Shown one piece after another: positions 1 through 64,000 of a stretch of DNA of 64,000 bases. Every line of letters begins with the position of its first letter. The stretch's first letter is position 1. The notes below the pieces were generated by a model. It ran no database searches and had not been told where the DNA came from. It saw nothing but the letters and a program-made list of their open reading frames with translations. The DNA is from Alphaproteobacteria bacterium (lineage in GTDB: Bacteria; Pseudomonadota; Alphaproteobacteria; Micavibrionales; Micavibrionaceae): the NCBI GenBank assembly GCA_030424975.1, contig JAUHVY010000001.1:679093-743092 (forward strand), in the 5' to 3' direction. A program made the translations under genes and the position numbers.

Positions 1-604
1 TCGCACCCTTCTCATCGCCGGGAAGCTGTACGTCTGTCATGCCTTCCCATGGGCTGAGGTAATCGAAACGGCGGAAATCTTGTGTTAGTTTTACCGGTTC
101 ATAAACTACTCGTTTTTGTTCTTCATCGTAACGCAGCTCGACATATCCTGTAAGAGGGAAATCTTTGCGTTGTGGGTGCCCTTCAAAGCCATAATCGGTA
201 AGAATACGTCGTAGATCCGGGTTACCGCCAAACAGTACGCCATACATATCCCAAACCTCGCGTTCAAACCAGCCTGCAGAGCTGAACACATCCGTAGCAG
301 TCGGAACAATTTGATTTTCTTCAACGGCGATACGCACACGACAACGATTATTCTGTCGTAGAGAAAGTAATATATAAACAACTTCGAAACGTTCCGCACG
401 ATCCGGATAATCTACACCACAAACGTCTATAAGCGTCGTAAAGGCACATTCACGCTCATCACGCAAGAAACGTAAAACATCCTGTATAGAATCTGCCTTA
501 GCGTTAATCACAAGTTCATCCTTAATGAACTCATGGCCAGTAACATGTTTGCTTAGTTTTTCGCAGATATATTCTGCGAGGTCTTTTATCGAATCACCGG
601 GCAA
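1..604 (-). CDS. nuoC: NADH-quinone oxidoreductase subunit C (3' end outside window)
   Basis: Complex I subunit of the peripheral arm (30-kDa subunit family), working with NuoB and NuoD near the quinone site at the cytoplasmic membrane. No ATG opens this frame. The best start is TTG at 604-602, inside the last codons of nuoB, 9 nt after a GGGAGG Shine-Dalgarno at 615-620; the product begins [13 protein letters not shown]. The NuoC signature is plain: '[14 protein letters not shown]', '[20 protein letters not shown]', then the Arg/Lys-rich tail '[13 protein letters not shown]' and '[12 protein letters not shown]'. The frame stays open to position 1, so the C-terminus is missing. It overlaps nuoB by 11 nt, which suggests translational coupling. 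The family call is secure; the TTG start is inferred. Confidence 0.93.
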
Positions 605-1169
605 TGCGTGTGTCCTCCCGCTGGATTTTCTTTTGTAACTGCATAATGCCGTAAATCATAGCTTCGGCTGTTGGCGGGCAGCCCGGAATGTATATATCAA
701 CCGGAACAATACGGTCACAACCGCGAACGACGGAGTATGAGTAATGATAATAGCCACCGCCATTTGCACAGGAACCCATTGACACTACCCAACGTGGTTC
801 AGGCATTTGGTCATATACGCGGCGCAATGCAGGCGCCATTTTATTTGTTAATGTACCGGCGACGATCATCACATCAGATTGGCGCGGTGACGGGCGTGGG
901 ATCATCCCGAAACGGTCCATGTCATAGCGGCTCATATAGGCATGAATCATTTCAACTGCGCAACATGCCAAACCGAATGTCATCGGCCATAGAGAGCCCG
1001 TTCTGGCCCAGTCAAACAGGCTATCTGCACTTGTAAGCAAAAAACCCTTCTCATTCAGTGTTTTTGATATCGCAGCAGGCACTACGTCCTGTTGGCTGGC
1101 TGGTGGCAAGGGCGCAACAACGTCTTTGCCGTATGAAGGTGCCTTAAATATATCTCTGTCGTGTGCCAT
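594..1169 (-). CDS. nuoB: NADH-quinone oxidoreductase subunit B
   Basis: Complex I subunit that carries the terminal iron-sulfur cluster N2, which passes electrons to quinone. The 191-residue product has the four expected cluster cysteines: the adjacent pair Cys69-Cys70 in 'GLACCAVEM', Cys134 in '[11 protein letters not shown]' and Cys164 in '[10 protein letters not shown]'. The N-terminal 35 residues are a variable extension, and the core from '[12 protein letters not shown]' matches the family closely. It lies between nuoA (26 nt upstream) and nuoC (overlapping), in the standard nuoABC order on the minus strand. Length and motifs are normal for the family. Confidence 0.97.
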
Positions 1170-1195
1170 GTAATTACCTTAAATCTTTCGGAATG

Positions 1196-1567
1196 TTATT
1201 CCCATTCCAAGCCGCCCTTTTTCCATTCATAGATAAAGCCGACCGTCAGTACGGACAGGAAGATGACCATAGACCAAAACCCGAACGCGCCGATTTTTCC
1301 GAGTGTTATAGCCCATGGAAATAAAAATGCAATTTCAAGATCAAAAATAATGAACAGAAGTGTCACAAGATAGAAACGCACATCAAATTTGTTACGCGCA
1401 TCAGAAAACGCATCGAACCCACATTCATATGCAGAAAGCTTGTCCGCGTCTGGGTTACGTACGCCAACAAGAATGGAGCCCAATACCATTGCAACGGACA
1501 TTACGCCTGCAATCGCGATGAATACGAGAATCGGAAGATATTCCAATAAAAATTCTGATGATGCCAT
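1196..1567 (-). CDS. nuoA: NADH-quinone oxidoreductase subunit A
   Basis: Small membrane subunit of complex I (ND3 family) at the junction of the membrane arm and the quinone site. The 123-residue protein has three hydrophobic segments at about residues 11-33, 63-85 and 93-115. The conserved loop '[23 protein letters not shown]' falls after the first segment; its Cys in 'YECG' is the family hallmark. It is the first gene of the nuo cluster seen here. Upstream lies a tRNA-Asp gene on the same strand with its own terminator, so the nuo promoter should be in 1568-1680. I saw no convincing -35/-10 pair there. Confidence 0.96.
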
Positions 1568-1682
1568 GATGATCTCTTTTTAAGCTTAATCGGTCATTCC
1601 TGTACTTTCTATCAGCTTATTAAGCGATTGAAAACACCCTGTTTATTAGTTTTTTCGATTTTTGTGGACGAGCAAATAAAAA

Positions 1683-1709
1683 GCCCCGACATAATCGGGG
1701 CGTTTTATT
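1683..1709 (-). terminator. Intrinsic terminator downstream of tRNA-Asp
   Basis: A perfect 7-bp GC-rich stem, GCCCCGA (1683-1689) with TCGGGGC (1695-1701), closes a 5-nt loop. Read on the minus strand it is followed by TTTTTATTT, a good U-tract, so it should end the tRNA-Asp transcript before nuoA. On the plus strand it is followed only by GTTTTATT, so it may work weakly in both directions. Confidence 0.75.
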
Positions 1710-1715
1710 CTTAAA

Positions 1716-1792
1716 TGGCGCGAGTGACGAGACTTGAACTCGCGGCCTCCGCCGTGACAGGGCGGCGCTCTAACCAACTGAGCTACACCCGC
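1716..1792 (-). tRNA. tRNA-Asp (GTC)
   Basis: A full 77-nt cloverleaf with encoded CCA. The acceptor stem is GCGGGTG paired with CACTCGC, followed by discriminator G and CCA. The D-stem is GCTC/GAGC. The anticodon stem-loop is CCGCC-CTGTCAC-GGCGG with anticodon GTC, which reads Asp codons. A T-arm with GTTCAAGTC is present. It is transcribed on the minus strand toward the terminator at 1683-1709 and nuoA. Confidence 0.96.
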
Positions 1793-1912
1793 GCATTTAA
1801 GATGGAGAGTTAGATATCAGGATGCCCCACCTACGTCAAGCATGATATGAAGAAAATGTCGAAAAAAATGTCATTTTTTTTATTACCTGATATTTCATAC
1901 CATATTATGTCA

Positions 1913-3028
1913 TTAAATGACCGTTTCCGGTGCTGTAAAATCAAGGCTCAACGCTTCTGCTACAGGCTTGTTTGTGATTTTACCCTTACATACATTTAAC
2001 CCGTTTAAAAAGTTAGGGTCTGCAGCCAATGTTTTTTCCCATCCATGGTCTGCCAGTTTTAAAGCATAAGGCAGGACGGAGTGATTGAGTGCCAGGGCAG
2101 ATGTTAGTGCGACGGCACCCGGCATATTTGCCACACAGTAATGGACAACATCATCGACAACATAGGTTGGTTCATTATGTGTTGTTGCATGGCTTGTTTC
2201 AAAGCAGCCGCCCTGATCAATGGCGATATCAACCATGACAGCACCCTTTTTCATTGTTTTTAGCATTTCTTTTGTTACGAGCTTCGGCGCAGAGGCACCG
2301 GGAATCAAAACGGCACCGATTACAAGGTCAGCTTGTTTAATTGCACGCTCTAATGTGTCGAGATTCGAATAAACGATATTAGCGCGCCCGATGAAATATT
2401 CGTCTAAGAAGCGCATGCGTGGATTCGATTTTTCTAAAATTGTTACATTTGCACCAAGGCCGGTTGCCATTTGCGCGGCATGGAACCCGGCCACGCCGCC
2501 ACCAATAATAAGCACATCCGCAGGTTTGACACCAGGAACACCGCCGATAAGGCGCCCTAGCCCGCCCATATGTTTTTGTAGGTAATATGCACCGACCTGT
2601 ACGGATAGTCGTCCTGCTATTTCGCTCATGGGTTCTAATAACGGTAGGCCACGACCATTCGGACCCGTAACTGTTTCATAGGCAATCGCGATGCATTTCG
2701 AATCGATGAGACCTTGCGCTTGCTCAGGATCAGCAGCGAGGTGCAGGTATGTGAAAAGAATTTGATCTTCACGCAGCATATCGCATTCTTGTTTTTGCGG
2801 TTCCTTGACCTTGATAATCATGTCCGCACGTTCAAAAACTTCCTTTGCGGTAGACACGATTTTTGCACCTGCTTCTTCGTAATGTGCATCTGTGAAGTTA
2901 ATCCCTGCACCTGCATTTGTTTCAATAATGACGTCATGTCCGTGCGCCACCATCTCCTTGACCGAAGACGGCACAAGTCCGACGCGGTGCTCTAACGTTT
3001 TAATTTCCTTTGGAACGCCAATTAGCAT
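1913..3028 (-). CDS. ald: Alanine dehydrogenase
   Basis: NAD-dependent interconversion of L-alanine and pyruvate plus ammonia, in the cytoplasm; the usual role is catabolic use of alanine or nitrogen assimilation. The 371-residue product starts MLIGVPKEIKTLEHRVGL, the classic opening of the Ald/PNT family. Lys in 'MIIKVKEPQ' and His in 'FTYLHLAAD' occupy the substrate and catalytic positions known for Ald. The Rossmann glycine motif 'IIGGGVAGFHAA' follows at about residue 175. The single-chain length rules out PntA, which is longer and paired with pntB. It sits 39 nt downstream of ispG on the same strand and may be co-transcribed. Confidence 0.96.
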   Translation of the reverse strand: MLIGVPKEIKTLEHRVGLVPSSVKEMVAHGHDVIIETNAGAGINFTDAHYEEAGAKIVSTAKEVFERADMIIKVKEPQKQECDMLREDQILFTYLHLAADPEQAQGLIDSKCIAIAYETVTGPNGRGLPLLEPMSEIAGRLSVQVGAYYLQKHMGGLGRLIGGVPGVKPADVLIIGGGVAGFHAAQMATGLGANVTILEKSNPRMRFLDEYFIGRANIVYSNLDTLERAIKQADLVIGAVLIPGASAPKLVTKEMLKTMKKGAVMVDIAIDQGGCFETSHATTHNEPTYVVDDVVHYCVANMPGAVALTSALALNHSVLPYALKLADHGWEKTLAADPNFLNGLNVCKGKITNKPVAEALSLDFTAPETVI

Positions 3029-3067
3029 CGATATACTCCCTCTTGTAATGTGTTAATTGCTTTTCTA

Positions 3068-4291
3068 TTAGCCGTATCGCCTCTCGACGTATTCTTCGAC
3101 TAATTTTTGAAAATCTTGTGCGATCTTTTCGCCGCGTAATGTGTGCGCCTTTTTTCCGTCAATAAAAACGGGCGCAACGGGTGATTCGCCTGTGCCGGGT
3201 AGGCTAATGCCTATATCGGCGTGCTTGCTCTCTCCCGGTCCGTTCACAATACAGCCCATCACCGCCACCTTCATGCTCTCAACACCTGTGTATTGAGATT
3301 TCCAAACAGGCATTTTAACTTCGAGATATCGTTGGATATCTTGCGCTAATTCTTGGAAAAACGTTGATGTTGTGCGGCCACATCCGGGACATGCGCTGAC
3401 TTCGGGCATGAAGCTGCGTATGTTCAGGGATTGAAGGATTTCTTGGCAGACTTTGACCTCTAATGTTCTGTCACCATTTGGCTCAGGTGTTAATGAGGCT
3501 CGAATCGTATCGCCGATACCTTGTTGGAGTAATATTCCCTCCCCTAAAGCTGTGGCGATGATCCCCTTTGATGCCATTCCTGCCTCTGTCAGGCCGACAT
3601 GCAGCGCGTAATTTGAGCGCTCGGCCAAAGCTTGGTAGACGGCTATTAGGTCTTGTACACGGCTGACTTTTGCCGAAAGGATGATTTTATTTTTAGGCAG
3701 GCCGATATTTTCAGCTTGCTGCGCACTGATGAGTGCGGATTGCACAAGTGTTTCGCGCATAACGGCATCTGACGGCCACGGCGTATCACGTTTTGCGTTT
3801 TCATCCATCATTTTCAATGCAAGCGCTTGATCTAAGCTGCCCCAATTAACACCGATTCGAACTGCCTTTTTATACTCAATGGCCTTTTCGATCATTTGCT
3901 CGAATTGGGTATCACGCTTCTTACCAAACCCGACATTGCCAGGATTGATTCGATATTTATCAAGGCTTGAGGCTAGCTCAGGGTGATCGTTTAATAATGT
4001 GTGGCCATTATAATGAAAGCAACCAACCATGGGTACGGCCAGTCCTTCTTTGTTCAGGCGCTCACGTAGTTTAGCAACGCCTATGGCGGCCTCGTCATTA
4101 TTAACGGTAACACGAACGATTTCCGATCCTGCGAGGAATAAATTTTTAACCTGCTCGAATGTTTTATCAACATCGGCAGTATCTGTATTGGTCATAGATT
4201 GAACAACGACGGGTGCACCCCCGCCAACAGTTACATTGCCAACTGTGACGGCGTGTGTTTCATGACGTTTAATTTCTTTAATTGCGACCAT
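3068..4291 (-). CDS. ispG: 4-hydroxy-3-methylbut-2-enyl diphosphate synthase (IspG/GcpE)
   Basis: Iron-sulfur enzyme of the methylerythritol phosphate route. It converts ME-cPP to HMBPP, the step before IspH in isoprenoid synthesis. The 407-residue protein has the TIM-barrel N-terminal part ('[20 protein letters not shown]') and the reductase-like C-terminal part. The [4Fe-4S] ligands are visible: two Cys in 'CPGCGRT' and one in 'GCIVNGPGE'. Upstream of the ATG there is no Shine-Dalgarno. A TTGAAA-17-TATAAC promoter ends exactly 6 nt before the ATG, so the transcript is probably leaderless (see the promoter entry). It heads a possible operon with ald. Confidence 0.97.
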
Positions 4292-4297
4292 AGGCGG

Positions 4298-4326
4298 GTT
4301 ATAGAATAAAAGTGAGGGCTTTTCAA
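4298..4326 (-). promoter_or_regulatory. ispG promoter, predicted to give a leaderless mRNA
   Basis: On the minus strand TTGAAA (4326-4321), a 17-bp spacer and TATAAC (4303-4298) form a near-consensus sigma-70 promoter. Only six bases (CCGCCT) separate the -10 box from the ispG ATG at 4291, which places the expected start site on the A of the ATG. No purine-rich ribosome-binding site exists in between. Confidence 0.65.
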
Positions 4327-4378
4327 TTCTTTATAATGCATAGGAATGAATGGCGCAGGAAATTAAAGGTTTTACAAT

Positions 4379-5044
4379 ATGAAAACATTATCACGACTTG
4401 GTTATTTGCTTCTGGCCCTAGAGTTTTTGCTTCTCTGTGTCTGCTTGCCGAGTGTGATTATATATAATGTATGGGCGCGATATATGTTCTTTTTCCTATG
4501 GGGCGCTGCAGGATATTGTCTGCTTCATATTATTGTTTTTCGCCGAAAAGATTTCTTTAAGGATATTTGGAAGTGGGATGTGGTGACGTGGGGCAATATG
4601 AAACCTATTTTGGTGCGTTGGGTTTTTGCCGTCATTGCGATGATTCTTTTTGTATATTTCTATGATCCGGACCGCATGTTTGAAATGACTCGTTCACGGC
4701 CATATTTCTTATTTGTTCTGTTTGTTCTCTACCCTATATTATCGGCTTTGCCTCAGGAATTAATATTCTGTAGCTTTTTCTTTCATCGGTATGCACCGTT
4801 TTTTCGCCATAAAACTACGCGCATTATAATGAGCGCAGTTGTTTTTGCTTATGCGCATGTTCTTTATATTAATGCGATTGCCCCGACGCTGAGCTTTATC
4901 GGTGGTTTAATATTTGCGCAGACTTATGCGAAAACCCGTTCTCTCGCTTTAGTAACAATTGAGCATTCATTATACGGTAACGCTTTGTTTCTTGTGGGTT
5001 TAGGGTGGTATTTCTACAGCGGCGCCGTAGTTGCTTCGCACTAG
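4379..5044 (+). CDS. CPBP-family (CAAX/Abi) intramembrane protease-like protein
   Basis: A multi-pass membrane protein of 221 residues with about six to seven hydrophobic segments. In the C-terminal half it carries the three sites of the CPBP (CAAX protease, Abi) family: motif 1 'PQELIFCSFFFHRY' near residue 122, motif 2 'FAYAH' near 160, and motif 3 'HSLYGN' near 197. Motif 1 normally reads EExxxR; here the first Glu is Gln and the expected Arg is Cys, so activity is uncertain. The start is supported by AAAGG about 9 nt before the ATG. It is divergent from ispG and followed by the ribosomal L21 promoter region. Substrate unknown; the call rests on motif spacing. Confidence 0.7.
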   Translation: MKTLSRLGYLLLALEFLLLCVCLPSVIIYNVWARYMFFFLWGAAGYCLLHIIVFRRKDFFKDIWKWDVVTWGNMKPILVRWVFAVIAMILFVYFYDPDRMFEMTRSRPYFLFVLFVLYPILSALPQELIFCSFFFHRYAPFFRHKTTRIIMSAVVFAYAHVLYINAIAPTLSFIGGLIFAQTYAKTRSLALVTIEHSLYGNALFLVGLGWYFYSGAVVASH

Positions 5045-5125
5045 GTATTGCAAATAATTTTGCTTTTTTATTACGCTTTATATTATGATGCATGAAATTT
5101 CATGAATTTAAGGTGTTGATATTCC

Positions 5126-5154
5126 TTGACACGGGGCGTGGTATATGGTTATTT
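5126..5154 (+). promoter_or_regulatory. Possible promoter of rplU-rpmA
   Basis: A consensus -35 box TTGACA (5126-5131) lies 115 nt before rplU. The hexamer at 17-bp spacing is TTATTT (5149-5154), a weak -10 match. The 201-bp gap between the membrane protein gene and rplU must hold the ribosomal promoter, and this is the best candidate I see in it. Confidence 0.35.
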
Positions 5155-5245
5155 CCATCGCTCATGGCGTACTGGACACCGAAATGTTCTCGAAATGCGC
5201 TGTATATAAATTAAAAATAAAACTATTAACGACGGAATTAAAACG

Positions 5246-5560
5246 ATGTTTGCTGTTATTAAAACTGGTGGAAAACAGTACAAAGTTCAAAAAGATGACA
5301 AGCTTTTGGTTGAAAAACTAGAAGGTGAAGAAGGTGCGAAAATCACTTTGGATGAAGTTTTGATGATTGCTGATGGCAAAACATCTAAAATTGGCGAGCC
5401 TTTGGTTAAAGGCGCGAAGGTAGAAGCAACAGTTGTTGCACAAACACGCGGCCCGAAAATTACAGTTTTCAAGAAAAAGCGCCGTCAAAACTATCGTCGT
5501 AAGAAAGGTCACCGTCAAGATTTGACAATGATCCAAATTACAAACATCAAAGCGGCTTAA
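5246..5560 (+). CDS. rplU: 50S ribosomal protein L21
   Basis: Large-subunit ribosomal protein that binds 23S rRNA. The 104-residue product is typical: [14 protein letters not shown] at the N-terminus, the basic '[16 protein letters not shown]' rRNA-binding stretch and the ending '[10 protein letters not shown]'. It is first in the conserved rplU-rpmA-obgE order. It is followed 45 nt later by rpmA with a good Shine-Dalgarno (CAGGAG). Confidence 0.98.
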
Positions 5561-5605
5561 TCGCTTCGGTAGATAAGAACAAGATCGGTATTCAGGAGAT
5601 TTATT

Positions 5606-5890
5606 ATGGCACATAAAAAAGCAGGTGGTAGTTCCAAGAACGGACGCGATTCAGTTGGTCGTCGTCTTGGCGTTAAGCGTTATGGTGGTGAAGAGGTTTT
5701 GGCCGGTAACATCATCGTTCGTCAACGTGGTACAAAATGGAAGCCTGGTAAAAACGTTGGTTTAGGTAAAGATCACACAATCTTTGCTTTGTTAGATGGT
5801 CAAGTGTTGTTCACAAAGGGCAAAGGCGGTCAGGCGATCGTTAACATCCTTCCGTCAAATGATGTTGCTGCTGCTCAGGCTGCGGAATAA
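5606..5890 (+). CDS. rpmA: 50S ribosomal protein L27
   Basis: Large-subunit protein whose N-terminal tail reaches the peptidyl-transferase centre. The 94 residues begin [16 protein letters not shown], the standard short N-terminus without the cleavable extension seen in Firmicutes. They continue with '[12 protein letters not shown]' and '[15 protein letters not shown]'. It is paired with rplU and closed by a hairpin terminator before obgE. Confidence 0.98.
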
Positions 5891-5918
5891 CCTCTTTAGG
5901 GAATTAAAAAGATTTTAT

Positions 5919-8148
<2,230 letters not shown>

Positions 8149-8227
8149 ATTTTCCGCGCCCCCTTTGAATCTTTGTTTTGATGGTTCATGATAATGCATA
8201 TCACGAATCAAACAGAAGTAGAGTTTC

Positions 8228-10819
8228 ATGCGCACAGATACCCCCCAAACGATTTATCTGAAAGATTACAAACCATATCCGTTTGAGATTAAATCCCTCA
8301 ATCTTAATTTTGATATACATGACGGGTACACAATTGTTACTGCGCAATTGCAAGTGAGCCCGCATGGTGATGTGTCGCAAAATATGTTCCTGAACGGTGA
8401 AGATCTGAAGCTTGTTTCACTGACGATTGATGGCGCGGCGGTGACTGAATATACGCAAGATAAAGAATCGTTGAGCTTTATGTGCCCGCCTCAGGATTTT
8501 ACGCTTCAGATAGAAACGAAAATCTACCCTGAGAAGAACACCCGCCTTGAAGGGCTTTATAATTCCGGCGGAACATATTGTACACAATGTGAAGCCGAAG
8601 GGTTTCGCCGCATTACTTACTTCCCGGATCGTCCGGACGTCCTCAGTGTCTACACTGTGCGCATAGAAGCGAGTGAGAAATATCCGGTTCTTTTATCAAA
8701 CGGAAATAAAACGGAGCAAGGTAAAGGTGATAATGGCCGTCATTTTGCCGTTTGGCATGACCCCTTCCCGAAACCTTGTTACTTGTTTGCACTTGTGGCG
8801 GGTGATTTGAACCATATTCATGATACATTTACCACGCAATCAGGCCGCGAAGTTGATTTGTATATTTACGTTCGTGCGGGTGATGAAGGGCAATGTGACC
8901 ACGCCATGGATAGCCTGAAGCGTTCCATGAAGTGGGATGAAGATGTTTATGGGTTAGAATATGATCTGGATATATTCAACATTGTCGCTGTTAGCGATTT
9001 CAATATGGGCGCGATGGAGAATAAATCACTCAATATCTTTAATACTGCCCTTGTTCTGGCGCAGCAAGAAACCGCAACGGATCAGGACTTTATGCGCGTT
9101 GAAAGTGTTATTGCGCATGAATACTTTCATAACTGGAGTGGTAACCGTGTTACCTGCCGTGATTGGTTTCAGTTATCGTTGAAGGAAGGTTTAACCGTTT
9201 TTCGTGATCAGGAGTTTTCCGCTGATACGCATTCTCGTGATGTTCAGCGTATTGATGATGTCGGGCATTTGCGACGTTTCCAGTTTACAGAGGACGCCTC
9301 TCCCCTCGCCCATCCTGTGCGCCCTGATAACTATATTGAAATCAATAATTTCTATACCATGACAGTGTATGAAAAAGGTGCCGAAGTTATCCGTATGATG
9401 CGTACGATACTGGGTGCGGAAAACTATCGTAAAGGTACGGATCTGTACTTCTCACGTCATGACGGGCAGGCTGTAACGTGTGATGACTTTGTCAAGGCGA
9501 TGGAGGATGCGAGCGGTGCTGACCTCTCTCACTTCAAATTATGGTATTCTCAGGCGGGAACGCCTGCCGTTCGTTTTAGTGGTTCTTATGATGCACAAAA
9601 GCAGAGCTATACAATTTCTTTATCACAAGATGTTCCTGATACGCCTAACCAGACGAATAAAAAGCCGATGTTAATACCTGTTTCTGTAGGGCTGCTCGGT
9701 AGGGATGGTAAGGATCTGATTGAAACGCAGACGTTGATGTTGGAAGAACACGAGCAAAAATTCGTAATTGAAAACGTTGCACAAGAGCCAGTTCCTTCTG
9801 TTCTACGTGGTTTTTCTGCGCCTGTGCGTTTAAAAGCAGATTTGAGCGATGATGAGTATGCAATTTTGATGCGTCATGACAGTGATGGTTTCAATCGTTA
9901 TGAGGCGGCAGAGCAATATTACTTACGTACCCTACAGGGGCTTATTGATGATGGCGGTGATGTGCCGCAATCATTTAATGATATTTATGCATCGCTATTA
10001 GATACTGCAAAACAGAATCATGCGGATAAGGCACTTATGGCGCGTATGTTAAGTATCCCGCAAATTGGGCGTATAGCGCAGGAGCAAGATGTTATTGATC
10101 CACAAGCTATTCATGTGGCGCGTGAGAAGCTCTTGTCAGCAATTGTTGACGGTTTTTCTAATGATTTGGAAGAAATTTATCAGGCCAACAGAACGGATGG
10201 TAATTTCCTTGTGACTGCAGAGGCTATGGGGCGTCGTGTGCTTCAAAATACGGTGATGTTATTACGTGCGAATAGCTTAACGAACCATGATGCGGCTACA
10301 GCGCGTTCACATTATGATACGGCTAATAATATGACGGATCGTATGGCGGCGTTGAATTTGGGCTGTGCGCTTGATGGTGATGTGCATGATTATATCGTAC
10401 AGGATTTTTATGATCGTTTTAAATCATATCCTCTTGTAATTGATAAGTGGTTTGCGGCGCAGGCGGCAATACATCTGCCGAAAACAATCGGTGTTGTGAA
10501 TGCCCTAAAAGTACATGGTGATTTCAATATTAAAAATCCTAACCGTGTGCGTTCCCTTTATGCATCATTTGCAATGAGTAACCCCGTTCGTTTCCATTCA
10601 CAAGACGGCAGTGGTTATGCCTTTTTACGTGATGCGGTGATAGAGCTTAATGCGATTAACCCCCAAATTGCTGCTCGTTTGTTGACCTCTATGCGTGAGT
10701 GGCGGAAATATACGTCTGACAGGCAAGCCCTGATGAAGGCAGCCTTATCAGACATTCTGGCTGTGAAAGACATTGCGCCTGATGTTTATGAAATTGCAAG
10801 TAAAACACTCAATGGTTAA
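8228..10819 (+). CDS. pepN: Aminopeptidase N (M1 zinc metallopeptidase)
   Basis: Broad-specificity aminopeptidase that trims peptides in the cytoplasm. The 863-residue product has the substrate-anchoring exopeptidase motif 'GAMEN' near residue 262 and the zinc motif 'HEYFHNW' (HExxH) near residue 298, followed 19 residues later by the third ligand in 'LKEGLTVFRDQEFS'. A long helical C-terminal domain is typical of the E. coli-type PepN. There is no signal peptide. rnhB follows after 5 nt, so the two are probably co-transcribed. Confidence 0.97.
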   Translation: MRTDTPQTIYLKDYKPYPFEIKSLNLNFDIHDGYTIVTAQLQVSPHGDVSQNMFLNGEDLKLVSLTIDGAAVTEYTQDKESLSFMCPPQDFTLQIETKIYPEKNTRLEGLYNSGGTYCTQCEAEGFRRITYFPDRPDVLSVYTVRIEASEKYPVLLSNGNKTEQGKGDNGRHFAVWHDPFPKPCYLFALVAGDLNHIHDTFTTQSGREVDLYIYVRAGDEGQCDHAMDSLKRSMKWDEDVYGLEYDLDIFNIVAVSDFNMGAMENKSLNIFNTALVLAQQETATDQDFMRVESVIAHEYFHNWSGNRVTCRDWFQLSLKEGLTVFRDQEFSADTHSRDVQRIDDVGHLRRFQFTEDASPLAHPVRPDNYIEINNFYTMTVYEKGAEVIRMMRTILGAENYRKGTDLYFSRHDGQAVTCDDFVKAMEDASGADLSHFKLWYSQAGTPAVRFSGSYDAQKQSYTISLSQDVPDTPNQTNKKPMLIPVSVGLLGRDGKDLIETQTLMLEEHEQKFVIENVAQEPVPSVLRGFSAPVRLKADLSDDEYAILMRHDSDGFNRYEAAEQYYLRTLQGLIDDGGDVPQSFNDIYASLLDTAKQNHADKALMARMLSIPQIGRIAQEQDVIDPQAIHVAREKLLSAIVDGFSNDLEEIYQANRTDGNFLVTAEAMGRRVLQNTVMLLRANSLTNHDAATARSHYDTANNMTDRMAALNLGCALDGDVHDYIVQDFYDRFKSYPLVIDKWFAAQAAIHLPKTIGVVNALKVHGDFNIKNPNRVRSLYASFAMSNPVRFHSQDGSGYAFLRDAVIELNAINPQIAARLLTSMREWRKYTSDRQALMKAALSDILAVKDIAPDVYEIASKTLNG

Positions 10820-10824
10820 TCGTC

Positions 10825-11436
10825 ATGGCTGATTTTTCGTATGAGGATCAATATGACGGTGATGTCTGTGGCCTTGATGAGGTCGGGCGCGGGCCTCTCG
10901 CGGGGCCGGTAGTGGCGGCTTGCGTGGTTATCCCGAAAGATATGCGTGCATTTGATTTCGTGGATGAAATTAAGGACAGTAAAAAGCTGTCCTTGAGGCG
11001 TCGTGAATATCTTTATGAAAAGATTATTGAGCATTTCCCGCATCATATTGCCGAAGTTCAGCCTGATGAAATAGATCGTATTAATATTCTTCAGGCTAGT
11101 CTAAAGGCTATGAGGCTTGCTCATGAAGTGCTAGGCGTTAAGGGCTTGGCGCTTGTTGACGGTAATAAAGATCCTGATTTAAACGCGGAGAAAACCATGA
11201 CGATTGTAAAGGGGGATCAAAAGTCAAAATCCATCGCTGCGGCATCAATATTGGCAAAGGTATATCGTGACCGCATTATGGCTGAGCTTGATAAAAAGCA
11301 TCCGCATTATGGGTGGTCTAAGAATGCAGGCTATCCGACAAAGGCGCATCGTGAAGCACTGCTAGAGTATGGGGTGACTGATTATCATCGCCGTAGTTTC
11401 GGGCCTGTTAAAAAAATTATTGAATCAGGTCAATAA
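10825..11436 (+). CDS. rnhB: Ribonuclease HII
   Basis: Removes ribonucleotides misincorporated in DNA and degrades RNA in RNA-DNA hybrids. The 203-residue protein shows the RNase HII signature 'GLDEVGRGPLAGPV' (catalytic Asp and Glu), 'IKDSKKLSLRRRE', 'LVDGNKDP' and 'KGDQKSKSIAAASILAKVYRD'. It directly follows pepN (5 nt) and precedes ccrM. The rnhB-ccrM pairing is a recurrent alphaproteobacterial arrangement. Confidence 0.97.
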   Translation: MADFSYEDQYDGDVCGLDEVGRGPLAGPVVAACVVIPKDMRAFDFVDEIKDSKKLSLRRREYLYEKIIEHFPHHIAEVQPDEIDRINILQASLKAMRLAHEVLGVKGLALVDGNKDPDLNAEKTMTIVKGDQKSKSIAAASILAKVYRDRIMAELDKKHPHYGWSKNAGYPTKAHREALLEYGVTDYHRRSFGPVKKIIESGQ

Positions 11437-11465
11437 TTTATCTTAACGCATGAAAATAACGCATT

Positions 11466-13048
<1,583 letters not shown>

Positions 13049-13052
<4 letters not shown>

Positions 13053-14032
13053 TAGTGCAGCGTTCCCTTGCCCTTTGACCATTCTTTGAGAGTTTTGTAT
13101 TGCTCCTCAAGCTTTTGACCAAGCTTATTATTACTTTTATTGGTAATGTAAGTTTCGCTGTACATTAATTCTGTTTGTTTTTGGTCAGCGTATACCTCGT
13201 ACCCTTCAAGAACGCCCATCATCTGAACGGCCTTCATTGAAGCGCTAGGATCTACAATCTGCTTACCGTGTGTATAAATTTTTACCTTCATTACTAAGAA
13301 TGCTGTTCTTGTTGAATCGGCACCTTCTTTTGTTACTTTTGAGCTGGATAGGTATGATTTGTATTTTTCACGTTTACCTTTAATGTATTCTGCAGCACCG
13401 GCTCTTGAAATAGGAATGCTGGTAATAGAAAATGGACGGCTAAATTCAAGTATCATTGCGCGCGGGTAACCATTTTTTACCCGTTCTGTTTGGATACATG
13501 GAAATGCTGAATAATCTGTAGTGTATACTTCGAAGCGGCGTAGTGCTTGAATTTTGTAATCTTCTTGGAGGTTAAAAATGGATTTTGCCTGATCGTATTC
13601 ACCAATTCTTAACGGAAGCATAAATTTAAATCTTGTGGGAAATTCGCTTCTGTTTTTTTTGAGGAATTCTTTTGTTGCGGTGCGGATCTTTTCCCATTCT
13701 AAATCATTAGATGCGAAGTTCTTATAAATGCTACATTCATTGATCTTCATAAATTCATCAATGGCCCAAGTATCTTCGTAATGATAAAAATTCACAGCCC
13801 AGAGAAGATGCGATAGTGAACGGTTTGTTGCGTCTTCATACATGTATGAGCGGCCGACAAGTTTTTCCAACTCTCCGATAATATGCGCACCGGGGCCCTG
13901 ATCATTATCACGTAATTTATCTTTATAGCCACCATCTAAATAGCCGAGATAGTCGAACCCTGCATATGCTTGTGGTGTTGCAAGTAAAGAGAGGCAAAGA
14001 GTTGTGAAGGTAAGTAGCTTTAATTTTTTCAT
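13049..14032 (-). CDS. Unknown exported protein
   Basis: I do not recognise a family. From the ATG at 14032 the product has a clear Sec signal peptide, a Lys-rich n-region followed by 'LLTFTTLCLSLLATPQAYA', and a mature part of about 300 residues. An ATG six codons upstream (14050) is also possible. The mature protein is mixed alpha/beta and Lys/Glu/Tyr-rich with two cysteines ('MKINECSIYKN', 'SAFPCIQTERV') that could form a disulfide in the periplasm. There are no repeats, lipobox or further membrane segments. It lies between folB (convergent, 4-nt overlap) and mutY (30 nt upstream, same strand). Codon use looks like its neighbours. Confidence 0.75.
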
Positions 14033-14079
14033 GGTAAGATTATATTTCATTTAGTTATAAACGTCAAAATGAACTGACA

Positions 14080-15156
14080 TTAATTTATGGTGTTAATTAC
14101 CTTTTTAAACACAGTAGGCAGCCCGAATTTTTTAAGATCATTTTTATGTATCCTTTTTATACCCTGAAAACTTTGTGAGCAATTTGTTAAATCGGTTATG
14201 TACACTTCTAGAGTGAGGTGAAAATGTGTAAAAACATGCTCAATTTTTTGATTGTGTGTATCCGGGATACGCTTAAATTCAGAACTGTGACTTAGGGTGT
14301 TTTTATTATCTTCCCATTCAGTAGTCGGTACGCCATACATACCACCGAGTAGACCTTTTTCCGGACGTTTTTCAAGTATAATATAATCTCCATCCGTAAT
14401 TATATAAGCGTAACCATATCGTTTGGGCACCTTCTTTTTAATGGCTTTAATGGGGTATTTCTCAGCTTGTCCCTGCGCATAACCGATGCAATCTTGACTA
14501 ATGGGGCATAAGACGCAAGCAGGCGATTTCGGGGTGCATATTGTAGCGCCCAAATCCATGAGTGCTTGTGCGTAGTTTGCTGGTTGATCTTCATAATTTT
14601 TGCTAAATGTAGCAGCAATGGTTTTTATGTCTTTTTTTACATCAGGGAGTGGTTTTTCAAGTGCGAAGTAGCGGCTAAACACACGTTCAACATTTCCGTC
14701 CACAACAGTAGATGGTTTGTTAAATGCAATGCTACGGATGGCTGCGCCTGTGTAATCACCAATGCCCGGCAGTGTTTTTAATAACGGTTCATCATCAGGA
14801 AATACGCCGTTGTAATCTTCCGAAACAACTTTTGCGCATTTATGAAGATTACGTGCGCGGGCGTAGTACCCCAGCCCAGCCCAGTTTTCCATGACCTCTT
14901 CGTTTTCGGCATACGCAAGGTCATGAACGCTCGGCCACTTTTCTGTGAACTTAACAAAATAAGGAATAACGGCATTGACCGTTGTTTGCTGCAGCATGAT
15001 TTCAGAAAGCCATACCTGATACGGATCGGGCGCTGTGTCATCTTCCGGTAAGGTGCGCCAAGGTAACACACGTCGGTGTTTTGCATACCAGTTCAACATC
15101 TTCTTGCGAAAATTTTGGGCTTTTTCTGGGCTAATTTCAGGAATTATGTTAGACAT
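14080..15156 (-). CDS. mutY: A/G-specific adenine glycosylase
   Basis: Base-excision repair enzyme that removes adenine opposite 8-oxoguanine. From the ATG at 15156 (MSNIIPEISPEKAQ) it has 358 residues. It shows 'LPWRTLPEDD', 'VWLSEIMLQQTTV' (catalytic Glu), the HhH loop 'LKTLPGIGDYTGAAI', the catalytic Asp region 'VVDGNVERV' and the [4Fe-4S] site 'CTPKSPACVLCPISQDC' (Cys-x7-Cys-x2-Cys-x5-Cys). A C-terminal NUDIX-like 8-oxoG recognition domain follows ('IILEKRPEKGLLGGMYGVP'). An extension upstream to 15204 would run into dciA and looks non-coding. It is divergent from dciA, with 26 nt between the starts. Confidence 0.95.
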   Translation of the reverse strand: MSNIIPEISPEKAQNFRKKMLNWYAKHRRVLPWRTLPEDDTAPDPYQVWLSEIMLQQTTVNAVIPYFVKFTEKWPSVHDLAYAENEEVMENWAGLGYYARARNLHKCAKVVSEDYNGVFPDDEPLLKTLPGIGDYTGAAIRSIAFNKPSTVVDGNVERVFSRYFALEKPLPDVKKDIKTIAATFSKNYEDQPANYAQALMDLGATICTPKSPACVLCPISQDCIGYAQGQAEKYPIKAIKKKVPKRYGYAYIITDGDYIILEKRPEKGLLGGMYGVPTTEWEDNKNTLSHSSEFKRIPDTHNQKIEHVFTHFHLTLEVYITDLTNCSQSFQGIKRIHKNDLKKFGLPTVFKKVINTIN

Positions 15157-15182
15157 TTGTTTAAGTATAAAAAGAGTGAACA

Positions 15183-15665
15183 ATGCGCCCCCTATCAGAA
15201 GCAACAGCCAGAGTAGCCAGTAAAAATTTCAGCCGCAAGTATATTGCGCTTGGCCGTCTTGTTAAGCAGTGGCCTGAAATTATGGGAGATGAATTTGCTG
15301 ACAAAACTCAGCCGATTAAGTTGAACTACAGAAAAGGGACAAAAGATCGCAAATCTACTGCTACGCTTGATGTTGCAACAAGTAGTTCTTATGCGACTAT
15401 TTTGCCTTATCAAAAAGGCGTGATTTTAGAGCGTATCAATAATGTATTTGGTGACTCATGGATAACAGATATCCGTTTTCTGGCATCTGAGGTGTATGAA
15501 ACGGCGTCCATCCCGCACAAGCGCCCTGCCCCCATGAGCATACAGGATAAAAAATATCTATCGGGACTACTTGACGAAATTGACGATCCAGAGTTTAAAG
15601 AGAGGCTGGAAAGTTTAGGTAAAGCAGTCATTGCAGATTTAAAAGTTAAAGAGAATACAAAATGA
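15183..15665 (+). CDS. dciA: DUF721 protein, candidate replicative-helicase loader DciA
   Basis: DciA proteins (DUF721) load or operate the DnaB helicase in the many bacteria lacking DnaC. The 160-residue product begins with a basic segment and contains 'LGRLVKQWPEIMGDEFADKT', the characteristic W-x-x-(I/V)-(V/M)-G of the KH-like DUF721 fold. It continues 'QPIKLNYRKG', 'TLDVATSSSYATILPYQ' and 'ERINNVFGDSWITDIRF'. The position between mutY and dsbA/smc matches many alphaproteobacteria. It overlaps efp by 4 nt (ATGA). The family call is good; the helicase-loader role is inferred from the family. Confidence 0.85.
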   Translation: MRPLSEATARVASKNFSRKYIALGRLVKQWPEIMGDEFADKTQPIKLNYRKGTKDRKSTATLDVATSSSYATILPYQKGVILERINNVFGDSWITDIRFLASEVYETASIPHKRPAPMSIQDKKYLSGLLDEIDDPEFKERLESLGKAVIADLKVKENTK

Positions 15666-16234
15666 AAGTAAACGCAATTACCCTTCGTTCGGGAAATGTT
15701 ATTGAGTATAACGGCAAGCTATGTGTGATTATTAAAAACGAAATCTTGCAGCCGGGTAAAGGTGCGTCTGTATCTCAAATTGAAATGCGTGATATTCGCA
15801 CAGGTAATAAAGATAACGTGCGTTTTCGTACGCAGGAAACTGTTGAGCGTGTACGCTTGGAGCAAACAGATTATCAATATCTTTACACAACGGGTGATGA
15901 TATTAACCTGATGAATAATGAAACATATGACCAGATTACAGTAACTGCCGAAGCCATGGGCCCGCAAGCTGCTTATCTTCAGGAAGGTATGGTTATCGAA
16001 GTTGAAACTTTCGAAGGCGAGCCGCTAGGTTTTAGTTTGCCCGATCGTATCGTGATGGAAATTGTTGAAGCAGAACCTGTTATCAAGGGGCAGACAGCAA
16101 CAACATCATATAAGCCCGCTATTCTTGAAAATGGCGAAAAAGTTATGGTTCCGCCGCATGTTGAATCAGGCACAAAGATTGTTGTGAAGCTTGAGGATGG
16201 TGTCGGAACATATGTTGAGCGTTTTAAAGGCTAA
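15662..16234 (+). CDS. efp: Elongation factor P
   Basis: Relieves ribosome stalling at polyproline. The 190-residue, three-domain protein begins MKVNAITLRSGNVIEY and carries the loop 'LQPGKGAS' with Lys33, equivalent to the E. coli Lys34 that receives beta-lysine. The C-terminal signature is 'KIVVKLEDGVGTYVERF'. An epmA gene, whose product lysylates this residue, is at 48,468-49,493, about 32 kb away. It is translationally coupled to dciA (ATGA). Polyproline-rich targets in this window include TolA and PopZ. Confidence 0.97.
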   Translation: MKVNAITLRSGNVIEYNGKLCVIIKNEILQPGKGASVSQIEMRDIRTGNKDNVRFRTQETVERVRLEQTDYQYLYTTGDDINLMNNETYDQITVTAEAMGPQAAYLQEGMVIEVETFEGEPLGFSLPDRIVMEIVEAEPVIKGQTATTSYKPAILENGEKVMVPPHVESGTKIVVKLEDGVGTYVERFKG

Positions 16235-16282
16235 GCGCTTAACTATTTAAACAAAATAACATCGTAAATAAGGAAACAAAAA

Positions 16283-17083
16283 ATGGCCGTGAATTCGCCG
16301 ATAATGACTATCATGATGCGTGCAAGCGAGAAAGCAGCACGATCTTTGATTCGTGACTTTAATGAAGTTGAACACCTTCAGGTATCGAAGAAAGGCCCGG
16401 GAGATTTTGTTTCCGCTGCTGATCGCCGTTCCGAAGAAATCATTTTTGAAGAATTGAAAAAAGCACGCCCTGATTACGCTTTCCTAATGGAAGAATCGGG
16501 AAGTGTTGGTGATCAGAAATCAGAATTCAGATGGATTATTGATCCATTGGACGGTACTTCAAACTTCCTTCATGGTTTGCCGCATTGGGCAATTTCTATC
16601 GGACTTGAGCATAACGGCGAAATCATCGCCGGCTTGGTTCATGATCCGGTTAAAGATGAAATTTTCCATGCAGAAAAAGGTAAAGGTGCTTTTATGCGTC
16701 GCCGCCGTCTTCGTGTATCTGGCCGTGAGCATGCAGAGCTTAGTATGATTGCGACAGGCGCGCCACGCCGTGCAAAAGCAAAGCGTGAATTATTCATGAG
16801 TGAATATAATGCCATGCAAATTGCCGGCTTTTCATTGCGTCGTTACGGCGCAGCGGCACTGGATTTAGCATATGTCGCAGCAGGACGATACGAAGGGTTC
16901 TGGGAGCGTGATCTTAGCCCTTGGGATGTTGCTGCAGGTGTGTTGATTGTAAAAGAAGCTGGGGGTTTTTGCTCAGACATTGATGACATTCGTCACAAAG
17001 CAGTGGATACTGGTAACGTACTTGCAACAAATGAACAGTTCTTTGAGCCTATTCGCAAGATTTTAAAAGGTGCAAAAATCTAA
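16283..17083 (+). CDS. suhB: Inositol monophosphatase family protein (SuhB-like)
   Basis: Mg-dependent sugar/inositol phosphatase family. The 266 residues include motif A 'FLMEESGSVG' (metal-binding Glu), motif B 'WIIDPLDGTSNFLHGLPHW' and the C-terminal motif 'ERDLSPWDVAAGVLIVKEAGG'. In proteobacteria SuhB also joins the rRNA antitermination complex; whether that applies here cannot be read from sequence. It follows efp by 48 nt with AAGGAAAC before the ATG, and leads into the OmpA-like gene 27 nt later. Confidence 0.93.
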   Translation: MAVNSPIMTIMMRASEKAARSLIRDFNEVEHLQVSKKGPGDFVSAADRRSEEIIFEELKKARPDYAFLMEESGSVGDQKSEFRWIIDPLDGTSNFLHGLPHWAISIGLEHNGEIIAGLVHDPVKDEIFHAEKGKGAFMRRRRLRVSGREHAELSMIATGAPRRAKAKRELFMSEYNAMQIAGFSLRRYGAAALDLAYVAAGRYEGFWERDLSPWDVAAGVLIVKEAGGFCSDIDDIRHKAVDTGNVLATNEQFFEPIRKILKGAKI

Positions 17084-17110
17084 AACGTATATCGATAAGG
17101 AAAGGGATTG

Positions 17111-17782
17111 ATGAAAAAACAAATTTTATGTTTAACCCTATCCCTTCTTATCGGCACAGCGGGTAATGCATTTGCAAGTGATGATTTTACACCGCCTATT
17201 CCGCCGAAGCGCCCAAAAGTGATGAGCGCTTCACCTGCCTTCATAGAATCCTTAAAACTTCGCGCGAAGAATGAAAGCCCTATTGGTGTGAGTATTTCTG
17301 AGGATGATGTCGTGGATCTGTCAGCACAAGACGTTCTTGCCGCTATTTCACCCTCTTCTTCAGATCCGCTGGAAATCCTTGACGTGCCGATCCCTGCTGT
17401 AAAGCCACAATACGCACAAAATCTGAGTGTTCTCGATGATCAGCTAGAAGGGGCAGAAGGTGGTCGTGGAAATGCCCGTTTGGTAAGTTTTGCGATTAAT
17501 GCAGGTCAAACAGATCTTGATCAAAATCTTGAGTATTTTTTAGAAAATCATGCACTCGATATGCTTGAACAAGACCGCAATGTTGGTATCGAGGTTCAGG
17601 CGTATTCTTCCGCTCAAGATAATTCAGGACACAGTGACATGCGTTTATCACTTGCCAGGGCATTAGAGGTTCGTAAATTTTTGATCAATCATCAGGTTGA
17701 TGCATCGCGAATTAAGCTGACGCCTCTGGGTACTGATGCGGTAACAAAATCAACAGATCGTATTGATTTGCTTTTTTATTAG
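17111..17782 (+). CDS. Exported protein with a degenerate OmpA-like C-terminal domain
   Basis: The start is ATG 17111 with the strong Shine-Dalgarno AAGGAAAGGG. A Sec signal peptide (residues 1-23, ending 'GTAGNAFA') gives a mature protein opening with the proline-rich 'TPPIPPKRPK'. After a low-complexity region, the last 100 residues resemble the OmpA/MotB peptidoglycan-binding fold: 'SFAINAGQTDLD', 'VGIEVQAYSSA', 'RLSLARALEVRKFLINHQVD' and 'RIKLTPLGTDA'. The usual Asn-x-x-Leu-Ser/Arg pattern is partly kept. There is no lipobox Cys after the signal, so it is not Pal. It lies between suhB and dsbA; a periplasmic wall-associated role is inferred. Confidence 0.7.
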   Translation: MKKQILCLTLSLLIGTAGNAFASDDFTPPIPPKRPKVMSASPAFIESLKLRAKNESPIGVSISEDDVVDLSAQDVLAAISPSSSDPLEILDVPIPAVKPQYAQNLSVLDDQLEGAEGGRGNARLVSFAINAGQTDLDQNLEYFLENHALDMLEQDRNVGIEVQAYSSAQDNSGHSDMRLSLARALEVRKFLINHQVDASRIKLTPLGTDAVTKSTDRIDLLFY

Positions 17783-17909
17783 ATCAATATAGTGGCCTTT
17801 CGCCATTGGAATGGTGTGGAAAAAAATGTTGCTATCCGTTGTATTCCTTGACTTTTAAGGTGTTTCTGTGTCGTATTAACATCTTGTTTTTAAAATATGG
17901 AGTTTAGAG

Positions 17910-18752
17910 ATGTCAGAATCTGATAATCAGACTGAAGAGCCTCGTAAATCATCTAAGGGTTTATTGTTGCTACTTTTATTGCTCGCCTTAGCTGTTGGCG
18001 GCATGTTGGTATATAAAAAGACACAGCATAAGCATATGGGTAGTGAAGATATCACAACGGCGGCAACATCGCAGAACACGGATTCTGAAGAATCAGCTGC
18101 AGAAGATGAAGCGCAAGATGCTCAGGCAGAAGATGTCGATGTTGCATTTGAAAACGAAGAAGTAGAAGGCATTGATCCTGATGCACGACCTGTATCTGAA
18201 GATTTTGACCTTGAAAAAGCTGCTACCCCAAGGATTTTGGGTGATGCAAATGCACCTGTAAAGATTTCAGAATTCAGCTCTTTTACATGTCCGCATTGTG
18301 CAACATTCCATGCCAATAATTTTAAGGAAATCAAGAAAGAGTTTATCGATACCGGCAAGGCGTATATCGTTTTTGATGATTTTGCGCGTAACGGTATAGA
18401 TATAAGTATTGGCGCCTTGGCCCGTTGTTTACCTGAGCAAAGCTATTTTAATTATATTCAATTGATGTTTGAAACTCAGGAAGAATGGATGAAAAATATC
18501 AATAGCTTTAAGGGCTATGCTCGTCAAAATGCTATTATGGCGGGTATTACGCCGCAAATGGCTGATTATTGCTTTGATAATATGGAGCTTAAAGAAAAGA
18601 TGGCGATGCGTGTACAAAAAGCACAACAGGAGCACGGCATCACCGGCACGCCGACAATTGTGATTAACGATAAACAAGTTATGAGTGGCTTATCACCCTA
18701 TGCGTCTATCAAAAAAGCAATTGAGGATGCTCTAGCTGAAAATGCTGAATAA
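17910..18752 (+). CDS. Membrane-anchored DsbA-family thiol oxidoreductase
   Basis: Periplasmic disulfide oxidoreductase of the DsbA/DsbG (thioredoxin_4) family. The 280 residues hold a short basic N-terminus, one membrane anchor at about 17-35, a strongly acidic linker at about 45-100 rich in Glu/Asp/Ala, and a thioredoxin fold. The active site is Cys127-Pro-His-Cys130 ('FTCPHCATFH'), and the cis-proline loop is 'GITGTPTIVIND'. It lies directly before smc, as in many alphaproteobacteria. A terminator separates the two genes. The acidic linker presumably spaces the domain from the membrane. Confidence 0.92.
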   Translation: MSESDNQTEEPRKSSKGLLLLLLLLALAVGGMLVYKKTQHKHMGSEDITTAATSQNTDSEESAAEDEAQDAQAEDVDVAFENEEVEGIDPDARPVSEDFDLEKAATPRILGDANAPVKISEFSSFTCPHCATFHANNFKEIKKEFIDTGKAYIVFDDFARNGIDISIGALARCLPEQSYFNYIQLMFETQEEWMKNINSFKGYARQNAIMAGITPQMADYCFDNMELKEKMAMRVQKAQQEHGITGTPTIVINDKQVMSGLSPYASIKKAIEDALAENAE

Positions 18753-18763
18753 AGAATAAATAT

Positions 18764-18800
18764 GAAGGCTCTTTGAATTATGAAGGGCCTTCTTACTTTT
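18764..18800 (+). terminator. Terminator between dsbA and smc
   Basis: GAAGGCTCTT (18764-18773) pairs with AAGGGCCTTC (18783-18792) over 10 bp, with one T-G wobble and a 9-nt loop. TTACTTTT follows. It ends 12 nt before the smc ATG, so smc may depend on read-through or a promoter inside the dsbA tail. Confidence 0.65.
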
Positions 18801-18811
18801 AGAGTATATGT

Positions 18812-21800
18812 ATGATCCAATTTACTAAACTCAGACTTAATGGCTTCAAGTCATTCGTTGACCGGACCGAATTAGAAATCGGCCCCGGCTTGAATGGTAT
18901 TGTCGGGCCAAACGGGTGTGGTAAATCAAATCTAGTTGAGGCGTTGCGTTGGGTCATGGGTGAGAGCTCTGCTAAGCGTATGCGCGGCGGCGGCATGGAA
19001 GATGTAATCTTTGCCGGGACAGATAAGCGCAGTTCTCGTAATTTTGCGGAGGTTTCCCTTCTTCTTGATAACTCTTCACGTCAGGCGCCATCTCAATATA
19101 ACGGTAGCGACGAAATAGAAGTTGTCCGTAAAATCGAAAAAGATCGTGGTTCAGGATATAAAATCAACGGCAGAAATGCCCGCGCTCGTGATGTGCAAAT
19201 GTTGTTTGCCGATACGGTCACTGGCTCAAATTCCCCTTCCCTGGTTTCTCAGGGACATGTTACGCGTATGATTAATGCGAAACCGCAAGACCGCCGCCTT
19301 ATCCTTGAGGAATCAGCTGGTATTGCGGGGTTATATGCGCGCCGTCATGAGGCAGAACTTCGTTTGAAGGCTGCAGACGGTAATTTGGTACGTGTAGAAG
19401 ATATCTTGGGCAGTATGGAAGGCCGCCTGAATAATTTGAAGCGTCAAGCAAGACAAGCATCAAAGTATAAGAACATAAGTGCACAAATTCGCCAGCTAGA
19501 GATTGTGATTACTTATCTTGAATGGTTTGCATTGAATGAAAAAAAGAATGACATCAAAAAGAGTTTTGCCGATGCGGAAAGTATTGTAGCGGACAAACTG
19601 ACGACAGTTACACAATTAACAAAGACACAGAATACACAAGTCGAGGACTTACCCCCTCTTCGTAAGCAAGAAGCGGAAATCGCGGCTAAACTGCAAAAAT
19701 ATAAACTCGAATTCCAACGTCTTGAGGAAGAGCTGACGCGGTATAAAAATGATTTGCAGGACACGAAAACGCAGATGCATCAGAACCGTGTTGATCTGCA
19801 ACATGAAGAGCAAACACGCGATGAAACAACGTCTTTATTAGAGCGTATAGAAGTTGAATATGCCGCCTTAACTGAAGAAGAAAAAAGTAGTGACCATGAC
19901 CGTGATGTTAAAAAAGAAAATCGTGATCGTTTACGGATAAAAGTTGTTGAGCTTGAGGAACGTTTAAATGCTCTTCGTGAAACAGCGGCGGAAAACCGAG
20001 CCCGTGAAAATGCACTACGTGGACAAATAGAGCGTAACGAATCACGTCTGAAAACGTTGCAAGGACGCCTTGAGCAAGCGCAGGAAGAAAGCGCAAAACT
20101 TGTTATAGATGATAAAAACCTCGAAGAAATTGATGCCTTAAACCAAAAGGTTATCGAATATGAAGAAACATTGAATATGTTGCAGGAGAAAACGGACCCT
20201 GCTCGTGAAGTTATTAATGCCGCTGAAGAACGTATAAATATAAAACGTAAAACTCAAAGTGATGCGGAAAAAGCGCTAGCTGAGATCAGCACTGAAATCA
20301 GTACATTAGAGGCGTTCTTTTCCTCTACAGATAGTGATGATTTTACAAGTGTCCTTGATTCGATTGTTACCCAGCCAGGTTTTGAAAAGGCATTATCACG
20401 CGCTTTGGGTGATACGTTGATGGCATCTGTAGAAGATGATGCGCCGTTTCGTTGGACGGGAAATGCGCAATCAAAGGATTTACCTGCCTTGCCGGGTGGT
20501 GTTGAGAGCTTACTACCGCATATTGATGCGCCTGATGTTTTATCTGCCTGCTTGTCGCAAATCGGTTATGTTGCCAATTATGAAGATGGCGAAGGAAAAG
20601 CCTCTGAGTTGAAATGTGGACAATCAATCGTTTCTGCGGATGGAAATTATTGGCGTTGGGATGGTTATTTCGTTCAGAGTGATGCCGCAGACAGGCATTC
20701 TATTCATCTTGAGCAAAAAAATAATTTGATAAAGCTTACGGCGCGACGCGATGAATTTATAAAAACTGTAAATATGGCACAAAGTGATTTTGAAGCAGCC
20801 AAATCGGAATATGATCAGGCGAAAGATGTCTATCAAACAGTTTTGCAGGATATAAAAAATGCCGAAGCGAAAATAAAAGAGCTTCGCCCTGCTCTACAGA
20901 AAATAAAAGATAAAAACATTCGTATCGAAAGTGAAAAGAAACGTTACGAAGACCAGATTATAGTTATAAACGAAGACATAGATTCCGCCACAGAAGCGCT
21001 TGAGAATGATCGCGCCTCTTATAATACGCTTCTTGATAGTCGTAATGATGAAGAGCAAGGTGATGATGTTATCGATGATGTAAAGTTGCAACTTGATAAT
21101 ATGAAAGAGGATCACCAAAACGCCGTGCGTGATTTTGATCTGCTTTCACAAGAGCAACGTACGAGAAGTGCCCGTATGCAGGCGATTGCGGACGAGCGCA
21201 TTTCCCTACGCAACCGTTCTATTCGCGCCGTTGAGCGTCTAAAGAAGCTGTCGGAGCGTCAGGAGCAGCTTGAAGAGCGCTTGAAAGAACTTCAATCTAC
21301 GCCACTGGCCGCACCTGATAGCGATAATCATATGTTGAATAAGATTGCTTCACTTGAGGAAGAGCGTGACCAAGCGGCTGAGCGTTTGGCTGCATGTGAA
21401 GAAGATGTTGCAACAACTGCTCGTGCTTTAAAAGAAGCAGAACGCATTTTAGGGGATGCAAGAGAAGAGCGCGCACGGGCGCAAGCCATGTATGCATCTG
21501 TAAAGGAGCAGCTCTCTACGATGGAGGCCGAGATTGAGGCTGCGTTTGAAATGAAACCATCCGCTTTGGCATCACATTCGACGATAGATATGGTGAAATA
21601 TCAGGTAACTGATTTGCCTAAGCTGAAGGCTGAAAAAGATAAACTAACGCGTGATCGTGACATGATCGGTTCTGTTAACTTATGTGCTGAGGAAGAAGCG
21701 AATGCTCTTGAGGCTGAGTTAACGACATTATTGCATGAACGAAATGATTTGATTCAGGCAATAGAAGAGCTACGTGGTGGCATCAATAAAATTAATAAAG

Positions 21801-22297
21801 AAGCGCGTGAGCGTCTGAGAATCGCTTTTGAACACGTAAATGCGCATTTTCAGCGCTTGTTCATGCGCCTTTTTGCCGGTGGTAAAGCGCATTTGGAGTT
21901 GATTGATTCGGATGATCCGCTTGGCGCGGGGCTTGAAATATTTGCACAGCCGCCCGGTAAGGCGCTGCAATCACTTTCGCTCCTTTCCGGTGGTGAGCAA
22001 ACATTGGCATCTATCGCTCTGATCTTTGCTATGTTCTTAACGAATCCCTCACCAATCTGTGTTTTGGATGAGATCGACGCGCCGCTTGATGATGCCAATG
22101 TTGATCGTGTCTGTGATTTGCTGGAGGAAATTGCTGAACGTGGTGAAACACGTTTCCTTGTTATTACACACCACCGCCTGAGTATGGCACGTATGGATCG
22201 CCTTTATGGTGTTACGATGGCAGAGCGTGGGGTTTCACAGCTTGTCTCTGTTGATATGCAACAATCCTTTGATTTTATTGACAAACAGGTGGCTTAG
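18812..22297 (+). CDS. smc: Chromosome segregation protein SMC
   Basis: ATPase core of the SMC-ScpAB condensin that organises and segregates the chromosome. The 1161 residues show Walker A 'GPNGCGKSN' (32-40), a first coiled coil (about 170-500), a hinge (about 510-630, 'TSVLDSIVTQPGFEKAL' to 'SIVSADGNYWRWDGYFV'), a second coiled coil, the ABC signature 'LSGGEQTLAS' near 1057 and Walker B 'VLDEIDAPLDDAN' near 1084. The length is typical of alphaproteobacterial SMC. scpA and scpB are not in this window. The smc stop is one base from the atpI start. Confidence 0.97.
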   Translation: MIQFTKLRLNGFKSFVDRTELEIGPGLNGIVGPNGCGKSNLVEALRWVMGESSAKRMRGGGMEDVIFAGTDKRSSRNFAEVSLLLDNSSRQAPSQYNGSDEIEVVRKIEKDRGSGYKINGRNARARDVQMLFADTVTGSNSPSLVSQGHVTRMINAKPQDRRLILEESAGIAGLYARRHEAELRLKAADGNLVRVEDILGSMEGRLNNLKRQARQASKYKNISAQIRQLEIVITYLEWFALNEKKNDIKKSFADAESIVADKLTTVTQLTKTQNTQVEDLPPLRKQEAEIAAKLQKYKLEFQRLEEELTRYKNDLQDTKTQMHQNRVDLQHEEQTRDETTSLLERIEVEYAALTEEEKSSDHDRDVKKENRDRLRIKVVELEERLNALRETAAENRARENALRGQIERNESRLKTLQGRLEQAQEESAKLVIDDKNLEEIDALNQKVIEYEETLNMLQEKTDPAREVINAAEERINIKRKTQSDAEKALAEISTEISTLEAFFSSTDSDDFTSVLDSIVTQPGFEKALSRALGDTLMASVEDDAPFRWTGNAQSKDLPALPGGVESLLPHIDAPDVLSACLSQIGYVANYEDGEGKASELKCGQSIVSADGNYWRWDGYFVQSDAADRHSIHLEQKNNLIKLTARRDEFIKTVNMAQSDFEAAKSEYDQAKDVYQTVLQDIKNAEAKIKELRPALQKIKDKNIRIESEKKRYEDQIIVINEDIDSATEALENDRASYNTLLDSRNDEEQGDDVIDDVKLQLDNMKEDHQNAVRDFDLLSQEQRTRSARMQAIADERISLRNRSIRAVERLKKLSERQEQLEERLKELQSTPLAAPDSDNHMLNKIASLEEERDQAAERLAACEEDVATTARALKEAERILGDAREERARAQAMYASVKEQLSTMEAEIEAAFEMKPSALASHSTIDMVKYQVTDLPKLKAEKDKLTRDRDMIGSVNLCAEEEANALEAELTTLLHERNDLIQAIEELRGGINKINKEARERLRIAFEHVNAHFQRLFMRLFAGGKAHLELIDSDDPLGAGLEIFAQPPGKALQSLSLLSGGEQTLASIALIFAMFLTNPSPICVLDEIDAPLDDANVDRVCDLLEEIAERGETRFLVITHHRLSMARMDRLYGVTMAERGVSQLVSVDMQQSFDFIDKQVA

Positions 22298-22298
22298 C

Positions 22299-22604
22299 AT
22301 GGATAAGCTTGATCCTGATATAGAACGTAAAATAGGCTCGTTAGAAGAAAAAATCACTGCTGCCCGTAAAGATCAAGCAGATGATAAAATAAAACAATAT
22401 GGTGTGCCGGCCGATGAAAATGAGCCAAGCAAAGGCCACAACATTGCATCACAATTCTTGGCTACTGTTATATCAGGAGGTATTTTTGGCTATATCGTCG
22501 ATCGTTTTTTTGATACTGGTCCTTGGGGGATGATGGGTTTTATCCTCATAGGATTTGTGGCAGGTGTGCGTCGCGCGAACGCCGCTATGAAAAAAAATGA
22601 CTAA
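22299..22604 (+). CDS. atpI: F0F1 ATP synthase assembly protein I (AtpI)
   Basis: A small membrane protein that helps assemble the c-ring and has been linked to Mg2+ supply. The real start is ATG 22299 (MDKLDPDIERKIGSLEEKI), giving 101 residues; the open frame runs upstream into smc without a sensible start. An N-terminal charged helix is followed by two hydrophobic segments, about 52-70 ('ASQFLATVISGGIFGYIVD') and 76-93 ('WGMMGFILIGFVAGVRRA'), the AtpI/AtpR pattern. It starts 1 nt after the smc stop and heads the F0 cluster. Confidence 0.9.
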   Translation: MDKLDPDIERKIGSLEEKITAARKDQADDKIKQYGVPADENEPSKGHNIASQFLATVISGGIFGYIVDRFFDTGPWGMMGFILIGFVAGVRRANAAMKKND

Positions 22605-22700
22605 AAATTAATTTCTTTACAAACTACCATTGCACCACCCGTAAAAATACGCTACAACGTTCCAAATTTTAAGAGTTTTAGGGTAAATACGGAGAAAATA

Positions 22701-23459
22701 GTGGCAGATCCCATTCATCAGTTTGTGATTACACCTCTTATGGGCGAAGAGAACTCGTTTATCGTCGCCGGTTATGACTTGTCGTTCACGAATTCTGCTT
22801 TGTGGATGTTTATTGCCGTTGCTGTTTCTACTCTTTTCTTGTCAGTGGCTATGCGCAAATCTGAAATGGTTCCTGGGCGCATGCAAATGGGCGCAGAAAT
22901 GCTATATGAATTCGTCAGTAAAATGGTGAATGAGAATATCGGTTCAAAAGGCCGCCAGTATTTCCCATTTGTCTTTACCTTATTCATGTTCATTTTAATG
23001 GGTAATATCTTAGGGCTCTTGCCGTTTGCATTTACATATACTTCTCATTTGGTCGTTACCGGTTTTCTCGCTGTTTTGGTGTTTGTTATGACCATTGCGT
23101 TCGGTGTTATCAATCACGGTATTAAATTCTTTGGTTTGTTCCTGCCTGCAGGTCTGCCTTGGTGGTTGGTGCCTTTTGTTTTACCGCTTGAATTAATTTC
23201 ATTCTTTGTTCGCCCTATCACACACTCTGTTCGCCTGTTCGCGAATATGATGGCTGGTCACATGATTTTGAAAATCGTTATCGGTTTCGCAATCACTGCG
23301 GCAAGTGCCGGTGGTTTATGGGTATTATTAGGGATTATGCCTGTTTTGTTTAATGTTGTCATGATGCTTTTTGAGCTGTTGGTAGCAGGTATTCAGGCTT
23401 ATGTATTCGCGATTTTGGCATGTGTCTATTTAAAAGATAGTGTTGATCTTCATCACTAA
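22701..23459 (+). CDS. atpB: F0 ATP synthase subunit a
   Basis: Proton-channel subunit of F0. The 252-residue product starts with GTG, supported by GGAG 8 nt upstream (ACGGAGAAAATA). Hydrophobic helices fill the protein. The essential Arg lies in 'ITHSVRLFANMMAGHMILK', and the last helices ('FELLVAGIQAYVFAILACVY') carry the conserved Glu and Gln-Ala-Tyr. It is second in atpI-B-E-F'-F, the alphaproteobacterial F0 operon kept apart from F1. Confidence 0.97.
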   Translation: MADPIHQFVITPLMGEENSFIVAGYDLSFTNSALWMFIAVAVSTLFLSVAMRKSEMVPGRMQMGAEMLYEFVSKMVNENIGSKGRQYFPFVFTLFMFILMGNILGLLPFAFTYTSHLVVTGFLAVLVFVMTIAFGVINHGIKFFGLFLPAGLPWWLVPFVLPLELISFFVRPITHSVRLFANMMAGHMILKIVIGFAITAASAGGLWVLLGIMPVLFNVVMMLFELLVAGIQAYVFAILACVYLKDSVDLHH

Positions 23460-23518
23460 GTATGTATTATCGCGGTGGTTAAAAAGTGTTGTTTAACAAT
23501 TAGTAAAAGGAAAAAAAA

Positions 23519-23743
23519 ATGGAAATTGAAGCTGCAAAAGCTATTGCCGGTGGTTTGGTTGCATTACCTGCTTTCGGTGCTGCTCTAGGTTTGGGAAGTT
23601 ACTTTACTTCTTACAATAACGCGATTGCACGTAACCCAGAAACAAAGAAGATGCTTGATGAGAAGTTCTTCATGGCTGTTGCGTTCGTTGAAGCGTTGGG
23701 TATTATCCCAATCGGTTTGGCTGCTTATATTCTTGCAAGCTAA
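23519..23743 (+). CDS. atpE: F0 ATP synthase subunit c
   Basis: Proton-carrying ring subunit of 74 residues in a two-helix hairpin. The first helix has the Gly/Ala-rich packing 'FGAALGLGSYFTS'. The polar loop 'ARNP' contacts F1, and the second helix holds the ion-binding carboxylate Glu58 in 'AFVEALGIIP'. Nothing suggests Na+ specificity, so proton coupling is the default. AAAAGGA, 8 nt before the ATG, is a strong ribosome-binding site, as expected for the most abundant subunit. Confidence 0.97.
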   Translation: MEIEAAKAIAGGLVALPAFGAALGLGSYFTSYNNAIARNPETKKMLDEKFFMAVAFVEALGIIPIGLAAYILAS

Positions 23744-23788
23744 TCGCAAGAACATATAGTATCTAATTTTACTTTATTGGGAAGATCG

Positions 23789-24382
23789 ATGTTTAAGAAA
23801 CTAACTGTTTCAGTCTTTTTACTTTGTGTTACTACAGCACAAGCCTTTGCGGCTGGTGGTCACGGAGATCATCATGAAGCATCGTCAGGCGGTCTTCCTC
23901 AACTTGATGTTACTACATATCCGGGACAAATTTTCTGGATGATTGTGACTTTTGTAATAATGCACATCTTCTTCTCGCGTAAATCGTTGCCGCAGATTTC
24001 TAAGACAATCGAAGGTCGTACAGATCGTATTAAGAATGACTTGGACACTGCTGAAAAGCTTAAAGATGAAGTTGAGGCTGTGCAAAAGTCTTATGAGGAC
24101 AGTTTAACAGGTGCGCGTGCAGAAGCGTCTAAGCTTTTTCATGACATTGAAGCTGACATAAAAGCCCGTAGTGATAAATACGCAAAAGATTTTCATGAGA
24201 AATCTGCCAGTCAAATCAATGAGCTGGAAAAAGCGATTGTTGATGCGCGTAAAAAGGCTATGGACGAGATGAGTGATGTTGCTGCTACCATCGCTGCTGA
24301 AGCTGCAGAAAAAATTATTGGTGTGCGTCCGGATGATAAGGCTGCGCATGCTGTTGTTAAATCACTTAACGAAGCAGCATAA
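23789..24382 (+). CDS. F0 ATP synthase subunit b'
   Basis: Peripheral-stalk subunit, the divergent b' copy usual in alphaproteobacteria. From ATG 23789 (MFKKLTVSVF) it has 197 residues. A signal-like N-terminal stretch ('LLCVTTAQAFAAGG'), a His-rich patch and the membrane anchor ('GQIFWMIVTFVIMHIFF') precede a long charged helix ending 'AAEKIIGVRPDDKAA'. A TTG four codons upstream is less likely than the ATG. It precedes atpF by 12 nt, and the paired b'/b order identifies it. Confidence 0.92.
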   Translation: MFKKLTVSVFLLCVTTAQAFAAGGHGDHHEASSGGLPQLDVTTYPGQIFWMIVTFVIMHIFFSRKSLPQISKTIEGRTDRIKNDLDTAEKLKDEVEAVQKSYEDSLTGARAEASKLFHDIEADIKARSDKYAKDFHEKSASQINELEKAIVDARKKAMDEMSDVAATIAAEAAEKIIGVRPDDKAAHAVVKSLNEAA

Positions 24383-24394
24383 TCGGAGGTCGTA

Positions 24395-24883
24395 ATGGAA
24401 ATTTTAGCAGACTCAAATTTTTGGTACGTAGCCTCTTTTGTTATCTTCGCAGGTATTATTTTCAAGTTTGGTATTCCAGCCTTAAATAAATTGCTTGATG
24501 GTCGTATTGAGGAAATCAAAAAAGATCTGAAAGAAGCTGAAAATCTTCGTGTCGAAGCGCAAGAAATGCTTGCGCAGTATCAGAGGAAACATCGTGATGC
24601 CGTTCAGGAAGCTGAGAAAATCTTAGCAAATGCTAAGGAAAATGCTCAGCAGTTCAAAGAGCAAGCAGAAGCTGAACTTGAAGACCTCATGACGCGTCGT
24701 GAGCAACAGCTTCAAGAGCGTTTGCAGCGCATGGAACAAAACGCTGTTAATGATATTCAGGCTTATGCTGCAGAACTTGCGATTAATGCGGCGAAGCAAA
24801 TTGTTGTTGAGAAGCTTGATAAAAAAGTAAGTGGTAAGCTTGTTGATGACTCTATTGCGAGCATCGAAAACAATATTCACTAA
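24395..24883 (+). CDS. atpF: F0 ATP synthase subunit b
   Basis: Peripheral-stalk subunit that dimerises with b'. The 162 residues contain one N-terminal membrane helix ('FWYVASFVIFAGIIFKFG'), then a long Glu/Lys/Gln-rich coiled coil with 'LLDGRIEEIKKDL' and 'AEKILANAKENAQQ'. CGGAGG precedes the ATG. It is the last F0 gene; proA follows 21 nt later with its own AGGGG site. Confidence 0.95.
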   Translation: MEILADSNFWYVASFVIFAGIIFKFGIPALNKLLDGRIEEIKKDLKEAENLRVEAQEMLAQYQRKHRDAVQEAEKILANAKENAQQFKEQAEAELEDLMTRREQQLQERLQRMEQNAVNDIQAYAAELAINAAKQIVVEKLDKKVSGKLVDDSIASIENNIH

Positions 24884-24904
24884 TTATTCTATGGAGGGGT
24901 AATT

Positions 24905-26185
24905 ATGGCCGAGGCTGTTGCTTCTCAAAATACATCAGGAATTATTGAAACACTTGGACGCGAGGCAAAATCTGCTTCGCGTGTTTTAGCTCAAGCACCA
25001 ACATGTATTATTAATCAGGCGTTAGACACTTTAGCCGATTTGTTGGTGAAGCAATCATCAGATATAATTGCTGCAAATAAAATAGATATTGAATCGGCAG
25101 AACAACGTGGCCTCAGTAAGGCAATGATTGATCGTCTACTTCTGACGGATGAGCGCATTAAGGGCATTGCAAATGGCGTTAAGGTTGTCCGAGATTTAGA
25201 TGATCCTACAGAAAAAGTTCTATGGATTCAGGATCGCCCCAATGGGTTACATATTGAGCGTGTTGCCTGCCCTATTGGAGTTTTAGGTATGATTTATGAG
25301 TCACGTCCGAATGTAACGGTTGATGCTTCAATTTTATGCTTAAAATCACATAATGCAGTGGTATTACGCGGTGGTTCTGAAAGCTTACATAGTTCACTGG
25401 CGCTTCATCAGATTATTCAGCAGGCCTTAAAAGTAAACAACTTACCCGAAGCAGCCGTATCTATGATTCCAGATAGTGATCGTGCATTGGTTGGTGATAT
25501 GCTTCGTGCTGCTGAATATATCGATGTGATGATACCGCGCGGTGGTCATGGCTTGATTGAGCGCGTAATGAATGAAGCGCGGATGCCGGTCTTTGGTCAT
25601 TTAGATGGTCTATGCCATATTTTTGTACATCAATCTGTTAAGCCTGAAATTGCTACATCGGTAACTTTGAATGCAAAAATGCGCCGTACAGGCATTTGCG
25701 GCGCTATGGAAACGCTATTACTTGATAATGCTTTAGACGAAGCGTTAGCCAAAGAGATCCTTACGAATCTTTTAGATTCCGGATGTGAGATTGTTGGGGA
25801 TGATAAGGTATGTTCGATGGATGACCGTATTAAACCTGCAAATTCATCTGATTGGACAACCGAATATCTGGATTCAAAATTAAGTGTGAAATTTGTCAGT
25901 GATGTCAGTGCGGCGGTTAATCATATCAATGATTACGGTTCTCACCATACCGACAGTATTTTGGCAGAGGATCAAAGCGCCGTAGATTATTTCCTTAAAA
26001 ATGTTGATAGCGGTATCGTCATGCATAACGCATCGACGCAATTTGCTGATGGCGGTGAATTCGGGATGGGCGCAGAAATCGGTATTGCGACGGGAAAAAT
26101 GCATGCACGCGGCCCTGTTGGTCTTGAACAGTTGTGCACATACAAATACCATGTTCATGGTAACGGGCAGACGCGTCCGTCATAA
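24905..26185 (+). CDS. proA: Gamma-glutamyl phosphate reductase
   Basis: Second enzyme of proline synthesis, reducing gamma-glutamyl phosphate to glutamate semialdehyde with NADPH. The 426 residues belong to the aldehyde dehydrogenase superfamily. The catalytic Cys lies in 'NAKMRRTGICGAMETLL'. The family signatures 'GVLGMIYESRPNVTVD', 'VVLRGGSES' and 'DVMIPRGGHGLIE', and the C-terminal 'FADGGEFGMGAEIGIATG', are all present. Here it begins a run proA-nadD-rsfS-rlmH, physically separated from proB (6,997-8,148). Confidence 0.97.
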   Translation: MAEAVASQNTSGIIETLGREAKSASRVLAQAPTCIINQALDTLADLLVKQSSDIIAANKIDIESAEQRGLSKAMIDRLLLTDERIKGIANGVKVVRDLDDPTEKVLWIQDRPNGLHIERVACPIGVLGMIYESRPNVTVDASILCLKSHNAVVLRGGSESLHSSLALHQIIQQALKVNNLPEAAVSMIPDSDRALVGDMLRAAEYIDVMIPRGGHGLIERVMNEARMPVFGHLDGLCHIFVHQSVKPEIATSVTLNAKMRRTGICGAMETLLLDNALDEALAKEILTNLLDSGCEIVGDDKVCSMDDRIKPANSSDWTTEYLDSKLSVKFVSDVSAAVNHINDYGSHHTDSILAEDQSAVDYFLKNVDSGIVMHNASTQFADGGEFGMGAEIGIATGKMHARGPVGLEQLCTYKYHVHGNGQTRPS

Positions 26186-26203
26186 TTGCATTGCGATACA
26201 CTT

Positions 26204-26848
26204 ATGTCACTTTTCACAGAACCTAATCTTTTAAACTCTGCGCGTTGGAAGAATATGCGCGTGGGTTTGTTGGGTGGCTCATTTAATCCGCCACATGAGG
26301 GGCATGTTCATATATCCAAGATGGCTTTACGCGCGTTACAGTTGGATGCGGTTTGGTGGCTTGTAACACCGCTTAATCCCTTAAAATCAAAAAAAGACCT
26401 TTTGCCGTTAGAGCAGAGATTAATATTATCGCGTGAAATAAACACACATCCTAAAATTGTGGTTACGGGAATTGAGGAGCAGCTTAACACCCCATATAGC
26501 TATGAAACGGTCCTAAAGCTTAAGCGTCATTTCCCGAATACACATTTTGCCTGGATTACAGGAATGGATAATGCCCATAACTTTCATAAATGGAACCATT
26601 GGCAAAAGCTGTTGAATGAAATGTGCATGGTGCATGTTACACGCCACCCTCCTGTTAAATTGATAAAGCAATGCCCGTTACGTATGTTAGATCGTCAAAA
26701 ACACATCATCGTAAACCATGGTGGCCGCTTAGCCCTTGATTCGAATACATCTTATTGGCTTTTGCAAAAGAAAATGATCAATATTTCATCCACCGAAATT
26801 AGACAGAAAAGCGATTTTAAAACAATGGCTTATGCTGCTGCGCAGTAA
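26204..26848 (+). CDS. nadD: Nicotinate-mononucleotide adenylyltransferase
   Basis: Forms deamido-NAD from NaMN and ATP. The nucleotidyltransferase signature 'GLLGGSFNPPHEGHVHIS' includes the HxGH motif, and the family C-terminal 'ISSTEIRQ' (ISST/S-x-x-R) is present. I use ATG 26204, giving 214 residues; a downstream ATG at 26255 (MRVGLLGG) would also keep the whole domain. It starts 18 nt after proA, so it is probably in the same transcript. Its 3' end is followed by a promoter and small-RNA-like region. Confidence 0.94.
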   Translation: MSLFTEPNLLNSARWKNMRVGLLGGSFNPPHEGHVHISKMALRALQLDAVWWLVTPLNPLKSKKDLLPLEQRLILSREINTHPKIVVTGIEEQLNTPYSYETVLKLKRHFPNTHFAWITGMDNAHNFHKWNHWQKLLNEMCMVHVTRHPPVKLIKQCPLRMLDRQKHIIVNHGGRLALDSNTSYWLLQKKMINISSTEIRQKSDFKTMAYAAAQ

Positions 26849-26867
26849 TTAATTTTCTGAATTATCT

Positions 26868-26895
26868 TTGCAGCGATTATAAAAAGGCATATAAT
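26868..26895 (+). promoter_or_regulatory. Promoter of the nadD-rsfS intergenic RNA
   Basis: TTGCAG (26868-26873), a 16-bp spacer and a perfect -10 TATAAT (26890-26895). The start site is expected near 26902. It begins 20 nt after the nadD stop and points into the 27,0xx terminator hairpin. Confidence 0.6.
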
Positions 26896-26901
26896 TACGG
26901 T

Positions 26902-27047
26902 ATGAGGTTATTATTTTATACTTCTGGCAGAAAGGTATTGGTGACGGCTTGATAGTAAGCACGCATCGTAGAAACTTTCTTTTATGTGCAATATCTGCTA
27001 ATGAGCAGAGGGTATGGCTGAACCATATTGGTTCGGCTTTTTTGTGT
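26902..27047 (+). ncRNA. Predicted small RNA or rsfS leader ending in an intrinsic terminator
   Basis: Between nadD and rsfS there is no ORF of note, but a full transcription unit is visible: a promoter with perfect TATAAT, about 143 nt of structured sequence, and a strong terminator. The terminator is GCTGAACCA (27017-27025) with TGGTTCGGC (27029-27037), nine pairs with one wobble, then TTTTTTGTGTTTT. A hairpin TCTGC-TAATGA-GCAGA lies at 26994-27009. ATACTT (26918-26923) can pair with GGGTAT (27010-27015) as a closing stem. It matches no RNA family I know. It could be a free small RNA or an attenuating leader for rsfS-rlmH, which begins 17 nt beyond the T-tract. Confidence 0.6.
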
Positions 27048-27063
27048 TTTAATTAAAGGAGAC

Positions 27064-27462
27064 TTGATCATTAAGACATACCATGACAAAGGGTCAATAG
27101 GCCCGGCTGAAGCCAAAGAACTTATCTTGCAATCGTTAGATATGGATAAGGCCGAAGATATTGTGTGCATCCCCCTTTCCGATAGTACAGGATTGGCTGA
27201 TTACATGGTTATTGCTTCGGGTACATCTACGCGGCATGTAAATGCTTTGGCAAAAAAACTTGAAGAGCGTTTGAACATTAAAGGGCTGAGAGGCATAAAG
27301 ACCGAAGGTTTATCGCAATGCGATTGGGTTGTGATGGATGCAGGTGATGTTATTGTGCATCTCTTCCGTCCAGAGGTTCGCTCCTTCTATAACATTGAGA
27401 AAATGTGGGCTTCTCCGAATCCTGCGCATCTTGATATTGTAGGCGACCAAGTTCAGGCTTAA
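27064..27462 (+). CDS. rsfS: Ribosomal silencing factor RsfS
   Basis: Binds L14 and blocks 30S-50S joining when nutrients are scarce. The core 'LILQSLDMDKAEDIVCIPL', 'GLADYMVIASGTSTRHV', 'GLSQCDWVVMDAGDVIVHLF' and 'RSFYNIEKMWA' is diagnostic. The start is unclear: no ATG or GTG fits in the N-terminal region. TTG 27064 is only 2 nt from AAAGGAG (27055-27061), while ATC 27067 and ATT 27070 are better spaced (5 and 8 nt). I give the TTG. A terminator hairpin ends about 20 nt upstream, so expression may be attenuated. rlmH follows, as in most bacteria. Confidence 0.9.
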   Translation: MIIKTYHDKGSIGPAEAKELILQSLDMDKAEDIVCIPLSDSTGLADYMVIASGTSTRHVNALAKKLEERLNIKGLRGIKTEGLSQCDWVVMDAGDVIVHLFRPEVRSFYNIEKMWASPNPAHLDIVGDQVQA

Positions 27463-27497
27463 TTCATCGTTAATTCCCCTCCCCCTATAACGCATAG

Positions 27498-27968
27498 GTG
27501 CGACCTGCTGTGTTGAAAATTGATATTATCTGCGTTTCTAAATCGAAGAAGGGCGCGCTCCATGATTTGATCGCCGATTATCAAAAGCGCATTAATTGGA
27601 AGCTCAATATCATTGAGCTGGAATCAAAATATAAAGAATCACAAAAATGTCAGGCCGATGAGAATGAAAAAATTCTCTCTTATCTTGAGCCTACTGCGGT
27701 TTTAGTCATCCTCGATGAAAAAGGAAAAAGCCTAAAATCGCTCGACTTTGCGGCCAAGCTAGAACATTACAAAGATATTGGGCAAAACCACATTCAATTT
27801 GTTATTGGTGGGGCTGACGGCCTCCTCCCTCAGGTCAGAAAAAAAGCTGATATCTTGTTATGTTTTGGTCAACAGACATGGCCTCATATGTTGGCGCGTG
27901 TTATGCTTCTTGAACAAATTTACAGAGCTCAACAGATCATGTCCGGACACCCATATCATAGGGAATAA
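27498..27968 (+). CDS. rlmH: 23S rRNA (pseudouridine1915-N3)-methyltransferase RlmH
   Basis: SPOUT-fold methyltransferase acting on helix 69 of 23S rRNA in the 70S ribosome. Recognised by 'LVILDEKGKSLKSLDFAAKL', the knot region 'IQFVIGGADGL' and the ending 'WPHMLARVMLLEQIYRAQQIMSGHPYHR', which is near-invariant in the family. The start could be GTG 27498, GTG 27510 or TTG 27513 (just before 'KIDIICVSK'); none has a convincing Shine-Dalgarno, and the last gives the usual RlmH N-terminus. It lies 35 nt after rsfS and 34 nt before the envC start. Confidence 0.95.
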   Translation: MRPAVLKIDIICVSKSKKGALHDLIADYQKRINWKLNIIELESKYKESQKCQADENEKILSYLEPTAVLVILDEKGKSLKSLDFAAKLEHYKDIGQNHIQFVIGGADGLLPQVRKKADILLCFGQQTWPHMLARVMLLEQIYRAQQIMSGHPYHRE

Positions 27969-28002
27969 TGGACAATTTCCGAGTTCTCAAAACAGGCTCG
28001 TT

Positions 28003-29169
28003 ATGCGTCATTTTACCTATATTTTTATTATGTTGTTTTATGTGTCTATAGCTCATCCAGCTTTGGCCGAGAAAAATGATCCGAAAGAGAAGCTCGGAAC
28101 GTTAGAACAGCAGCTCGAAAAAGAAGAAAAAGTTACAAAAAACCTTAAAGAGAAATTCGAAGCTCTTGATAAGGATTTAAATAAAACGCGAAATCGTATG
28201 GTACGTCTCGGCGATGATATTCATGGAAACGAAACCGAGCTAGCCAGCATTGAAAAGCGCATTAGCGATCTGGAAGAAAAAAAATTATCACTTGATGAGG
28301 AGCTGAAGGGGGATCGTTTGAATATTGCAAAGCTGATCTTGGCACTTGAGCGTATACGCCGTACTCCACCAGAGGCAATGATTGTAAACCCGGAAGCACC
28401 CTACAAAATTGCACAGACGGCCTTGATTATGGGTGATATTCTGCCATCAATAAACCGCCATGCAGAAGAGCTAAAACAAAAAATTGTGACAGTTAATCGT
28501 GTGTCTGATGATTTAATACGTGAAAAATCTATCTTTATAGAAAAGCTTGAGCGGTTAAGTAGCAAGCAACAAGAGCTGGAGCAACTTGTTCAAAAGCGTG
28601 AAACAGTTCATGAAAAACTTCGTAATGATATACAGGTTCAAGAGGTAACTGTTCAGCAAATATCATTAAAAGCGAAGGATTTAAAAGATTTAATGTCACG
28701 TTTAAAGGAGCAGGAACGTGTTGAAAAAGAGCGCATTCAATCAGCTTTTGCTATGCGCGTGAAGCCAGTGCCTAAAGTTGTTGAGGATGGTGAGGCGCGC
28801 TTACCTGTATCAGGTATTATACGCACAAGTTTTGGAGAGTATGATGAGCTCAAAGCAAAAAGTAACGGTATGACAATTGAAGGACGCTCTAAGGGGCTTG
28901 TTGTAGCACCAATGGGTGGAAAGATTCAATTTACCGGAAGCTTTAAACGATATGGCAATATCGTCATCATTGAGCATAGCGATGGTTACCATAGCTTGAT
29001 CGCAGGGTTAGATAAAATTAACGCCCGCGTCGGCGATTTGGTTAAATCTGGTGAACCAATAGGAAACTTACCAGATTCTTCTTTAATTCCGCGTCCAAAG
29101 CTATATTATGAGCTGAGGAAAAACGGTAACCCCGTAAATCCGTCGGTTAAATTTTCTGATTTGGGATAA
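28003..29169 (+). CDS. envC: EnvC-like murein hydrolase activator (degenerate M23/LytM)
   Basis: From ATG 28003 the product has 388 residues: a signal peptide (MRHFTYIFIMLFYVSIAHPALA), a coiled coil at about 25-250 rich in Glu/Lys/Leu, and a C-terminal LytM domain from about 270. The LytM zinc site is broken: the HxxxD position reads 'SNGMTIEG', and the HxH position reads 'LYYELRKNG' with Tyr for the first His. Loss of metal ligands is the mark of EnvC-type activators, which switch on amidases at the septum. The downstream ctpA-yibQ genes form the usual alphaproteobacterial set. Confidence 0.92.
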   Translation: MRHFTYIFIMLFYVSIAHPALAEKNDPKEKLGTLEQQLEKEEKVTKNLKEKFEALDKDLNKTRNRMVRLGDDIHGNETELASIEKRISDLEEKKLSLDEELKGDRLNIAKLILALERIRRTPPEAMIVNPEAPYKIAQTALIMGDILPSINRHAEELKQKIVTVNRVSDDLIREKSIFIEKLERLSSKQQELEQLVQKRETVHEKLRNDIQVQEVTVQQISLKAKDLKDLMSRLKEQERVEKERIQSAFAMRVKPVPKVVEDGEARLPVSGIIRTSFGEYDELKAKSNGMTIEGRSKGLVVAPMGGKIQFTGSFKRYGNIVIIEHSDGYHSLIAGLDKINARVGDLVKSGEPIGNLPDSSLIPRPKLYYELRKNGNPVNPSVKFSDLG

Positions 29170-29209
29170 AACGCCCTTAAGTCTATGTATGAAGGATTAG
29201 GACAGAGTG

Positions 29210-30529
29210 ATGAAAAAACTGCTTTTATTAGGTTCCATTAGTGTATTGAGTGTTGGCTTCCTGTCTGCTGTTGCGGTATCCGCTGAGCAGGAGAAATCAA
29301 CAGATAATGGCTATAGTGAGACATATAAGCAGCTTAATCTTTTTGGGGATGTGTTTGAGCGTGTTCGTGCAGAATACGTAGAAGATGTAAGTGATAAGGA
29401 ATTAATTGAAAATGCACTTAACGGCATGCTTTCTAGCCTCGATCCGCATTCAGGATATCTAAGTGAGGATCGTTACAAGGACATGAAAGTTGAAACCAGT
29501 GGGGAGTTCGGCGGCCTTGGTATTGAGGTCACAATGGAAAATGGCCTTGTGAAGGTTGTATCCCCTATTGATGATACTCCTGCTTTTCGTGCAGGAATTC
29601 AGGCCGGTGATTACATCGTAAAAATTAACGATGAAGCCGTAATGGGCTTAACATTGAATGATGCAGTAAAATTGATGCGCGGTAAAGTTGGCTCGACGAT
29701 TGATTTGATGATCAGCCGTGAAGGTGAAGAAGGCCCACTTGAAATTACTTTGGTTCGTGATGTAATCAAGATTAAGTCTGTACGTTACCGCGCGGAGGGT
29801 AATGTTGGCTATATCCGCGTTACCACGTTTAGTCAGAATACGGGCCCGGGTGTTGAGGATGCAATTAAAAGCTTAAAGAAAGAAATCGGTGAGCCGTTGA
29901 TTGGTTATGTTCTTGATCTACGAAATAACCCGGGTGGTCTATTGCAACAAGCGATAGAAGTTTCTGATATGTTCCTTGATAAAGGCGAGATTGTATCGCA
30001 GCGTGGCCGTTACGAAGAGGATACGCAGCGTAATAATGCTACGCCGGGTGATTTGACTGATGGTTTGCCGTTGGTTGTACTTGTAAATGGCGGCTCTGCT
30101 TCTGCATCTGAAATTGTTGCAGGTGCATTACAAGACCACCATCGCGCGATTATTCTTGGTACTCAATCTTTTGGTAAGGGATCTGTGCAAACTGTTATGC
30201 CTGTTCCCGGTAACGGCGCAATACGTTTAACAACCGCGCGTTATTACACACCATCCGGACGCTCTATTCAGGCAAAGGGTATTACTCCTGATATTATGGT
30301 GGAGCAAGCACGTATTGAGTCTTTTGCGACAAAGCGTTTCCGCGAATCTGATCTTCATGGTGCGTTGGATAAAGACAAACAGAAGAAAGAAGAGAAGCTT
30401 CCTGTTGCAGCAAACGATAATGATGAGGCCGAAAGCAATGAGGTGCAAGATTATCAATTAATGCGTGCTGTTGATTTGTTAACCGGCTTGTCACTTTATA
30501 CAAGACAAAATGCCACTACTGCTGAGTAA
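29210..30529 (+). CDS. ctpA: Carboxy-terminal processing protease CtpA (S41)
   Basis: Periplasmic serine/lysine protease. ATG 29210 is placed 8 nt after AGGA; a GTG one codon upstream is possible. A signal peptide (about 1-26, ending 'AVAVSA') precedes an N-terminal helical part and a PDZ domain (about 90-180, 'GEFGGLGIEVTMENG'). The S41 catalytic core has Ser in 'VNGGSASASEIVAGAL' and Lys in 'SFGKGSVQTV'. The C-terminal tail is charged. It follows envC by 40 nt, and in this family it often processes or works with cell-wall hydrolase systems. Confidence 0.96.
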   Translation: MKKLLLLGSISVLSVGFLSAVAVSAEQEKSTDNGYSETYKQLNLFGDVFERVRAEYVEDVSDKELIENALNGMLSSLDPHSGYLSEDRYKDMKVETSGEFGGLGIEVTMENGLVKVVSPIDDTPAFRAGIQAGDYIVKINDEAVMGLTLNDAVKLMRGKVGSTIDLMISREGEEGPLEITLVRDVIKIKSVRYRAEGNVGYIRVTTFSQNTGPGVEDAIKSLKKEIGEPLIGYVLDLRNNPGGLLQQAIEVSDMFLDKGEIVSQRGRYEEDTQRNNATPGDLTDGLPLVVLVNGGSASASEIVAGALQDHHRAIILGTQSFGKGSVQTVMPVPGNGAIRLTTARYYTPSGRSIQAKGITPDIMVEQARIESFATKRFRESDLHGALDKDKQKKEEKLPVAANDNDEAESNEVQDYQLMRAVDLLTGLSLYTRQNATTAE

Positions 30530-30582
30530 TCTGCTGTTCTATTTTTTCGGCAGGTAACCCATTTTTGAAATTGGAAGGTTGA

Positions 30583-31725
30583 ATGGATTTCTCGGCTGTT
30601 AAAGACAAGCTAAATAAATTAAAAGGGTCTTTTTTGCTTACTTTAAAGCATATGGACTACAAGGCTTTGGGTATAGGCTTTGCCCTTTGTGTTTCTGTGT
30701 ATGTTGCACTCTTCAGTTATGTTTCAATTCAGGCGAATGCAACAATTACAGCACTAAATTCGCAGTTATATCAGCAGTCCTTTCCTATTGATGATCCGCA
30801 GGAACGTTTCACAAAGCAAAAAGCCGAAGAGAGCGTTCTCGATAAGGACTTGATGATAAGTGGTTTGTACGAAAAAACGGATCATGGATTATTACCCGTT
30901 ATACGAAAAGACTTGTTAACGAGTTTTCGTGCGTATCAAAGCACTGTTGATCTTGAAAAACTTCCGAAGGACAGGCCCTTTATTTCCTTTATGATTCTTG
31001 ACTATGGCCTTTCTGACACCGGCTCTGAAGATATCTTGAGTTCTTTGCCACCTAACCTGTCTTTAATGCTTTCCCCCTATGCTATGCGTCCAAAAAGCTG
31101 GGTTCAAAAGGCCCGCAATAAGGGGTTTGAGGTGTGGCTTGATATTCCGTTGCAGAATATGCACAAACATGATCAGGGTAAGTATAGTTTACTCCATCAT
31201 GCTGGTCTTGAGGCAAAGGCAGATGCATTATACAAATCACTAAGCAGTGCTATTGGCTATATCGGCCTTGGGGTTTATACAGACCAGAGTTTCGATTATG
31301 CGAAAGATGATTATATGCAGGTTGTAGATGAGGTTTATAATCGTGGGCTTGGCTTGTTTGAGAAAAATCCGGATGTAAAATCCTCCATTAGGGGGAAGGC
31401 TTTTGCCATGGGAGCCCCGTATATTCAGGCGGATATTATGGCCTATCAAACAATTGGCGAAAATTCATTTGATGAAGCGTCACAAATAGCGAAGTCACGT
31501 GGATATGCTGTCGTGGTTGTACCGGATTATCCCAAGACGATAAAAAATTTGGCTGCGTGGTGTAAGAATATCGGTGCAACGGAGTTTAATATTGTGCCTG
31601 TTAGTGCGATCTATGATGTGCCTGCTTTTTTAGCAAAATCCGAAGGTCATCAAGAAGTATCACCACACAGTTTAAAACAAATTGATTTGCAAGAGCCGGA
31701 AGAGCATAGTAGCGAACATCATTAG
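30583..31725 (+). CDS. YibQ-like divergent polysaccharide deacetylase family protein
   Basis: A 380-residue protein with one N-terminal membrane anchor at about 28-48 ('GIGFALCVSVYVALFSYVSI') and a periplasmic domain of the divergent polysaccharide deacetylase type (DUF610/YibQ). Seen are 'FISFMILDYGLSDTGSEDIL', 'LPPNLSLMLSPYA', 'KGFEVWLDIPLQ' and 'AIGYIGLGVY'. The usual NodB metal triad is not conserved, as is normal for the family, so catalysis is doubtful. It sits in the envC-ctpA-yibQ-rppH order; a role in cell-wall remodelling is inferred from that context. Confidence 0.88.
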   Translation: MDFSAVKDKLNKLKGSFLLTLKHMDYKALGIGFALCVSVYVALFSYVSIQANATITALNSQLYQQSFPIDDPQERFTKQKAEESVLDKDLMISGLYEKTDHGLLPVIRKDLLTSFRAYQSTVDLEKLPKDRPFISFMILDYGLSDTGSEDILSSLPPNLSLMLSPYAMRPKSWVQKARNKGFEVWLDIPLQNMHKHDQGKYSLLHHAGLEAKADALYKSLSSAIGYIGLGVYTDQSFDYAKDDYMQVVDEVYNRGLGLFEKNPDVKSSIRGKAFAMGAPYIQADIMAYQTIGENSFDEASQIAKSRGYAVVVVPDYPKTIKNLAAWCKNIGATEFNIVPVSAIYDVPAFLAKSEGHQEVSPHSLKQIDLQEPEEHSSEHH

Positions 31726-31738
31726 GAGTATTTTAGTC

Positions 31739-32233
31739 ATGAGTGCGCAACAAAAACGAATAAATCGCGAAGGTCTGTTATACCGCCCATGTGTCGGTAT
31801 TGCCCTCTTTAATGCTGAAGGTAAAGTTTTTGTCGGTGAGCGCATTGACACACCGGGGGCTTGGCAAATGCCTCAAGGTGGCGTAGACGAAGGTGAAACA
31901 CCGGAAATTACAGCTATACGTGAATTGGGTGAGGAAGTCGGTACTGATAAAGCGGAAATCATAATGGTTTCGGAACGTAAGGTGCGATATGAACTTCCTG
32001 ATGCAATGATACAGCGACTTTGGAACGGTAAATATCGTGGGCAAGAGCAAACATGGGTTGCTGCACGTTTCACGGGTCAGGACAGTGATATTAACCTAAA
32101 TTCTTTCGACCCTCCCGAATTTACCGACTGGCAATGGGTGGATTTAGAAAACACACTGGATTTGATTGTACCGTTTAAACGTAATCTGTATTTAGATGTG
32201 ATCGACATGTTTAAACACATCGATCACAGTTAA
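31739..32233 (+). CDS. rppH: RNA pyrophosphohydrolase RppH
   Basis: Nudix hydrolase that removes pyrophosphate from 5' triphosphate mRNA and starts decay. From ATG 31739 (MSAQQKRINREGLLYRPCVG) it has 164 residues, and the start is preceded by AGGAG. The Nudix box 'GGVDEGETPEITAIRELGEEVG' is intact, and the RppH-specific 'GAWQMPQGGVDEGE' and 'GQEQTWVAARF' are present. It converges with tolB, with only 6 nt between the two stops. Confidence 0.96.
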   Translation: MSAQQKRINREGLLYRPCVGIALFNAEGKVFVGERIDTPGAWQMPQGGVDEGETPEITAIRELGEEVGTDKAEIIMVSERKVRYELPDAMIQRLWNGKYRGQEQTWVAARFTGQDSDINLNSFDPPEFTDWQWVDLENTLDLIVPFKRNLYLDVIDMFKHIDHS

Positions 32234-32239
32234 TATATT

Positions 32240-33556
32240 TTACGGGTTTAACGGTGACCAAGCCGGGTCTGAACCGTCAATCGGTGTTGGCAATAAACGC
32301 TCATTATACCCTGTGATATCAATCGTATAGAGCTTTGCGGAACGTCTATCCCCTCTCGGACTTTCCTTGAAGTATGTAAGAACACGACCATTAGGCGACC
32401 AGCTTGGCCCCTCGACGTGATAAGCATTTGTCAAAAGACGCTCACCGCTGCCGTCAGGGCGGATAACACCAATATAGAATTTTCCTTTATACATACGTGT
32501 AAAGGCAATTAAATCACCGCGCGGAGACCATACGGGGTTACCGTATCGCCCCTTGCCGTATGTCAGGCGTGACATGCCAGACCCATCAACATTCATGATA
32601 TAAAGTTGTTGTGACCCTGCACGGTCAGATTCAAAAACAATACGCTTACCATCCGGAGAATAGGACGGTGCAGTTTCAATCGCGCTACTACTTGTCATAC
32701 GGGTTACTTTACGAGAATTTAAATTCATCACGAAAATATCCGTATTTCCATCTTTGGCCATGCTCATGACAACGCTTTGACCGTCAGGTGAAAAGCGTGG
32801 AGAGAATGTCATGCCGGGAAATGTACCAAGTACATTATGAGATCCTGTATTCAGGTCATAAAGATAAACGCGAGGCTTGCCTCCTTGGTACGACATATAT
32901 GTAATGCGTTGTGTTTCAGGTGAGAAGCGCGGCGTAAGCACAAGATAACTTCCATCCGTAAGGTAACGGTGATTTGCGCCGTCCTGATCCATAATGGCCA
33001 AACGTTTTACACGCTTATGCGCGGGGCCTGATTCGGCAATATATACAATGCGTGTATCAAAATATCCCTCTTCACCCGTTAAACGCTTATATATTTCATC
33101 AGATATAATATGTGCCATACGGCGCCAGTTATCCTCAGTCGTTGTATAGGCCATACCAATTAATTGGCGTTCAGAAAGAACATCCCACAAACGAAATTCA
33201 ACGCGCGTGTGGCCTTGGTCATCTTTAAAGACATTCCCGGAAACCATTGTTTCTGTGCCTGTTGCACGCCATTCAGGAAATCTTACACCTTCACGAAAGA
33301 TAGAGTCTGGTGTTTGTACAAACGCATTTTCGTTAATCGGGCGGAACAATCCTGAACGTTCTAGGTTATCACTAATGATACCTGGTATATCTGTGGCGTA
33401 ACGCTCTAATGCGCTACTGTCTGCGTGAAAATCACTAATGGCAATCGGACGTGGTTTAAATGTACCTTGCGTGATTGTTACTTCTTTTTCCTGCGCATGT
33501 GCGACATTGATGAACAAGAAGAATGTGAATAATGCCGAAAAGATTTTCTGATACAT
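32240..33556 (-). CDS. tolB: Tol-Pal system protein TolB
   Basis: Periplasmic beta-propeller of the Tol-Pal system, which maintains the outer membrane and its constriction. The 438 residues comprise a signal peptide ending 'FINVAHA', the N-terminal TolB domain (about 22-165, '[15 protein letters not shown]') and repeated propeller blades ('[12 protein letters not shown]', '[12 protein letters not shown]', '[12 protein letters not shown]', '[11 protein letters not shown]'). It ends the tolQ-R-A-B run on the minus strand. pal and cpoB, usually next, are absent; the next gene is the convergent rppH. Confidence 0.97.
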
Positions 33557-33576
33557 TTGATATCTCTTTTTGTTGT

Positions 33577-34521
33577 TTAAAGCATATTACTCGGATCAAA
33601 GTTATAGATAAAGGTTTTATAACTTTCATATTTTTCAGGTGGAATTCGCAAAGTTGAGCATTGCGGATTCATAAGTGCCCATCGTGCAGCATCGGCTGCC
33701 GCTTTGAAATGGCTATCTGTGTTATAGCGCATTGAATCAAGAATTTCGACATCACGTACTTTAAGGTTTGGCATCACAAAAACACGAAGCTTCACGACCA
33801 GTTTTTGTGCATCTCGACCACCTGCTTGTACATTCCAACATGGTGCGACACCACGGTTTAGGTCATCTAGTTCGCTACGGGTCATTACCTTTGCATAATC
33901 TGCAATTTGTGATGTCTGGCCTGCACCAACTTCTGTTTCCTGTTTCGGTGTCGTCTGTTCTTGTGGCTCATCAGGAGTAAGGCTTTTCAGTAAGCTAGAG
34001 ATATCACGCTCTTCTTCTTGCTTTGGCTCTTCCTTTTTAACCTCTTCTTTTTTCGGCTCAGGTTTTGGCTTGGGCCGTGGCTTATTCTTTGGCTTTGGCG
34101 GCTCTTTAATTTCTGTTGGGTCAACCACAGGCGCCTCTTCTTTCGGGGGCGGTGGAATGTCTTCAACCTTTTCCTCTACAACCTCCTCCTCAATCGGGGC
34201 TATATCAGGTTCCTTCGGTGAGAGTAAATCAGGTGCGGTCTGTTCATTATTATAAACGGGCTTTGGCGGTGGTGGTGGTTCCACCTCCTCATTTTTATCT
34301 GGCTCATCAACCACAGGCGTTTGAGCCATTTCATCAAGGTCGACCATTTCAACAGGTATGATTATATCTTCTGGTTCTGTAGGTATGAAAAACATAGGTA
34401 GCCCGAATGTTGCAAGGGCGAACACAGAAACATGTAAAAGAACAGAGATACTCGCCGGCTTTTTCCAATTCAGGCGGTATAACTCTGTCTTATATGCTTT
34501 ATTTTTTGCTATGGTGTTCAT
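33577..34521 (-). CDS. tolA: Cell envelope integrity protein TolA
   Basis: Inner-membrane protein that spans the periplasm and couples TolQR to TolB/Pal. The 314 residues hold one N-terminal anchor (about 23-45, '[20 protein letters not shown]'), a long domain rich in Pro, Glu and Lys (about 50-200, e.g. '[20 protein letters not shown]'), and the C-terminal domain (about 215-314) with '[12 protein letters not shown]' and a second Cys in 'MNPQCSTL'. The middle domain is polyproline-like rather than the long Ala/Lys helix of E. coli. It should be a good EF-P client. Confidence 0.93.
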
Positions 34522-34561
34522 TCATATACCTTCACTGCGCAATAACGCTGTGACTTTACCC

Positions 34562-35005
34562 CTAGTTCTCAGGCTTGGAGATCAGGGCAACCTTGCGAAA
34601 ACCTGCACTATTAAGCAAACCAAGAACATCCATAACGGTTCCATATTCAATACCCTTATCCGCACGGATATAGATACGGCGTTCTTCATCACCCTCCATC
34701 ATGCCCTGTAAAATGTTTACAAGCCCGCCTTTTTGAATTTCAGTGTCGGCGAGATATACTTTGCCTTCTTTATCAACACTAAGTTCAATTGGCTTGTTAT
34801 CCTGACTTTGGATTGCCTTAGCTTTGCTGTTTGGCAGGTCAACAGGAACACCAGCCGTCATAAGCGGCGCCGAAACCATAAAGATAATCAAAAGTACAAG
34901 CATGACATCAACCATAGGCGTGACGTTGATATCCGCCATTGGTCGATAGCTTCCGCCTGTACGGCGTCCGCGTGATCTGGTTTTATTGGATAATGATACC
35001 CCCAT
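34562..35005 (-). CDS. tolR: Biopolymer transporter TolR (ExbD family)
   Basis: Inner-membrane stator partner of TolQ. The 147 residues begin with a basic segment, then 'MADINVTPMVDVMLVLLIIFMV' (residues 22-43), in which Asp in 'VTPMVDVMLV' is the proton-relay residue. The periplasmic domain ends 'LLNSAGFRKVALISKP'. It is 14 nt downstream of tolQ and 40 nt upstream of tolA on the minus strand. Confidence 0.96.
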   Translation of the reverse strand: MGVSLSNKTRSRGRRTGGSYRPMADINVTPMVDVMLVLLIIFMVSAPLMTAGVPVDLPNSKAKAIQSQDNKPIELSVDKEGKVYLADTEIQKGGLVNILQGMMEGDEERRIYIRADKGIEYGTVMDVLGLLNSAGFRKVALISKPEN

Positions 35006-35019
35006 CGTAAAACTCCCTT

Positions 35020-35769
35020 TTATTTCTGTGCGTTTACGGTGGTTGTATCCTGCGCATCCAAGTGACGTGACAGAATAGCAGAAAACTCATCTGTAAAGGC
35101 TTCAAGCCTGTCTGCGTAGCGGTTCAGTTTGCTTGATAACACGTTATAGGCAATCGCAGCCGGTATAGCAGCGACAAGACCAATAGCGGTTGCAAAAAGC
35201 GCCTCCGCGATACCTGGCGCAACAACGGCCAAACTTGTGTTATTGCTTGATGCAATTGCGGTAAAACTGTTCATAATCCCCCAAACAGTTCCAAACAAAC
35301 CGATAAAAGGTGCGCTAGATGCGACACTGGCAAGGAATGTCATGCCACTTTCGAGATGGTTCATCTCACGGCCGATTGCAACAGACATTGATCGCTCTAC
35401 ACGTTGTCGTAAACTGGCCTGAAGGCTTTGATTTGATGGCACGCCCCCTACGATCCCCGCTTTCCATTCATCCATTCCTGCGGAAAAAGTTCGCAGCATC
35501 GGGTCTTCTTTGCTTTTTTTGACACGAGAATAGATCTTATCGAGAGCCTCTCCTGACCAAAACGAATCTTCGAAGCGGTCGGCGCGTTTATTCAAACGAC
35601 CTATAAGAGAACGTTTGTGAATAATAATTGTCCATGTCCATATAGACGCAAAAATTAAACCGCACATCACAGATTTAACAACAATATCGGCTTGCATAAA
35701 TAATGCCCATGCATTCATGTCATGTGCAGCGGCAGTCCCTAAACTCTCTGATATAATTTCTGCGGGCAT
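35020..35769 (-). CDS. tolQ: Proton channel protein TolQ (ExbB family)
   Basis: Energises the Tol-Pal system with the proton gradient. The 249 residues show three membrane helices at about 30-50, 140-165 and 180-205. The MotA/ExbB signature is 'GMTFLASVASSAPFIGLFGTVWGIMNSF', shown here as 'APFIGLFGTVWGIM', then 'VAPGIAEALFATAIGLVAAI' with the conserved Thr and Glu. It is the first gene of tolQRAB; ybgC, commonly part of the operon, lies 76 nt upstream on the same strand. Confidence 0.96.
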   Translation of the reverse strand: MPAEIISESLGTAAAHDMNAWALFMQADIVVKSVMCGLIFASIWTWTIIIHKRSLIGRLNKRADRFEDSFWSGEALDKIYSRVKKSKEDPMLRTFSAGMDEWKAGIVGGVPSNQSLQASLRQRVERSMSVAIGREMNHLESGMTFLASVASSAPFIGLFGTVWGIMNSFTAIASSNNTSLAVVAPGIAEALFATAIGLVAAIPAAIAYNVLSSKLNRYADRLEAFTDEFSAILSRHLDAQDTTTVNAQK

Positions 35770-35845
35770 AGATTTTATTTCCTGTTCATAGGTTGGACGA
35801 TTGTGATGTGCAAATCCTTTGAAATAAATTCAACTTTTTGCGACG

Positions 35846-36259
35846 TTACTCTACTGCTTCGTGATACTTCTGAAAAGCACCTTTTATGTCTTCGGGTAAA
35901 CGTGTCGGAGAATAACTTGTTGTGCCGACACATACCAAAACAACTTTCATATCCGCGATAATTTTTTCATCGCGCTTAATACATTGATGCATAACAAAAC
36001 TGGTGTTTTTAATTTCCGGAATCGTACTTTCTACGGTTAATACATCATCGAGTGTCGCCGTTTTGAGATAGTCAATTTCGATTTTCCGAACAACAAACAT
36101 AACGCCTCGTTGATGGTGTACTTCACTGTTTTCAAATCCGACATGACGAAGAAATTCAGTGCGGGCACGCTCTGCAAAATTGAGATATTGTGCATGGTAA
36201 ATAATGCCACCTGCATCGGTGTCTTCGTAATAAACACGAATATCAAGCGTATGCTTCAT
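35846..36259 (-). CDS. ybgC: Tol-Pal-associated acyl-CoA thioesterase YbgC
   Basis: Hotdog-fold thioesterase encoded with the Tol genes in many proteobacteria. The 137 residues contain the 4HBT signature 'VYYEDTDAGGIIYHAQYLNF' with the catalytic Asp, followed by 'ERARTEFLRHVGF'. It lies between ruvB (6 nt upstream) and tolQ, bridging a probable ruvCAB-ybgC-tolQRAB transcript. Confidence 0.94.
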   Translation of the reverse strand: MKHTLDIRVYYEDTDAGGIIYHAQYLNFAERARTEFLRHVGFENSEVHHQRGVMFVVRKIEIDYLKTATLDDVLTVESTIPEIKNTSFVMHQCIKRDEKIIADMKVVLVCVGTTSYSPTRLPEDIKGAFQKYHEAVE

Positions 36260-36265
36260 AGTCGT

Positions 36266-37315
36266 CTACTCCTCTAATAAATCCATTTGTTTTGACAGCG
36301 GTTGCTGCGGTGTTTTGCCTAAATATTCAAACCCCTTTGCCGAAAGCATGCGTCCGCGCGGGGTGCGTTGAACAAATCCTTGTTGCATCAGATATGGCTC
36401 GATTACATCCTCGATCATATCACGCTGTTCTGACAATGCGGCGGCTAGGGTATCTACACCAACGGGGCCACCACCATAATTTTCTGCAATACAATTCATA
36501 TAACGTCTATCCATCGTATCAAGCCCCGAGCCATCAACATCCAGTCGGCCGAGCGCATTATCAACAAGCTGTGCGTTGGCCTCTGTCAGGTTTGATGCAT
36601 CGAAGAAGTCACGTACACGTCTTGTTAAACGTCCTGCGATACGAGGAGTTCCACGCGAACGTTTAGCAATTTCATATGCGCCGTCATCGCTAAGGGGCAT
36701 ATCAAGCAATCTCGCGGTACGGGCTACAATATTTGATAATTCTTTGGCATTGTAAAATTCCAAACGCAAAGGGATTCCGAAACGATCACGCAACGGATTT
36801 GTCAATAAGCCGCTACGGGTTGTCGCACCAACTAGTGTAAAAGGTGCAAGGTCAATCTGCACTGATCGTGCTGCGGGCCCCTCCCCGATGATAAGGTCCA
36901 ATTTACGATCTTCCATTGCGGGATATAGAATTTCTTCTACTGCGGGGTTTAGACGGTGTATTTCATCAATGAATAAAACATCATTTGGCTGCAGGTTTGT
37001 CAGGATCGCCGCTAAGTCACCTGATTTTGCAATAACGGGTCCTGATGTTGCACGAAAACCAACCCCCAATTCCTTTGCGACGATTTGGGCAAGCGTTGTC
37101 TTACCAAGACCCGGTGGCCCGAAAAACAAGACGTGATCCATTGCATCACCGCGAGATTTAGCAGCATTAATAAAAACCGAGAGGTTTTCTCGTAATTCCT
37201 TTTGCCCGATAAATTCATCGAGAGATAACGGACGTAATGCGCCTTCGGTGTTTTGCTCACCGTCAATTTTCTCACGTTCAAGTTCGATATTCTTTTCCAA
37301 GGCGGCTTCACTCAT
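36266..37315 (-). CDS. ruvB: Holliday junction branch migration ATPase RuvB
   Basis: Hexameric motor of the RuvAB branch-migration complex. The 349 residues include Walker A '[15 protein letters not shown]' near residue 66, Walker B 'DEIHRLN', sensor 1 '[11 protein letters not shown]', the arginine finger region '[14 protein letters not shown]', and the C-terminal winged helix ('[13 protein letters not shown]'). Its ATG overlaps the ruvA stop (ATGA), in the order ruvC-ruvA-ruvB. Confidence 0.97.
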
Positions 37316-37950
37316 GCGCTAAGCTCCTGCAGGGCTAGGCGTATAATAGATTGAAGATCAATATTATCATTGGCCTTATTCTTGGCCGCCAAAACAGCGC
37401 GATATGCATCGGCGCTGCTGTAACCTAAGTTTGTAAGTGCGGATACGGCGTCTTGGTCGATATCATTATTGATTTGTGTTGTTGATGTTTGTGACGATGC
37501 CCCTGATGTTGATGCGGCTGTGCCACTCACAGATGTCGTCATATCAATCTTGCTGGCCTTATCCTTTAACTCCGTCAATATGCGTGTTGCTAGTTTTGGG
37601 CCTACACCATCTGCACGGGTTAATGATGCCTTGTCCTGAGATGCAATAACAAAGCCGAGTTGATCTGCGGGGCAAGCGGCAAGAATTGATAAGCCAGCTT
37701 TTGCACCCACACCTTGGACAGAAGTTAGTAGTTTGAACCATTGTTGTTCTACGGCATCTGCAAAGCCGTATAACGTAATGGCATCCTCGCGTACATTTGT
37801 ATTAATGAGTAGCGACGCGGTATCACCAATCTGGCCGATACTTGATAATGTACGACTGCTGGCATAAATCAGATAGCCAACCCCACCGACATCAAGAATA
37901 AGGTGATCCGTGTCAAAAGTGTCGATTATGCCTGATAATTTTCCGATCAT
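37312..37950 (-). CDS. ruvA: Holliday junction branch migration protein RuvA
   Basis: Tetrameric junction-binding partner of RuvB. The 212 residues begin [26 protein letters not shown], with the OB fold at about 1-64. Two HhH motifs follow ('[16 protein letters not shown]', '[15 protein letters not shown]'), then a Ser/Thr-rich flexible linker and the C-terminal domain III ('[20 protein letters not shown]'). It overlaps both ruvC and ruvB by 4 nt. Confidence 0.96.
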
Positions 37951-38453
37951 GATTTTACGCCAGTCAAAGTGTTCTTCAATGTTCTATAATGCGCATGTGT
38001 AATCGCCACGGCAAGAGCGTCGGCCTCATCTTCAGAAATCGTTCCACAGGCAGGCAGTAACGTTTTTATCATCATGCCAATTTGTTGTTTTGCGGCATGC
38101 CCCGAACCGACGACTGATTTTTTTATTTTATTGGCACCATATTCATCGACCGGTAGCCCTTTGATGGCGGGTACTGTAAGCAGAGCTCCCCTTGCCTGCC
38201 CTAGCTTAAGGGCGCTTGCGGGGTTTTTGTTCACAAAGGTTTCTTCTATTGCTGATTCTTTAGGTGAATATTGATCAATGACAGCCGACAGTCCAAAGTG
38301 AAGCGTAGCAAGGCGTAAACTTAGGGACTCTTTGGGTTTTGTTTTGATTAAACCACTAGCGATAAAAGATATTCTTGAGCCGTTACTCTCAATTATTCCC
38401 CAGCCTGTTTTTTGCAAGCCGGGGTCTATTCCGAGTATACGTACAGCGCTCAT
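37947..38453 (-). CDS. ruvC: Holliday junction resolvase RuvC
   Basis: Endonuclease that resolves junctions after RuvAB migration. The 168 residues contain the acidic catalytic set: Asp in 'ILGIDPGLQKTGWG', Glu in 'SAIEETFVNKNP', and Asp/Glu in 'ISEDEADALAVAITHAH'. It overlaps ruvA by 4 nt (ATGA) and touches the yebC stop by one base. Confidence 0.96.
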   Translation of the reverse strand: MSAVRILGIDPGLQKTGWGIIESNGSRISFIASGLIKTKPKESLSLRLATLHFGLSAVIDQYSPKESAIEETFVNKNPASALKLGQARGALLTVPAIKGLPVDEYGANKIKKSVVGSGHAAKQQIGMMIKTLLPACGTISEDEADALAVAITHAHYRTLKNTLTGVKS

Positions 38454-39208
38454 TAATCGGCCGCCATTAGCTTTTCCATGATTTCATCACTGACATCAAA
38501 GTTAGCAGTGACGTTCTGTACATCATCATTATCTTCTAACATATCAATAAGCTTTAAGATGGATGCCGCTTGTTCTTCGTCAACAGGCGTTGTGATGTTT
38601 GGCTGCCAAATTAGCCCCTGTTTTTCAGGCTCTCCGTATTTTTCTTCGAGCGAATCACGCACAGTTGAGAAATCATCAAGTTCACAATGAATAACATGGT
38701 ATTCTTCGTCAGTTTCGACATTGCTTGCTCCTGCTTCTAAGGCTGCTTCGAACATGTCATCGGCACTGGCCTTATCAAGTGGATAAACGATTTCAGCGAT
38801 ACGATCGAACATGTGGTTAACACAGCCCGTTGTACCAAGATTTCCTCCGCCTTTAGTGAATGCTGCTCGAACCTCTGCCGCAGTACGATTCTTATTATCG
38901 GTTAGGGCATCAATGATCACGGCTACACCGCCTACGCCATACCCTTCATAACGCATTTCATCGTAATTCTCGCCATCTGCGCCGCCTGTAGCCTTTTGTA
39001 TGTTCTTCTCAATACCGTCTTTAGGCATTGATTGTCCGCGCGCGGTTGCAATAGCAAGGCGTAATCGCGGGTTCATATCGGGGTCGCCGCCCCCTAATTT
39101 TGCCGCAACATAAATCTCTCTTCCTAACTTAGAGAAAAGTTTTGCGCGTTGTGCGTCTGCTTTACCTTTACGGTGCTTAATATTTGCCCATTTGGAATGA
39201 CCTGCCAT
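38453..39208 (-). CDS. yebC: YebC/PmpR family protein
   Basis: YebC-family proteins were long listed as DNA-binding regulators; recent work on the family links them to relief of ribosome stalling. The 251 residues match throughout: [20 protein letters not shown], '[20 protein letters not shown]', '[20 protein letters not shown]' and '[15 protein letters not shown]' (here written '[12 protein letters not shown]'). It precedes ruvC with the stop and start sharing one base. The upstream gap of 185 bp faces a divergent response-regulator gene. Confidence 0.95.
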
Positions 39209-39280
39209 AGCTAACTCTCTTACTACTTTTTAACTTTTTTAGTGAATAATTGTCAGATTATAAGAGCAGGATAATACAAA

Positions 39281-39306
39281 GAAAAGGGATAATGCCCCTT
39301 TTTTCA
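39281..39306. other. Hairpin with T-tract in the divergent yebC/response-regulator gap
   Basis: AAAAGGG and CCCTTTT flank a short loop, followed on the plus strand by more T and C. It looks like an intrinsic terminator but lies between two divergent gene starts, where no terminator is needed for either gene. It may be a leader structure of yebC-ruvCAB. The remaining 185 bp is AT-rich with no ORF. Confidence 0.3.
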
Positions 39307-39393
39307 AAAGAGAAAGTAAGTTAATTGTATAAGGTGAATGAAAAAATATTTTCAAATTCCTTTTACAGTCTAAAAGGGTAGTTAGGCGAATAA

Positions 39394-39951
39394 ATGTCAT
39401 ATAATTTTCAGAATGTTAAAGTTCTGTTGGTGGAAGACAATCAGCCCATGGCAAACCTGATAACAACAGTTTTGCGTTCTTTTGGCGTGGGGGAAGTTAT
39501 TTCGTGTCTTGATGGGCAGCAGGGATTCAGAAAATTCTGCCATGTTAACCCTGACCTTGTTATTACTGACTGGATGATGGAGCCGTGGGACGGCATTAAA
39601 ATGAGTAAAGAGATCAGGAATAACCCAAACAGCCCAAATCAATTCGTACCAATTATTCTGATGACAGGATTTAGTGAAAAAAGACGTGTTATAGCTGCGC
39701 GTGATGCCGGTATCACAGAGTTTTTGGTTAAACCTTTTAATACTCGTGACCTTTACCGAAGACTTTATCAGATTATTGAACGCCCTAGGCAGTTTGTTAA
39801 AAGTGACGATTATATGGGGCCGGACAGGCGTCGCATGAAGCTGGGGCAAGATGAATATACGGGAGTTAAGAAAAGAACCTCTGATTATCCTGATGGTAAA
39901 ATACCAATCTCTGAAAGTGATCAGCTGGTTGTAGATATTGACTTTAACTAA
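39394..39951 (+). CDS. Single-domain response regulator with C-terminal tail
   Basis: A CheY-like receiver: acidic pocket Glu14-Asp15 ('LLVEDNQPMA'), phospho-acceptor Asp59 in 'DLVITDWMM', Thr in 'IILMTGF' and Lys in 'FLVKPFN'. After the receiver (about 1-128) comes a 57-residue tail with 'YMGPDRRRM'. That motif recurs in alphaproteobacterial CheY-type regulators, and its function is unknown to me. There is no DNA-binding output domain, so it probably acts by protein contact. No histidine kinase is nearby. The next gene begins 23 nt after its stop and is probably its functional partner. AGG lies about 8 nt before the ATG. Confidence 0.88.
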   Translation: MSYNFQNVKVLLVEDNQPMANLITTVLRSFGVGEVISCLDGQQGFRKFCHVNPDLVITDWMMEPWDGIKMSKEIRNNPNSPNQFVPIILMTGFSEKRRVIAARDAGITEFLVKPFNTRDLYRRLYQIIERPRQFVKSDDYMGPDRRRMKLGQDEYTGVKKRTSDYPDGKIPISESDQLVVDIDFN

Positions 39952-39974
39952 TATGTCTTCAAGTGGGAATAATT

Positions 39975-40532
39975 ATGGCTGATGTAAAGCATTACAATCA
40001 AAAACCGATCAGAAATGCAGAATTTCTTACCCCGCCGAATCTTATTAAGGCTAAAGTCGGGAATGGCGGCTTGAGTAATCAGTTATTGATGAAAACGCAA
40101 AAGTTATTAGAAGAGCATGCCCAAGATTTAACACCACTTGCCAAGATATATCTTGATCGTATGGCGGAGGGTATTGAACAAGCAAAGAGCAATACAGAAG
40201 AGTTTAGTGAGTCAGAGGATCAGATATCCTTAATTCTGTTTCCATGTGTACAGTTAAAGGCTAACGGAACAATGTTTCAGTATCCGCTTGTTACGCGTTT
40301 GGCTGATAGATTTGTACAATTTATGGAAGTTGTCGAACGCCTTGATAAAGAAACGCTTGAGATTGCGGAAGCATTTTATTCGACCATCAAAATTGTAGTT
40401 TCATCACAAATTAAAGGTACTGGTGGCAGCCAGGGTGAACAGCTTGTTGAGGAGCTTAATGCTGCTTGCATGCGTTATTTTGCAAAACACAAAGAGCGCA
40501 TTGAAGAGAAAAAGAAGAAACAAGAAATTTAG
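39975..40532 (+). CDS. Unknown protein paired with the response regulator
   Basis: I do not recognise a family. From ATG 39975 (a GTG four codons upstream is possible) it has 185 residues. It is largely helical and soluble, with no signal peptide or membrane segment. An extended N-terminus ('NQKPIRNAEFLTPPN') is followed by amphipathic helices ('LLMKTQKLLEEHAQDL', 'LADRFVQFMEVVERLDKE') and a Lys/Glu-rich end. The all-helical character and position 23 nt after a CheY-like gene would suit a phosphotransfer or receiver-binding partner, but no Hpt-type His motif is obvious. It converges with the next gene and overlaps it by 4 nt. Confidence 0.72.
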   Translation: MADVKHYNQKPIRNAEFLTPPNLIKAKVGNGGLSNQLLMKTQKLLEEHAQDLTPLAKIYLDRMAEGIEQAKSNTEEFSESEDQISLILFPCVQLKANGTMFQYPLVTRLADRFVQFMEVVERLDKETLEIAEAFYSTIKIVVSSQIKGTGGSQGEQLVEELNAACMRYFAKHKERIEEKKKKQEI

Positions 40533-41350
40533 TTCGGAATCCTTGGTATTGCCTCGCTCAAAACATCTCCTACTCTTAGTGGCTCAATCGATTTTGCAAT
40601 GCCTGTATTATCACTTGTTTCAACTACGGCCCCGCAGAGCATCTTATTTTCACTTGCAGGAATAAAGTGTTCACCGGGTGTTTTATGCAGGAATCGATGA
40701 ATTGATGTTTCCTTTTTCGTGCCTATAACGCTGTCGTAATCGCCGCTCATGCCCGCATCCGTCATATAGGCGGTTTTACCGTTCATAATATGTGCATCGG
40801 CTGTCGGGATATGTGTATGTGTGCCGATAACCGCGGAGACACGACCTGAGAAATGTTGACCGAATGCCATTTTTTCTGAGCTTGCTTCACCATGTAAATC
40901 GACAAAGATTGCATTACAATTCAGGCCGATTTTATATTCTTGGAGTATCTCCTCCATTTTGGCAAAAGGGCAATCCTGCGGCGGCATAAAGACACGGCAT
41001 AATAAGTTTACGACCAAAATCTTACGGCCATCCATTAATTCATGCAGGTAAAAACCATTGCCCGGTGTATTGGCGGGAAAGTTTGCAGGGCGTATCAATT
41101 TTTCGTCGCGAGTTATGTATTTTACGATTTCACGTTGATCCCAAATATGGTCGCCCGTAGTAATAATGTCCGCCCCATAACTATAAAAATCGTTACAAAA
41201 TTTTTCTGTTATACCACGGCCATGTGCCGCATTTTCACCATTAATGATTGCAACATCAATTTTCAAATCACGTTTTAATTTCGGCAAATAAAGTTCGAGT
41301 GCTTCGCGCCCTGCTCGGCCCATAATATCGCCGATAAAAAGTATTCTCAT
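40529..41350 (-). CDS. TIGR00282/YmdB-family metallophosphoesterase
   Basis: The 273 residues match YmdB-like dinuclear metal phosphoesterases, which hydrolyse 2',3'-cyclic nucleotides in Bacillus and affect global gene expression. Metal-binding motifs are 'RILFIGDIMGRAGREAL', 'INGENAAHGRGIT', 'ITTGDHIWDQREI' and 'VIGTHTHIPTADAHI'. It lies 16 nt downstream of the 5-formyl-THF cyclo-ligase on the same strand, a pairing common in alphaproteobacteria. Confidence 0.92.
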   Translation of the reverse strand: MRILFIGDIMGRAGREALELYLPKLKRDLKIDVAIINGENAAHGRGITEKFCNDFYSYGADIITTGDHIWDQREIVKYITRDEKLIRPANFPANTPGNGFYLHELMDGRKILVVNLLCRVFMPPQDCPFAKMEEILQEYKIGLNCNAIFVDLHGEASSEKMAFGQHFSGRVSAVIGTHTHIPTADAHIMNGKTAYMTDAGMSGDYDSVIGTKKETSIHRFLHKTPGEHFIPASENKMLCGAVVETSDNTGIAKSIEPLRVGDVLSEAIPRIPN

Positions 41351-41366
41351 ATAAAACCAATCTTTT

Positions 41367-41954
41367 TTATGTATATTTTTGTACGGATTGTTCGGTAATG
41401 ATCCAATCCATTTTTATATCATGCTCTTCCGTCGGCAGGTTAAACAAGCATGCCTGTTTTGCATAGGCAAGGCCAACGGCTAGTACATCCTTTTCTTTTC
41501 TGTAATGCTCCAATGTTGCATCATAAAAACCACCACCATATCCAAGGCGGTATCCGCGTCGATCAAATGCCAACATCGGCACAGTAATGATATCCGGAAC
41601 AACAAAATTCGTTTGATCATTTATAACGGGTTGTAATATTCCATGCGCCCATTCCGTCATTTCGGTATTATGAGTATACAGCGCAAATTTCATTACCTTT
41701 GTGTTTTTTTCAACAATCGGCAAGGCAACCTTAATATTATGATCTATTAAATGATCAATAATAACATGTGTGTCTAACTCGCGGTCTTTTGAATAATATA
41801 GGGAGATTACATCGTTTTTATTATCAGCAATAAACTTATCTATGAAGATATTGCACAGGGCTTCTTGTTCATCACGTTCCAGCATCAAAAGTGAACGATT
41901 CCTTTTGGCTTCGGCACGCAATCCCTGTTTTTGTATCTTTATATTTTCGGACAT
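41367..41954 (-). CDS. 5-formyltetrahydrofolate cyclo-ligase
   Basis: Converts 5-formyl-THF to 5,10-methenyl-THF. The 195-residue product from ATG 41954 shows the family motifs 'VISLYYSKDRELDT', 'VPMLAFDRRGYRLGYGGGFYD' (phosphate and folate loop) and 'VGLAYAKQACLFNLPTEEHD'. A GTG three codons upstream is also open. It is the ygfA homologue, and as in E. coli it lies directly downstream of the 6S RNA gene and zapA. Confidence 0.94.
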   Translation of the reverse strand: MSENIKIQKQGLRAEAKRNRSLLMLERDEQEALCNIFIDKFIADNKNDVISLYYSKDRELDTHVIIDHLIDHNIKVALPIVEKNTKVMKFALYTHNTEMTEWAHGILQPVINDQTNFVVPDIITVPMLAFDRRGYRLGYGGGFYDATLEHYRKEKDVLAVGLAYAKQACLFNLPTEEHDIKMDWIITEQSVQKYT

Positions 41955-41974
41955 TCCAATCACATATTTATTAG

Positions 41975-42152
41975 TGTGCCGCGCGAGCCGTGTGCGTATG
42001 GTATCTTCGCGGGGTCCTGAAAGTCAGGTGGGTGCCGTATATCAAAGCCCCCCGGGCGAACCGATTGGACTAAGTCAGTGACAGCTCCCTGTGCAAAGAA
42101 GCATCGACCACCGAGATAAAGCCGCATGCACGCACTCCGCAGCACGCGCATA
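41975..42152 (-). ncRNA. ssrS: 6S RNA (SsrS)
   Basis: The 230-bp gap between zapA and the 5-formyl-THF cyclo-ligase holds no gene but folds as 6S RNA. On the minus strand the 5' arm GCGCGTGCTGCGGAGTGCGT (42149 downward) pairs in long register with the 3' arm CATACGCACACGGCTCGCGC (to about 41981), forming the closing stem. GC-rich apical sequence with 'TCGCCCGGGGGGC' sits between, and the interior is bulged. The zapA-ssrS-ygfA order is the classical location. 6S RNA sequesters sigma-70 RNA polymerase in slow growth. The ends are approximate (plus or minus 10 nt). Confidence 0.85.
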
Positions 42153-42185
42153 TGTATATCATGAAAAATTTAAAAATATAGAAAT

Positions 42186-42542
42186 TTATGCCGCTTCTGC
42201 ACCATGAATGCGTGTAGCGATATGCTCGATCTTACCTGCCAAGTGCTCTATGGCCTGTGCGATCAACATTTCTTCTTCCTCATTGCGCGGAGATTCGCCT
42301 TGCGCGGGCGCGCCATATTGACGCATCGCTTGAATTTCCTCGCGGAGTTCAAATAATTCATCTGCAAGCACAAGCGATGTTAAAACAAGCAGATGTGATT
42401 CTGTGCACGCTGCTCCGGCCGCGGCAATATCCTTTAGGCGAGAATCAACAAAAGCAGCCAATTCACGAATGCGACCCTCTTGTCCTTGGTCACAAGAAAG
42501 GCTGTAACCACGATTGTTTATCTGTACGGTAACTTCTGACAT
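42186..42542 (-). CDS. zapA: Cell division protein ZapA
   Basis: Cross-links FtsZ filaments at the division site. The 118 residues begin MSEVTVQINNRGYSLSCDQGQE, the ZapA beta-hairpin with the RIRELA helix ('EGRIRELAAFVDSRLKDI') and a C-terminal coiled coil. 'LLVLTSLVLADELFELREEI' is typical. It lies 3 nt after the small coiled-coil gene and just before the 6S RNA gene. Confidence 0.92.
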   Translation of the reverse strand: MSEVTVQINNRGYSLSCDQGQEGRIRELAAFVDSRLKDIAAAGAACTESHLLVLTSLVLADELFELREEIQAMRQYGAPAQGESPRNEEEEMLIAQAIEHLAGKIEHIATRIHGAEAA

Positions 42543-42545
42543 GGC

Positions 42546-42779
42546 TTATCCTTCCTCTCTCAGAATTTCTTCAACGGCATCGATGGCACTGTCTAAACGC
42601 TTGGTAACAAAGTCGACATCAATGACATTGCCCGCTTCGTCACGTAATTGTGGTGCCTGTTGCATCGCCTGATCTGCAGGCACATATTCCTGCAGTGCGT
42701 TTTCAACGCTTGTGACGGATACATCCAATTTACCAACGGCCATATCCAGTTTTTCTAATGCATATCGAATAGAAGACAT
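42546..42779 (-). CDS. Small coiled-coil protein upstream of zapA (DUF4164/ZauP-like)
   Basis: From ATG 42779, preceded by AAGGG at 9 nt, the product has 77 residues: 'SSIRYALEKLDMAVGKLD' and 'FVTKRLDSAIDAVEEILREE' are amphipathic helices suited to a coiled coil. In Caulobacter a coiled-coil protein encoded upstream of zapA (ZauP) partners ZapA at the Z-ring; this gene has the same position, size and character. The longer frame to 42842 has an unlikely basic N-terminus. The ZauP equivalence is by position and architecture, not by a specific motif. Confidence 0.78.
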   Translation of the reverse strand: MSSIRYALEKLDMAVGKLDVSVTSVENALQEYVPADQAMQQAPQLRDEAGNVIDVDFVTKRLDSAIDAVEEILREEG

Positions 42780-42896
42780 AAGAGAACCCTTACTGAGATT
42801 ATACTTGAGTGTGCGCCGTGTACACGGCAGAAGAGTTTTCATTATTTACGCCCCACCCCGTATCGTCAAGCACAGAACAAGTAGTTTCGAAATTAA

Positions 42897-42914
42897 ACCA
42901 CAAAATTTTGTGGT
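42897..42914. promoter_or_regulatory. 18-bp perfect palindrome upstream of transketolase
   Basis: ACCACAAAATTTTGTGGT is an uninterrupted palindrome, 118 bp before the tkt ATG and 28 bp upstream of a TTGACC -35 element (42943-42948; the 17-bp-spaced -10 CATGGT is weak). It lies in the divergent gap between the zapA partner gene and tkt. The position suits an activator or repressor operator; the cognate factor is unknown. Confidence 0.5.
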
Positions 42915-43014
42915 CATACCCTAAAGATTTTGCAGCTTAATCTTGACCTGTGACGCGCAAAAATGCATGGTGTCTTCGAATTTACATACTCTTGAATTTG
43001 GTAAGGGATTACAA

Positions 43015-44985
43015 ATGACACAAGCAATGGCTGCGCCCGTTTCAGATGCTTATACAAACGCACAATTAAAAGACATGTCAAATGCGATCCGCGCTCTTTC
43101 TATGGACGCGGTTCAAAAAGCGAATTCAGGCCACCCCGGAATGCCGATGGGTATGGCGGATGTTGCGACTGTTCTCTATTCCAAGTTTTTAAAGTTTGAT
43201 CCGAAGAACCCTGAATGGGATGACCGTGATCGCTTTGTTCTGTCTGCTGGGCACGGATCAATGCTCATATATGCGTTGAATTACCTGACCGGTTACGAAA
43301 AGGTAACCTTGGATCAAATCAAGAACTTCCGCCAATTGGGCGCGATTACGGCCGGTCACCCGGAAGTCGAACATGACGCCGGTATTGAAACAACAACGGG
43401 CCCACTTGGTCAGGGGATCTCTACTGCTGTTGGTATGGCTTTGGCTGAACGCATTTTAAATGCGCGTCACGGTGATGATAAAGTTGATCATTTCACATAT
43501 GTTATAGCGGGTGATGGCTGTATGATGGAAGGTATCAGCCATGAAGCCTGTTCTCTTGCGGGGCACCAAAAACTATCAAAGCTGATTGTTCTTTATGATG
43601 ATAACGGTATCTCTATTGACGGTAAAACCGACCTGACATTTATTGACAATACGCCAAAACGTTTTGAGGCATATGGATGGGATGTTCAGGATATTGACGG
43701 TCATGACTACGATGCGATTGAACAAGCGATTGCAAAGGCAAAAACCACGGACACGCCAAGCTTGATTTGTTGTAAGACAAAAATCGGCTTCGGTGCACCA
43801 ACGAAGGAAGGTAGCAATTCTTCACATGGTTCACCTCTCGGCGAAGATGAAATCAAGGGCGCGCGTGAAAATCTTGGATGGCCACATGCGCCTTTTGTTA
43901 TTCCTGATGATATTTTGTCATTATGGCGTTCGATCGACACAACACGCGGGCAGACAGTATCCGACACTGGTGTTCTGAATATTGATCTTTCACATCTTGA
44001 TGGTGTGATTGGCGATTTAAAGGCGATGTTTGCATCAGAAAAACCAAAGAAAGCAACCCGTCAGACATCTGGTATGTGCCTTGAAAAGCTTATCCCTGCT
44101 CTACCGACTTTGATTGGTGGCTCTGCTGATCTTACGGGATCAAACAATACAAAAGTGGGTGATTCCAAAGTTATCGATCGTGATGATTATTCAGGTAACT
44201 ACGTGAATTACGGTGTTCGTGAACACGGTATGGCCGCGGCAATGAACGGTATTGCGTTGCATGGCGGTTTAATACCGTATGCAGGAACATTTCTGCAGTT
44301 TGCTGATTACTCACGCCCGGCTATCCGTTTGGCGGCACTAATGAAACAACGTGTTATCCATGTTCTGACACATGATTCAATCGGCCTTGGTGAAGATGGA
44401 CCAACTCACCAACCTGTTGAGCATTTCGCGGCATTGCGCGCAATTCCTAACTGTTATCTATATCGCCCATGTGATGGTATTGAAACCGCTGAAAGCTGGG
44501 ATTTAGCCATTAAAAATGAAACTGCTCCCGCTCTACTGGCGTTAACCCGTCAAGGTTTGCCAACACTTGGTGAGCAACGCAGTGAAAATATGACAGCGAA
44601 AGGTGCTTATATCCTGAAAGAAAACGGAGATGAGCCGGAAATCACGTTGTTTGCGTCAGGTTCAGAAGTTGAGCTTGCGCATGAAGCATACGAACACTAT
44701 GCCAATGCTGGTAAAAATGTTCGTCTTGTGTCTGTACCATGTCTTGATCTTCTATGGGAACAAGATGATGAATATATCCGTAATCTAACCTGTAACAACA
44801 GTGTGAAGGTTGCCGTCGAAGCGGGAATCCGTCAAGGATGGGATGCGCTTATCGGGCCACGTGGTATCTTCGTCGGTATGAACAGTTTCGGTGCTTCGGC
44901 TCCTGCCCCTGTTTTGTTCGAGCATTTCGGCATTACAAGCAAAAACATCATAGCGCGCGTTGATGCGGCGCTGAACAACAAATAA
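43015..44985 (+). CDS. tkt: Transketolase
   Basis: Thiamine-diphosphate enzyme of the pentose phosphate and carbon-fixation routes. ATG 43015 with AAGGGAT gives 656 residues; the 24 upstream codons are not conserved. The TPP domain carries 'AGDGCMMEGISHEA' and the Mg-binding 'YDDNGISIDG'. The N-terminal 'SGHPGMPMGMADV', 'TTGPLGQGISTAVG' and 'GGSADLTGSNN', the Pyr domain Glu in 'GVREHGMAAAMNG', and the C-terminal domain are complete. It leads into gap 20 nt later, so tkt-gap is probably an operon. Confidence 0.97.
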   Translation: MTQAMAAPVSDAYTNAQLKDMSNAIRALSMDAVQKANSGHPGMPMGMADVATVLYSKFLKFDPKNPEWDDRDRFVLSAGHGSMLIYALNYLTGYEKVTLDQIKNFRQLGAITAGHPEVEHDAGIETTTGPLGQGISTAVGMALAERILNARHGDDKVDHFTYVIAGDGCMMEGISHEACSLAGHQKLSKLIVLYDDNGISIDGKTDLTFIDNTPKRFEAYGWDVQDIDGHDYDAIEQAIAKAKTTDTPSLICCKTKIGFGAPTKEGSNSSHGSPLGEDEIKGARENLGWPHAPFVIPDDILSLWRSIDTTRGQTVSDTGVLNIDLSHLDGVIGDLKAMFASEKPKKATRQTSGMCLEKLIPALPTLIGGSADLTGSNNTKVGDSKVIDRDDYSGNYVNYGVREHGMAAAMNGIALHGGLIPYAGTFLQFADYSRPAIRLAALMKQRVIHVLTHDSIGLGEDGPTHQPVEHFAALRAIPNCYLYRPCDGIETAESWDLAIKNETAPALLALTRQGLPTLGEQRSENMTAKGAYILKENGDEPEITLFASGSEVELAHEAYEHYANAGKNVRLVSVPCLDLLWEQDDEYIRNLTCNNSVKVAVEAGIRQGWDALIGPRGIFVGMNSFGASAPAPVLFEHFGITSKNIIARVDAALNNK

Positions 44986-45005
44986 CAAATTGGAGTTATA
45001 TAAAT

Positions 45006-46013
45006 ATGACAATGAAAGTTGCGATTAACGGGTTTGGTAGAATTGGACGTCTTGTATGTCGTGCGATTGTGGAATCAGGCCGTGATGACATTGAGATCGT
45101 TGCTATTAATGATCCGGGTGGGAACTTCTTCCCGCTTTTGAAGTATGATTCAATCCATGGCCGTGCGCCATTCACCGTTGAGCGTGACGGTGATAATGCC
45201 ATTATTATTGATGGCAAGCGTATCCGCCGTTTTCGTGACCGTGACCCTGAAAACCTACATTGGGGTGATGAAGGTGTTGACATTCTGATGGAATGTACAG
45301 GTAAGTTTAATGACCGCGAGGGCGCGCAGCTTCATTTGAATGGTGGCGCGAAGAAAGTTCTTATTTCTGCACCTGCAGTTGATGAGGATTTAACAGTTGT
45401 TTACGGTGTGAACCATAATTTGCTTGAGGCTGGTCACAAGATCGTTTCGAACGCATCTTGTACAACTAATTGTTTAGCACCTGTTGCTTATGCTTTACAT
45501 AACAGTGTCGGAATCGAAAAAGGATTCATGACAACAATCCATGCGTATACCGGTGATCAAAACACAGTTGATGCATCACACCGCGACCCATACCGCGCAC
45601 GTGCGGCAGCCGTGAATATGATCCCGACATCAACCGGTGCAGCGAAGGCTGTAGGTAAAGTTTTACCAGAATTGAATGGTAAGCTTGATGGTGTTTCGAT
45701 TCGTGTTCCAACACCAAATGTTTCTCTAGTCGATTTGAAATTCCAAGCATCACGCACAGTTACAGCTGATGACGTAAACGAAGCCGTAACGGCTTATGCG
45801 AATGGTGAGCTTAAGGGCGTTCTTGGCGTGTATGATGACCCATGCGTATCAAGTGACTTTAACCATGACCCGCATTCCGCGATGTTCAGCCTTCATGGTA
45901 CAAAGGTTATCGAAGATAATTTCGTGCGTGTCATGGCATGGTATGACAATGAATGGGGCTTTTCATGTCGTATGATTGATACCGCCTTGCATATGCATAA
46001 AGTCGGATATTAA
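45006..46013 (+). CDS. gap: Glyceraldehyde-3-phosphate dehydrogenase, type I
   Basis: Oxidises glyceraldehyde 3-phosphate in glycolysis. The 335 residues show the NAD-binding 'INGFGRIGRLVCR', the active-site Cys in 'SNASCTTNCLAP', 'TIHAYTGDQNTVD', 'STGAAKAVGKVLPELNGKLD' and the C-terminal 'AWYDNEWGFSCRMID'. A strong terminator follows, so pgk, often the next gene in such clusters, is not co-transcribed here and is not in the window. Confidence 0.97.
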   Translation: MTMKVAINGFGRIGRLVCRAIVESGRDDIEIVAINDPGGNFFPLLKYDSIHGRAPFTVERDGDNAIIIDGKRIRRFRDRDPENLHWGDEGVDILMECTGKFNDREGAQLHLNGGAKKVLISAPAVDEDLTVVYGVNHNLLEAGHKIVSNASCTTNCLAPVAYALHNSVGIEKGFMTTIHAYTGDQNTVDASHRDPYRARAAAVNMIPTSTGAAKAVGKVLPELNGKLDGVSIRVPTPNVSLVDLKFQASRTVTADDVNEAVTAYANGELKGVLGVYDDPCVSSDFNHDPHSAMFSLHGTKVIEDNFVRVMAWYDNEWGFSCRMIDTALHMHKVGY

Positions 46014-46039
46014 AAAAATATAGTTTTATATTTTTTGTG

Positions 46040-46067
46040 TTGACACATATACGGAAACGATTTAAAT
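46040..46067 (+). promoter_or_regulatory. Promoter-like element between gap and its terminator
   Basis: Consensus -35 TTGACA (46040-46045), a 16-bp spacer and TTAAAT (46062-46067). It points at the hairpin terminator at 46095-46135, so a transcript from here would be only about 60 nt. It may be fortuitous or a very short RNA. Confidence 0.35.
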
Positions 46068-46094
46068 CTTATCTTCTAAACCGTTCTCCGTGGC

Positions 46095-46135
46095 AAAGCT
46101 GGGCTTCAGATTTATCTGAGCCCAGCTTTATTTTA
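46095..46135 (+). terminator. Intrinsic terminator after gap
   Basis: AAAGCTGGGC (46095-46104) pairs with GCCCAGCTTT (46120-46129). TTCAGA and TCTGA extend the stem with one bulged T. ATTTTATT follows. This is one of the strongest hairpins in the window and should end tkt-gap transcripts. Confidence 0.8.
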
Positions 46136-46163
46136 TTGCGGACATCGTAATAAATATTTTTAT

Positions 46164-46193
46164 TTGAAACCCGCATTTTTCATGGTGTAAAAT
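46164..46193 (+). promoter_or_regulatory. Promoter of the winged-helix regulator, predicted leaderless
   Basis: TTGAAA (46164-46169), an 18-bp spacer and TAAAAT (46188-46193). The ATG at 46200 begins after six bases (ACTTTT), so the start site is expected at the A of ATG. There is no Shine-Dalgarno. Confidence 0.6.
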
Positions 46194-46199
46194 ACTTTT

Positions 46200-46763
46200 A
46201 TGAATATGATGAAATTACAAGCCAAACGCGCCATGTCGACCAGAGGACAGAAGTCCTGTCTGGTTATAGATCATCTTGTTGAGGCTTTAGCGGGGGACCC
46301 CTCCTCTTCTTTGCGTCGCGCTCTTGTTTTGAATTACATTGATCAAAACCCCGGTATTACGCAGACCGAGATTATGAATGCTCTGAAGATCAGTAAGTCA
46401 GCCATGAATCGTGAGATTGAATGGCTATTTAATTACGGATGTATTACACGCCAAAATGCCGAGGATGACGGCCGCGCTATTCGCCTTGAAACATGCGGAT
46501 ATTCAAAGCGCGCACTGGAATCTGCATTAGATTATTTTCCTAAATCACATGAAGGTTTGCAAAATTTTCTGAATCGGTATATAAATATTTTAAGACAAGA
46601 TCGTCCAACGTTAAGGGATGCCAGAATCATATCTACCCTTTACGATAAAAAAGAGGCGACAAAAGCGGAAGTGATGGACTCATTATACAATGGGCCAACA
46701 ACAACAGATAATAGAGCATATAATAAGCTCTTAGAAGACGGAGTGATAAAAGACGATGACTAG
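46200..46763 (+). CDS. Winged-helix DNA-binding protein (MarR/IclR-like fold)
   Basis: The 187 residues have a basic N-terminus, then a clear helix-turn-helix: 'RALVLNYIDQNPGITQTEIM' followed by 'ALKISKSAMNREIEWLFNYG', with a wing 'CITRQNAEDDGRAIRLE'. A second, weaker HTH-like segment near the C-terminus ('DARIISTLYDKKEATKAEVM') makes a possible tandem winged-helix protein. No ligand domain is seen. The ATG at 46200 has two alternative in-frame ATGs within 9 nt. It is flanked by terminators and overlaps a 52-codon ORF by 8 nt. Targets are unknown; the glycolytic genes on either side are candidates. Confidence 0.75.
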   Translation: MNMMKLQAKRAMSTRGQKSCLVIDHLVEALAGDPSSSLRRALVLNYIDQNPGITQTEIMNALKISKSAMNREIEWLFNYGCITRQNAEDDGRAIRLETCGYSKRALESALDYFPKSHEGLQNFLNRYINILRQDRPTLRDARIISTLYDKKEATKAEVMDSLYNGPTTTDNRAYNKLLEDGVIKDDD

Positions 46764-46914
46764 TTTACCTGGTAGTACATTTGCATTATTGGACATGGGC
46801 GCAGCCCAAGATTTTGATGGCATTCAGCCGTTGAATTTGACTGCTGACTTCGGTGCGAAGGTTGAGCAAAACTTTGATCAGGCACTTGATCAAATCTCAT
46901 TCGGAATGCAGTAA
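46756..46914 (+). CDS. 52-residue small protein overlapping the regulator's end
   Basis: An ATG inside the regulator's last codons (46756, in GATGAC) opens a frame of 52 codons ending TAA at 46912-46914. The product begins MTSLPGSTFALLDMGAAQ, is acidic and has no membrane segment, with 'PLNLTADFGAKVEQNFDQAL' in the centre. The 8-nt overlap suggests translation coupled to the regulator, and a terminator follows (46966-47000). No homologue is recognised. It would be missed by any length cut-off near 60 residues. Confidence 0.55.
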   Translation: MTSLPGSTFALLDMGAAQDFDGIQPLNLTADFGAKVEQNFDQALDQISFGMQ

Positions 46915-46930
46915 TATCTTATATTTCGAC

Positions 46931-46948
46931 CTTGTTCTGCTGAACAAG
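46931..46948. repeat. Inverted repeat CTTGTTC-TGCT-GAACAAG
   Basis: A perfect 7-bp inverted repeat with a 4-bp spacer, 17 bp after the small ORF and before the terminator. The stem is AT-rich, with only TTTCTATAT behind it, so it is a poor terminator. It could be an operator or an RNA-stabilising hairpin. Confidence 0.45.
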
Positions 46949-46965
46949 TTTCTATATACCAATAG

Positions 46966-47000
46966 AGGTCTTGATGCGTTGACATTGAGGCCTTTTATTT
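46966..47000 (+). terminator. Terminator after the regulator/small-ORF unit
   Basis: AGGTCTTGATG (46966-46976) pairs over 11 bp with CATTGAGGCCT (46983-46993), with three wobble pairs and a 6-nt loop. TTTATTTT follows. It isolates the regulator unit from the aldolase gene at 47042. Confidence 0.65.
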
Positions 47001-47041
47001 TGGAAAAGTGACAATTAGTAAAAAAGATTCAAGGAGTTGTT

Positions 47042-47965
47042 ATGGCTTTAACAGCACAAGTAAAAAAGATTATTGACTGCTATGAAAATGAAAATGCAGG
47101 CGTAAAAGGTAATCTTGTAAGAATGTTGAACACAGGCGCATTAGCGGGTACGGGTAAAATGGTTATCCTTCCTGTTGACCAAGGATTCGAGCATGGCCCT
47201 GCGCGCTCATTTGCAAAAAACCCTGTTGGTTATGATCCGCACTATCACTACCAGCTCGCTGTCGATTCTGGATGTAATGCTTATGCGGCGCCTCTTGGTT
47301 CCTTGCAGGCCGGTGCAGATACATTTGCCGGTCAAGTTCCTACAATTTTAAAATATAACAGCTCAAACTCTCTATATTCAAACAACCAAGACGGCAATCA
47401 GGCGATTACAGCCTCTATTCAGGATGCACTTGAGCTTGGGTGTAGTGCGGTTGGTTTTACAATTTACCCGGGTTCTGACAATCAGTTTGAAATGATGGAA
47501 GAAGTACGTGACATGATCCGCGAAGCAAAAGATGTCGGTTTGCCATCTGTTGTTTGGTCTTATGCACGCGGTGAAGGTGTTACAAAAGACGGTGAAACTG
47601 CGATGGATGTTATTGCTTATGCTGCCCATATGGCTTGCTTGCTTGGCGCGCACATCGTGAAGGTTAAATTGCCGACAGATCATTTGATGGATTCCAATGC
47701 AAAGAAAGCATTTGAAGAAAACGGTATCGATATCAGCTCTCAAGCTGCTCGCGTAAAAGAAGTCGTTCGCTCATGCTTTAACGGCCGTCGTATTGTTGTG
47801 TTCTCCGGCGGCGCTGCAAAAGGTGCGGATGCTGTTTATCAGGATGCAAAAGATATCCGCGATGGTGGTGGTAACGGTTCCATTATCGGCCGTAACTCAT
47901 TCCAACGTGAAAATGGCGAAGCTTTAGATATGCTTGGTAAGATCATGGATATCTACAAGGCATAA
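47042..47965 (+). CDS. Class I fructose-bisphosphate aldolase (DhnA/FbaB type)
   Basis: Schiff-base aldolase of the archaeal-type class I family; it cleaves fructose 1,6-bisphosphate. The 307 residues carry 'MVILPVDQGFEHGPARSF', 'DSGCNAYAAPLGSLQAG', 'CSAVGFTIYPGS', 'SVVWSYARGEG', the Schiff-base Lys region 'AHIVKVKLPTDH', and the phosphate-binding 'VVFSGGAAKGAD' and 'GNGSIIGRNSFQRE'. AAGGAG lies 6 nt before the ATG. It is near tkt-gap but in a separate unit; the EndoU gene follows by 8 nt. Confidence 0.95.
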   Translation: MALTAQVKKIIDCYENENAGVKGNLVRMLNTGALAGTGKMVILPVDQGFEHGPARSFAKNPVGYDPHYHYQLAVDSGCNAYAAPLGSLQAGADTFAGQVPTILKYNSSNSLYSNNQDGNQAITASIQDALELGCSAVGFTIYPGSDNQFEMMEEVRDMIREAKDVGLPSVVWSYARGEGVTKDGETAMDVIAYAAHMACLLGAHIVKVKLPTDHLMDSNAKKAFEENGIDISSQAARVKEVVRSCFNGRRIVVFSGGAAKGADAVYQDAKDIRDGGGNGSIIGRNSFQRENGEALDMLGKIMDIYKA

Positions 47966-47973
47966 TTATTTCA

Positions 47974-48471
47974 ATGAAGCAACCAAAGCAGAATAAGGCA
48001 TTAAAGTATTTTATAACCTCTTTACTGCTGCTTGTTTTGGTTGCTCATTATAGCGGAAATTTCGATTCCGCCTTACAACAATCCTCCCCCTCCTTTGCTT
48101 CTTCAGAAATTGAAAGGCCACGACATATTGTAGTCAGTGATAAGGCGCGTCAGCACATTTTGTATGGTGATGCTTCGGGGGGTGGTCATATATACGGCGC
48201 AAACAAACCATGTAAAAGTGAATTCCCTCAAGATTGGGATGCGCAGGAAATTATATCGACGGTCGAGAAGCTTGCAGCGAATGATAATTTAAATTGGCGC
48301 CGCGAAGATAACGGATACTACGTAACCGAAGCATTTGAAGATGATGTAAAGATTCGTGTTGTGCTTGGAAATCAGCAAGAGCAGGTTATTACCGCCTACC
48401 CGCTTAATCAAAAGCGTAATCCATGTGATAAACCACCCAAAGGCGCAGCTAACGATAATTATAACCGTTAA
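47974..48471 (+). CDS. Exported protein with a bacterial EndoU nuclease domain
   Basis: The 165 residues begin with a basic segment and one hydrophobic helix (about 12-26, 'FITSLLLLVLVAHYSG'), a signal anchor or signal peptide. From residue 51 the sequence fits the bacterial EndoU RNase fold (as in CdiA toxin tips): His61 in 'HILYGD', His72 in 'GGHIYG', 'SEFPQDWDAQEIISTVEKLA', 'VKIRVVLG' and Thr140-x-Tyr142 in 'VITAYPL'. The His/His/Thr-x-Tyr pattern matches the known active-site layout. Two cysteines (80, 151) might pair in the periplasm. It begins 8 nt after the aldolase stop and converges with epmA (4-nt overlap). No immunity gene is apparent. Confidence 0.75.
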   Translation: MKQPKQNKALKYFITSLLLLVLVAHYSGNFDSALQQSSPSFASSEIERPRHIVVSDKARQHILYGDASGGGHIYGANKPCKSEFPQDWDAQEIISTVEKLAANDNLNWRREDNGYYVTEAFEDDVKIRVVLGNQQEQVITAYPLNQKRNPCDKPPKGAANDNYNR

Positions 48472-49493
48472 TGCCCTTCAACAGGCGCCCACAGCACATG
48501 ATTTATGTCTTCTACGCCAAGCAATAACATCACAAGCCGATCGATGCCAAGGGCTATACCGGCGCTGTCGGGCATACCATATTCCAATGCCGCGAAGAAC
48601 GATTCGTCAGGCGGGTATGATTCACCGTATATTTTTTGCTTAGAAGCCATTTCTTCTTGATAGCGCTTACGTTGCTCTTTTGCATCCGTGAGCTCAGAAA
48701 ATGCATTCGCAAGTTCAACGCCGCAAATATAAAGCTCAAAACGTTCTGCATAGCGTGTGTCGTTTGGCTTTTTACGAGATAATGCGGCCATAGACACAGG
48801 GTAATCATATAATATTGTCGGCTGCTTCATGCCTAAAAACGGCTCGATCTTTTCGGCCATAACGGCATGGAAAACATCGTCCCATTGATCACTATCAATA
48901 ACACGGATGCCCTGCCCCTGAGCCTTTGCTTTGAACAGCTGCAGATCATTCAGGCAATCATCAAGGTTAATCTTTGTATATTGCGTAAAGGCGTCAGCAA
49001 CGCTCAGGCGTTCCCAATCCTTGAACGGATCGCATTGGTGATCACGGAAGTTTAGATATTGTCGCCCTGATTGTATAGCGAGAGCACGAATCAAGTTCTC
49101 ACAATCATCCATCATTGCAGTATAATCAGCATGAGCACGGTACCATTCAATCATAGTGAATTCAGGGCTATGGAGCTTTGAGCCTTCGGCATTTCTAAAC
49201 ACGTGGCATATTTGATAGATGCGTGGCACACCTGCCGTCAGAATCTTTTTCATATCAAATTCGGGGCTGGTATGCAGATACATGTCCTTTTTAACGCTAC
49301 GATCTATGTTCAGAAGATTCGTTTTAAATCCGTGAATATGCGTATCCATAACGGGGCAAACCTGCAATATGGGGGTTTCAACTTCAAAAAAGTCCTGATC
49401 ATCAAAAAAACGACGGATATTCTTGATAATTTGTGCCCTAGACAGTAAGTTTTGCTGCTTTTTAATGAAATTATCGGGATGCCACCAATACAT
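48468..49493 (-). CDS. epmA: EF-P lysine ligase EpmA (PoxA/GenX)
   Basis: A lysyl-tRNA synthetase-like enzyme without the anticodon domain that attaches (R)-beta-lysine to EF-P. The 341 residues carry class II motif 2 'MYLHTSPEFDMKK' to 'VFRNAEGSKLHSPEFTMIEW', and motif 3 'GIALGIDRLVMLLLG', in which the Ala replaces the usual LysRS Gly, an EpmA trait. 'GVELANAFSELTD' forms the lysine pocket. The target residue is present in the efp gene at 15,662 (Lys33). EpmB (lysine 2,3-aminomutase) is not in the window. Confidence 0.93.
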   Translation of the reverse strand: MYWWHPDNFIKKQQNLLSRAQIIKNIRRFFDDQDFFEVETPILQVCPVMDTHIHGFKTNLLNIDRSVKKDMYLHTSPEFDMKKILTAGVPRIYQICHVFRNAEGSKLHSPEFTMIEWYRAHADYTAMMDDCENLIRALAIQSGRQYLNFRDHQCDPFKDWERLSVADAFTQYTKINLDDCLNDLQLFKAKAQGQGIRVIDSDQWDDVFHAVMAEKIEPFLGMKQPTILYDYPVSMAALSRKKPNDTRYAERFELYICGVELANAFSELTDAKEQRKRYQEEMASKQKIYGESYPPDESFFAALEYGMPDSAGIALGIDRLVMLLLGVEDINHVLWAPVEGH

Positions 49494-49527
49494 TTTACCG
49501 CCATACGTTATATAAGTAAAAAAACAC

Positions 49528-49556
49528 TTGCATTTGTGCGTACTAGACGCTAAAAA
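49528..49556 (+). promoter_or_regulatory. Possible rpmE promoter
   Basis: TTGCAT (49528-49533), a 17-bp spacer and TAAAAA (49551-49556), in the gap between the divergent epmA and rpmE starts. A modest match to consensus. Confidence 0.3.
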
Positions 49557-49629
49557 TGCGCTTCATTCAAGCTTTGTTGATAATTTTTCCAAAGCGTATT
49601 AAGAATTTATAGATGAAAAAGGCAAGACG

Positions 49630-49872
49630 ATGAGAGCTGATATACATCCTGACTACCATGAAGTAACAGTCGTAATGACAGACGGTAGCGAATATAAAAC
49701 ACGTAGCACATACGGTAAAGAAGGCGATATTATCCGTCTTGACGTTGATCCGTTGACACACCCTGCATGGCAAGGTGGTACAGGCCGCGTTGTTGAGAAA
49801 GGCCAACTTGACAAGTTCGAAAGCCGCTACGGCAGCTTTATGTCAGGTGCTGTTAAATCTAAATCTGAGTAG
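49630..49872 (+). CDS. rpmE: 50S ribosomal protein L31
   Basis: Bridges the two ribosomal subunits. The 80 residues begin [31 protein letters not shown], shown here in part; '[14 protein letters not shown]' is the alphaproteobacterial form. The zinc-binding Cys residues of the C+ type are absent, so this is the C- variant. It is a single-gene unit with its own downstream terminator. Confidence 0.96.
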
Positions 49873-49899
49873 TTTATATTCTGATTTACAAAAATGCTT

Positions 49900-49926
49900 A
49901 AGGCGCTCTTTGTTAGCGCCTTTTCT
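49900..49926 (+). terminator. Terminator after rpmE
   Basis: A perfect 8-bp stem AAGGCGCT (49900-49907) / AGCGCCTT (49915-49922) with a 7-nt loop, followed by TTCTTTG. Confidence 0.75.
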
Positions 49927-49946
49927 TTGTTTCTATACTTAATAAT

Positions 49947-50810
49947 TTATTCGTTATTAAGATTGTCTAGCTCTGATTCGACAGATGGCACGTTGTTTTG
50001 GTCATGCTTAGATGCTAATGGCTTAAAGAATTTGTCCTGTTTTAAACTGCCGTCTTTATTGATCCATTTTAGTTGATCCGGTACCCCCCATGAATCTTGT
50101 CGCAGCTGAACTAATTCAATTGAGCGTTGAATTTCTTCTTGTTGCTCTTCGGGTGATTTATCAAAAAAGTTATCTACATATGGGCACTCACCCGGATCAA
50201 ATAAGGTCATTGTGCCGTCTGGTTGCAGCATGATCTCATGCGCTTGAGAATTAAAGCACGTATCATCGCATAGCTCTTTTGTAAAATTATAAAATGTATA
50301 TGTATCTTCAGGATTTAATTCAATAACCTGCCCGATAGGTAAAACTTCAACTTTTACCCTGTCATTTAGGTTAATTGCGTCACGTAAGGGTTGTAGCATG
50401 CCCGGAAATTGTGCGCGTATCGCATCATCAGTTTTCTTGCTGCCTAATAAATCTTCATGCATTACAACACGGTGCGCAAGTAAGCGGCCTTCAGATCTAC
50501 CAAGAACAACGAATCCCTGGTTCCCCTGCTTAAGAAGTGAGAATTCAGTGCATCCTGTTTCCGCTTCTATTCTATCTTGTATCGTCCGTGCATTTTCGGA
50601 GGCCTTACCATCTAATGCATTTATGGTAAGCATATTAACAATCGTCAGCTTCTGGGATGCATAAATATCCGCAAGGTTTCCCCAGTCACGATTATCTATT
50701 TCCAATGCTGCAGGAATGTGGCCATAAGTAGGATGATCATTATAATCAACCATATCAGTAGCTTTTGCAGCCAGCACTTCTAATTTTGCTCTATCGTCAT
50801 TACTTAACAT
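49947..50810 (-). CDS. Unknown cytoplasmic protein
   Basis: I do not recognise a family. The 287 residues are soluble and acidic, without signal peptide or membrane segments. The middle has a beta-rich part ('LLKQGNQGFVVLGRSEGRLLA') and the distinctive 'AHEIMLQPDGTMTLFDPGEC'. The latter loosely recalls the loop of kinase- or phosphotransferase-like folds, but I see no complete catalytic set. The C-terminal 50 residues are charged and likely disordered. The ATG has no Shine-Dalgarno, and a TAATCT hexamer ends six bases before it. It is convergent with rpmE and 50 nt downstream of valS. Confidence 0.68.
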   Translation of the reverse strand: MLSNDDRAKLEVLAAKATDMVDYNDHPTYGHIPAALEIDNRDWGNLADIYASQKLTIVNMLTINALDGKASENARTIQDRIEAETGCTEFSLLKQGNQGFVVLGRSEGRLLAHRVVMHEDLLGSKKTDDAIRAQFPGMLQPLRDAINLNDRVKVEVLPIGQVIELNPEDTYTFYNFTKELCDDTCFNSQAHEIMLQPDGTMTLFDPGECPYVDNFFDKSPEEQQEEIQRSIELVQLRQDSWGVPDQLKWINKDGSLKQDKFFKPLASKHDQNNVPSVESELDNLNNE

Positions 50811-50859
50811 GTTTGAAGATTAGTTTATTACGTACAAAAAATGCAAACTTTATAGACAT

Positions 50860-53499
50860 TTAGACATCATTTAACTGCGCTAGTGCTTTTTTAAGCTTGT
50901 CACCTTTTGCAAGGGCATCAGTTTTGCGCTGTTTTTGCTCTTCTATTATCTCTTCAGGTGCATTGTTTACGAACTTTTCATTACCGAGCTTTGCATCGAT
51001 CTTGGCGATGTCTTGGTCAATTTTGCCAATAGCTTTATTCAGACGTTCGCGTTCCGCATCCAGATCAATAATCTCTGCTATCGGTAGGATCAATGTTGTC
51101 TGCCCAACGATTGTTTGTATAGAACCTTTTGGCGCCGTATCTACAAATTCAATCACGTTTAGACGAGCCATACGTTGTAGTACTTCAGCGTATTCTTGAA
51201 AGCTTGCTTTGATTGAATCGGATGCATCTTTAACAAGCAAATCAACTTTTGCCCCAGCAGGAACATTCATATCTGAACGCACGGAACGAATTTCTGTTAC
51301 AACATTCTGAAGCCACTTCATTTTCAACGCTGCATCATCATCACGAAGTGCATTATCATATTGTGGCCAATCAGACGTTAACAAGCGATCGCCATCGCTG
51401 CGTTGTGCAATCTGACGGTATAACTCTTCAGTAATGTAAGGCATGAACGGGTTGAGGATCGTTAATATCTGCTCAAGAAGCCAGCTTGTTGTTTGGCGCA
51501 CTTCATCTGCTGCATCACCGCCCTCTTGCAAAATCGGCTTGGATATCTCCAGATACCAGTCACAAAAAGTACCCCATACAAATGCATAAACGGCATTTGC
51601 TGCTTCGTTAAAGCGATAGCCATCAATGGCCTTTTCAATTTCGTCTTTAACATTTACAAGCTCGTGAATAATCCATTTATTAGCCGCAAATGTGGCGTTT
51701 GCAGGATCATATCCATCATGAGAAAGCGCATCATTCATTTCGCAATAACGTGCAGCATTCCAAAGTTTAGTAGCGAAATTGCGATAGCCTTCTAATCGGC
51801 TTTCAGCAAGCTTAATGTCACGTCCCTGTGCTGCCATGGCAATCAATGTAAAACGTAATGCATCGGCGCCATATTTCTCTGTTAAATCGAGAGGATCCAT
51901 TACATTACCACGTGATTTCGACATTTTCTGTCCCTTTTCATCACGTACAAGCGCGTGCATATAAACCGTTTTAAACGGTACCTCTCCCATGAAGTGGATA
52001 CCCATCATCATCATACGGGCAACCCAGAAGAAAATAATGTCAAAACCCGTTAACAAAACATCGGTCGTGTAATATTTCTCTAGCTCTGGTGTTTTATCCG
52101 GCCAACCAAGTGTAGAGAACGGCCAAAGCGCGGAGGAGAACCACGTATCAAGAACGTCAGGGTCACGTGTAAGCTTTACACCCGCACCGGCCTCTTTTTG
52201 TGCTTCCTCTTCGTTTTCTGCAACATAAACATTTCCGTTTTCATCGTACCACGCAGGAATTTGATGCCCCCACCATAACTGTCGTGAAATACACCATGGC
52301 TGAATGTCGCGCATCCAGGCGTAATATGTGTTTTCCCATTGCTTTGGTACAAAAACAGTGTCCCCGTCTTCAACGGCTTTAATCGCAGGTTGTGCAAGGG
52401 TTTTAGCATCGACATACCATTGGTCTGTTAAATACGGTTCAATGATTGTGCCTGACCGATCACCATACGGTACAGTATGCTTGATATCCTCAACCTTATC
52501 GACAAGGTCTAAGGCTTCAAGTTCTTCTAAAACAAGCTTGCGCGCCTTAAAGCGTTCTACACCACGATATTTTGCAGGTGTATTTTCATTCATATTACCG
52601 TGAATGTCCAAAACATTAATCATCGGCAAGTCATGACGTTTGGCAACTTCGTAGTCATTGAAATCATGCGCAGGCGTGATTTTTACTGCGCCAGAGCCTG
52701 CCTCAGGGTCGGCATGTTCATCTGCAACAATCGGGATCAACCTATCCGTAAGCGGAAGTGCAACAAATTTACCAATAAGGTCTTTGTATCGTTCATCCTC
52801 TGGGTTCACAGCAACTGCAGTATCACCAAGCATTGTTTCAGGCCGCGTTGTTGCAACTGTGATAAATTGCTCTACCTCACCCTCAATCGGGTATTTCAGG
52901 TGCCACATTTTACCTTTTTGTTCTTTTGATTCGACCTCAAGATCAGAAATTGATGTCAGAAGTTTTGTATCCCAATTCACAAGGCGTTTATCTTTGTAAA
53001 TCAGCCCCTCTTTATAGAGCTGTACAAACACCTTTAATACGGCTTTAGATAGCCCCTCATCCATCGTGAAGCGCTCCCTGCTCCAATCAGGTGTAGCGCC
53101 AAGAGCGCGCATCTGACGAACAATCGTGCCGCCGCTTTCCGCTTTCCAGTCCCAAACGCGTTCTAAGAATTTATCGCGTCCCAAATCGTGGCGAGATGTT
53201 CCCTCTTTATCAAGCATGCGCTCAACAACCATTTGCGTCGCAATACCCGCGTGGTCTGTTCCGGGCTGCCATAATGCATCCTTGCCCTTCATACGGTTAT
53301 AACGTGTCAAAAGATCCTGTAGTGCCGTGTTAAGGGCATGGCCCATGTGCAATGAACCGGTAACATTTGGCGGTGGCATCATAATTGTATATGGCGCTTT
53401 ATCGCTATCGACATCACATTTGAATGATCCTGATTCTTCCCATTCTTTGTAATGTTTTTCTTCAATCGCGTTCGGATCAAATGTCTTATCAAGAGCCAT
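50860..53499 (-). CDS. valS: Valyl-tRNA synthetase
   Basis: Charges tRNA-Val. The 879 residues contain the HIGH-class motif 'PPNVTGSLHMGHALN', the editing (CP1) domain ('TTRPETMLGDTAVAVNP'), 'KMSKSRGNVMDPLD' (KMSKS), the anticodon-binding domain and a C-terminal coiled-coil arm ('LNKAIGKIDQDIAKIDAKLG'). It follows popZ on the minus strand with a 111-bp gap, the usual alphaproteobacterial popZ-valS order. Confidence 0.97.
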   Translation of the reverse strand: MALDKTFDPNAIEEKHYKEWEESGSFKCDVDSDKAPYTIMMPPPNVTGSLHMGHALNTALQDLLTRYNRMKGKDALWQPGTDHAGIATQMVVERMLDKEGTSRHDLGRDKFLERVWDWKAESGGTIVRQMRALGATPDWSRERFTMDEGLSKAVLKVFVQLYKEGLIYKDKRLVNWDTKLLTSISDLEVESKEQKGKMWHLKYPIEGEVEQFITVATTRPETMLGDTAVAVNPEDERYKDLIGKFVALPLTDRLIPIVADEHADPEAGSGAVKITPAHDFNDYEVAKRHDLPMINVLDIHGNMNENTPAKYRGVERFKARKLVLEELEALDLVDKVEDIKHTVPYGDRSGTIIEPYLTDQWYVDAKTLAQPAIKAVEDGDTVFVPKQWENTYYAWMRDIQPWCISRQLWWGHQIPAWYDENGNVYVAENEEEAQKEAGAGVKLTRDPDVLDTWFSSALWPFSTLGWPDKTPELEKYYTTDVLLTGFDIIFFWVARMMMMGIHFMGEVPFKTVYMHALVRDEKGQKMSKSRGNVMDPLDLTEKYGADALRFTLIAMAAQGRDIKLAESRLEGYRNFATKLWNAARYCEMNDALSHDGYDPANATFAANKWIIHELVNVKDEIEKAIDGYRFNEAANAVYAFVWGTFCDWYLEISKPILQEGGDAADEVRQTTSWLLEQILTILNPFMPYITEELYRQIAQRSDGDRLLTSDWPQYDNALRDDDAALKMKWLQNVVTEIRSVRSDMNVPAGAKVDLLVKDASDSIKASFQEYAEVLQRMARLNVIEFVDTAPKGSIQTIVGQTTLILPIAEIIDLDAERERLNKAIGKIDQDIAKIDAKLGNEKFVNNAPEEIIEEQKQRKTDALAKGDKLKKALAQLNDV

Positions 53500-53610
53500 G
53501 TAGAAAATACCTCTGCTAATGTTGGGTTACGTCTTTAAACACAACATTTTATATTGCTTTTCTGGGGGGTAAAGCAAGGGAGGATCATGAAAACAAGGGA
53601 TATTTTTGAA

Positions 53611-54321
53611 TTAATCTTCTAAAACGCGTTTTGAAACACGTTCAAGTTCTTCTTGAACCAAGCGTTCAATAACTGCAGGAAGGTTTTTATCAAGCCAGTC
53701 ACGCAACAAAGGCTTTAATTCGCTACGAACAATTTCCTCTATTGTTACACCATTATGCTCAACTGCCGTCTTACGTACAAGTTCACTGATAGCAGAAACA
53801 GCAGCACTTTCGGCATTTTGTGACAATAAATGATCAGACGGCGCTTCCACGTTTACTGGTGGCTCTGGCTCCGGGATAGGCTCAGGAATTGGCTCGGGCT
53901 CCTCTTCAGGCTCCTGGATAGGCTCAGGATCAGGTTCTGGTTCAGGATCAACTTTTTCGGTTAAGTCCAAAACCTCATCTTCTTCCTCAGGCGCTTCTTC
54001 CACAGGACCGCCAAAGTCCATTGCATCAATGGCATCTTGCCCTAACGGCTCATCTTCAACGGCAGGGCCATCAAAGTCCATCGCATCAATGGCATCTTGC
54101 CCTAATGGTTCATCTTCTAAGACAGGCGCAGGCGCATCAAAATCCATTGCATCAATGGCATCCTGTCCTAACGGCTCATCTTCTACGACAGGCGCAGCAG
54201 TTTCTTCAACGGGAGGGGTCGTCTCGGCGCCGTCCTCGTCATCTTCTGAAATGATTTGACGAATAGAATCCAGGATTTCCTCGATTGATAGTTCGTCGTC
54301 TGCTTGTGTTTGGTCTGACAT
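53611..54321 (-). CDS. popZ: Polar organizing protein PopZ (DUF2497)
   Basis: Forms the polar hub that anchors the chromosome origin and cell-cycle regulators. Numbered from a GTG at 54336: an N-terminal binding helix 'LSIEEILDSIRQIISED' (16-32), an intrinsically disordered acidic/proline linker (33-165) and the C-terminal oligomerisation helices ('AISELVRKTAVEH', 'LKPLLRDWLDKNLPAVIERL', 'VQEELERVSKRV'). The linker holds three copies of a 16-residue repeat and a Pro-Glu tract. The start is ATG 54321; GTG 54336 is possible. There is no Shine-Dalgarno, and TATATT ends 6 nt before the ATG. It lies between pcm and valS. Confidence 0.9.
   Translation of the reverse strand: MSDQTQADDELSIEEILDSIRQIISEDDEDGAETTPPVEETAAPVVEDEPLGQDAIDAMDFDAPAPVLEDEPLGQDAIDAMDFDGPAVEDEPLGQDAIDAMDFGGPVEEAPEEEDEVLDLTEKVDPEPEPDPEPIQEPEEEPEPIPEPIPEPEPPVNVEAPSDHLLSQNAESAAVSAISELVRKTAVEHNGVTIEEIVRSELKPLLRDWLDKNLPAVIERLVQEELERVSKRVLED
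54013..54186 (-). repeat. Three tandem repeats in the popZ linker
   Basis: The 48-bp unit encoding (V/L)EDEPLGQDAIDAMDF occurs at 54186-54139, 54120-54073 and 54060-54013, with period 66 then 60 bp. The three copies are identical apart from the first residue, with few silent changes, so they are likely recent duplications. Confidence 0.9.
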
Positions 54322-54351
54322 GTGCGGAATATACACGTTTGGGGTAATTAG

Positions 54352-54395
54352 GAATCACTTGTAACTATCTTGTTACATTGCAACCCTAATGTCAA
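54352..54395 (-). promoter_or_regulatory. popZ upstream region: GANTC site, inverted repeat and TTGACA
   Basis: Within 75 bp of the popZ start are a GANTC site (GAATC 54352-54356), an inverted repeat TGTAAC-6-GTTACA (54360-54377) and, on the minus strand, a consensus TTGACA (54395-54390) whose 17-bp partner CAAGAT is weak. TATATT, 6 nt before the ATG, is a second possible -10. The site arrangement suggests cell-cycle input, but that is inference. Confidence 0.4.
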
Positions 54396-54469
54396 AGCCT
54401 AGTCCTTTGTAATTACGTATCCTATCCACAAATTAATACAAAAAAATGCACAAAGTTATTCATTTGTAA

Positions 54470-55132
54470 TTAAAATTGGAATTCAATCTTCTTTTTGAAC
54501 TCGGCCAAAACAGGGATTCCTGCATCGAATAACGGCTTTGACGACACATTACCATCATGTGATTTCACAAATAATGTTGCCATGCCTTTATTTGCAGACG
54601 GTTTTGTAACAACAGTAACGAGGCGCCCACCCGTTGCAAGTTGGTCGAAAATATTTTGAGGAATTTCTTCAACAGCGCCATTTATAACAATCAGGCTATA
54701 GGGCTTATGTTCAGGCGCACCATCCTCAAGCTCGCCTTCAATTTGAACAATGTTACAGTAACTCCCTGCTTCCCATACGCGAACTGCCTTATCCATTTGG
54801 CGCTTATTATTTTCAACGGCAAATACAGTTGTGACAAGTTGTGACAAAATAGCGGAACCGTAGCCACTCGCACTCCCGATCTCGAGAACAGTATCATCTG
54901 TGGTTGGAAGTACGGCCTGTAGCATTTTAGAATGTACAATAGGTTCGAGCAAGAAACGCCCCTGCCCTAAATCTATATTTTCATCAGTATATGCAATCGA
55001 TTTTAATTTTTCCGGCACGAATGATTCACGCGGTGTTGTTTCAAATGCATTTAATATGCCTGTATCGACAACGCCTGCTGTATGAATTTGGCCGTCTACC
55101 ATGTTTTTTCGTGCTTTATTAAAATCTGTCAT
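54470..55132 (-). CDS. pcm: Protein-L-isoaspartate O-methyltransferase family protein
   Basis: SAM-dependent repair of isoaspartate in aged proteins, or a related role. From ATG 55132 (MTDFNKARKNMVDGQI) the product has 220 residues. It shows 'RESFVPEKLKSIAYTDENI', the PCMT motif 'VLEIGSASGYGSAILSQLV' (SAM glycine loop) and 'YSLIVINGAVEEIPQ'. The signature differs from E. coli Pcm (GTGSGYQ becomes GSASGYG), as usual for the alphaproteobacterial copy near tolC/popZ. tolC itself is not present here; tRNA genes follow. Confidence 0.88.
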   Translation of the reverse strand: MTDFNKARKNMVDGQIHTAGVVDTGILNAFETTPRESFVPEKLKSIAYTDENIDLGQGRFLLEPIVHSKMLQAVLPTTDDTVLEIGSASGYGSAILSQLVTTVFAVENNKRQMDKAVRVWEAGSYCNIVQIEGELEDGAPEHKPYSLIVINGAVEEIPQNIFDQLATGGRLVTVVTKPSANKGMATLFVKSHDGNVSSKPLFDAGIPVLAEFKKKIEFQF

Positions 55133-55329
55133 GTTTTTCTCTGCTAGGAAAATAGTCACTATTGTTAATGTGCTGATCTTTTAACAGAAATCAGGCACTT
55201 TGGAAATATAGCCAATCCCCTTTTATAAAAAAAGTGCTGATACGTTTTTTCCCTATCATTTATGACAGTTCTGTGTTGACTTCATATATATAAATACACT
55301 AATCATGTGTATCTTATATGGATGAGTGC

Positions 55330-55403
55330 GGCGCGGTGGCAGAGTGGCTATGCAGCGGATTGCAAATCCGTGTACACCGGTTCGACTCCGGTCCGTGCCT
55401 CCA
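55330..55403 (+). tRNA. tRNA-Cys (GCA)
   Basis: A 74-nt cloverleaf with encoded CCA. The acceptor GGCGCGG pairs with CCGTGCC, with discriminator T. The anticodon loop ATTGCAAAT gives anticodon GCA, and the T-arm has GGTTCGACTCC. The 197-bp gap before it (from pcm) is AT-rich with a TTGACT at 55276 but no clear -10. Confidence 0.96.
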
Positions 55404-55477
55404 CCATATAATTGCCACCTTAAAAACTGGCTGTTAAATGTTTTTTAAAAAACCTGTATTTTTGGCTTTAAGAATGC

Positions 55478-55506
55478 TTGACAACCAGACTATATAGAGG
55501 CATAAA
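55478..55506 (+). promoter_or_regulatory. tRNA-Asn promoter
   Basis: TTGACA (55478-55483), a 17-bp spacer and CATAAA (55501-55506). The start site is expected near 55513, 11 nt before the tRNA. Confidence 0.55.
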
Positions 55507-55523
55507 AGCCTCCACAAACGTGT

Positions 55524-55598
<75 letters not shown>

Positions 55599-55801
55599 CT
55601 TTTAAAATATTGCCCTTCCCCTAAAGCATTTTTGTAGTGAATCTGAAATATTGTTTTATTTCACGCCATATATTTAAAAATTTAGCGTTGGCTCCTTAAT
55701 TTATTTTCACCACACACAAATAATATATTTGTCATCATCATCATCTTTCATCTACAGAAACAAATGGGCATTAAATGCCAAATTCTAAAATCACCCTATA
55801 A

Positions 55802-55823
55802 AAAAGGCGCCGAAGCGCCTTTT
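55802..55823 (-). terminator. Terminator after ompW
   Basis: A 9-bp stem AAAAGGCGC / GCGCCTTTT around a CGAA (TTCG on the minus strand) tetraloop. On the minus strand a run of T follows (TTTTTTATAGG), so it ends the ompW transcript. The 200 bp between here and tRNA-Asn hold nothing else I can identify. Confidence 0.8.
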
Positions 55824-55851
55824 GAAAAACTAAAATGGTATATCACATAGA

Positions 55852-56493
55852 TTAGAAACGGTAAGAAATACCTGCACCGATAATGACTGGGTCAATATCA
55901 ACATTATGTGCATTTAGCGCACCACTGTTAACACCGACATCAACATCAAGGTCGATATATTTAGCATCAAAGTTAACGCCCCAATTATCATTAATCCAGT
56001 AGTCAAAACCTGCTTGTAGGGCAAAACCAACACCATTACCAACATCAAGGTCATTAATGCCTGTTGCTGTATCTTCACCATAGAAGATGGAATAGTTTAA
56101 ACCTGCACCGACATATGGGCTAAATTTATTATCAGGTGTGAAGTGATACTGCAGTGTCAAAGTCGGAGGTAAGATCCATGCATCGCCTAGATCTGTTGTA
56201 CCTGCATTCACAGAGTGTTTTGAAGTTGCTGCAATAAGCTCTGCGGCTACATGCTCTGTAAAGAAATAAGTGACATCCACTTCAGGAACGAATGCATTAT
56301 CCGCATCAGTTGCCAATGTTGTATTATCTACATGGCCTGAACCGTCTGCAAAAACACCGATACCTCTCAAACGAACTTGAAAACGTTCCTTAGCAAAGTA
56401 ACCTTCACCCAGATCTTTAGCTTGCGCAGGAAGTGAAGCAATAGCCATTCCCGCTACTCCGGCTAGCAATAGAATTTTTGATGTAATTTTCAT
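55852..56493 (-). CDS. ompW: OmpW-family outer membrane protein
   Basis: An eight-stranded outer-membrane barrel of the OmpW family, thought to form a hydrophobic channel. ATG 56493 with GCAGGAG at 9 nt gives 213 residues; the 28 upstream codons are discarded. A signal peptide ends 'ASLPAQA'. 'FQVRLRGIGVFADGSG', 'VPEVDVTYFFTEHVAAELIA', 'LPPTLTLQYHFTP' and 'SPYVGAGLNYSIFY' are OmpW features. The C-terminal Phe ('GAGISYRF') is the BAM signal. An FNR-type box about 70 bp upstream of the ATG agrees with oxygen control of ompW known from E. coli. Confidence 0.93.
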   Translation of the reverse strand: MKITSKILLLAGVAGMAIASLPAQAKDLGEGYFAKERFQVRLRGIGVFADGSGHVDNTTLATDADNAFVPEVDVTYFFTEHVAAELIAATSKHSVNAGTTDLGDAWILPPTLTLQYHFTPDNKFSPYVGAGLNYSIFYGEDTATGINDLDVGNGVGFALQAGFDYWINDNWGVNFDAKYIDLDVDVGVNSGALNAHNVDIDPVIIGAGISYRF

Positions 56494-56563
56494 GATTTTT
56501 ACTCCTGCACTTACGCATATAATTAACTTGCAGCAAGTATCACAAGAAACGCTCTTTAAATAA

Positions 56564-56577
56564 TTGACAATAATCAA
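56564..56577. promoter_or_regulatory. FNR/FixK-type box upstream of ompW
   Basis: TTGAC-AATA-ATCAA, a 9/10 match to the FNR/Anr/FixK consensus TTGAT-N4-ATCAA. Its centre is about 77 bp upstream of the ompW ATG, and it overlaps the stop codon of ccoS. The adjacent cbb3 genes are a classic FNR/FixK regulon. Confidence 0.7.
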
Positions 56578-56735
56578 TTGTCATCACTTTTTTCATCATT
56601 TTCGTCAAATAAAATACGTCGTGCCGCCCCGTCCAAATCATCATATTGCCCGCTTTTAAGGCTCCATATAAATGCCGCCAGCCCTAAAAGACCCAAAAAT
56701 AAGGCAATGGGAATTAAATATAAAAGTACACTCAT
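56574..56735 (-). CDS. ccoS: cbb3 oxidase maturation protein CcoS
   Basis: A 53-residue single-span membrane protein needed to insert cofactors into CcoN. It begins MSVLLYLIPIALFLGLL and has the family signature 'FIWSLKSGQYDDLDGAARRI', then an acidic tail. Its ATG overlaps the ccoI stop (ATGA at 56732-56735). It is last in ccoNOQPGHIS and its stop overlaps an FNR-type box. Confidence 0.93.
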   Translation of the reverse strand: MSVLLYLIPIALFLGLLGLAAFIWSLKSGQYDDLDGAARRILFDENDEKSDDN

Positions 56736-58945
56736 GAAGATAACCTCAAGCGAAACGAATTACCGATAACGATAAGTGATGATCCGGACATTGCAATGGC
56801 CGCTATTAATGGTGTTACCATACCTGCTATTGCAAGTGGAATAGCAATCATATTATACATCACGGCCAGTATAAAATTTTGAGAAACCAGTTTTTGCGTT
56901 TGTTTCGCAGTCTTGTAAACGTCATATACCGGTGAAAATTTATCCCCCATAAATATAACATCTGCAGAGTTTTGCGCCATATCAATTGCTGTGCTTGGGG
57001 CAATAGATATATCCGCACCGGCCAATGTCGGCGCATCATTCAAACCATCGCCGATCATCATAATTTTATGGCCCTTAGCTTTTAATTCTTCCATCAGGTT
57101 AAATTTTTCTATCGGACTGATCTGCGCGTAATATGTTTTTATACCGCACTGTTCGGCGACATCTTTTACAATAGATTCTTGATCGCCAGATAACATAATG
57201 ACATTTATTCCTTCACTTTGAAGTTTTGAAATTATTTCAATACTGTCATCACGCAGGCGATCTTTAAAATAAAAGCATTTTGCTTCGCCACTGCCCTCTA
57301 TATCTAGCCATAATTCAATATCACGCGCTTCATCAGAAAATGCAGGTGATATCCAAGCTCGGCTACCCAATCGCACAGTTTTGCCATTCCACACACCTTG
57401 TAACCCCTGCCCCGCGATCTCGTTTACATCGGCACAGTTATATAGCTCACCTTTATGCGCATTAACGATTGCCTGTGATAGTGGATGGTGGCTATGGACA
57501 GCCAAAGATGCGGCAATTTTTAAAACATCTTCATCATAAGGTGGCTGCAGTACAGGTTTACCAATCGTGATTGTCCCTGTTTTATCCATTAGGGCCGTAT
57601 CAATGTCAGCTAAGCGTTCCAGAGCGTCCCCAGATTTAACAAGTATATGTTTTTTCATCATTGTGGTCGTAGCCAGTATTTGGACGACAGGTACAGCCAA
57701 ACCCAATGCACAGGGGCATGTGATAATCAAGACAGTTACAGCAATCATAATTGATTCTTGTACACCGATACCGCCTATTAGCCACCAGCCTAAAAAAGCA
57801 ATGAGTGCCATGCTATGGACAACGGGCGTATAGAGCTTAGCAGCCTTATCGGCTATACGAACATATTTTGCTTGTCCTTGTGTTGCTTTTTCCATTAAGC
57901 GAACAATATCGGCTAGTAATGAATTTTCTGCTGCCTTTTCAACAATGATTGTTACAGGTGCGGAAATATTCATCGTGCCGGCAAATGCTTTGTCACCAGA
58001 ACGTGCTTCTTTTGGCAATGTCTCGCCCGTAACAAGGGACGTATCAATTGTTGTGATACCTTCTGTAATTTCACCATCTACCGGGAATTTTTCGCCACTT
58101 GCGATACGAATGTTCATTCCCTCTTTTATGTCCCGTATAAGAATACGCTTTGTATTTTGTCCATCGATAACATTTGCGAACCCTGTGAAGGTGCTTAATA
58201 ATTCTGTTGCTGATGCATGCGCTGCGCCACGTGCGCGATAATCAAGATAGCGACCGATTAGTAAGAAAAACATGAGCATTACAGACGAATCAAAATAAAC
58301 ATGCTCACCGTGATTAATGGTTTCATACAGGCTCATGCCGCTTGCAAGAATGAGAGCAAGAGAAATTGGTACATCCATATTTGTGTGTCCTGCCTTCAAA
58401 GCTTTGAAGGCGGATCTGAAAAATGGACGGCCGGCAAACATTATAGCGGGTATGGCAATCGCGGCAGATATCCAATGCATGAAATCACGCGTAGCAATGC
58501 CCATTTCTGCCGATGTGCTTGTCCATAAACCAACAGAAAGCAGCATAATATTGCCCATAGCAAAGCCTGCAACCCCCATACATACCAAAAGGAACCTTAC
58601 TTGCGCCTTAACTTGCTCTTGTTCTTTATCAGGTGCATACGGACTAACGCCATAACCTAGCTTTTCTATGGTATGAACAAAATCATCTGCGCGCTTCGTG
58701 ACGCCTGACCAAGTGATAAACAAACGTTTCGTAGAAAAATTTAATCTTACGGACTGAATATCTTGTTCTTTGCTCAGGGATGATTCAATTTTTTGAATAC
58801 ACCCGGCGCAATGCACGCCGCTCACAAGAACTGATAAGCTATTCTCTCCGCTAGCATTCTGTTCAACGAAATTTTCATACCCATTTTCGCCCTGATCTAG
58901 TCGATTAGAAACGTGTGTGTTGTTTGAAATGTTTCGTTGTCCCAT
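56732..58945 (-). CDS. ccoI: Copper-translocating P1B-type ATPase CcoI/FixI
   Basis: Supplies copper for the CuB site of cbb3 oxidase. From ATG 58945 it has 737 residues; a GTG at 58969 is an alternative, and both overlap ccoH. In order: a heavy-metal-binding domain 'VSGVHCAGCIQKIE', eight membrane helices with 'ITCPCALGLAVPVV' (CPC metal site), the actuator 'VTGETLPKEA', phosphorylation 'MDKTGTIT', 'HPLSQAI' and the hinge 'MIGDGLNDAPTLAGAD'. It is the single-HMA type seen in cco clusters. Confidence 0.95.
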   Translation of the reverse strand: MGQRNISNNTHVSNRLDQGENGYENFVEQNASGENSLSVLVSGVHCAGCIQKIESSLSKEQDIQSVRLNFSTKRLFITWSGVTKRADDFVHTIEKLGYGVSPYAPDKEQEQVKAQVRFLLVCMGVAGFAMGNIMLLSVGLWTSTSAEMGIATRDFMHWISAAIAIPAIMFAGRPFFRSAFKALKAGHTNMDVPISLALILASGMSLYETINHGEHVYFDSSVMLMFFLLIGRYLDYRARGAAHASATELLSTFTGFANVIDGQNTKRILIRDIKEGMNIRIASGEKFPVDGEITEGITTIDTSLVTGETLPKEARSGDKAFAGTMNISAPVTIIVEKAAENSLLADIVRLMEKATQGQAKYVRIADKAAKLYTPVVHSMALIAFLGWWLIGGIGVQESIMIAVTVLIITCPCALGLAVPVVQILATTTMMKKHILVKSGDALERLADIDTALMDKTGTITIGKPVLQPPYDEDVLKIAASLAVHSHHPLSQAIVNAHKGELYNCADVNEIAGQGLQGVWNGKTVRLGSRAWISPAFSDEARDIELWLDIEGSGEAKCFYFKDRLRDDSIEIISKLQSEGINVIMLSGDQESIVKDVAEQCGIKTYYAQISPIEKFNLMEELKAKGHKIMMIGDGLNDAPTLAGADISIAPSTAIDMAQNSADVIFMGDKFSPVYDVYKTAKQTQKLVSQNFILAVMYNMIAIPLAIAGMVTPLIAAIAMSGSSLIVIGNSFRLRLSS

Positions 58946-59361
58946 GTCGCTACTAAGTGTGCTAGCCACTGCCCCTTCATTGGTAAGTCTAGTTTTGCAA
59001 AATATTGTCCGCCCTCGGCTTCTGCCAATGTAAGGTTTGTATCAAAGCCATCCTGCACAGGGCGTACAATATGTACACGAACATTAGCATTTAGAACAGG
59101 CTCACCACTCACTTCATCTATAAAGGCCCAATACATTGTATTATCTTTTATAAGGAAACTATCAATAATTTTTGGCTGCGTTTTGGCCTTATTAATCATT
59201 TCATTATACTTCAGCCCCTTTTCATAAGGGTTATCTGTAACAACGCCTGTATGTGACTTGACCGCGACATAAATAAAAACAGAATTAACCGCGATAATGC
59301 CCAGAAAAAAAATAACAAAGGCCGCAAAAACCTTTCTGCCATAGGACTTTGAATTATTCAT
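58897..59361 (-). CDS. ccoH: FixH/CcoH family protein
   Basis: cbb3 oxidase assembly protein. The 154 residues have one N-terminal anchor (about 10-32, 'VFAAFVIFFLGIIAVNSVFI') and a periplasmic Ig-like domain with 'GLKYNEMINKAKTQPKI' and 'GQWLAHLVATWDNETFQTTH'. It lies 2 nt downstream of ccoG, and its end overlaps the ccoI start by about 49 nt. Confidence 0.92.
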   Translation of the reverse strand: MNNSKSYGRKVFAAFVIFFLGIIAVNSVFIYVAVKSHTGVVTDNPYEKGLKYNEMINKAKTQPKIIDSFLIKDNTMYWAFIDEVSGEPVLNANVRVHIVRPVQDGFDTNLTLAEAEGGQYFAKLDLPMKGQWLAHLVATWDNETFQTTHTFLID

Positions 59362-59363
59362 AT

Positions 59364-60815
59364 TTAATCGTTCCTTGTGACAAATTTAGATGTATAGCTA
59401 TCCTTGTATTTACCGGACTGATCTTGAATATTGAATGTAATCTCTCGCGGCTTACCGGGCTCAGCAAAGCTACTTACATACACATGATAAGATCCGACAC
59501 TATCGGCAGGGACATGTAGTTTGTTTTTATCTGCTTCACCTGCGGCTTTAACCTCTATTCGTGCATCATCCAATCCATCCAGACTGATTTTATATTCAAG
59601 ATGATCATGTGTTTTATTCAAAATCTTTAAGATGTAACCATTTCGAATTTCACCACTGGAAAGTTGAACAAATAGCGGGTTACGGTCATGTAATACATTT
59701 AATTGTAAAGGCGCACGATTAATCAGGGCATACAGCATCGTGCAGCCAACAAGCACAATAACACATAAATAATAGATTGTACGCGGGCGAATGAATTTAA
59801 ACTTCTCATCACCGCCCTTAACTTCGGCTTCCATATGATTCGTTGTGTCATAACGAATCAGTCCACGCGGTAAGTCGATCTTATCCATGATGTTATTACA
59901 GGCATCAACACAAAGGCCGCAAGCAATACATTCCATTTGCAGACCGTTGCGAATATCAATCCCCATCGGGCAAACCTGTACACAGGCGGTACAGTCAATA
60001 CAATGGCCGCGCCCTTCCCAGCTTTCACCTTTTTTATGTTTACCGCGCTGTTCACCACGCTGCTCATCATAGCTTATGATCAACGTATCACGATCAAACA
60101 TTGCGGATTGGAAACGTGCATAAGGACACATAAAAGTACATACTTGCTCGCGCGCAAACCCGGCCATTAAATACGTCGAAAATGTGAGACCACCAATAAA
60201 AGTAAGAACAACGGGAGACACATCCCATTCAAAAAAACTTCGTACCAATGTTGGGGCATCATTGAAATAAAGAACAAACGAACCAGCGGTCCACCATGCA
60301 ATAAACAACCATATTGCATGTGTTAGGGTTATTTTCTTTATTTTATCAAATGTCCAAGGGGATTCGTGTAGTTTCTTACGCGCATTTCGATCGCCCTGAA
60401 TAATGCGCTCTACCCATACAAACAAGTCGGTCCACACAGTTTGCGGACAGGTGTAGCCGCACCATACGCGGCCGAATAAACTTGTTACAAAAAATAAGCC
60501 GATCGCAGCAAGGATCAGAATGCCCGTCAGAATATACACCTCTTGCGGCCAAATTTCGATCCAGAACCAATAGGCTTTTGCGTTATTTAAATCGATCAGA
60601 ACGGCCTGATCTGGCGCGTTTGGGCCACGATCCCAACGTATAAACGGGGTAAGGTAATAAATACCGAGGGTAATGGCCATCACAAGCCATTTTATTTTAC
60701 GGTATCTACCCCAAACACGTTTGGGATAGATCTTTTCTTGTTTTGCAAAATATTGAATATCTTGACTATTCTGCGTGCTCGTTTGAGTACTCTGTGTCTG
60801 TTTCTGGTTCGACAT
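59364..60815 (-). CDS. ccoG: cbb3 oxidase accessory ferredoxin-type protein CcoG
   Basis: Membrane ferredoxin, proposed cupric reductase for cbb3 assembly. From ATG 60815 it has 483 residues. An N-terminal Gln/Ser/Thr-rich part, five to six membrane helices ('WCGYTCPQTVWTDLFVWVE', the polyferredoxin motif) and two [4Fe-4S] motifs 'CIDCTACVQVCPMGID' and 'CIACGLCVDACNNIMD' precede a C-terminal Ig-like domain. The start overlaps the ccoP end by 50 nt and has no clear Shine-Dalgarno; an in-frame start as far as 60866 is possible. Confidence 0.95.
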   Translation of the reverse strand: MSNQKQTQSTQTSTQNSQDIQYFAKQEKIYPKRVWGRYRKIKWLVMAITLGIYYLTPFIRWDRGPNAPDQAVLIDLNNAKAYWFWIEIWPQEVYILTGILILAAIGLFFVTSLFGRVWCGYTCPQTVWTDLFVWVERIIQGDRNARKKLHESPWTFDKIKKITLTHAIWLFIAWWTAGSFVLYFNDAPTLVRSFFEWDVSPVVLTFIGGLTFSTYLMAGFAREQVCTFMCPYARFQSAMFDRDTLIISYDEQRGEQRGKHKKGESWEGRGHCIDCTACVQVCPMGIDIRNGLQMECIACGLCVDACNNIMDKIDLPRGLIRYDTTNHMEAEVKGGDEKFKFIRPRTIYYLCVIVLVGCTMLYALINRAPLQLNVLHDRNPLFVQLSSGEIRNGYILKILNKTHDHLEYKISLDGLDDARIEVKAAGEADKNKLHVPADSVGSYHVYVSSFAEPGKPREITFNIQDQSGKYKDSYTSKFVTRND

Positions 60816-61731
60816 GTTCAATAACTTTCTCTTCGTCGATAACAGCTTCATCTGATTCACCACCACCTAATTGGTGAAGGTAAACCGTCAATTGTTTGAT
60901 TGTATTTTCATCCAAACGTTCCCCCCATGCCGGCATCATACCTGCACGAGCATAGTAAACAGTTTTAAACACTGTGGCGCGATCACCGCCATACAACCAA
61001 ATTTTATCAGTCAGGTTCGGAGCACCAAATTCACGCATTCCTTTACCCTTTTCACCGTGACAAGATGCGCATTGCTCTTGGAAAATTTTAACACCAAGAT
61101 CATAGCTGTCTTTTTTCTTATGGCCTGACAGGCTCAAAACATAATCAACAACAGCGTCAATCTCTTCACGTTTCAAAAGCTCGTCTTTACCAAATGAAGG
61201 CATCTGTGACACGCGTGTATCAAGGTTATCTGCACGAATACCGTAGTTAATTGTTTGGTGAATATTTTCCAGTTTGCCGCCCCATAACCAATCATCATCG
61301 TTCAGGTTGGGATAACCTTTTGCACCTGCAGCACCTGTACCGTGGCATGTTGCACAATTATCTTTAAAAGCAGATGAACCGCCGGCGATAGCAAAAGCAT
61401 ATAACTCTTCGTCATTCATGATGTCATCGAATGAAGCACCTTCAAAGCGTTCAAGATAACGTGCTTGTCTTGCAATAATTTCATTCTGGCTTTCACGAAG
61501 TTCTTTAAACTGTGTATATCCGCTGCTTCCTTCAGTTGCCCCTCCAGGAACAGGCCATGAAGGGTAGACAACAAAGTACCAACACGACCAAATTACACAG
61601 ATAAAGAACACCCATAACCACCAACGCGGTAGCGGATTATTAAGCTCCTTAAGGCCATCCCACTCATGACCAGTGGTTTCGACGCCTGTTACTTTATCGA
61701 CTTCTTTTTTATGCTTTTTTTCATCAGTCAT
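60766..61731 (-). CDS. ccoP: cbb3-type cytochrome c oxidase subunit III (diheme)
   Basis: Delivers electrons to CcoO/CcoN. The 321 residues hold a membrane anchor ('PRWWLWVFFICVIWSCWYFV') and two cytochrome c domains with 'CATCHG' near residue 126 and 'CASCHG' near 216, plus Met ligands in 'SQMPSFG' and 'GMMPAWG'. The acidic C-terminus is variable. The ATG overlaps the ccoQ stop by one base (TAATG). Confidence 0.97.
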   Translation of the reverse strand: MTDEKKHKKEVDKVTGVETTGHEWDGLKELNNPLPRWWLWVFFICVIWSCWYFVVYPSWPVPGGATEGSSGYTQFKELRESQNEIIARQARYLERFEGASFDDIMNDEELYAFAIAGGSSAFKDNCATCHGTGAAGAKGYPNLNDDDWLWGGKLENIHQTINYGIRADNLDTRVSQMPSFGKDELLKREEIDAVVDYVLSLSGHKKKDSYDLGVKIFQEQCASCHGEKGKGMREFGAPNLTDKIWLYGGDRATVFKTVYYARAGMMPAWGERLDENTIKQLTVYLHQLGGGESDEAVIDEEKVIEHVEPETDTEYSNEHAE

Positions 61732-61895
61732 TATTTTGTCTCCGCTTCATTTTCATCGAGAGGAATATTTGCATGTTCTTGATATTTGCCTTTCGCGCCC
61801 GGTCTGAACGTCCATAGAAAGATTGTGCAAAAGAAAATAAAGAAAAACAGTAATCCGATTAAACCAAGATCAGGGTTCGCGAAAAATTCTTTCAT
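61731..61895 (-). CDS. ccoQ: cbb3 oxidase subunit CcoQ
   Basis: A 54-residue single-span subunit that stabilises the complex. It begins [16 protein letters not shown], with a membrane helix at about 11-29 and '[20 protein letters not shown]', the CcoQ pattern. It lies between ccoO (ATGA overlap) and ccoP (TAATG overlap), so translation is coupled throughout. Confidence 0.95.
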
Positions 61896-62635
61896 TCTTC
61901 CCCTCCTTCGACCGCTTTTGCAGCCTCGAAATCAACCATTGTGCCAAGCACCTGAAGGTAAGCAATCAATGCATCCATTTCGGAAATCAAATCAGGATTA
62001 CCATCGAAATCACGTGCATTGACAGCCTCGCCATAACGTTCTTCTAATCCTGCGGTATCCGCACGTGCTTCACCTGTTGCCTGTACAATTGCATCTTTTT
62101 CCGCAAATTCAATCATCTCATCTGTGTAAGGAACACCAACAGTACGAAGTGCCTTTAGATGTGATTTAAGATCGTGAAGCTTTGCCCCTCTCTCCAATAA
62201 GAAAGAATATGACGGCATAATTGATTCAGGAACCAGGTCACGAGGCTCTACCAAGTGCGCAATATGCCATTCATCAGAATATTTGCCACCGACACGTGCT
62301 AAATCCGGACCTGTACGCTTTGATCCCCATTGGAAAGGATGGTCGTACATGCTTTCCGCCGCCAGAGAGTAGTGGCCGTAACGTACAACTTCATCACGCA
62401 AAGGGCGAATTTGTTGCGAGTGACAGTTATAACAACCTTCACGAACATATATATTTTGCCCTGCAAGCTCGAGCGGCGTATACGGTCTAACACCATCCAC
62501 CGGTTCGATCACGGTTTCCATTCTGAATAATGGGATAATCTCAACAATACCGCCGACGAGTACGGTAACAATAACGCACACCAGCAACAGCAAAGAGTTA
62601 CGTTCTAGTTTCTCATGTTTGTTCATCAAGCTCAT
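61892..62635 (-). CDS. ccoO: cbb3-type cytochrome c oxidase subunit II (monoheme)
   Basis: Membrane-anchored cytochrome c that passes electrons from CcoP to CcoN. The 247 residues have an anchor (about 12-33), the heme site '[20 protein letters not shown]' and '[20 protein letters not shown]', with a distal Met in '[10 protein letters not shown]'. It follows ccoN with a one-base overlap (TAATG). Confidence 0.97.
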
Positions 62636-64000
62636 TATGCTACGGCTCCTTGCATGTCATTATTATTAACGTCTGAAGACGCATTCTTGCTTTGTTTTTG
62701 TACTTCCAATGGTTCACTTTCGCGTATGTCACCTTTGATAGTACGATAGAAGTTATAAACCATCACCAATGCACCGGCTAAGTACAGAAGCCCGCCAAGA
62801 ACACGAATGGCATAGAATGGTTTCATGGCCATCACACTTTCAACGAATGAGTATTTTAAGAAGCCCATTTCGTTGTAATCGCGCCACATCATACCTTGCA
62901 TGATACCTGATACCCACATTGCTGCGATGTAACATACGATACCAAGTGTTGCGATCCAAAGGTGAACACTCACAAGTCTGATGGAGTAAAGGCGATCCCT
63001 GCCCCAGAGGTGTGGCACCAGATAATAGAGCGCACCGAAACTGATGAAACCAACCCAACCAAGTGCACCCGAGTGTACGTGACCGATTGTCCAGTCTGTA
63101 TAATGCGATAGCGCATTCACATAGCGAATAGACATAAGTGGGCCTTCAAAAGTACTCATACCGTAGAACGCCAAAGATACGATCATAAACTGAAGTACCG
63201 GATCTTCACGTAGCTTGTTCCATGCGCCTGACAGTGTCATAACACCGTTAATCATACCACCCCAGCTTGGCATCCATAGCATGATCGAAAATGTCATACC
63301 CAATGTCTGCGCCCAGTCAGGTAGCGCTGTATAATGAAGGTGGTGAGGCCCTGCCCAAATATAAATAAAGATCAGTGACCAAAAGTGTACGATAGACAAT
63401 CGGTATGAATATACCGGGCGCCCTGCCTGCTTAGGCACAAAGTAGTACATCATTCCTAAGAATCCGGCCGTCAGGAAGAAACCAACCGCGTTATGGCCGT
63501 ACCACCACTGGATCATGGCACTTTGAACACCGGCAAAAGCAGAATAACTTTTTGCTCCGACAGCATCGACAGGCAAAGCTAAACCGTTACCCAGGTGAAG
63601 AACAGCAACCGTAATAATAAAGGCAAGGTAGAACCAGTTTGCTACATATAGGTGCGGTTCCTTACGCTTGATCACCGTCATTAAGAAAACCAGCAGATAG
63701 GCCACCCAAACAATTGTAAGCCAAATATCAGCATACCACTCTGGTTCAGCATATTCTTTACCTTGTGTAACACCCAGAACATAACCAAGTGCCGCCATTA
63801 CAATGAAAATTTGGTATCCCCAAAAAGTAAATTTCGCGAGGCCATCACTCCAAAGCCTTACACCACAAGTTCTTTGCACAACAAAATAACTTGTTGCGAA
63901 TAAGGCATTACCACCGAATGCAAAAATAACCGCTGATGTATGTACAGGGCGCAAGCGGCCGAAGCTTAAATAAGGCTCAATATTGAGGTCCGGAAAAACC
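62635..64000 (-). CDS. ccoN: cbb3-type cytochrome c oxidase subunit I (5' end outside window)
   Basis: Catalytic heme-copper subunit of the high-affinity terminal oxidase. The frame is open to the window edge; the visible N-terminal part reads '[20 protein letters not shown]', followed by helices with the heme and CuB histidines ('[12 protein letters not shown]', '[16 protein letters not shown]', '[14 protein letters not shown]'). A C-terminal cytoplasmic tail ends '[10 protein letters not shown]'. The true start and promoter, where another FNR/FixK box would be expected, lie beyond position 64,000. Confidence 0.96.

Follow-up and report, generated by a model that had tools for sequence, protein, structure and literature searches.

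Leaderless short ORFs encoding polycysteine are said to act as attenuators in mycobacteria, in work of 2020 attributed to Canestrari. Judged by its title, that system is like the rsfS leader described here in that a leaderless short ORF controls downstream genes, and unlike it in that cysteine codons are the sensor, of which the rsfS leader has none. In Sinorhizobium meliloti, trpL encodes a leaderless leader peptide (PMC7298713, in excerpt). As would hold for rsfS, the transcript opens, in an alphaproteobacterium, with the ATG of a short frame placed before a terminator; unlike trpL, which that excerpt treats as a case of tryptophan attenuation, the rsfS leader has two frames, no sensor codons, and a second frame that crosses the terminator.

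For the start codon the nearest parallels are infC, which encodes IF3, starts with AUU and is subject to IF3 autocontrol, and Streptomyces sigR, which has a GTC start under IF3 (both in passages of PMC5472188). The rsfS gene of the locus resembles these two in having a start conserved outside ATG, GTG and TTG, and infC of the same genome has an ATT after AAGGAG at a similar spacing. It differs from both, as those passages describe them, in its two upstream frames and terminator, and in that a role of IF3 is here our supposition. RsfS binds uL14 and blocks subunit joining (PMC7125091, in excerpt). The E. coli gene, whose expression peaks in exponential phase, starts with UUG (PMC10917681, in excerpt) and is likewise annotated from TTG; it thus shares a weak start codon with the locus described here, and differs from it in that UUG is not one of the starts against which IF3 is said to discriminate, namely those other than ATG, GTG and TTG (passages of PMC5472188). 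Among the matches listed in a search of open-licence literature, neither an AUU start nor a leader of this kind is reported for rsfS.

The locus lies in a 64,000-nt window (the whole stretch of DNA analysed) of a 2.43 Mb genome, with the order proA, nadD, leader element, rsfS and rlmH (Table 1). The identity of nadD, rsfS and rlmH is backed by Pfam, while the ORF at 24905-26185 is presumably proA, as named from its sequence and place; rlmH is probably on the same transcript as rsfS. Elsewhere in the window, a 6S RNA match on the minus strand (41972-42148) scores 48.3 bits, barely above the cut-off of 46.4. Comparison with relatives supports the promoter with its ATG, uORF1, an ORF2 that runs through the hairpin, and the AUU start of rsfS, with no clear amino-acid constraint. 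On this basis we consider it somewhat more probable than its opposite that this element, as the 5' leader of the rsfS(-rlmH) transcript, acts as a translation-relay attenuator.

Table 1. Features of the nadD-rsfS region, in window coordinates
Feature	Position	Strand	Basis
Sigma-70-type promoter, TTGCAG-16-TATAAT	26868..26895	+	TTGC and -10 box kept in 66 aligned family loci
uORF1, ATG at expected +1, 16 codons, TGA stop, expected to be leaderless	26902..26952	+	
Shine-Dalgarno-like GGTGA for ORF2, within uORF1	26940..26944	+	Sequence and score rule
ORF2, TTG start overlapping the uORF1 stop, 35 codons, TAA (27054-27056) just 5' of the rsfS Shine-Dalgarno	26949..27056	+	
Intrinsic terminator hairpin and T tract, inside ORF2	27016..27045	+	Pair changes in ten related hairpins
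rsfS Shine-Dalgarno AAGGAG	27056..27061	+	
rsfS, ATT start codon 27070-27072	27070..27462	+	PF02410 8e-32; start from comparison
rlmH, next gene after rsfS	27498..27968	+	SPOUT_MTase PF02590 1.7e-47

Genes for RsfS (PF02410) are present in 98/104 genomes of the window's family (its own genome counted) and in 55/58 genomes of a first set spanning the order. Upstream DNA was compared for the 98 family loci, the window's included, and for 21 loci in 20 genomes belonging to other families of the order, leaving out second rsfS fragments of genome G086 and one of G039. Upstream of rsfS, nadD is recognised in 89 family loci, with a nadD-rsfS gap of 120-300 nt in 79. A DNA search of the 58 genomes with the whole nadD-rsfS gap of the window gave one clear relative beside rsfS, in the same genus (L002/L047; 71% over 100 nt), the remaining matches being short (15-49 nt); the transcript is hardly conserved outside the promoter and start.

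An earlier note on this DNA had pointed to a TATAAT with a TTGCAG partner, and the pair (26890-26895 and 26868-26873, 16 nt apart) is indeed the top promoter match in the 3.2 kb scanned (10/12). Promoter-like sites in this region number 10 (9.1±3.2 in shuffles) and terminator-like sites 3 (3.3±1.8), an excess in neither, and the case therefore has to rest on relatives. An exact TATAAT or TAAAAT is found 70-330 nt 5' of rsfS in 88/98 family loci (110 matches), and the spacing from this exact -10 box to an ATG is 6 nt in 66 of the 110 (66 loci), 7 nt in 10 and any other value in at most 5 each. Since an A lying 7 nt past the end of the -10 box is the usual transcription start, the ATG of uORF1 should be leaderless, and its placement fits a leaderless start in 66/98 family loci. 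In an alignment of 66 family loci, in which the -10 box is set by the search itself, TTGC at -35, A at -20 to -18, T at -1 and ATGAG are prominent. The A-rich patch in the promoter spacer, counted back from the uORF1 ATG, has A in 57, 45 and 38 of the 66 loci at its three positions.

With the 6-nt spacing as the criterion, the ATG pattern occurs in 71 loci, comprising 68 of the family and three (L059, L066 and L071) that are within the order but outside the family. It is absent from 30/98 family loci, among them 5/12 of the window's genus; in two loci that lack it (L072 and L080) the nadD-rsfS gap is just 21-24 nt. In the window's genome the full pattern is found at 3 places, the window's site included, versus 1 for a reversed control. 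In 70 of the 71 loci uORF1 is 11-24 codons long. In a test on 69 loci (L058 and L063 left out, as also from the hairpin counts) all 69 have this length, versus 22.2±4.3 (max 34) in 200 dinucleotide shuffles that retain the ATG and shuffle the downstream sequence alone; the comparison between frames is not neutral for uORF1, because the ATGA start by itself often introduces a stop in frame +1.

uORF1 is coupled to a second frame, ORF2, whose start lies -9 to +12 nt from the uORF1 stop in 65/67 loci tested; the two overlap as NTGA in 37/65, and the ORF2 start sits at -7 or -8 in 12/65. A coupled start with at least 4 Shine-Dalgarno letters is present in 60/69 loci, versus 4.7±2.1 (max 11) in the same kind of shuffles. 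Followed from the start chosen by rule up to a point 40 nt 5' of rsfS, ORF2 is free of stops in 51/65 loci, compared with 6 and 15 for the other frames and 17.4±3.6 (max 28) in shuffles; allowing for kinship by taking one locus per genus or per outside family, the figures are 22.4/28 versus 1.1 and 9.1. The stop-free test leaves out L058, L063, L066, L145 and two more loci with no ORF2 candidate (hence n=65). ORF2 starts reassigned by hand in L047, L070, L111 and L122 enter the hairpin, coupled-start, codon-difference, residue-run, rsfS-start and reach-rsfS counts, not the stop-free or one-per-genus tests. Both frames are thus kept far above chance across loci. In 7/11 loci of genus g3 and both loci of g9, a single leaderless frame of 44-56 codons overlaps the rsfS start instead. 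A frameshift from uORF1 into ORF2 was considered and rejected, as the distance between the uORF1 stop and the ORF2 start is not constant: it ranges from -8 to +7, and the relatives L056 (+3) and L118 (+4), for instance, differ.

An intrinsic terminator is present between the promoter and rsfS. The hairpin with a T-rich tail described in the earlier note is GGCTGAACCA-TAT-TGGTTCGGCT (27016-27038), followed by TTTTTGTG, and T-tailed hairpins of -7 kcal/mol or lower are present in 58/69 ATG-bearing loci versus 22% of mononucleotide shuffles (39/71 loci with a stricter finder), leaving 11/69 with no hairpin of -7 kcal/mol. The 145-nt transcript folds with a z of -3.4, and 1/200 shuffles is as good; of two extra pairings proposed for it, TCTGC/GCAGA is part of the minimum-energy fold and ATACTT/GGGTAT is not. 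Among ten hairpins of equal geometry, two-sided changes are seen in 5/9 pairs with all cells paired, which supports conservation of the terminator stem, the ten being mostly from two genera and picked because they fold, and so not an unbiased test. The uORF1 stop is 63 nt 5' of the hairpin, so that a ribosome on uORF1 cannot mask it and one on ORF2 can. In the 55 loci with both hairpin and ORF2, ORF2 ends past the T tract in 43, within it in 4, inside the hairpin in 7 and before it in 1, and the T tract has no fixed phase with respect to ORF2 (21/21/13).

The statement that rsfS is without a normal start codon also holds. In the window no ordinary start lies at the usual Shine-Dalgarno distance: the in-frame TTG at 27064 is too near AAGGAG (2 nt), and the ATT at 27070, 8 nt from AAGGAG, is kept in relatives. 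By a rule that searches at most 18 nt around the position projected from the window's protein, the starts in the 98 family loci are ATT (74), ATC (3), ATA (1), TTG (16) and ATG (3), with 1 unassigned; ATT, ATC or ATA is thus found in 78/98 loci and is the majority in 31/36 genera. Genera g3 (11/11), g18 and g50 have TTG starts, and two g4 loci and one g1 locus have ATG. Independently of this rule, 37/97 loci have no possible in-frame ATG, GTG or TTG between the upstream stop and 27 codons before the conserved motif, and the codon after their Shine-Dalgarno is ATT (33), ATC (3) or ATA (1); ten loci, namely L147, L079 and eight from the named set described below, are without that motif. The same count in the neighbouring genes, with another limit (query residue 8), gives 0/90 for rlmH and 6/84 for nadD. 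Choosing the codon with the best Shine-Dalgarno is noisy when used alone (the rlmH control gives ATT in 26/90), and the weight is therefore placed on conservation and on loci where ATG, GTG and TTG are impossible. In L041 and L048 rsfS has an ATT start without any uORF1, which gives the weak start a wider distribution than the leader. Of 26 loci in relatives, 12 showed the infC motif, with ATT (9), ATC (2) or ATA (1) as best start candidate; in infC of the window's genome (L244) the spacing between AAGGAG and ATT is 7.

In the proposed mechanism, transcription would begin at or next to the A of the ATG at 26902, so that uORF1 would be translated leaderless. Ribosomes finishing uORF1 would restart at ORF2, the start codon of which overlaps the uORF1 stop, and an ORF2 ribosome trailing RNA polymerase over 27016-27038 would block folding of the terminator hairpin. 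This ribosome would then stop beside the rsfS Shine-Dalgarno, from where it could pass to the AUU start. When leader translation is poor, the hairpin would fold and just the ~145-nt RNA would be produced. The input would presumably be the state of initiation, through IF3 or free 70S ribosomes. Several findings stand against this relay: the family loci that lack the 6-nt pattern, the ATG-bearing loci with no hairpin of -7 kcal/mol, the 8/55 ORF2 frames that end before or inside the hairpin, the TTG and ATG starts of rsfS in some loci, the lack of the leaderless pattern in the named loci outside the group (see below), and the Shine-Dalgarno letters of both ORF2 and rsfS. The attenuator of rsfS-rlmH suggested in the earlier note fits these results, while the two reading frames, which it had missed and which accompany the conserved AUU start, make the predicted mechanism one of translation across the terminator and no longer of RNA folding alone.

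The element may be simpler than this, with uORF1 and ORF2 delivering ribosomes to the weak AUU start by translational coupling and the hairpin cutting output by a fixed amount. The single long overlapping frame of g3 and g9 would suit such an arrangement, as would the fact that ORF2 reaches or overlaps the rsfS start in 7/10 loci without a -7 kcal/mol hairpin versus 20/55 with one; a hairpin is nevertheless kept in most ATG-bearing loci and ORF2 is open across most of them, and we regard coupling alone as unlikely. A free small RNA, the other option raised in the earlier note, would be the ~145-nt terminated transcript acting in trans. It would have its own promoter and terminator and the low folding energy given above, yet the sequence is poorly conserved and the reading frames are kept. 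No Rfam family reaches its gathering score with the window element (the best sub-threshold match is rli42, 19.1 bits versus 80), in keeping with the remark that it belongs to no recognised family, and the elements of five relatives match no family either. With so little in its favour, a trans-acting RNA seems very unlikely, and the relay attenuator is preferred.

The remaining alternatives concern the peptides. That ORF2 encodes a functional small protein could explain why it is open in most loci, and synonymous changes are slightly commoner in its real frame (46/262 changed codons) than in shifted frames (27/252 and 37/252). Thirteen of the 46 come from one pair of loci, L033/L035, in which differences fall mostly at third positions (11/6/18) and 13 codon changes are synonymous versus 10 others, which makes ORF2 look protein-coding in these two loci; L033 is without a hairpin of -7 kcal/mol. 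Over 26 disjoint pairs, however, ORF2 differences per codon position are even (131/140/139), and a Pfam search with two ORF2 products gave no match, making a small protein very unlikely; for uORF1 the figures are 51/70/70 over 34 disjoint pairs, the test being coarse in both cases as many distant pairs align poorly in frame. Amino-acid sensing of the trp or ilv kind, which would likewise have a short translated leader before a terminator, is rejected and given next to no chance: runs of three equal residues occur in just 3/69 uORF1 and 8/65 ORF2 peptides, no residue dominates, so that the leader lacks the sensor codons of the classical trp/his/ilv type, and the target is not a biosynthesis operon. 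Selection seems to keep the translation of the leader and not its peptides.

The leaderless pattern is found in 0/68 named loci outside the Micavibrio group, and the two-frame leader therefore seems limited to the Micavibrio-like order. Weak rsfS start codons, judged from the same loci, look conserved beyond it. A candidate start with at least 4 Shine-Dalgarno letters, seven codons being allowed, was found in 34/68 (some of the other 34 have an in-frame ATG), and the candidates are CTG (10, though at least two such calls, L165 and L179, are doubtful), ATA (7), TTG (7), ATT (6) and ATC (4), with no ATG or GTG. ATG, GTG and TTG are impossible in 13/72 named loci, which include L151, L153, L155 and L156 of the Micavibrio group and L199, a duplicate of the family f3 locus L064. 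In five Rhizobiaceae, GAAAGG-N7-CTGACAACAG is kept. By group (L158-L229), CTG is seen in Rhizobiaceae, ATA, ATC or ATT in Rhodospirillales-like records, and TTG in Sphingomonas. Three Rhizobiaceae records (L262, L263 and L264) place the rsfS start at three different points around one conserved CTG, namely 78 nt upstream, 30 nt upstream and 27 nt downstream. In L042 (family f3), left out of the uORF1 and ORF2 counts, the ATG 6 nt from a -10 box is the start of rsfS itself, which has a lysine-rich N-terminal extension, and rsfS there may be leaderless; similar proteins occur in L049 and L050.

In E. coli, elevated IF3 inhibits non-canonical starts, leaderless mRNAs and re-initiation without a Shine-Dalgarno, the last effect being weaker where a Shine-Dalgarno is present (PMC2268962, in excerpt). 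The first two of these cases would be present in the rsfS leader, and the third would be softened by the Shine-Dalgarno letters of ORF2 and rsfS. Binding of 70S ribosomes to leaderless mRNAs is described in parts of another source, in which IF3 has a dual role, low levels helping and high levels inhibiting (PMC9031893). Since leaderless and AUU initiation in E. coli are both inhibited by an excess of IF3, the signal may be IF3 or free 70S ribosomes. That it is the state of the ribosome pool which the leader senses, through its leaderless and AUU starts and coupled re-initiation, is a possibility we advance tentatively, on analogy, and consider doubtful.

If the relay attenuator is correct, leader translation, termination and an AUU start would form a concrete circuit that sets the level of a widespread ribosome brake, and the leader would clearly exemplify selection that acts on translation as such and not on the peptide. 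The rsfS gene would join infC among genes whose conserved start codon is non-canonical, a start missed by annotation. The comparison suggests that the cell sets the amount of RsfS by how ribosomes begin translation. If the ribosome pool is indeed what is sensed, RsfS, which acts on the 50S side, would be made when IF3, on the 30S side, is short or free 70S is in excess, giving feedback between two anti-association factors, and the weak rsfS starts of other Alphaproteobacteria would be a simpler form of the same control.
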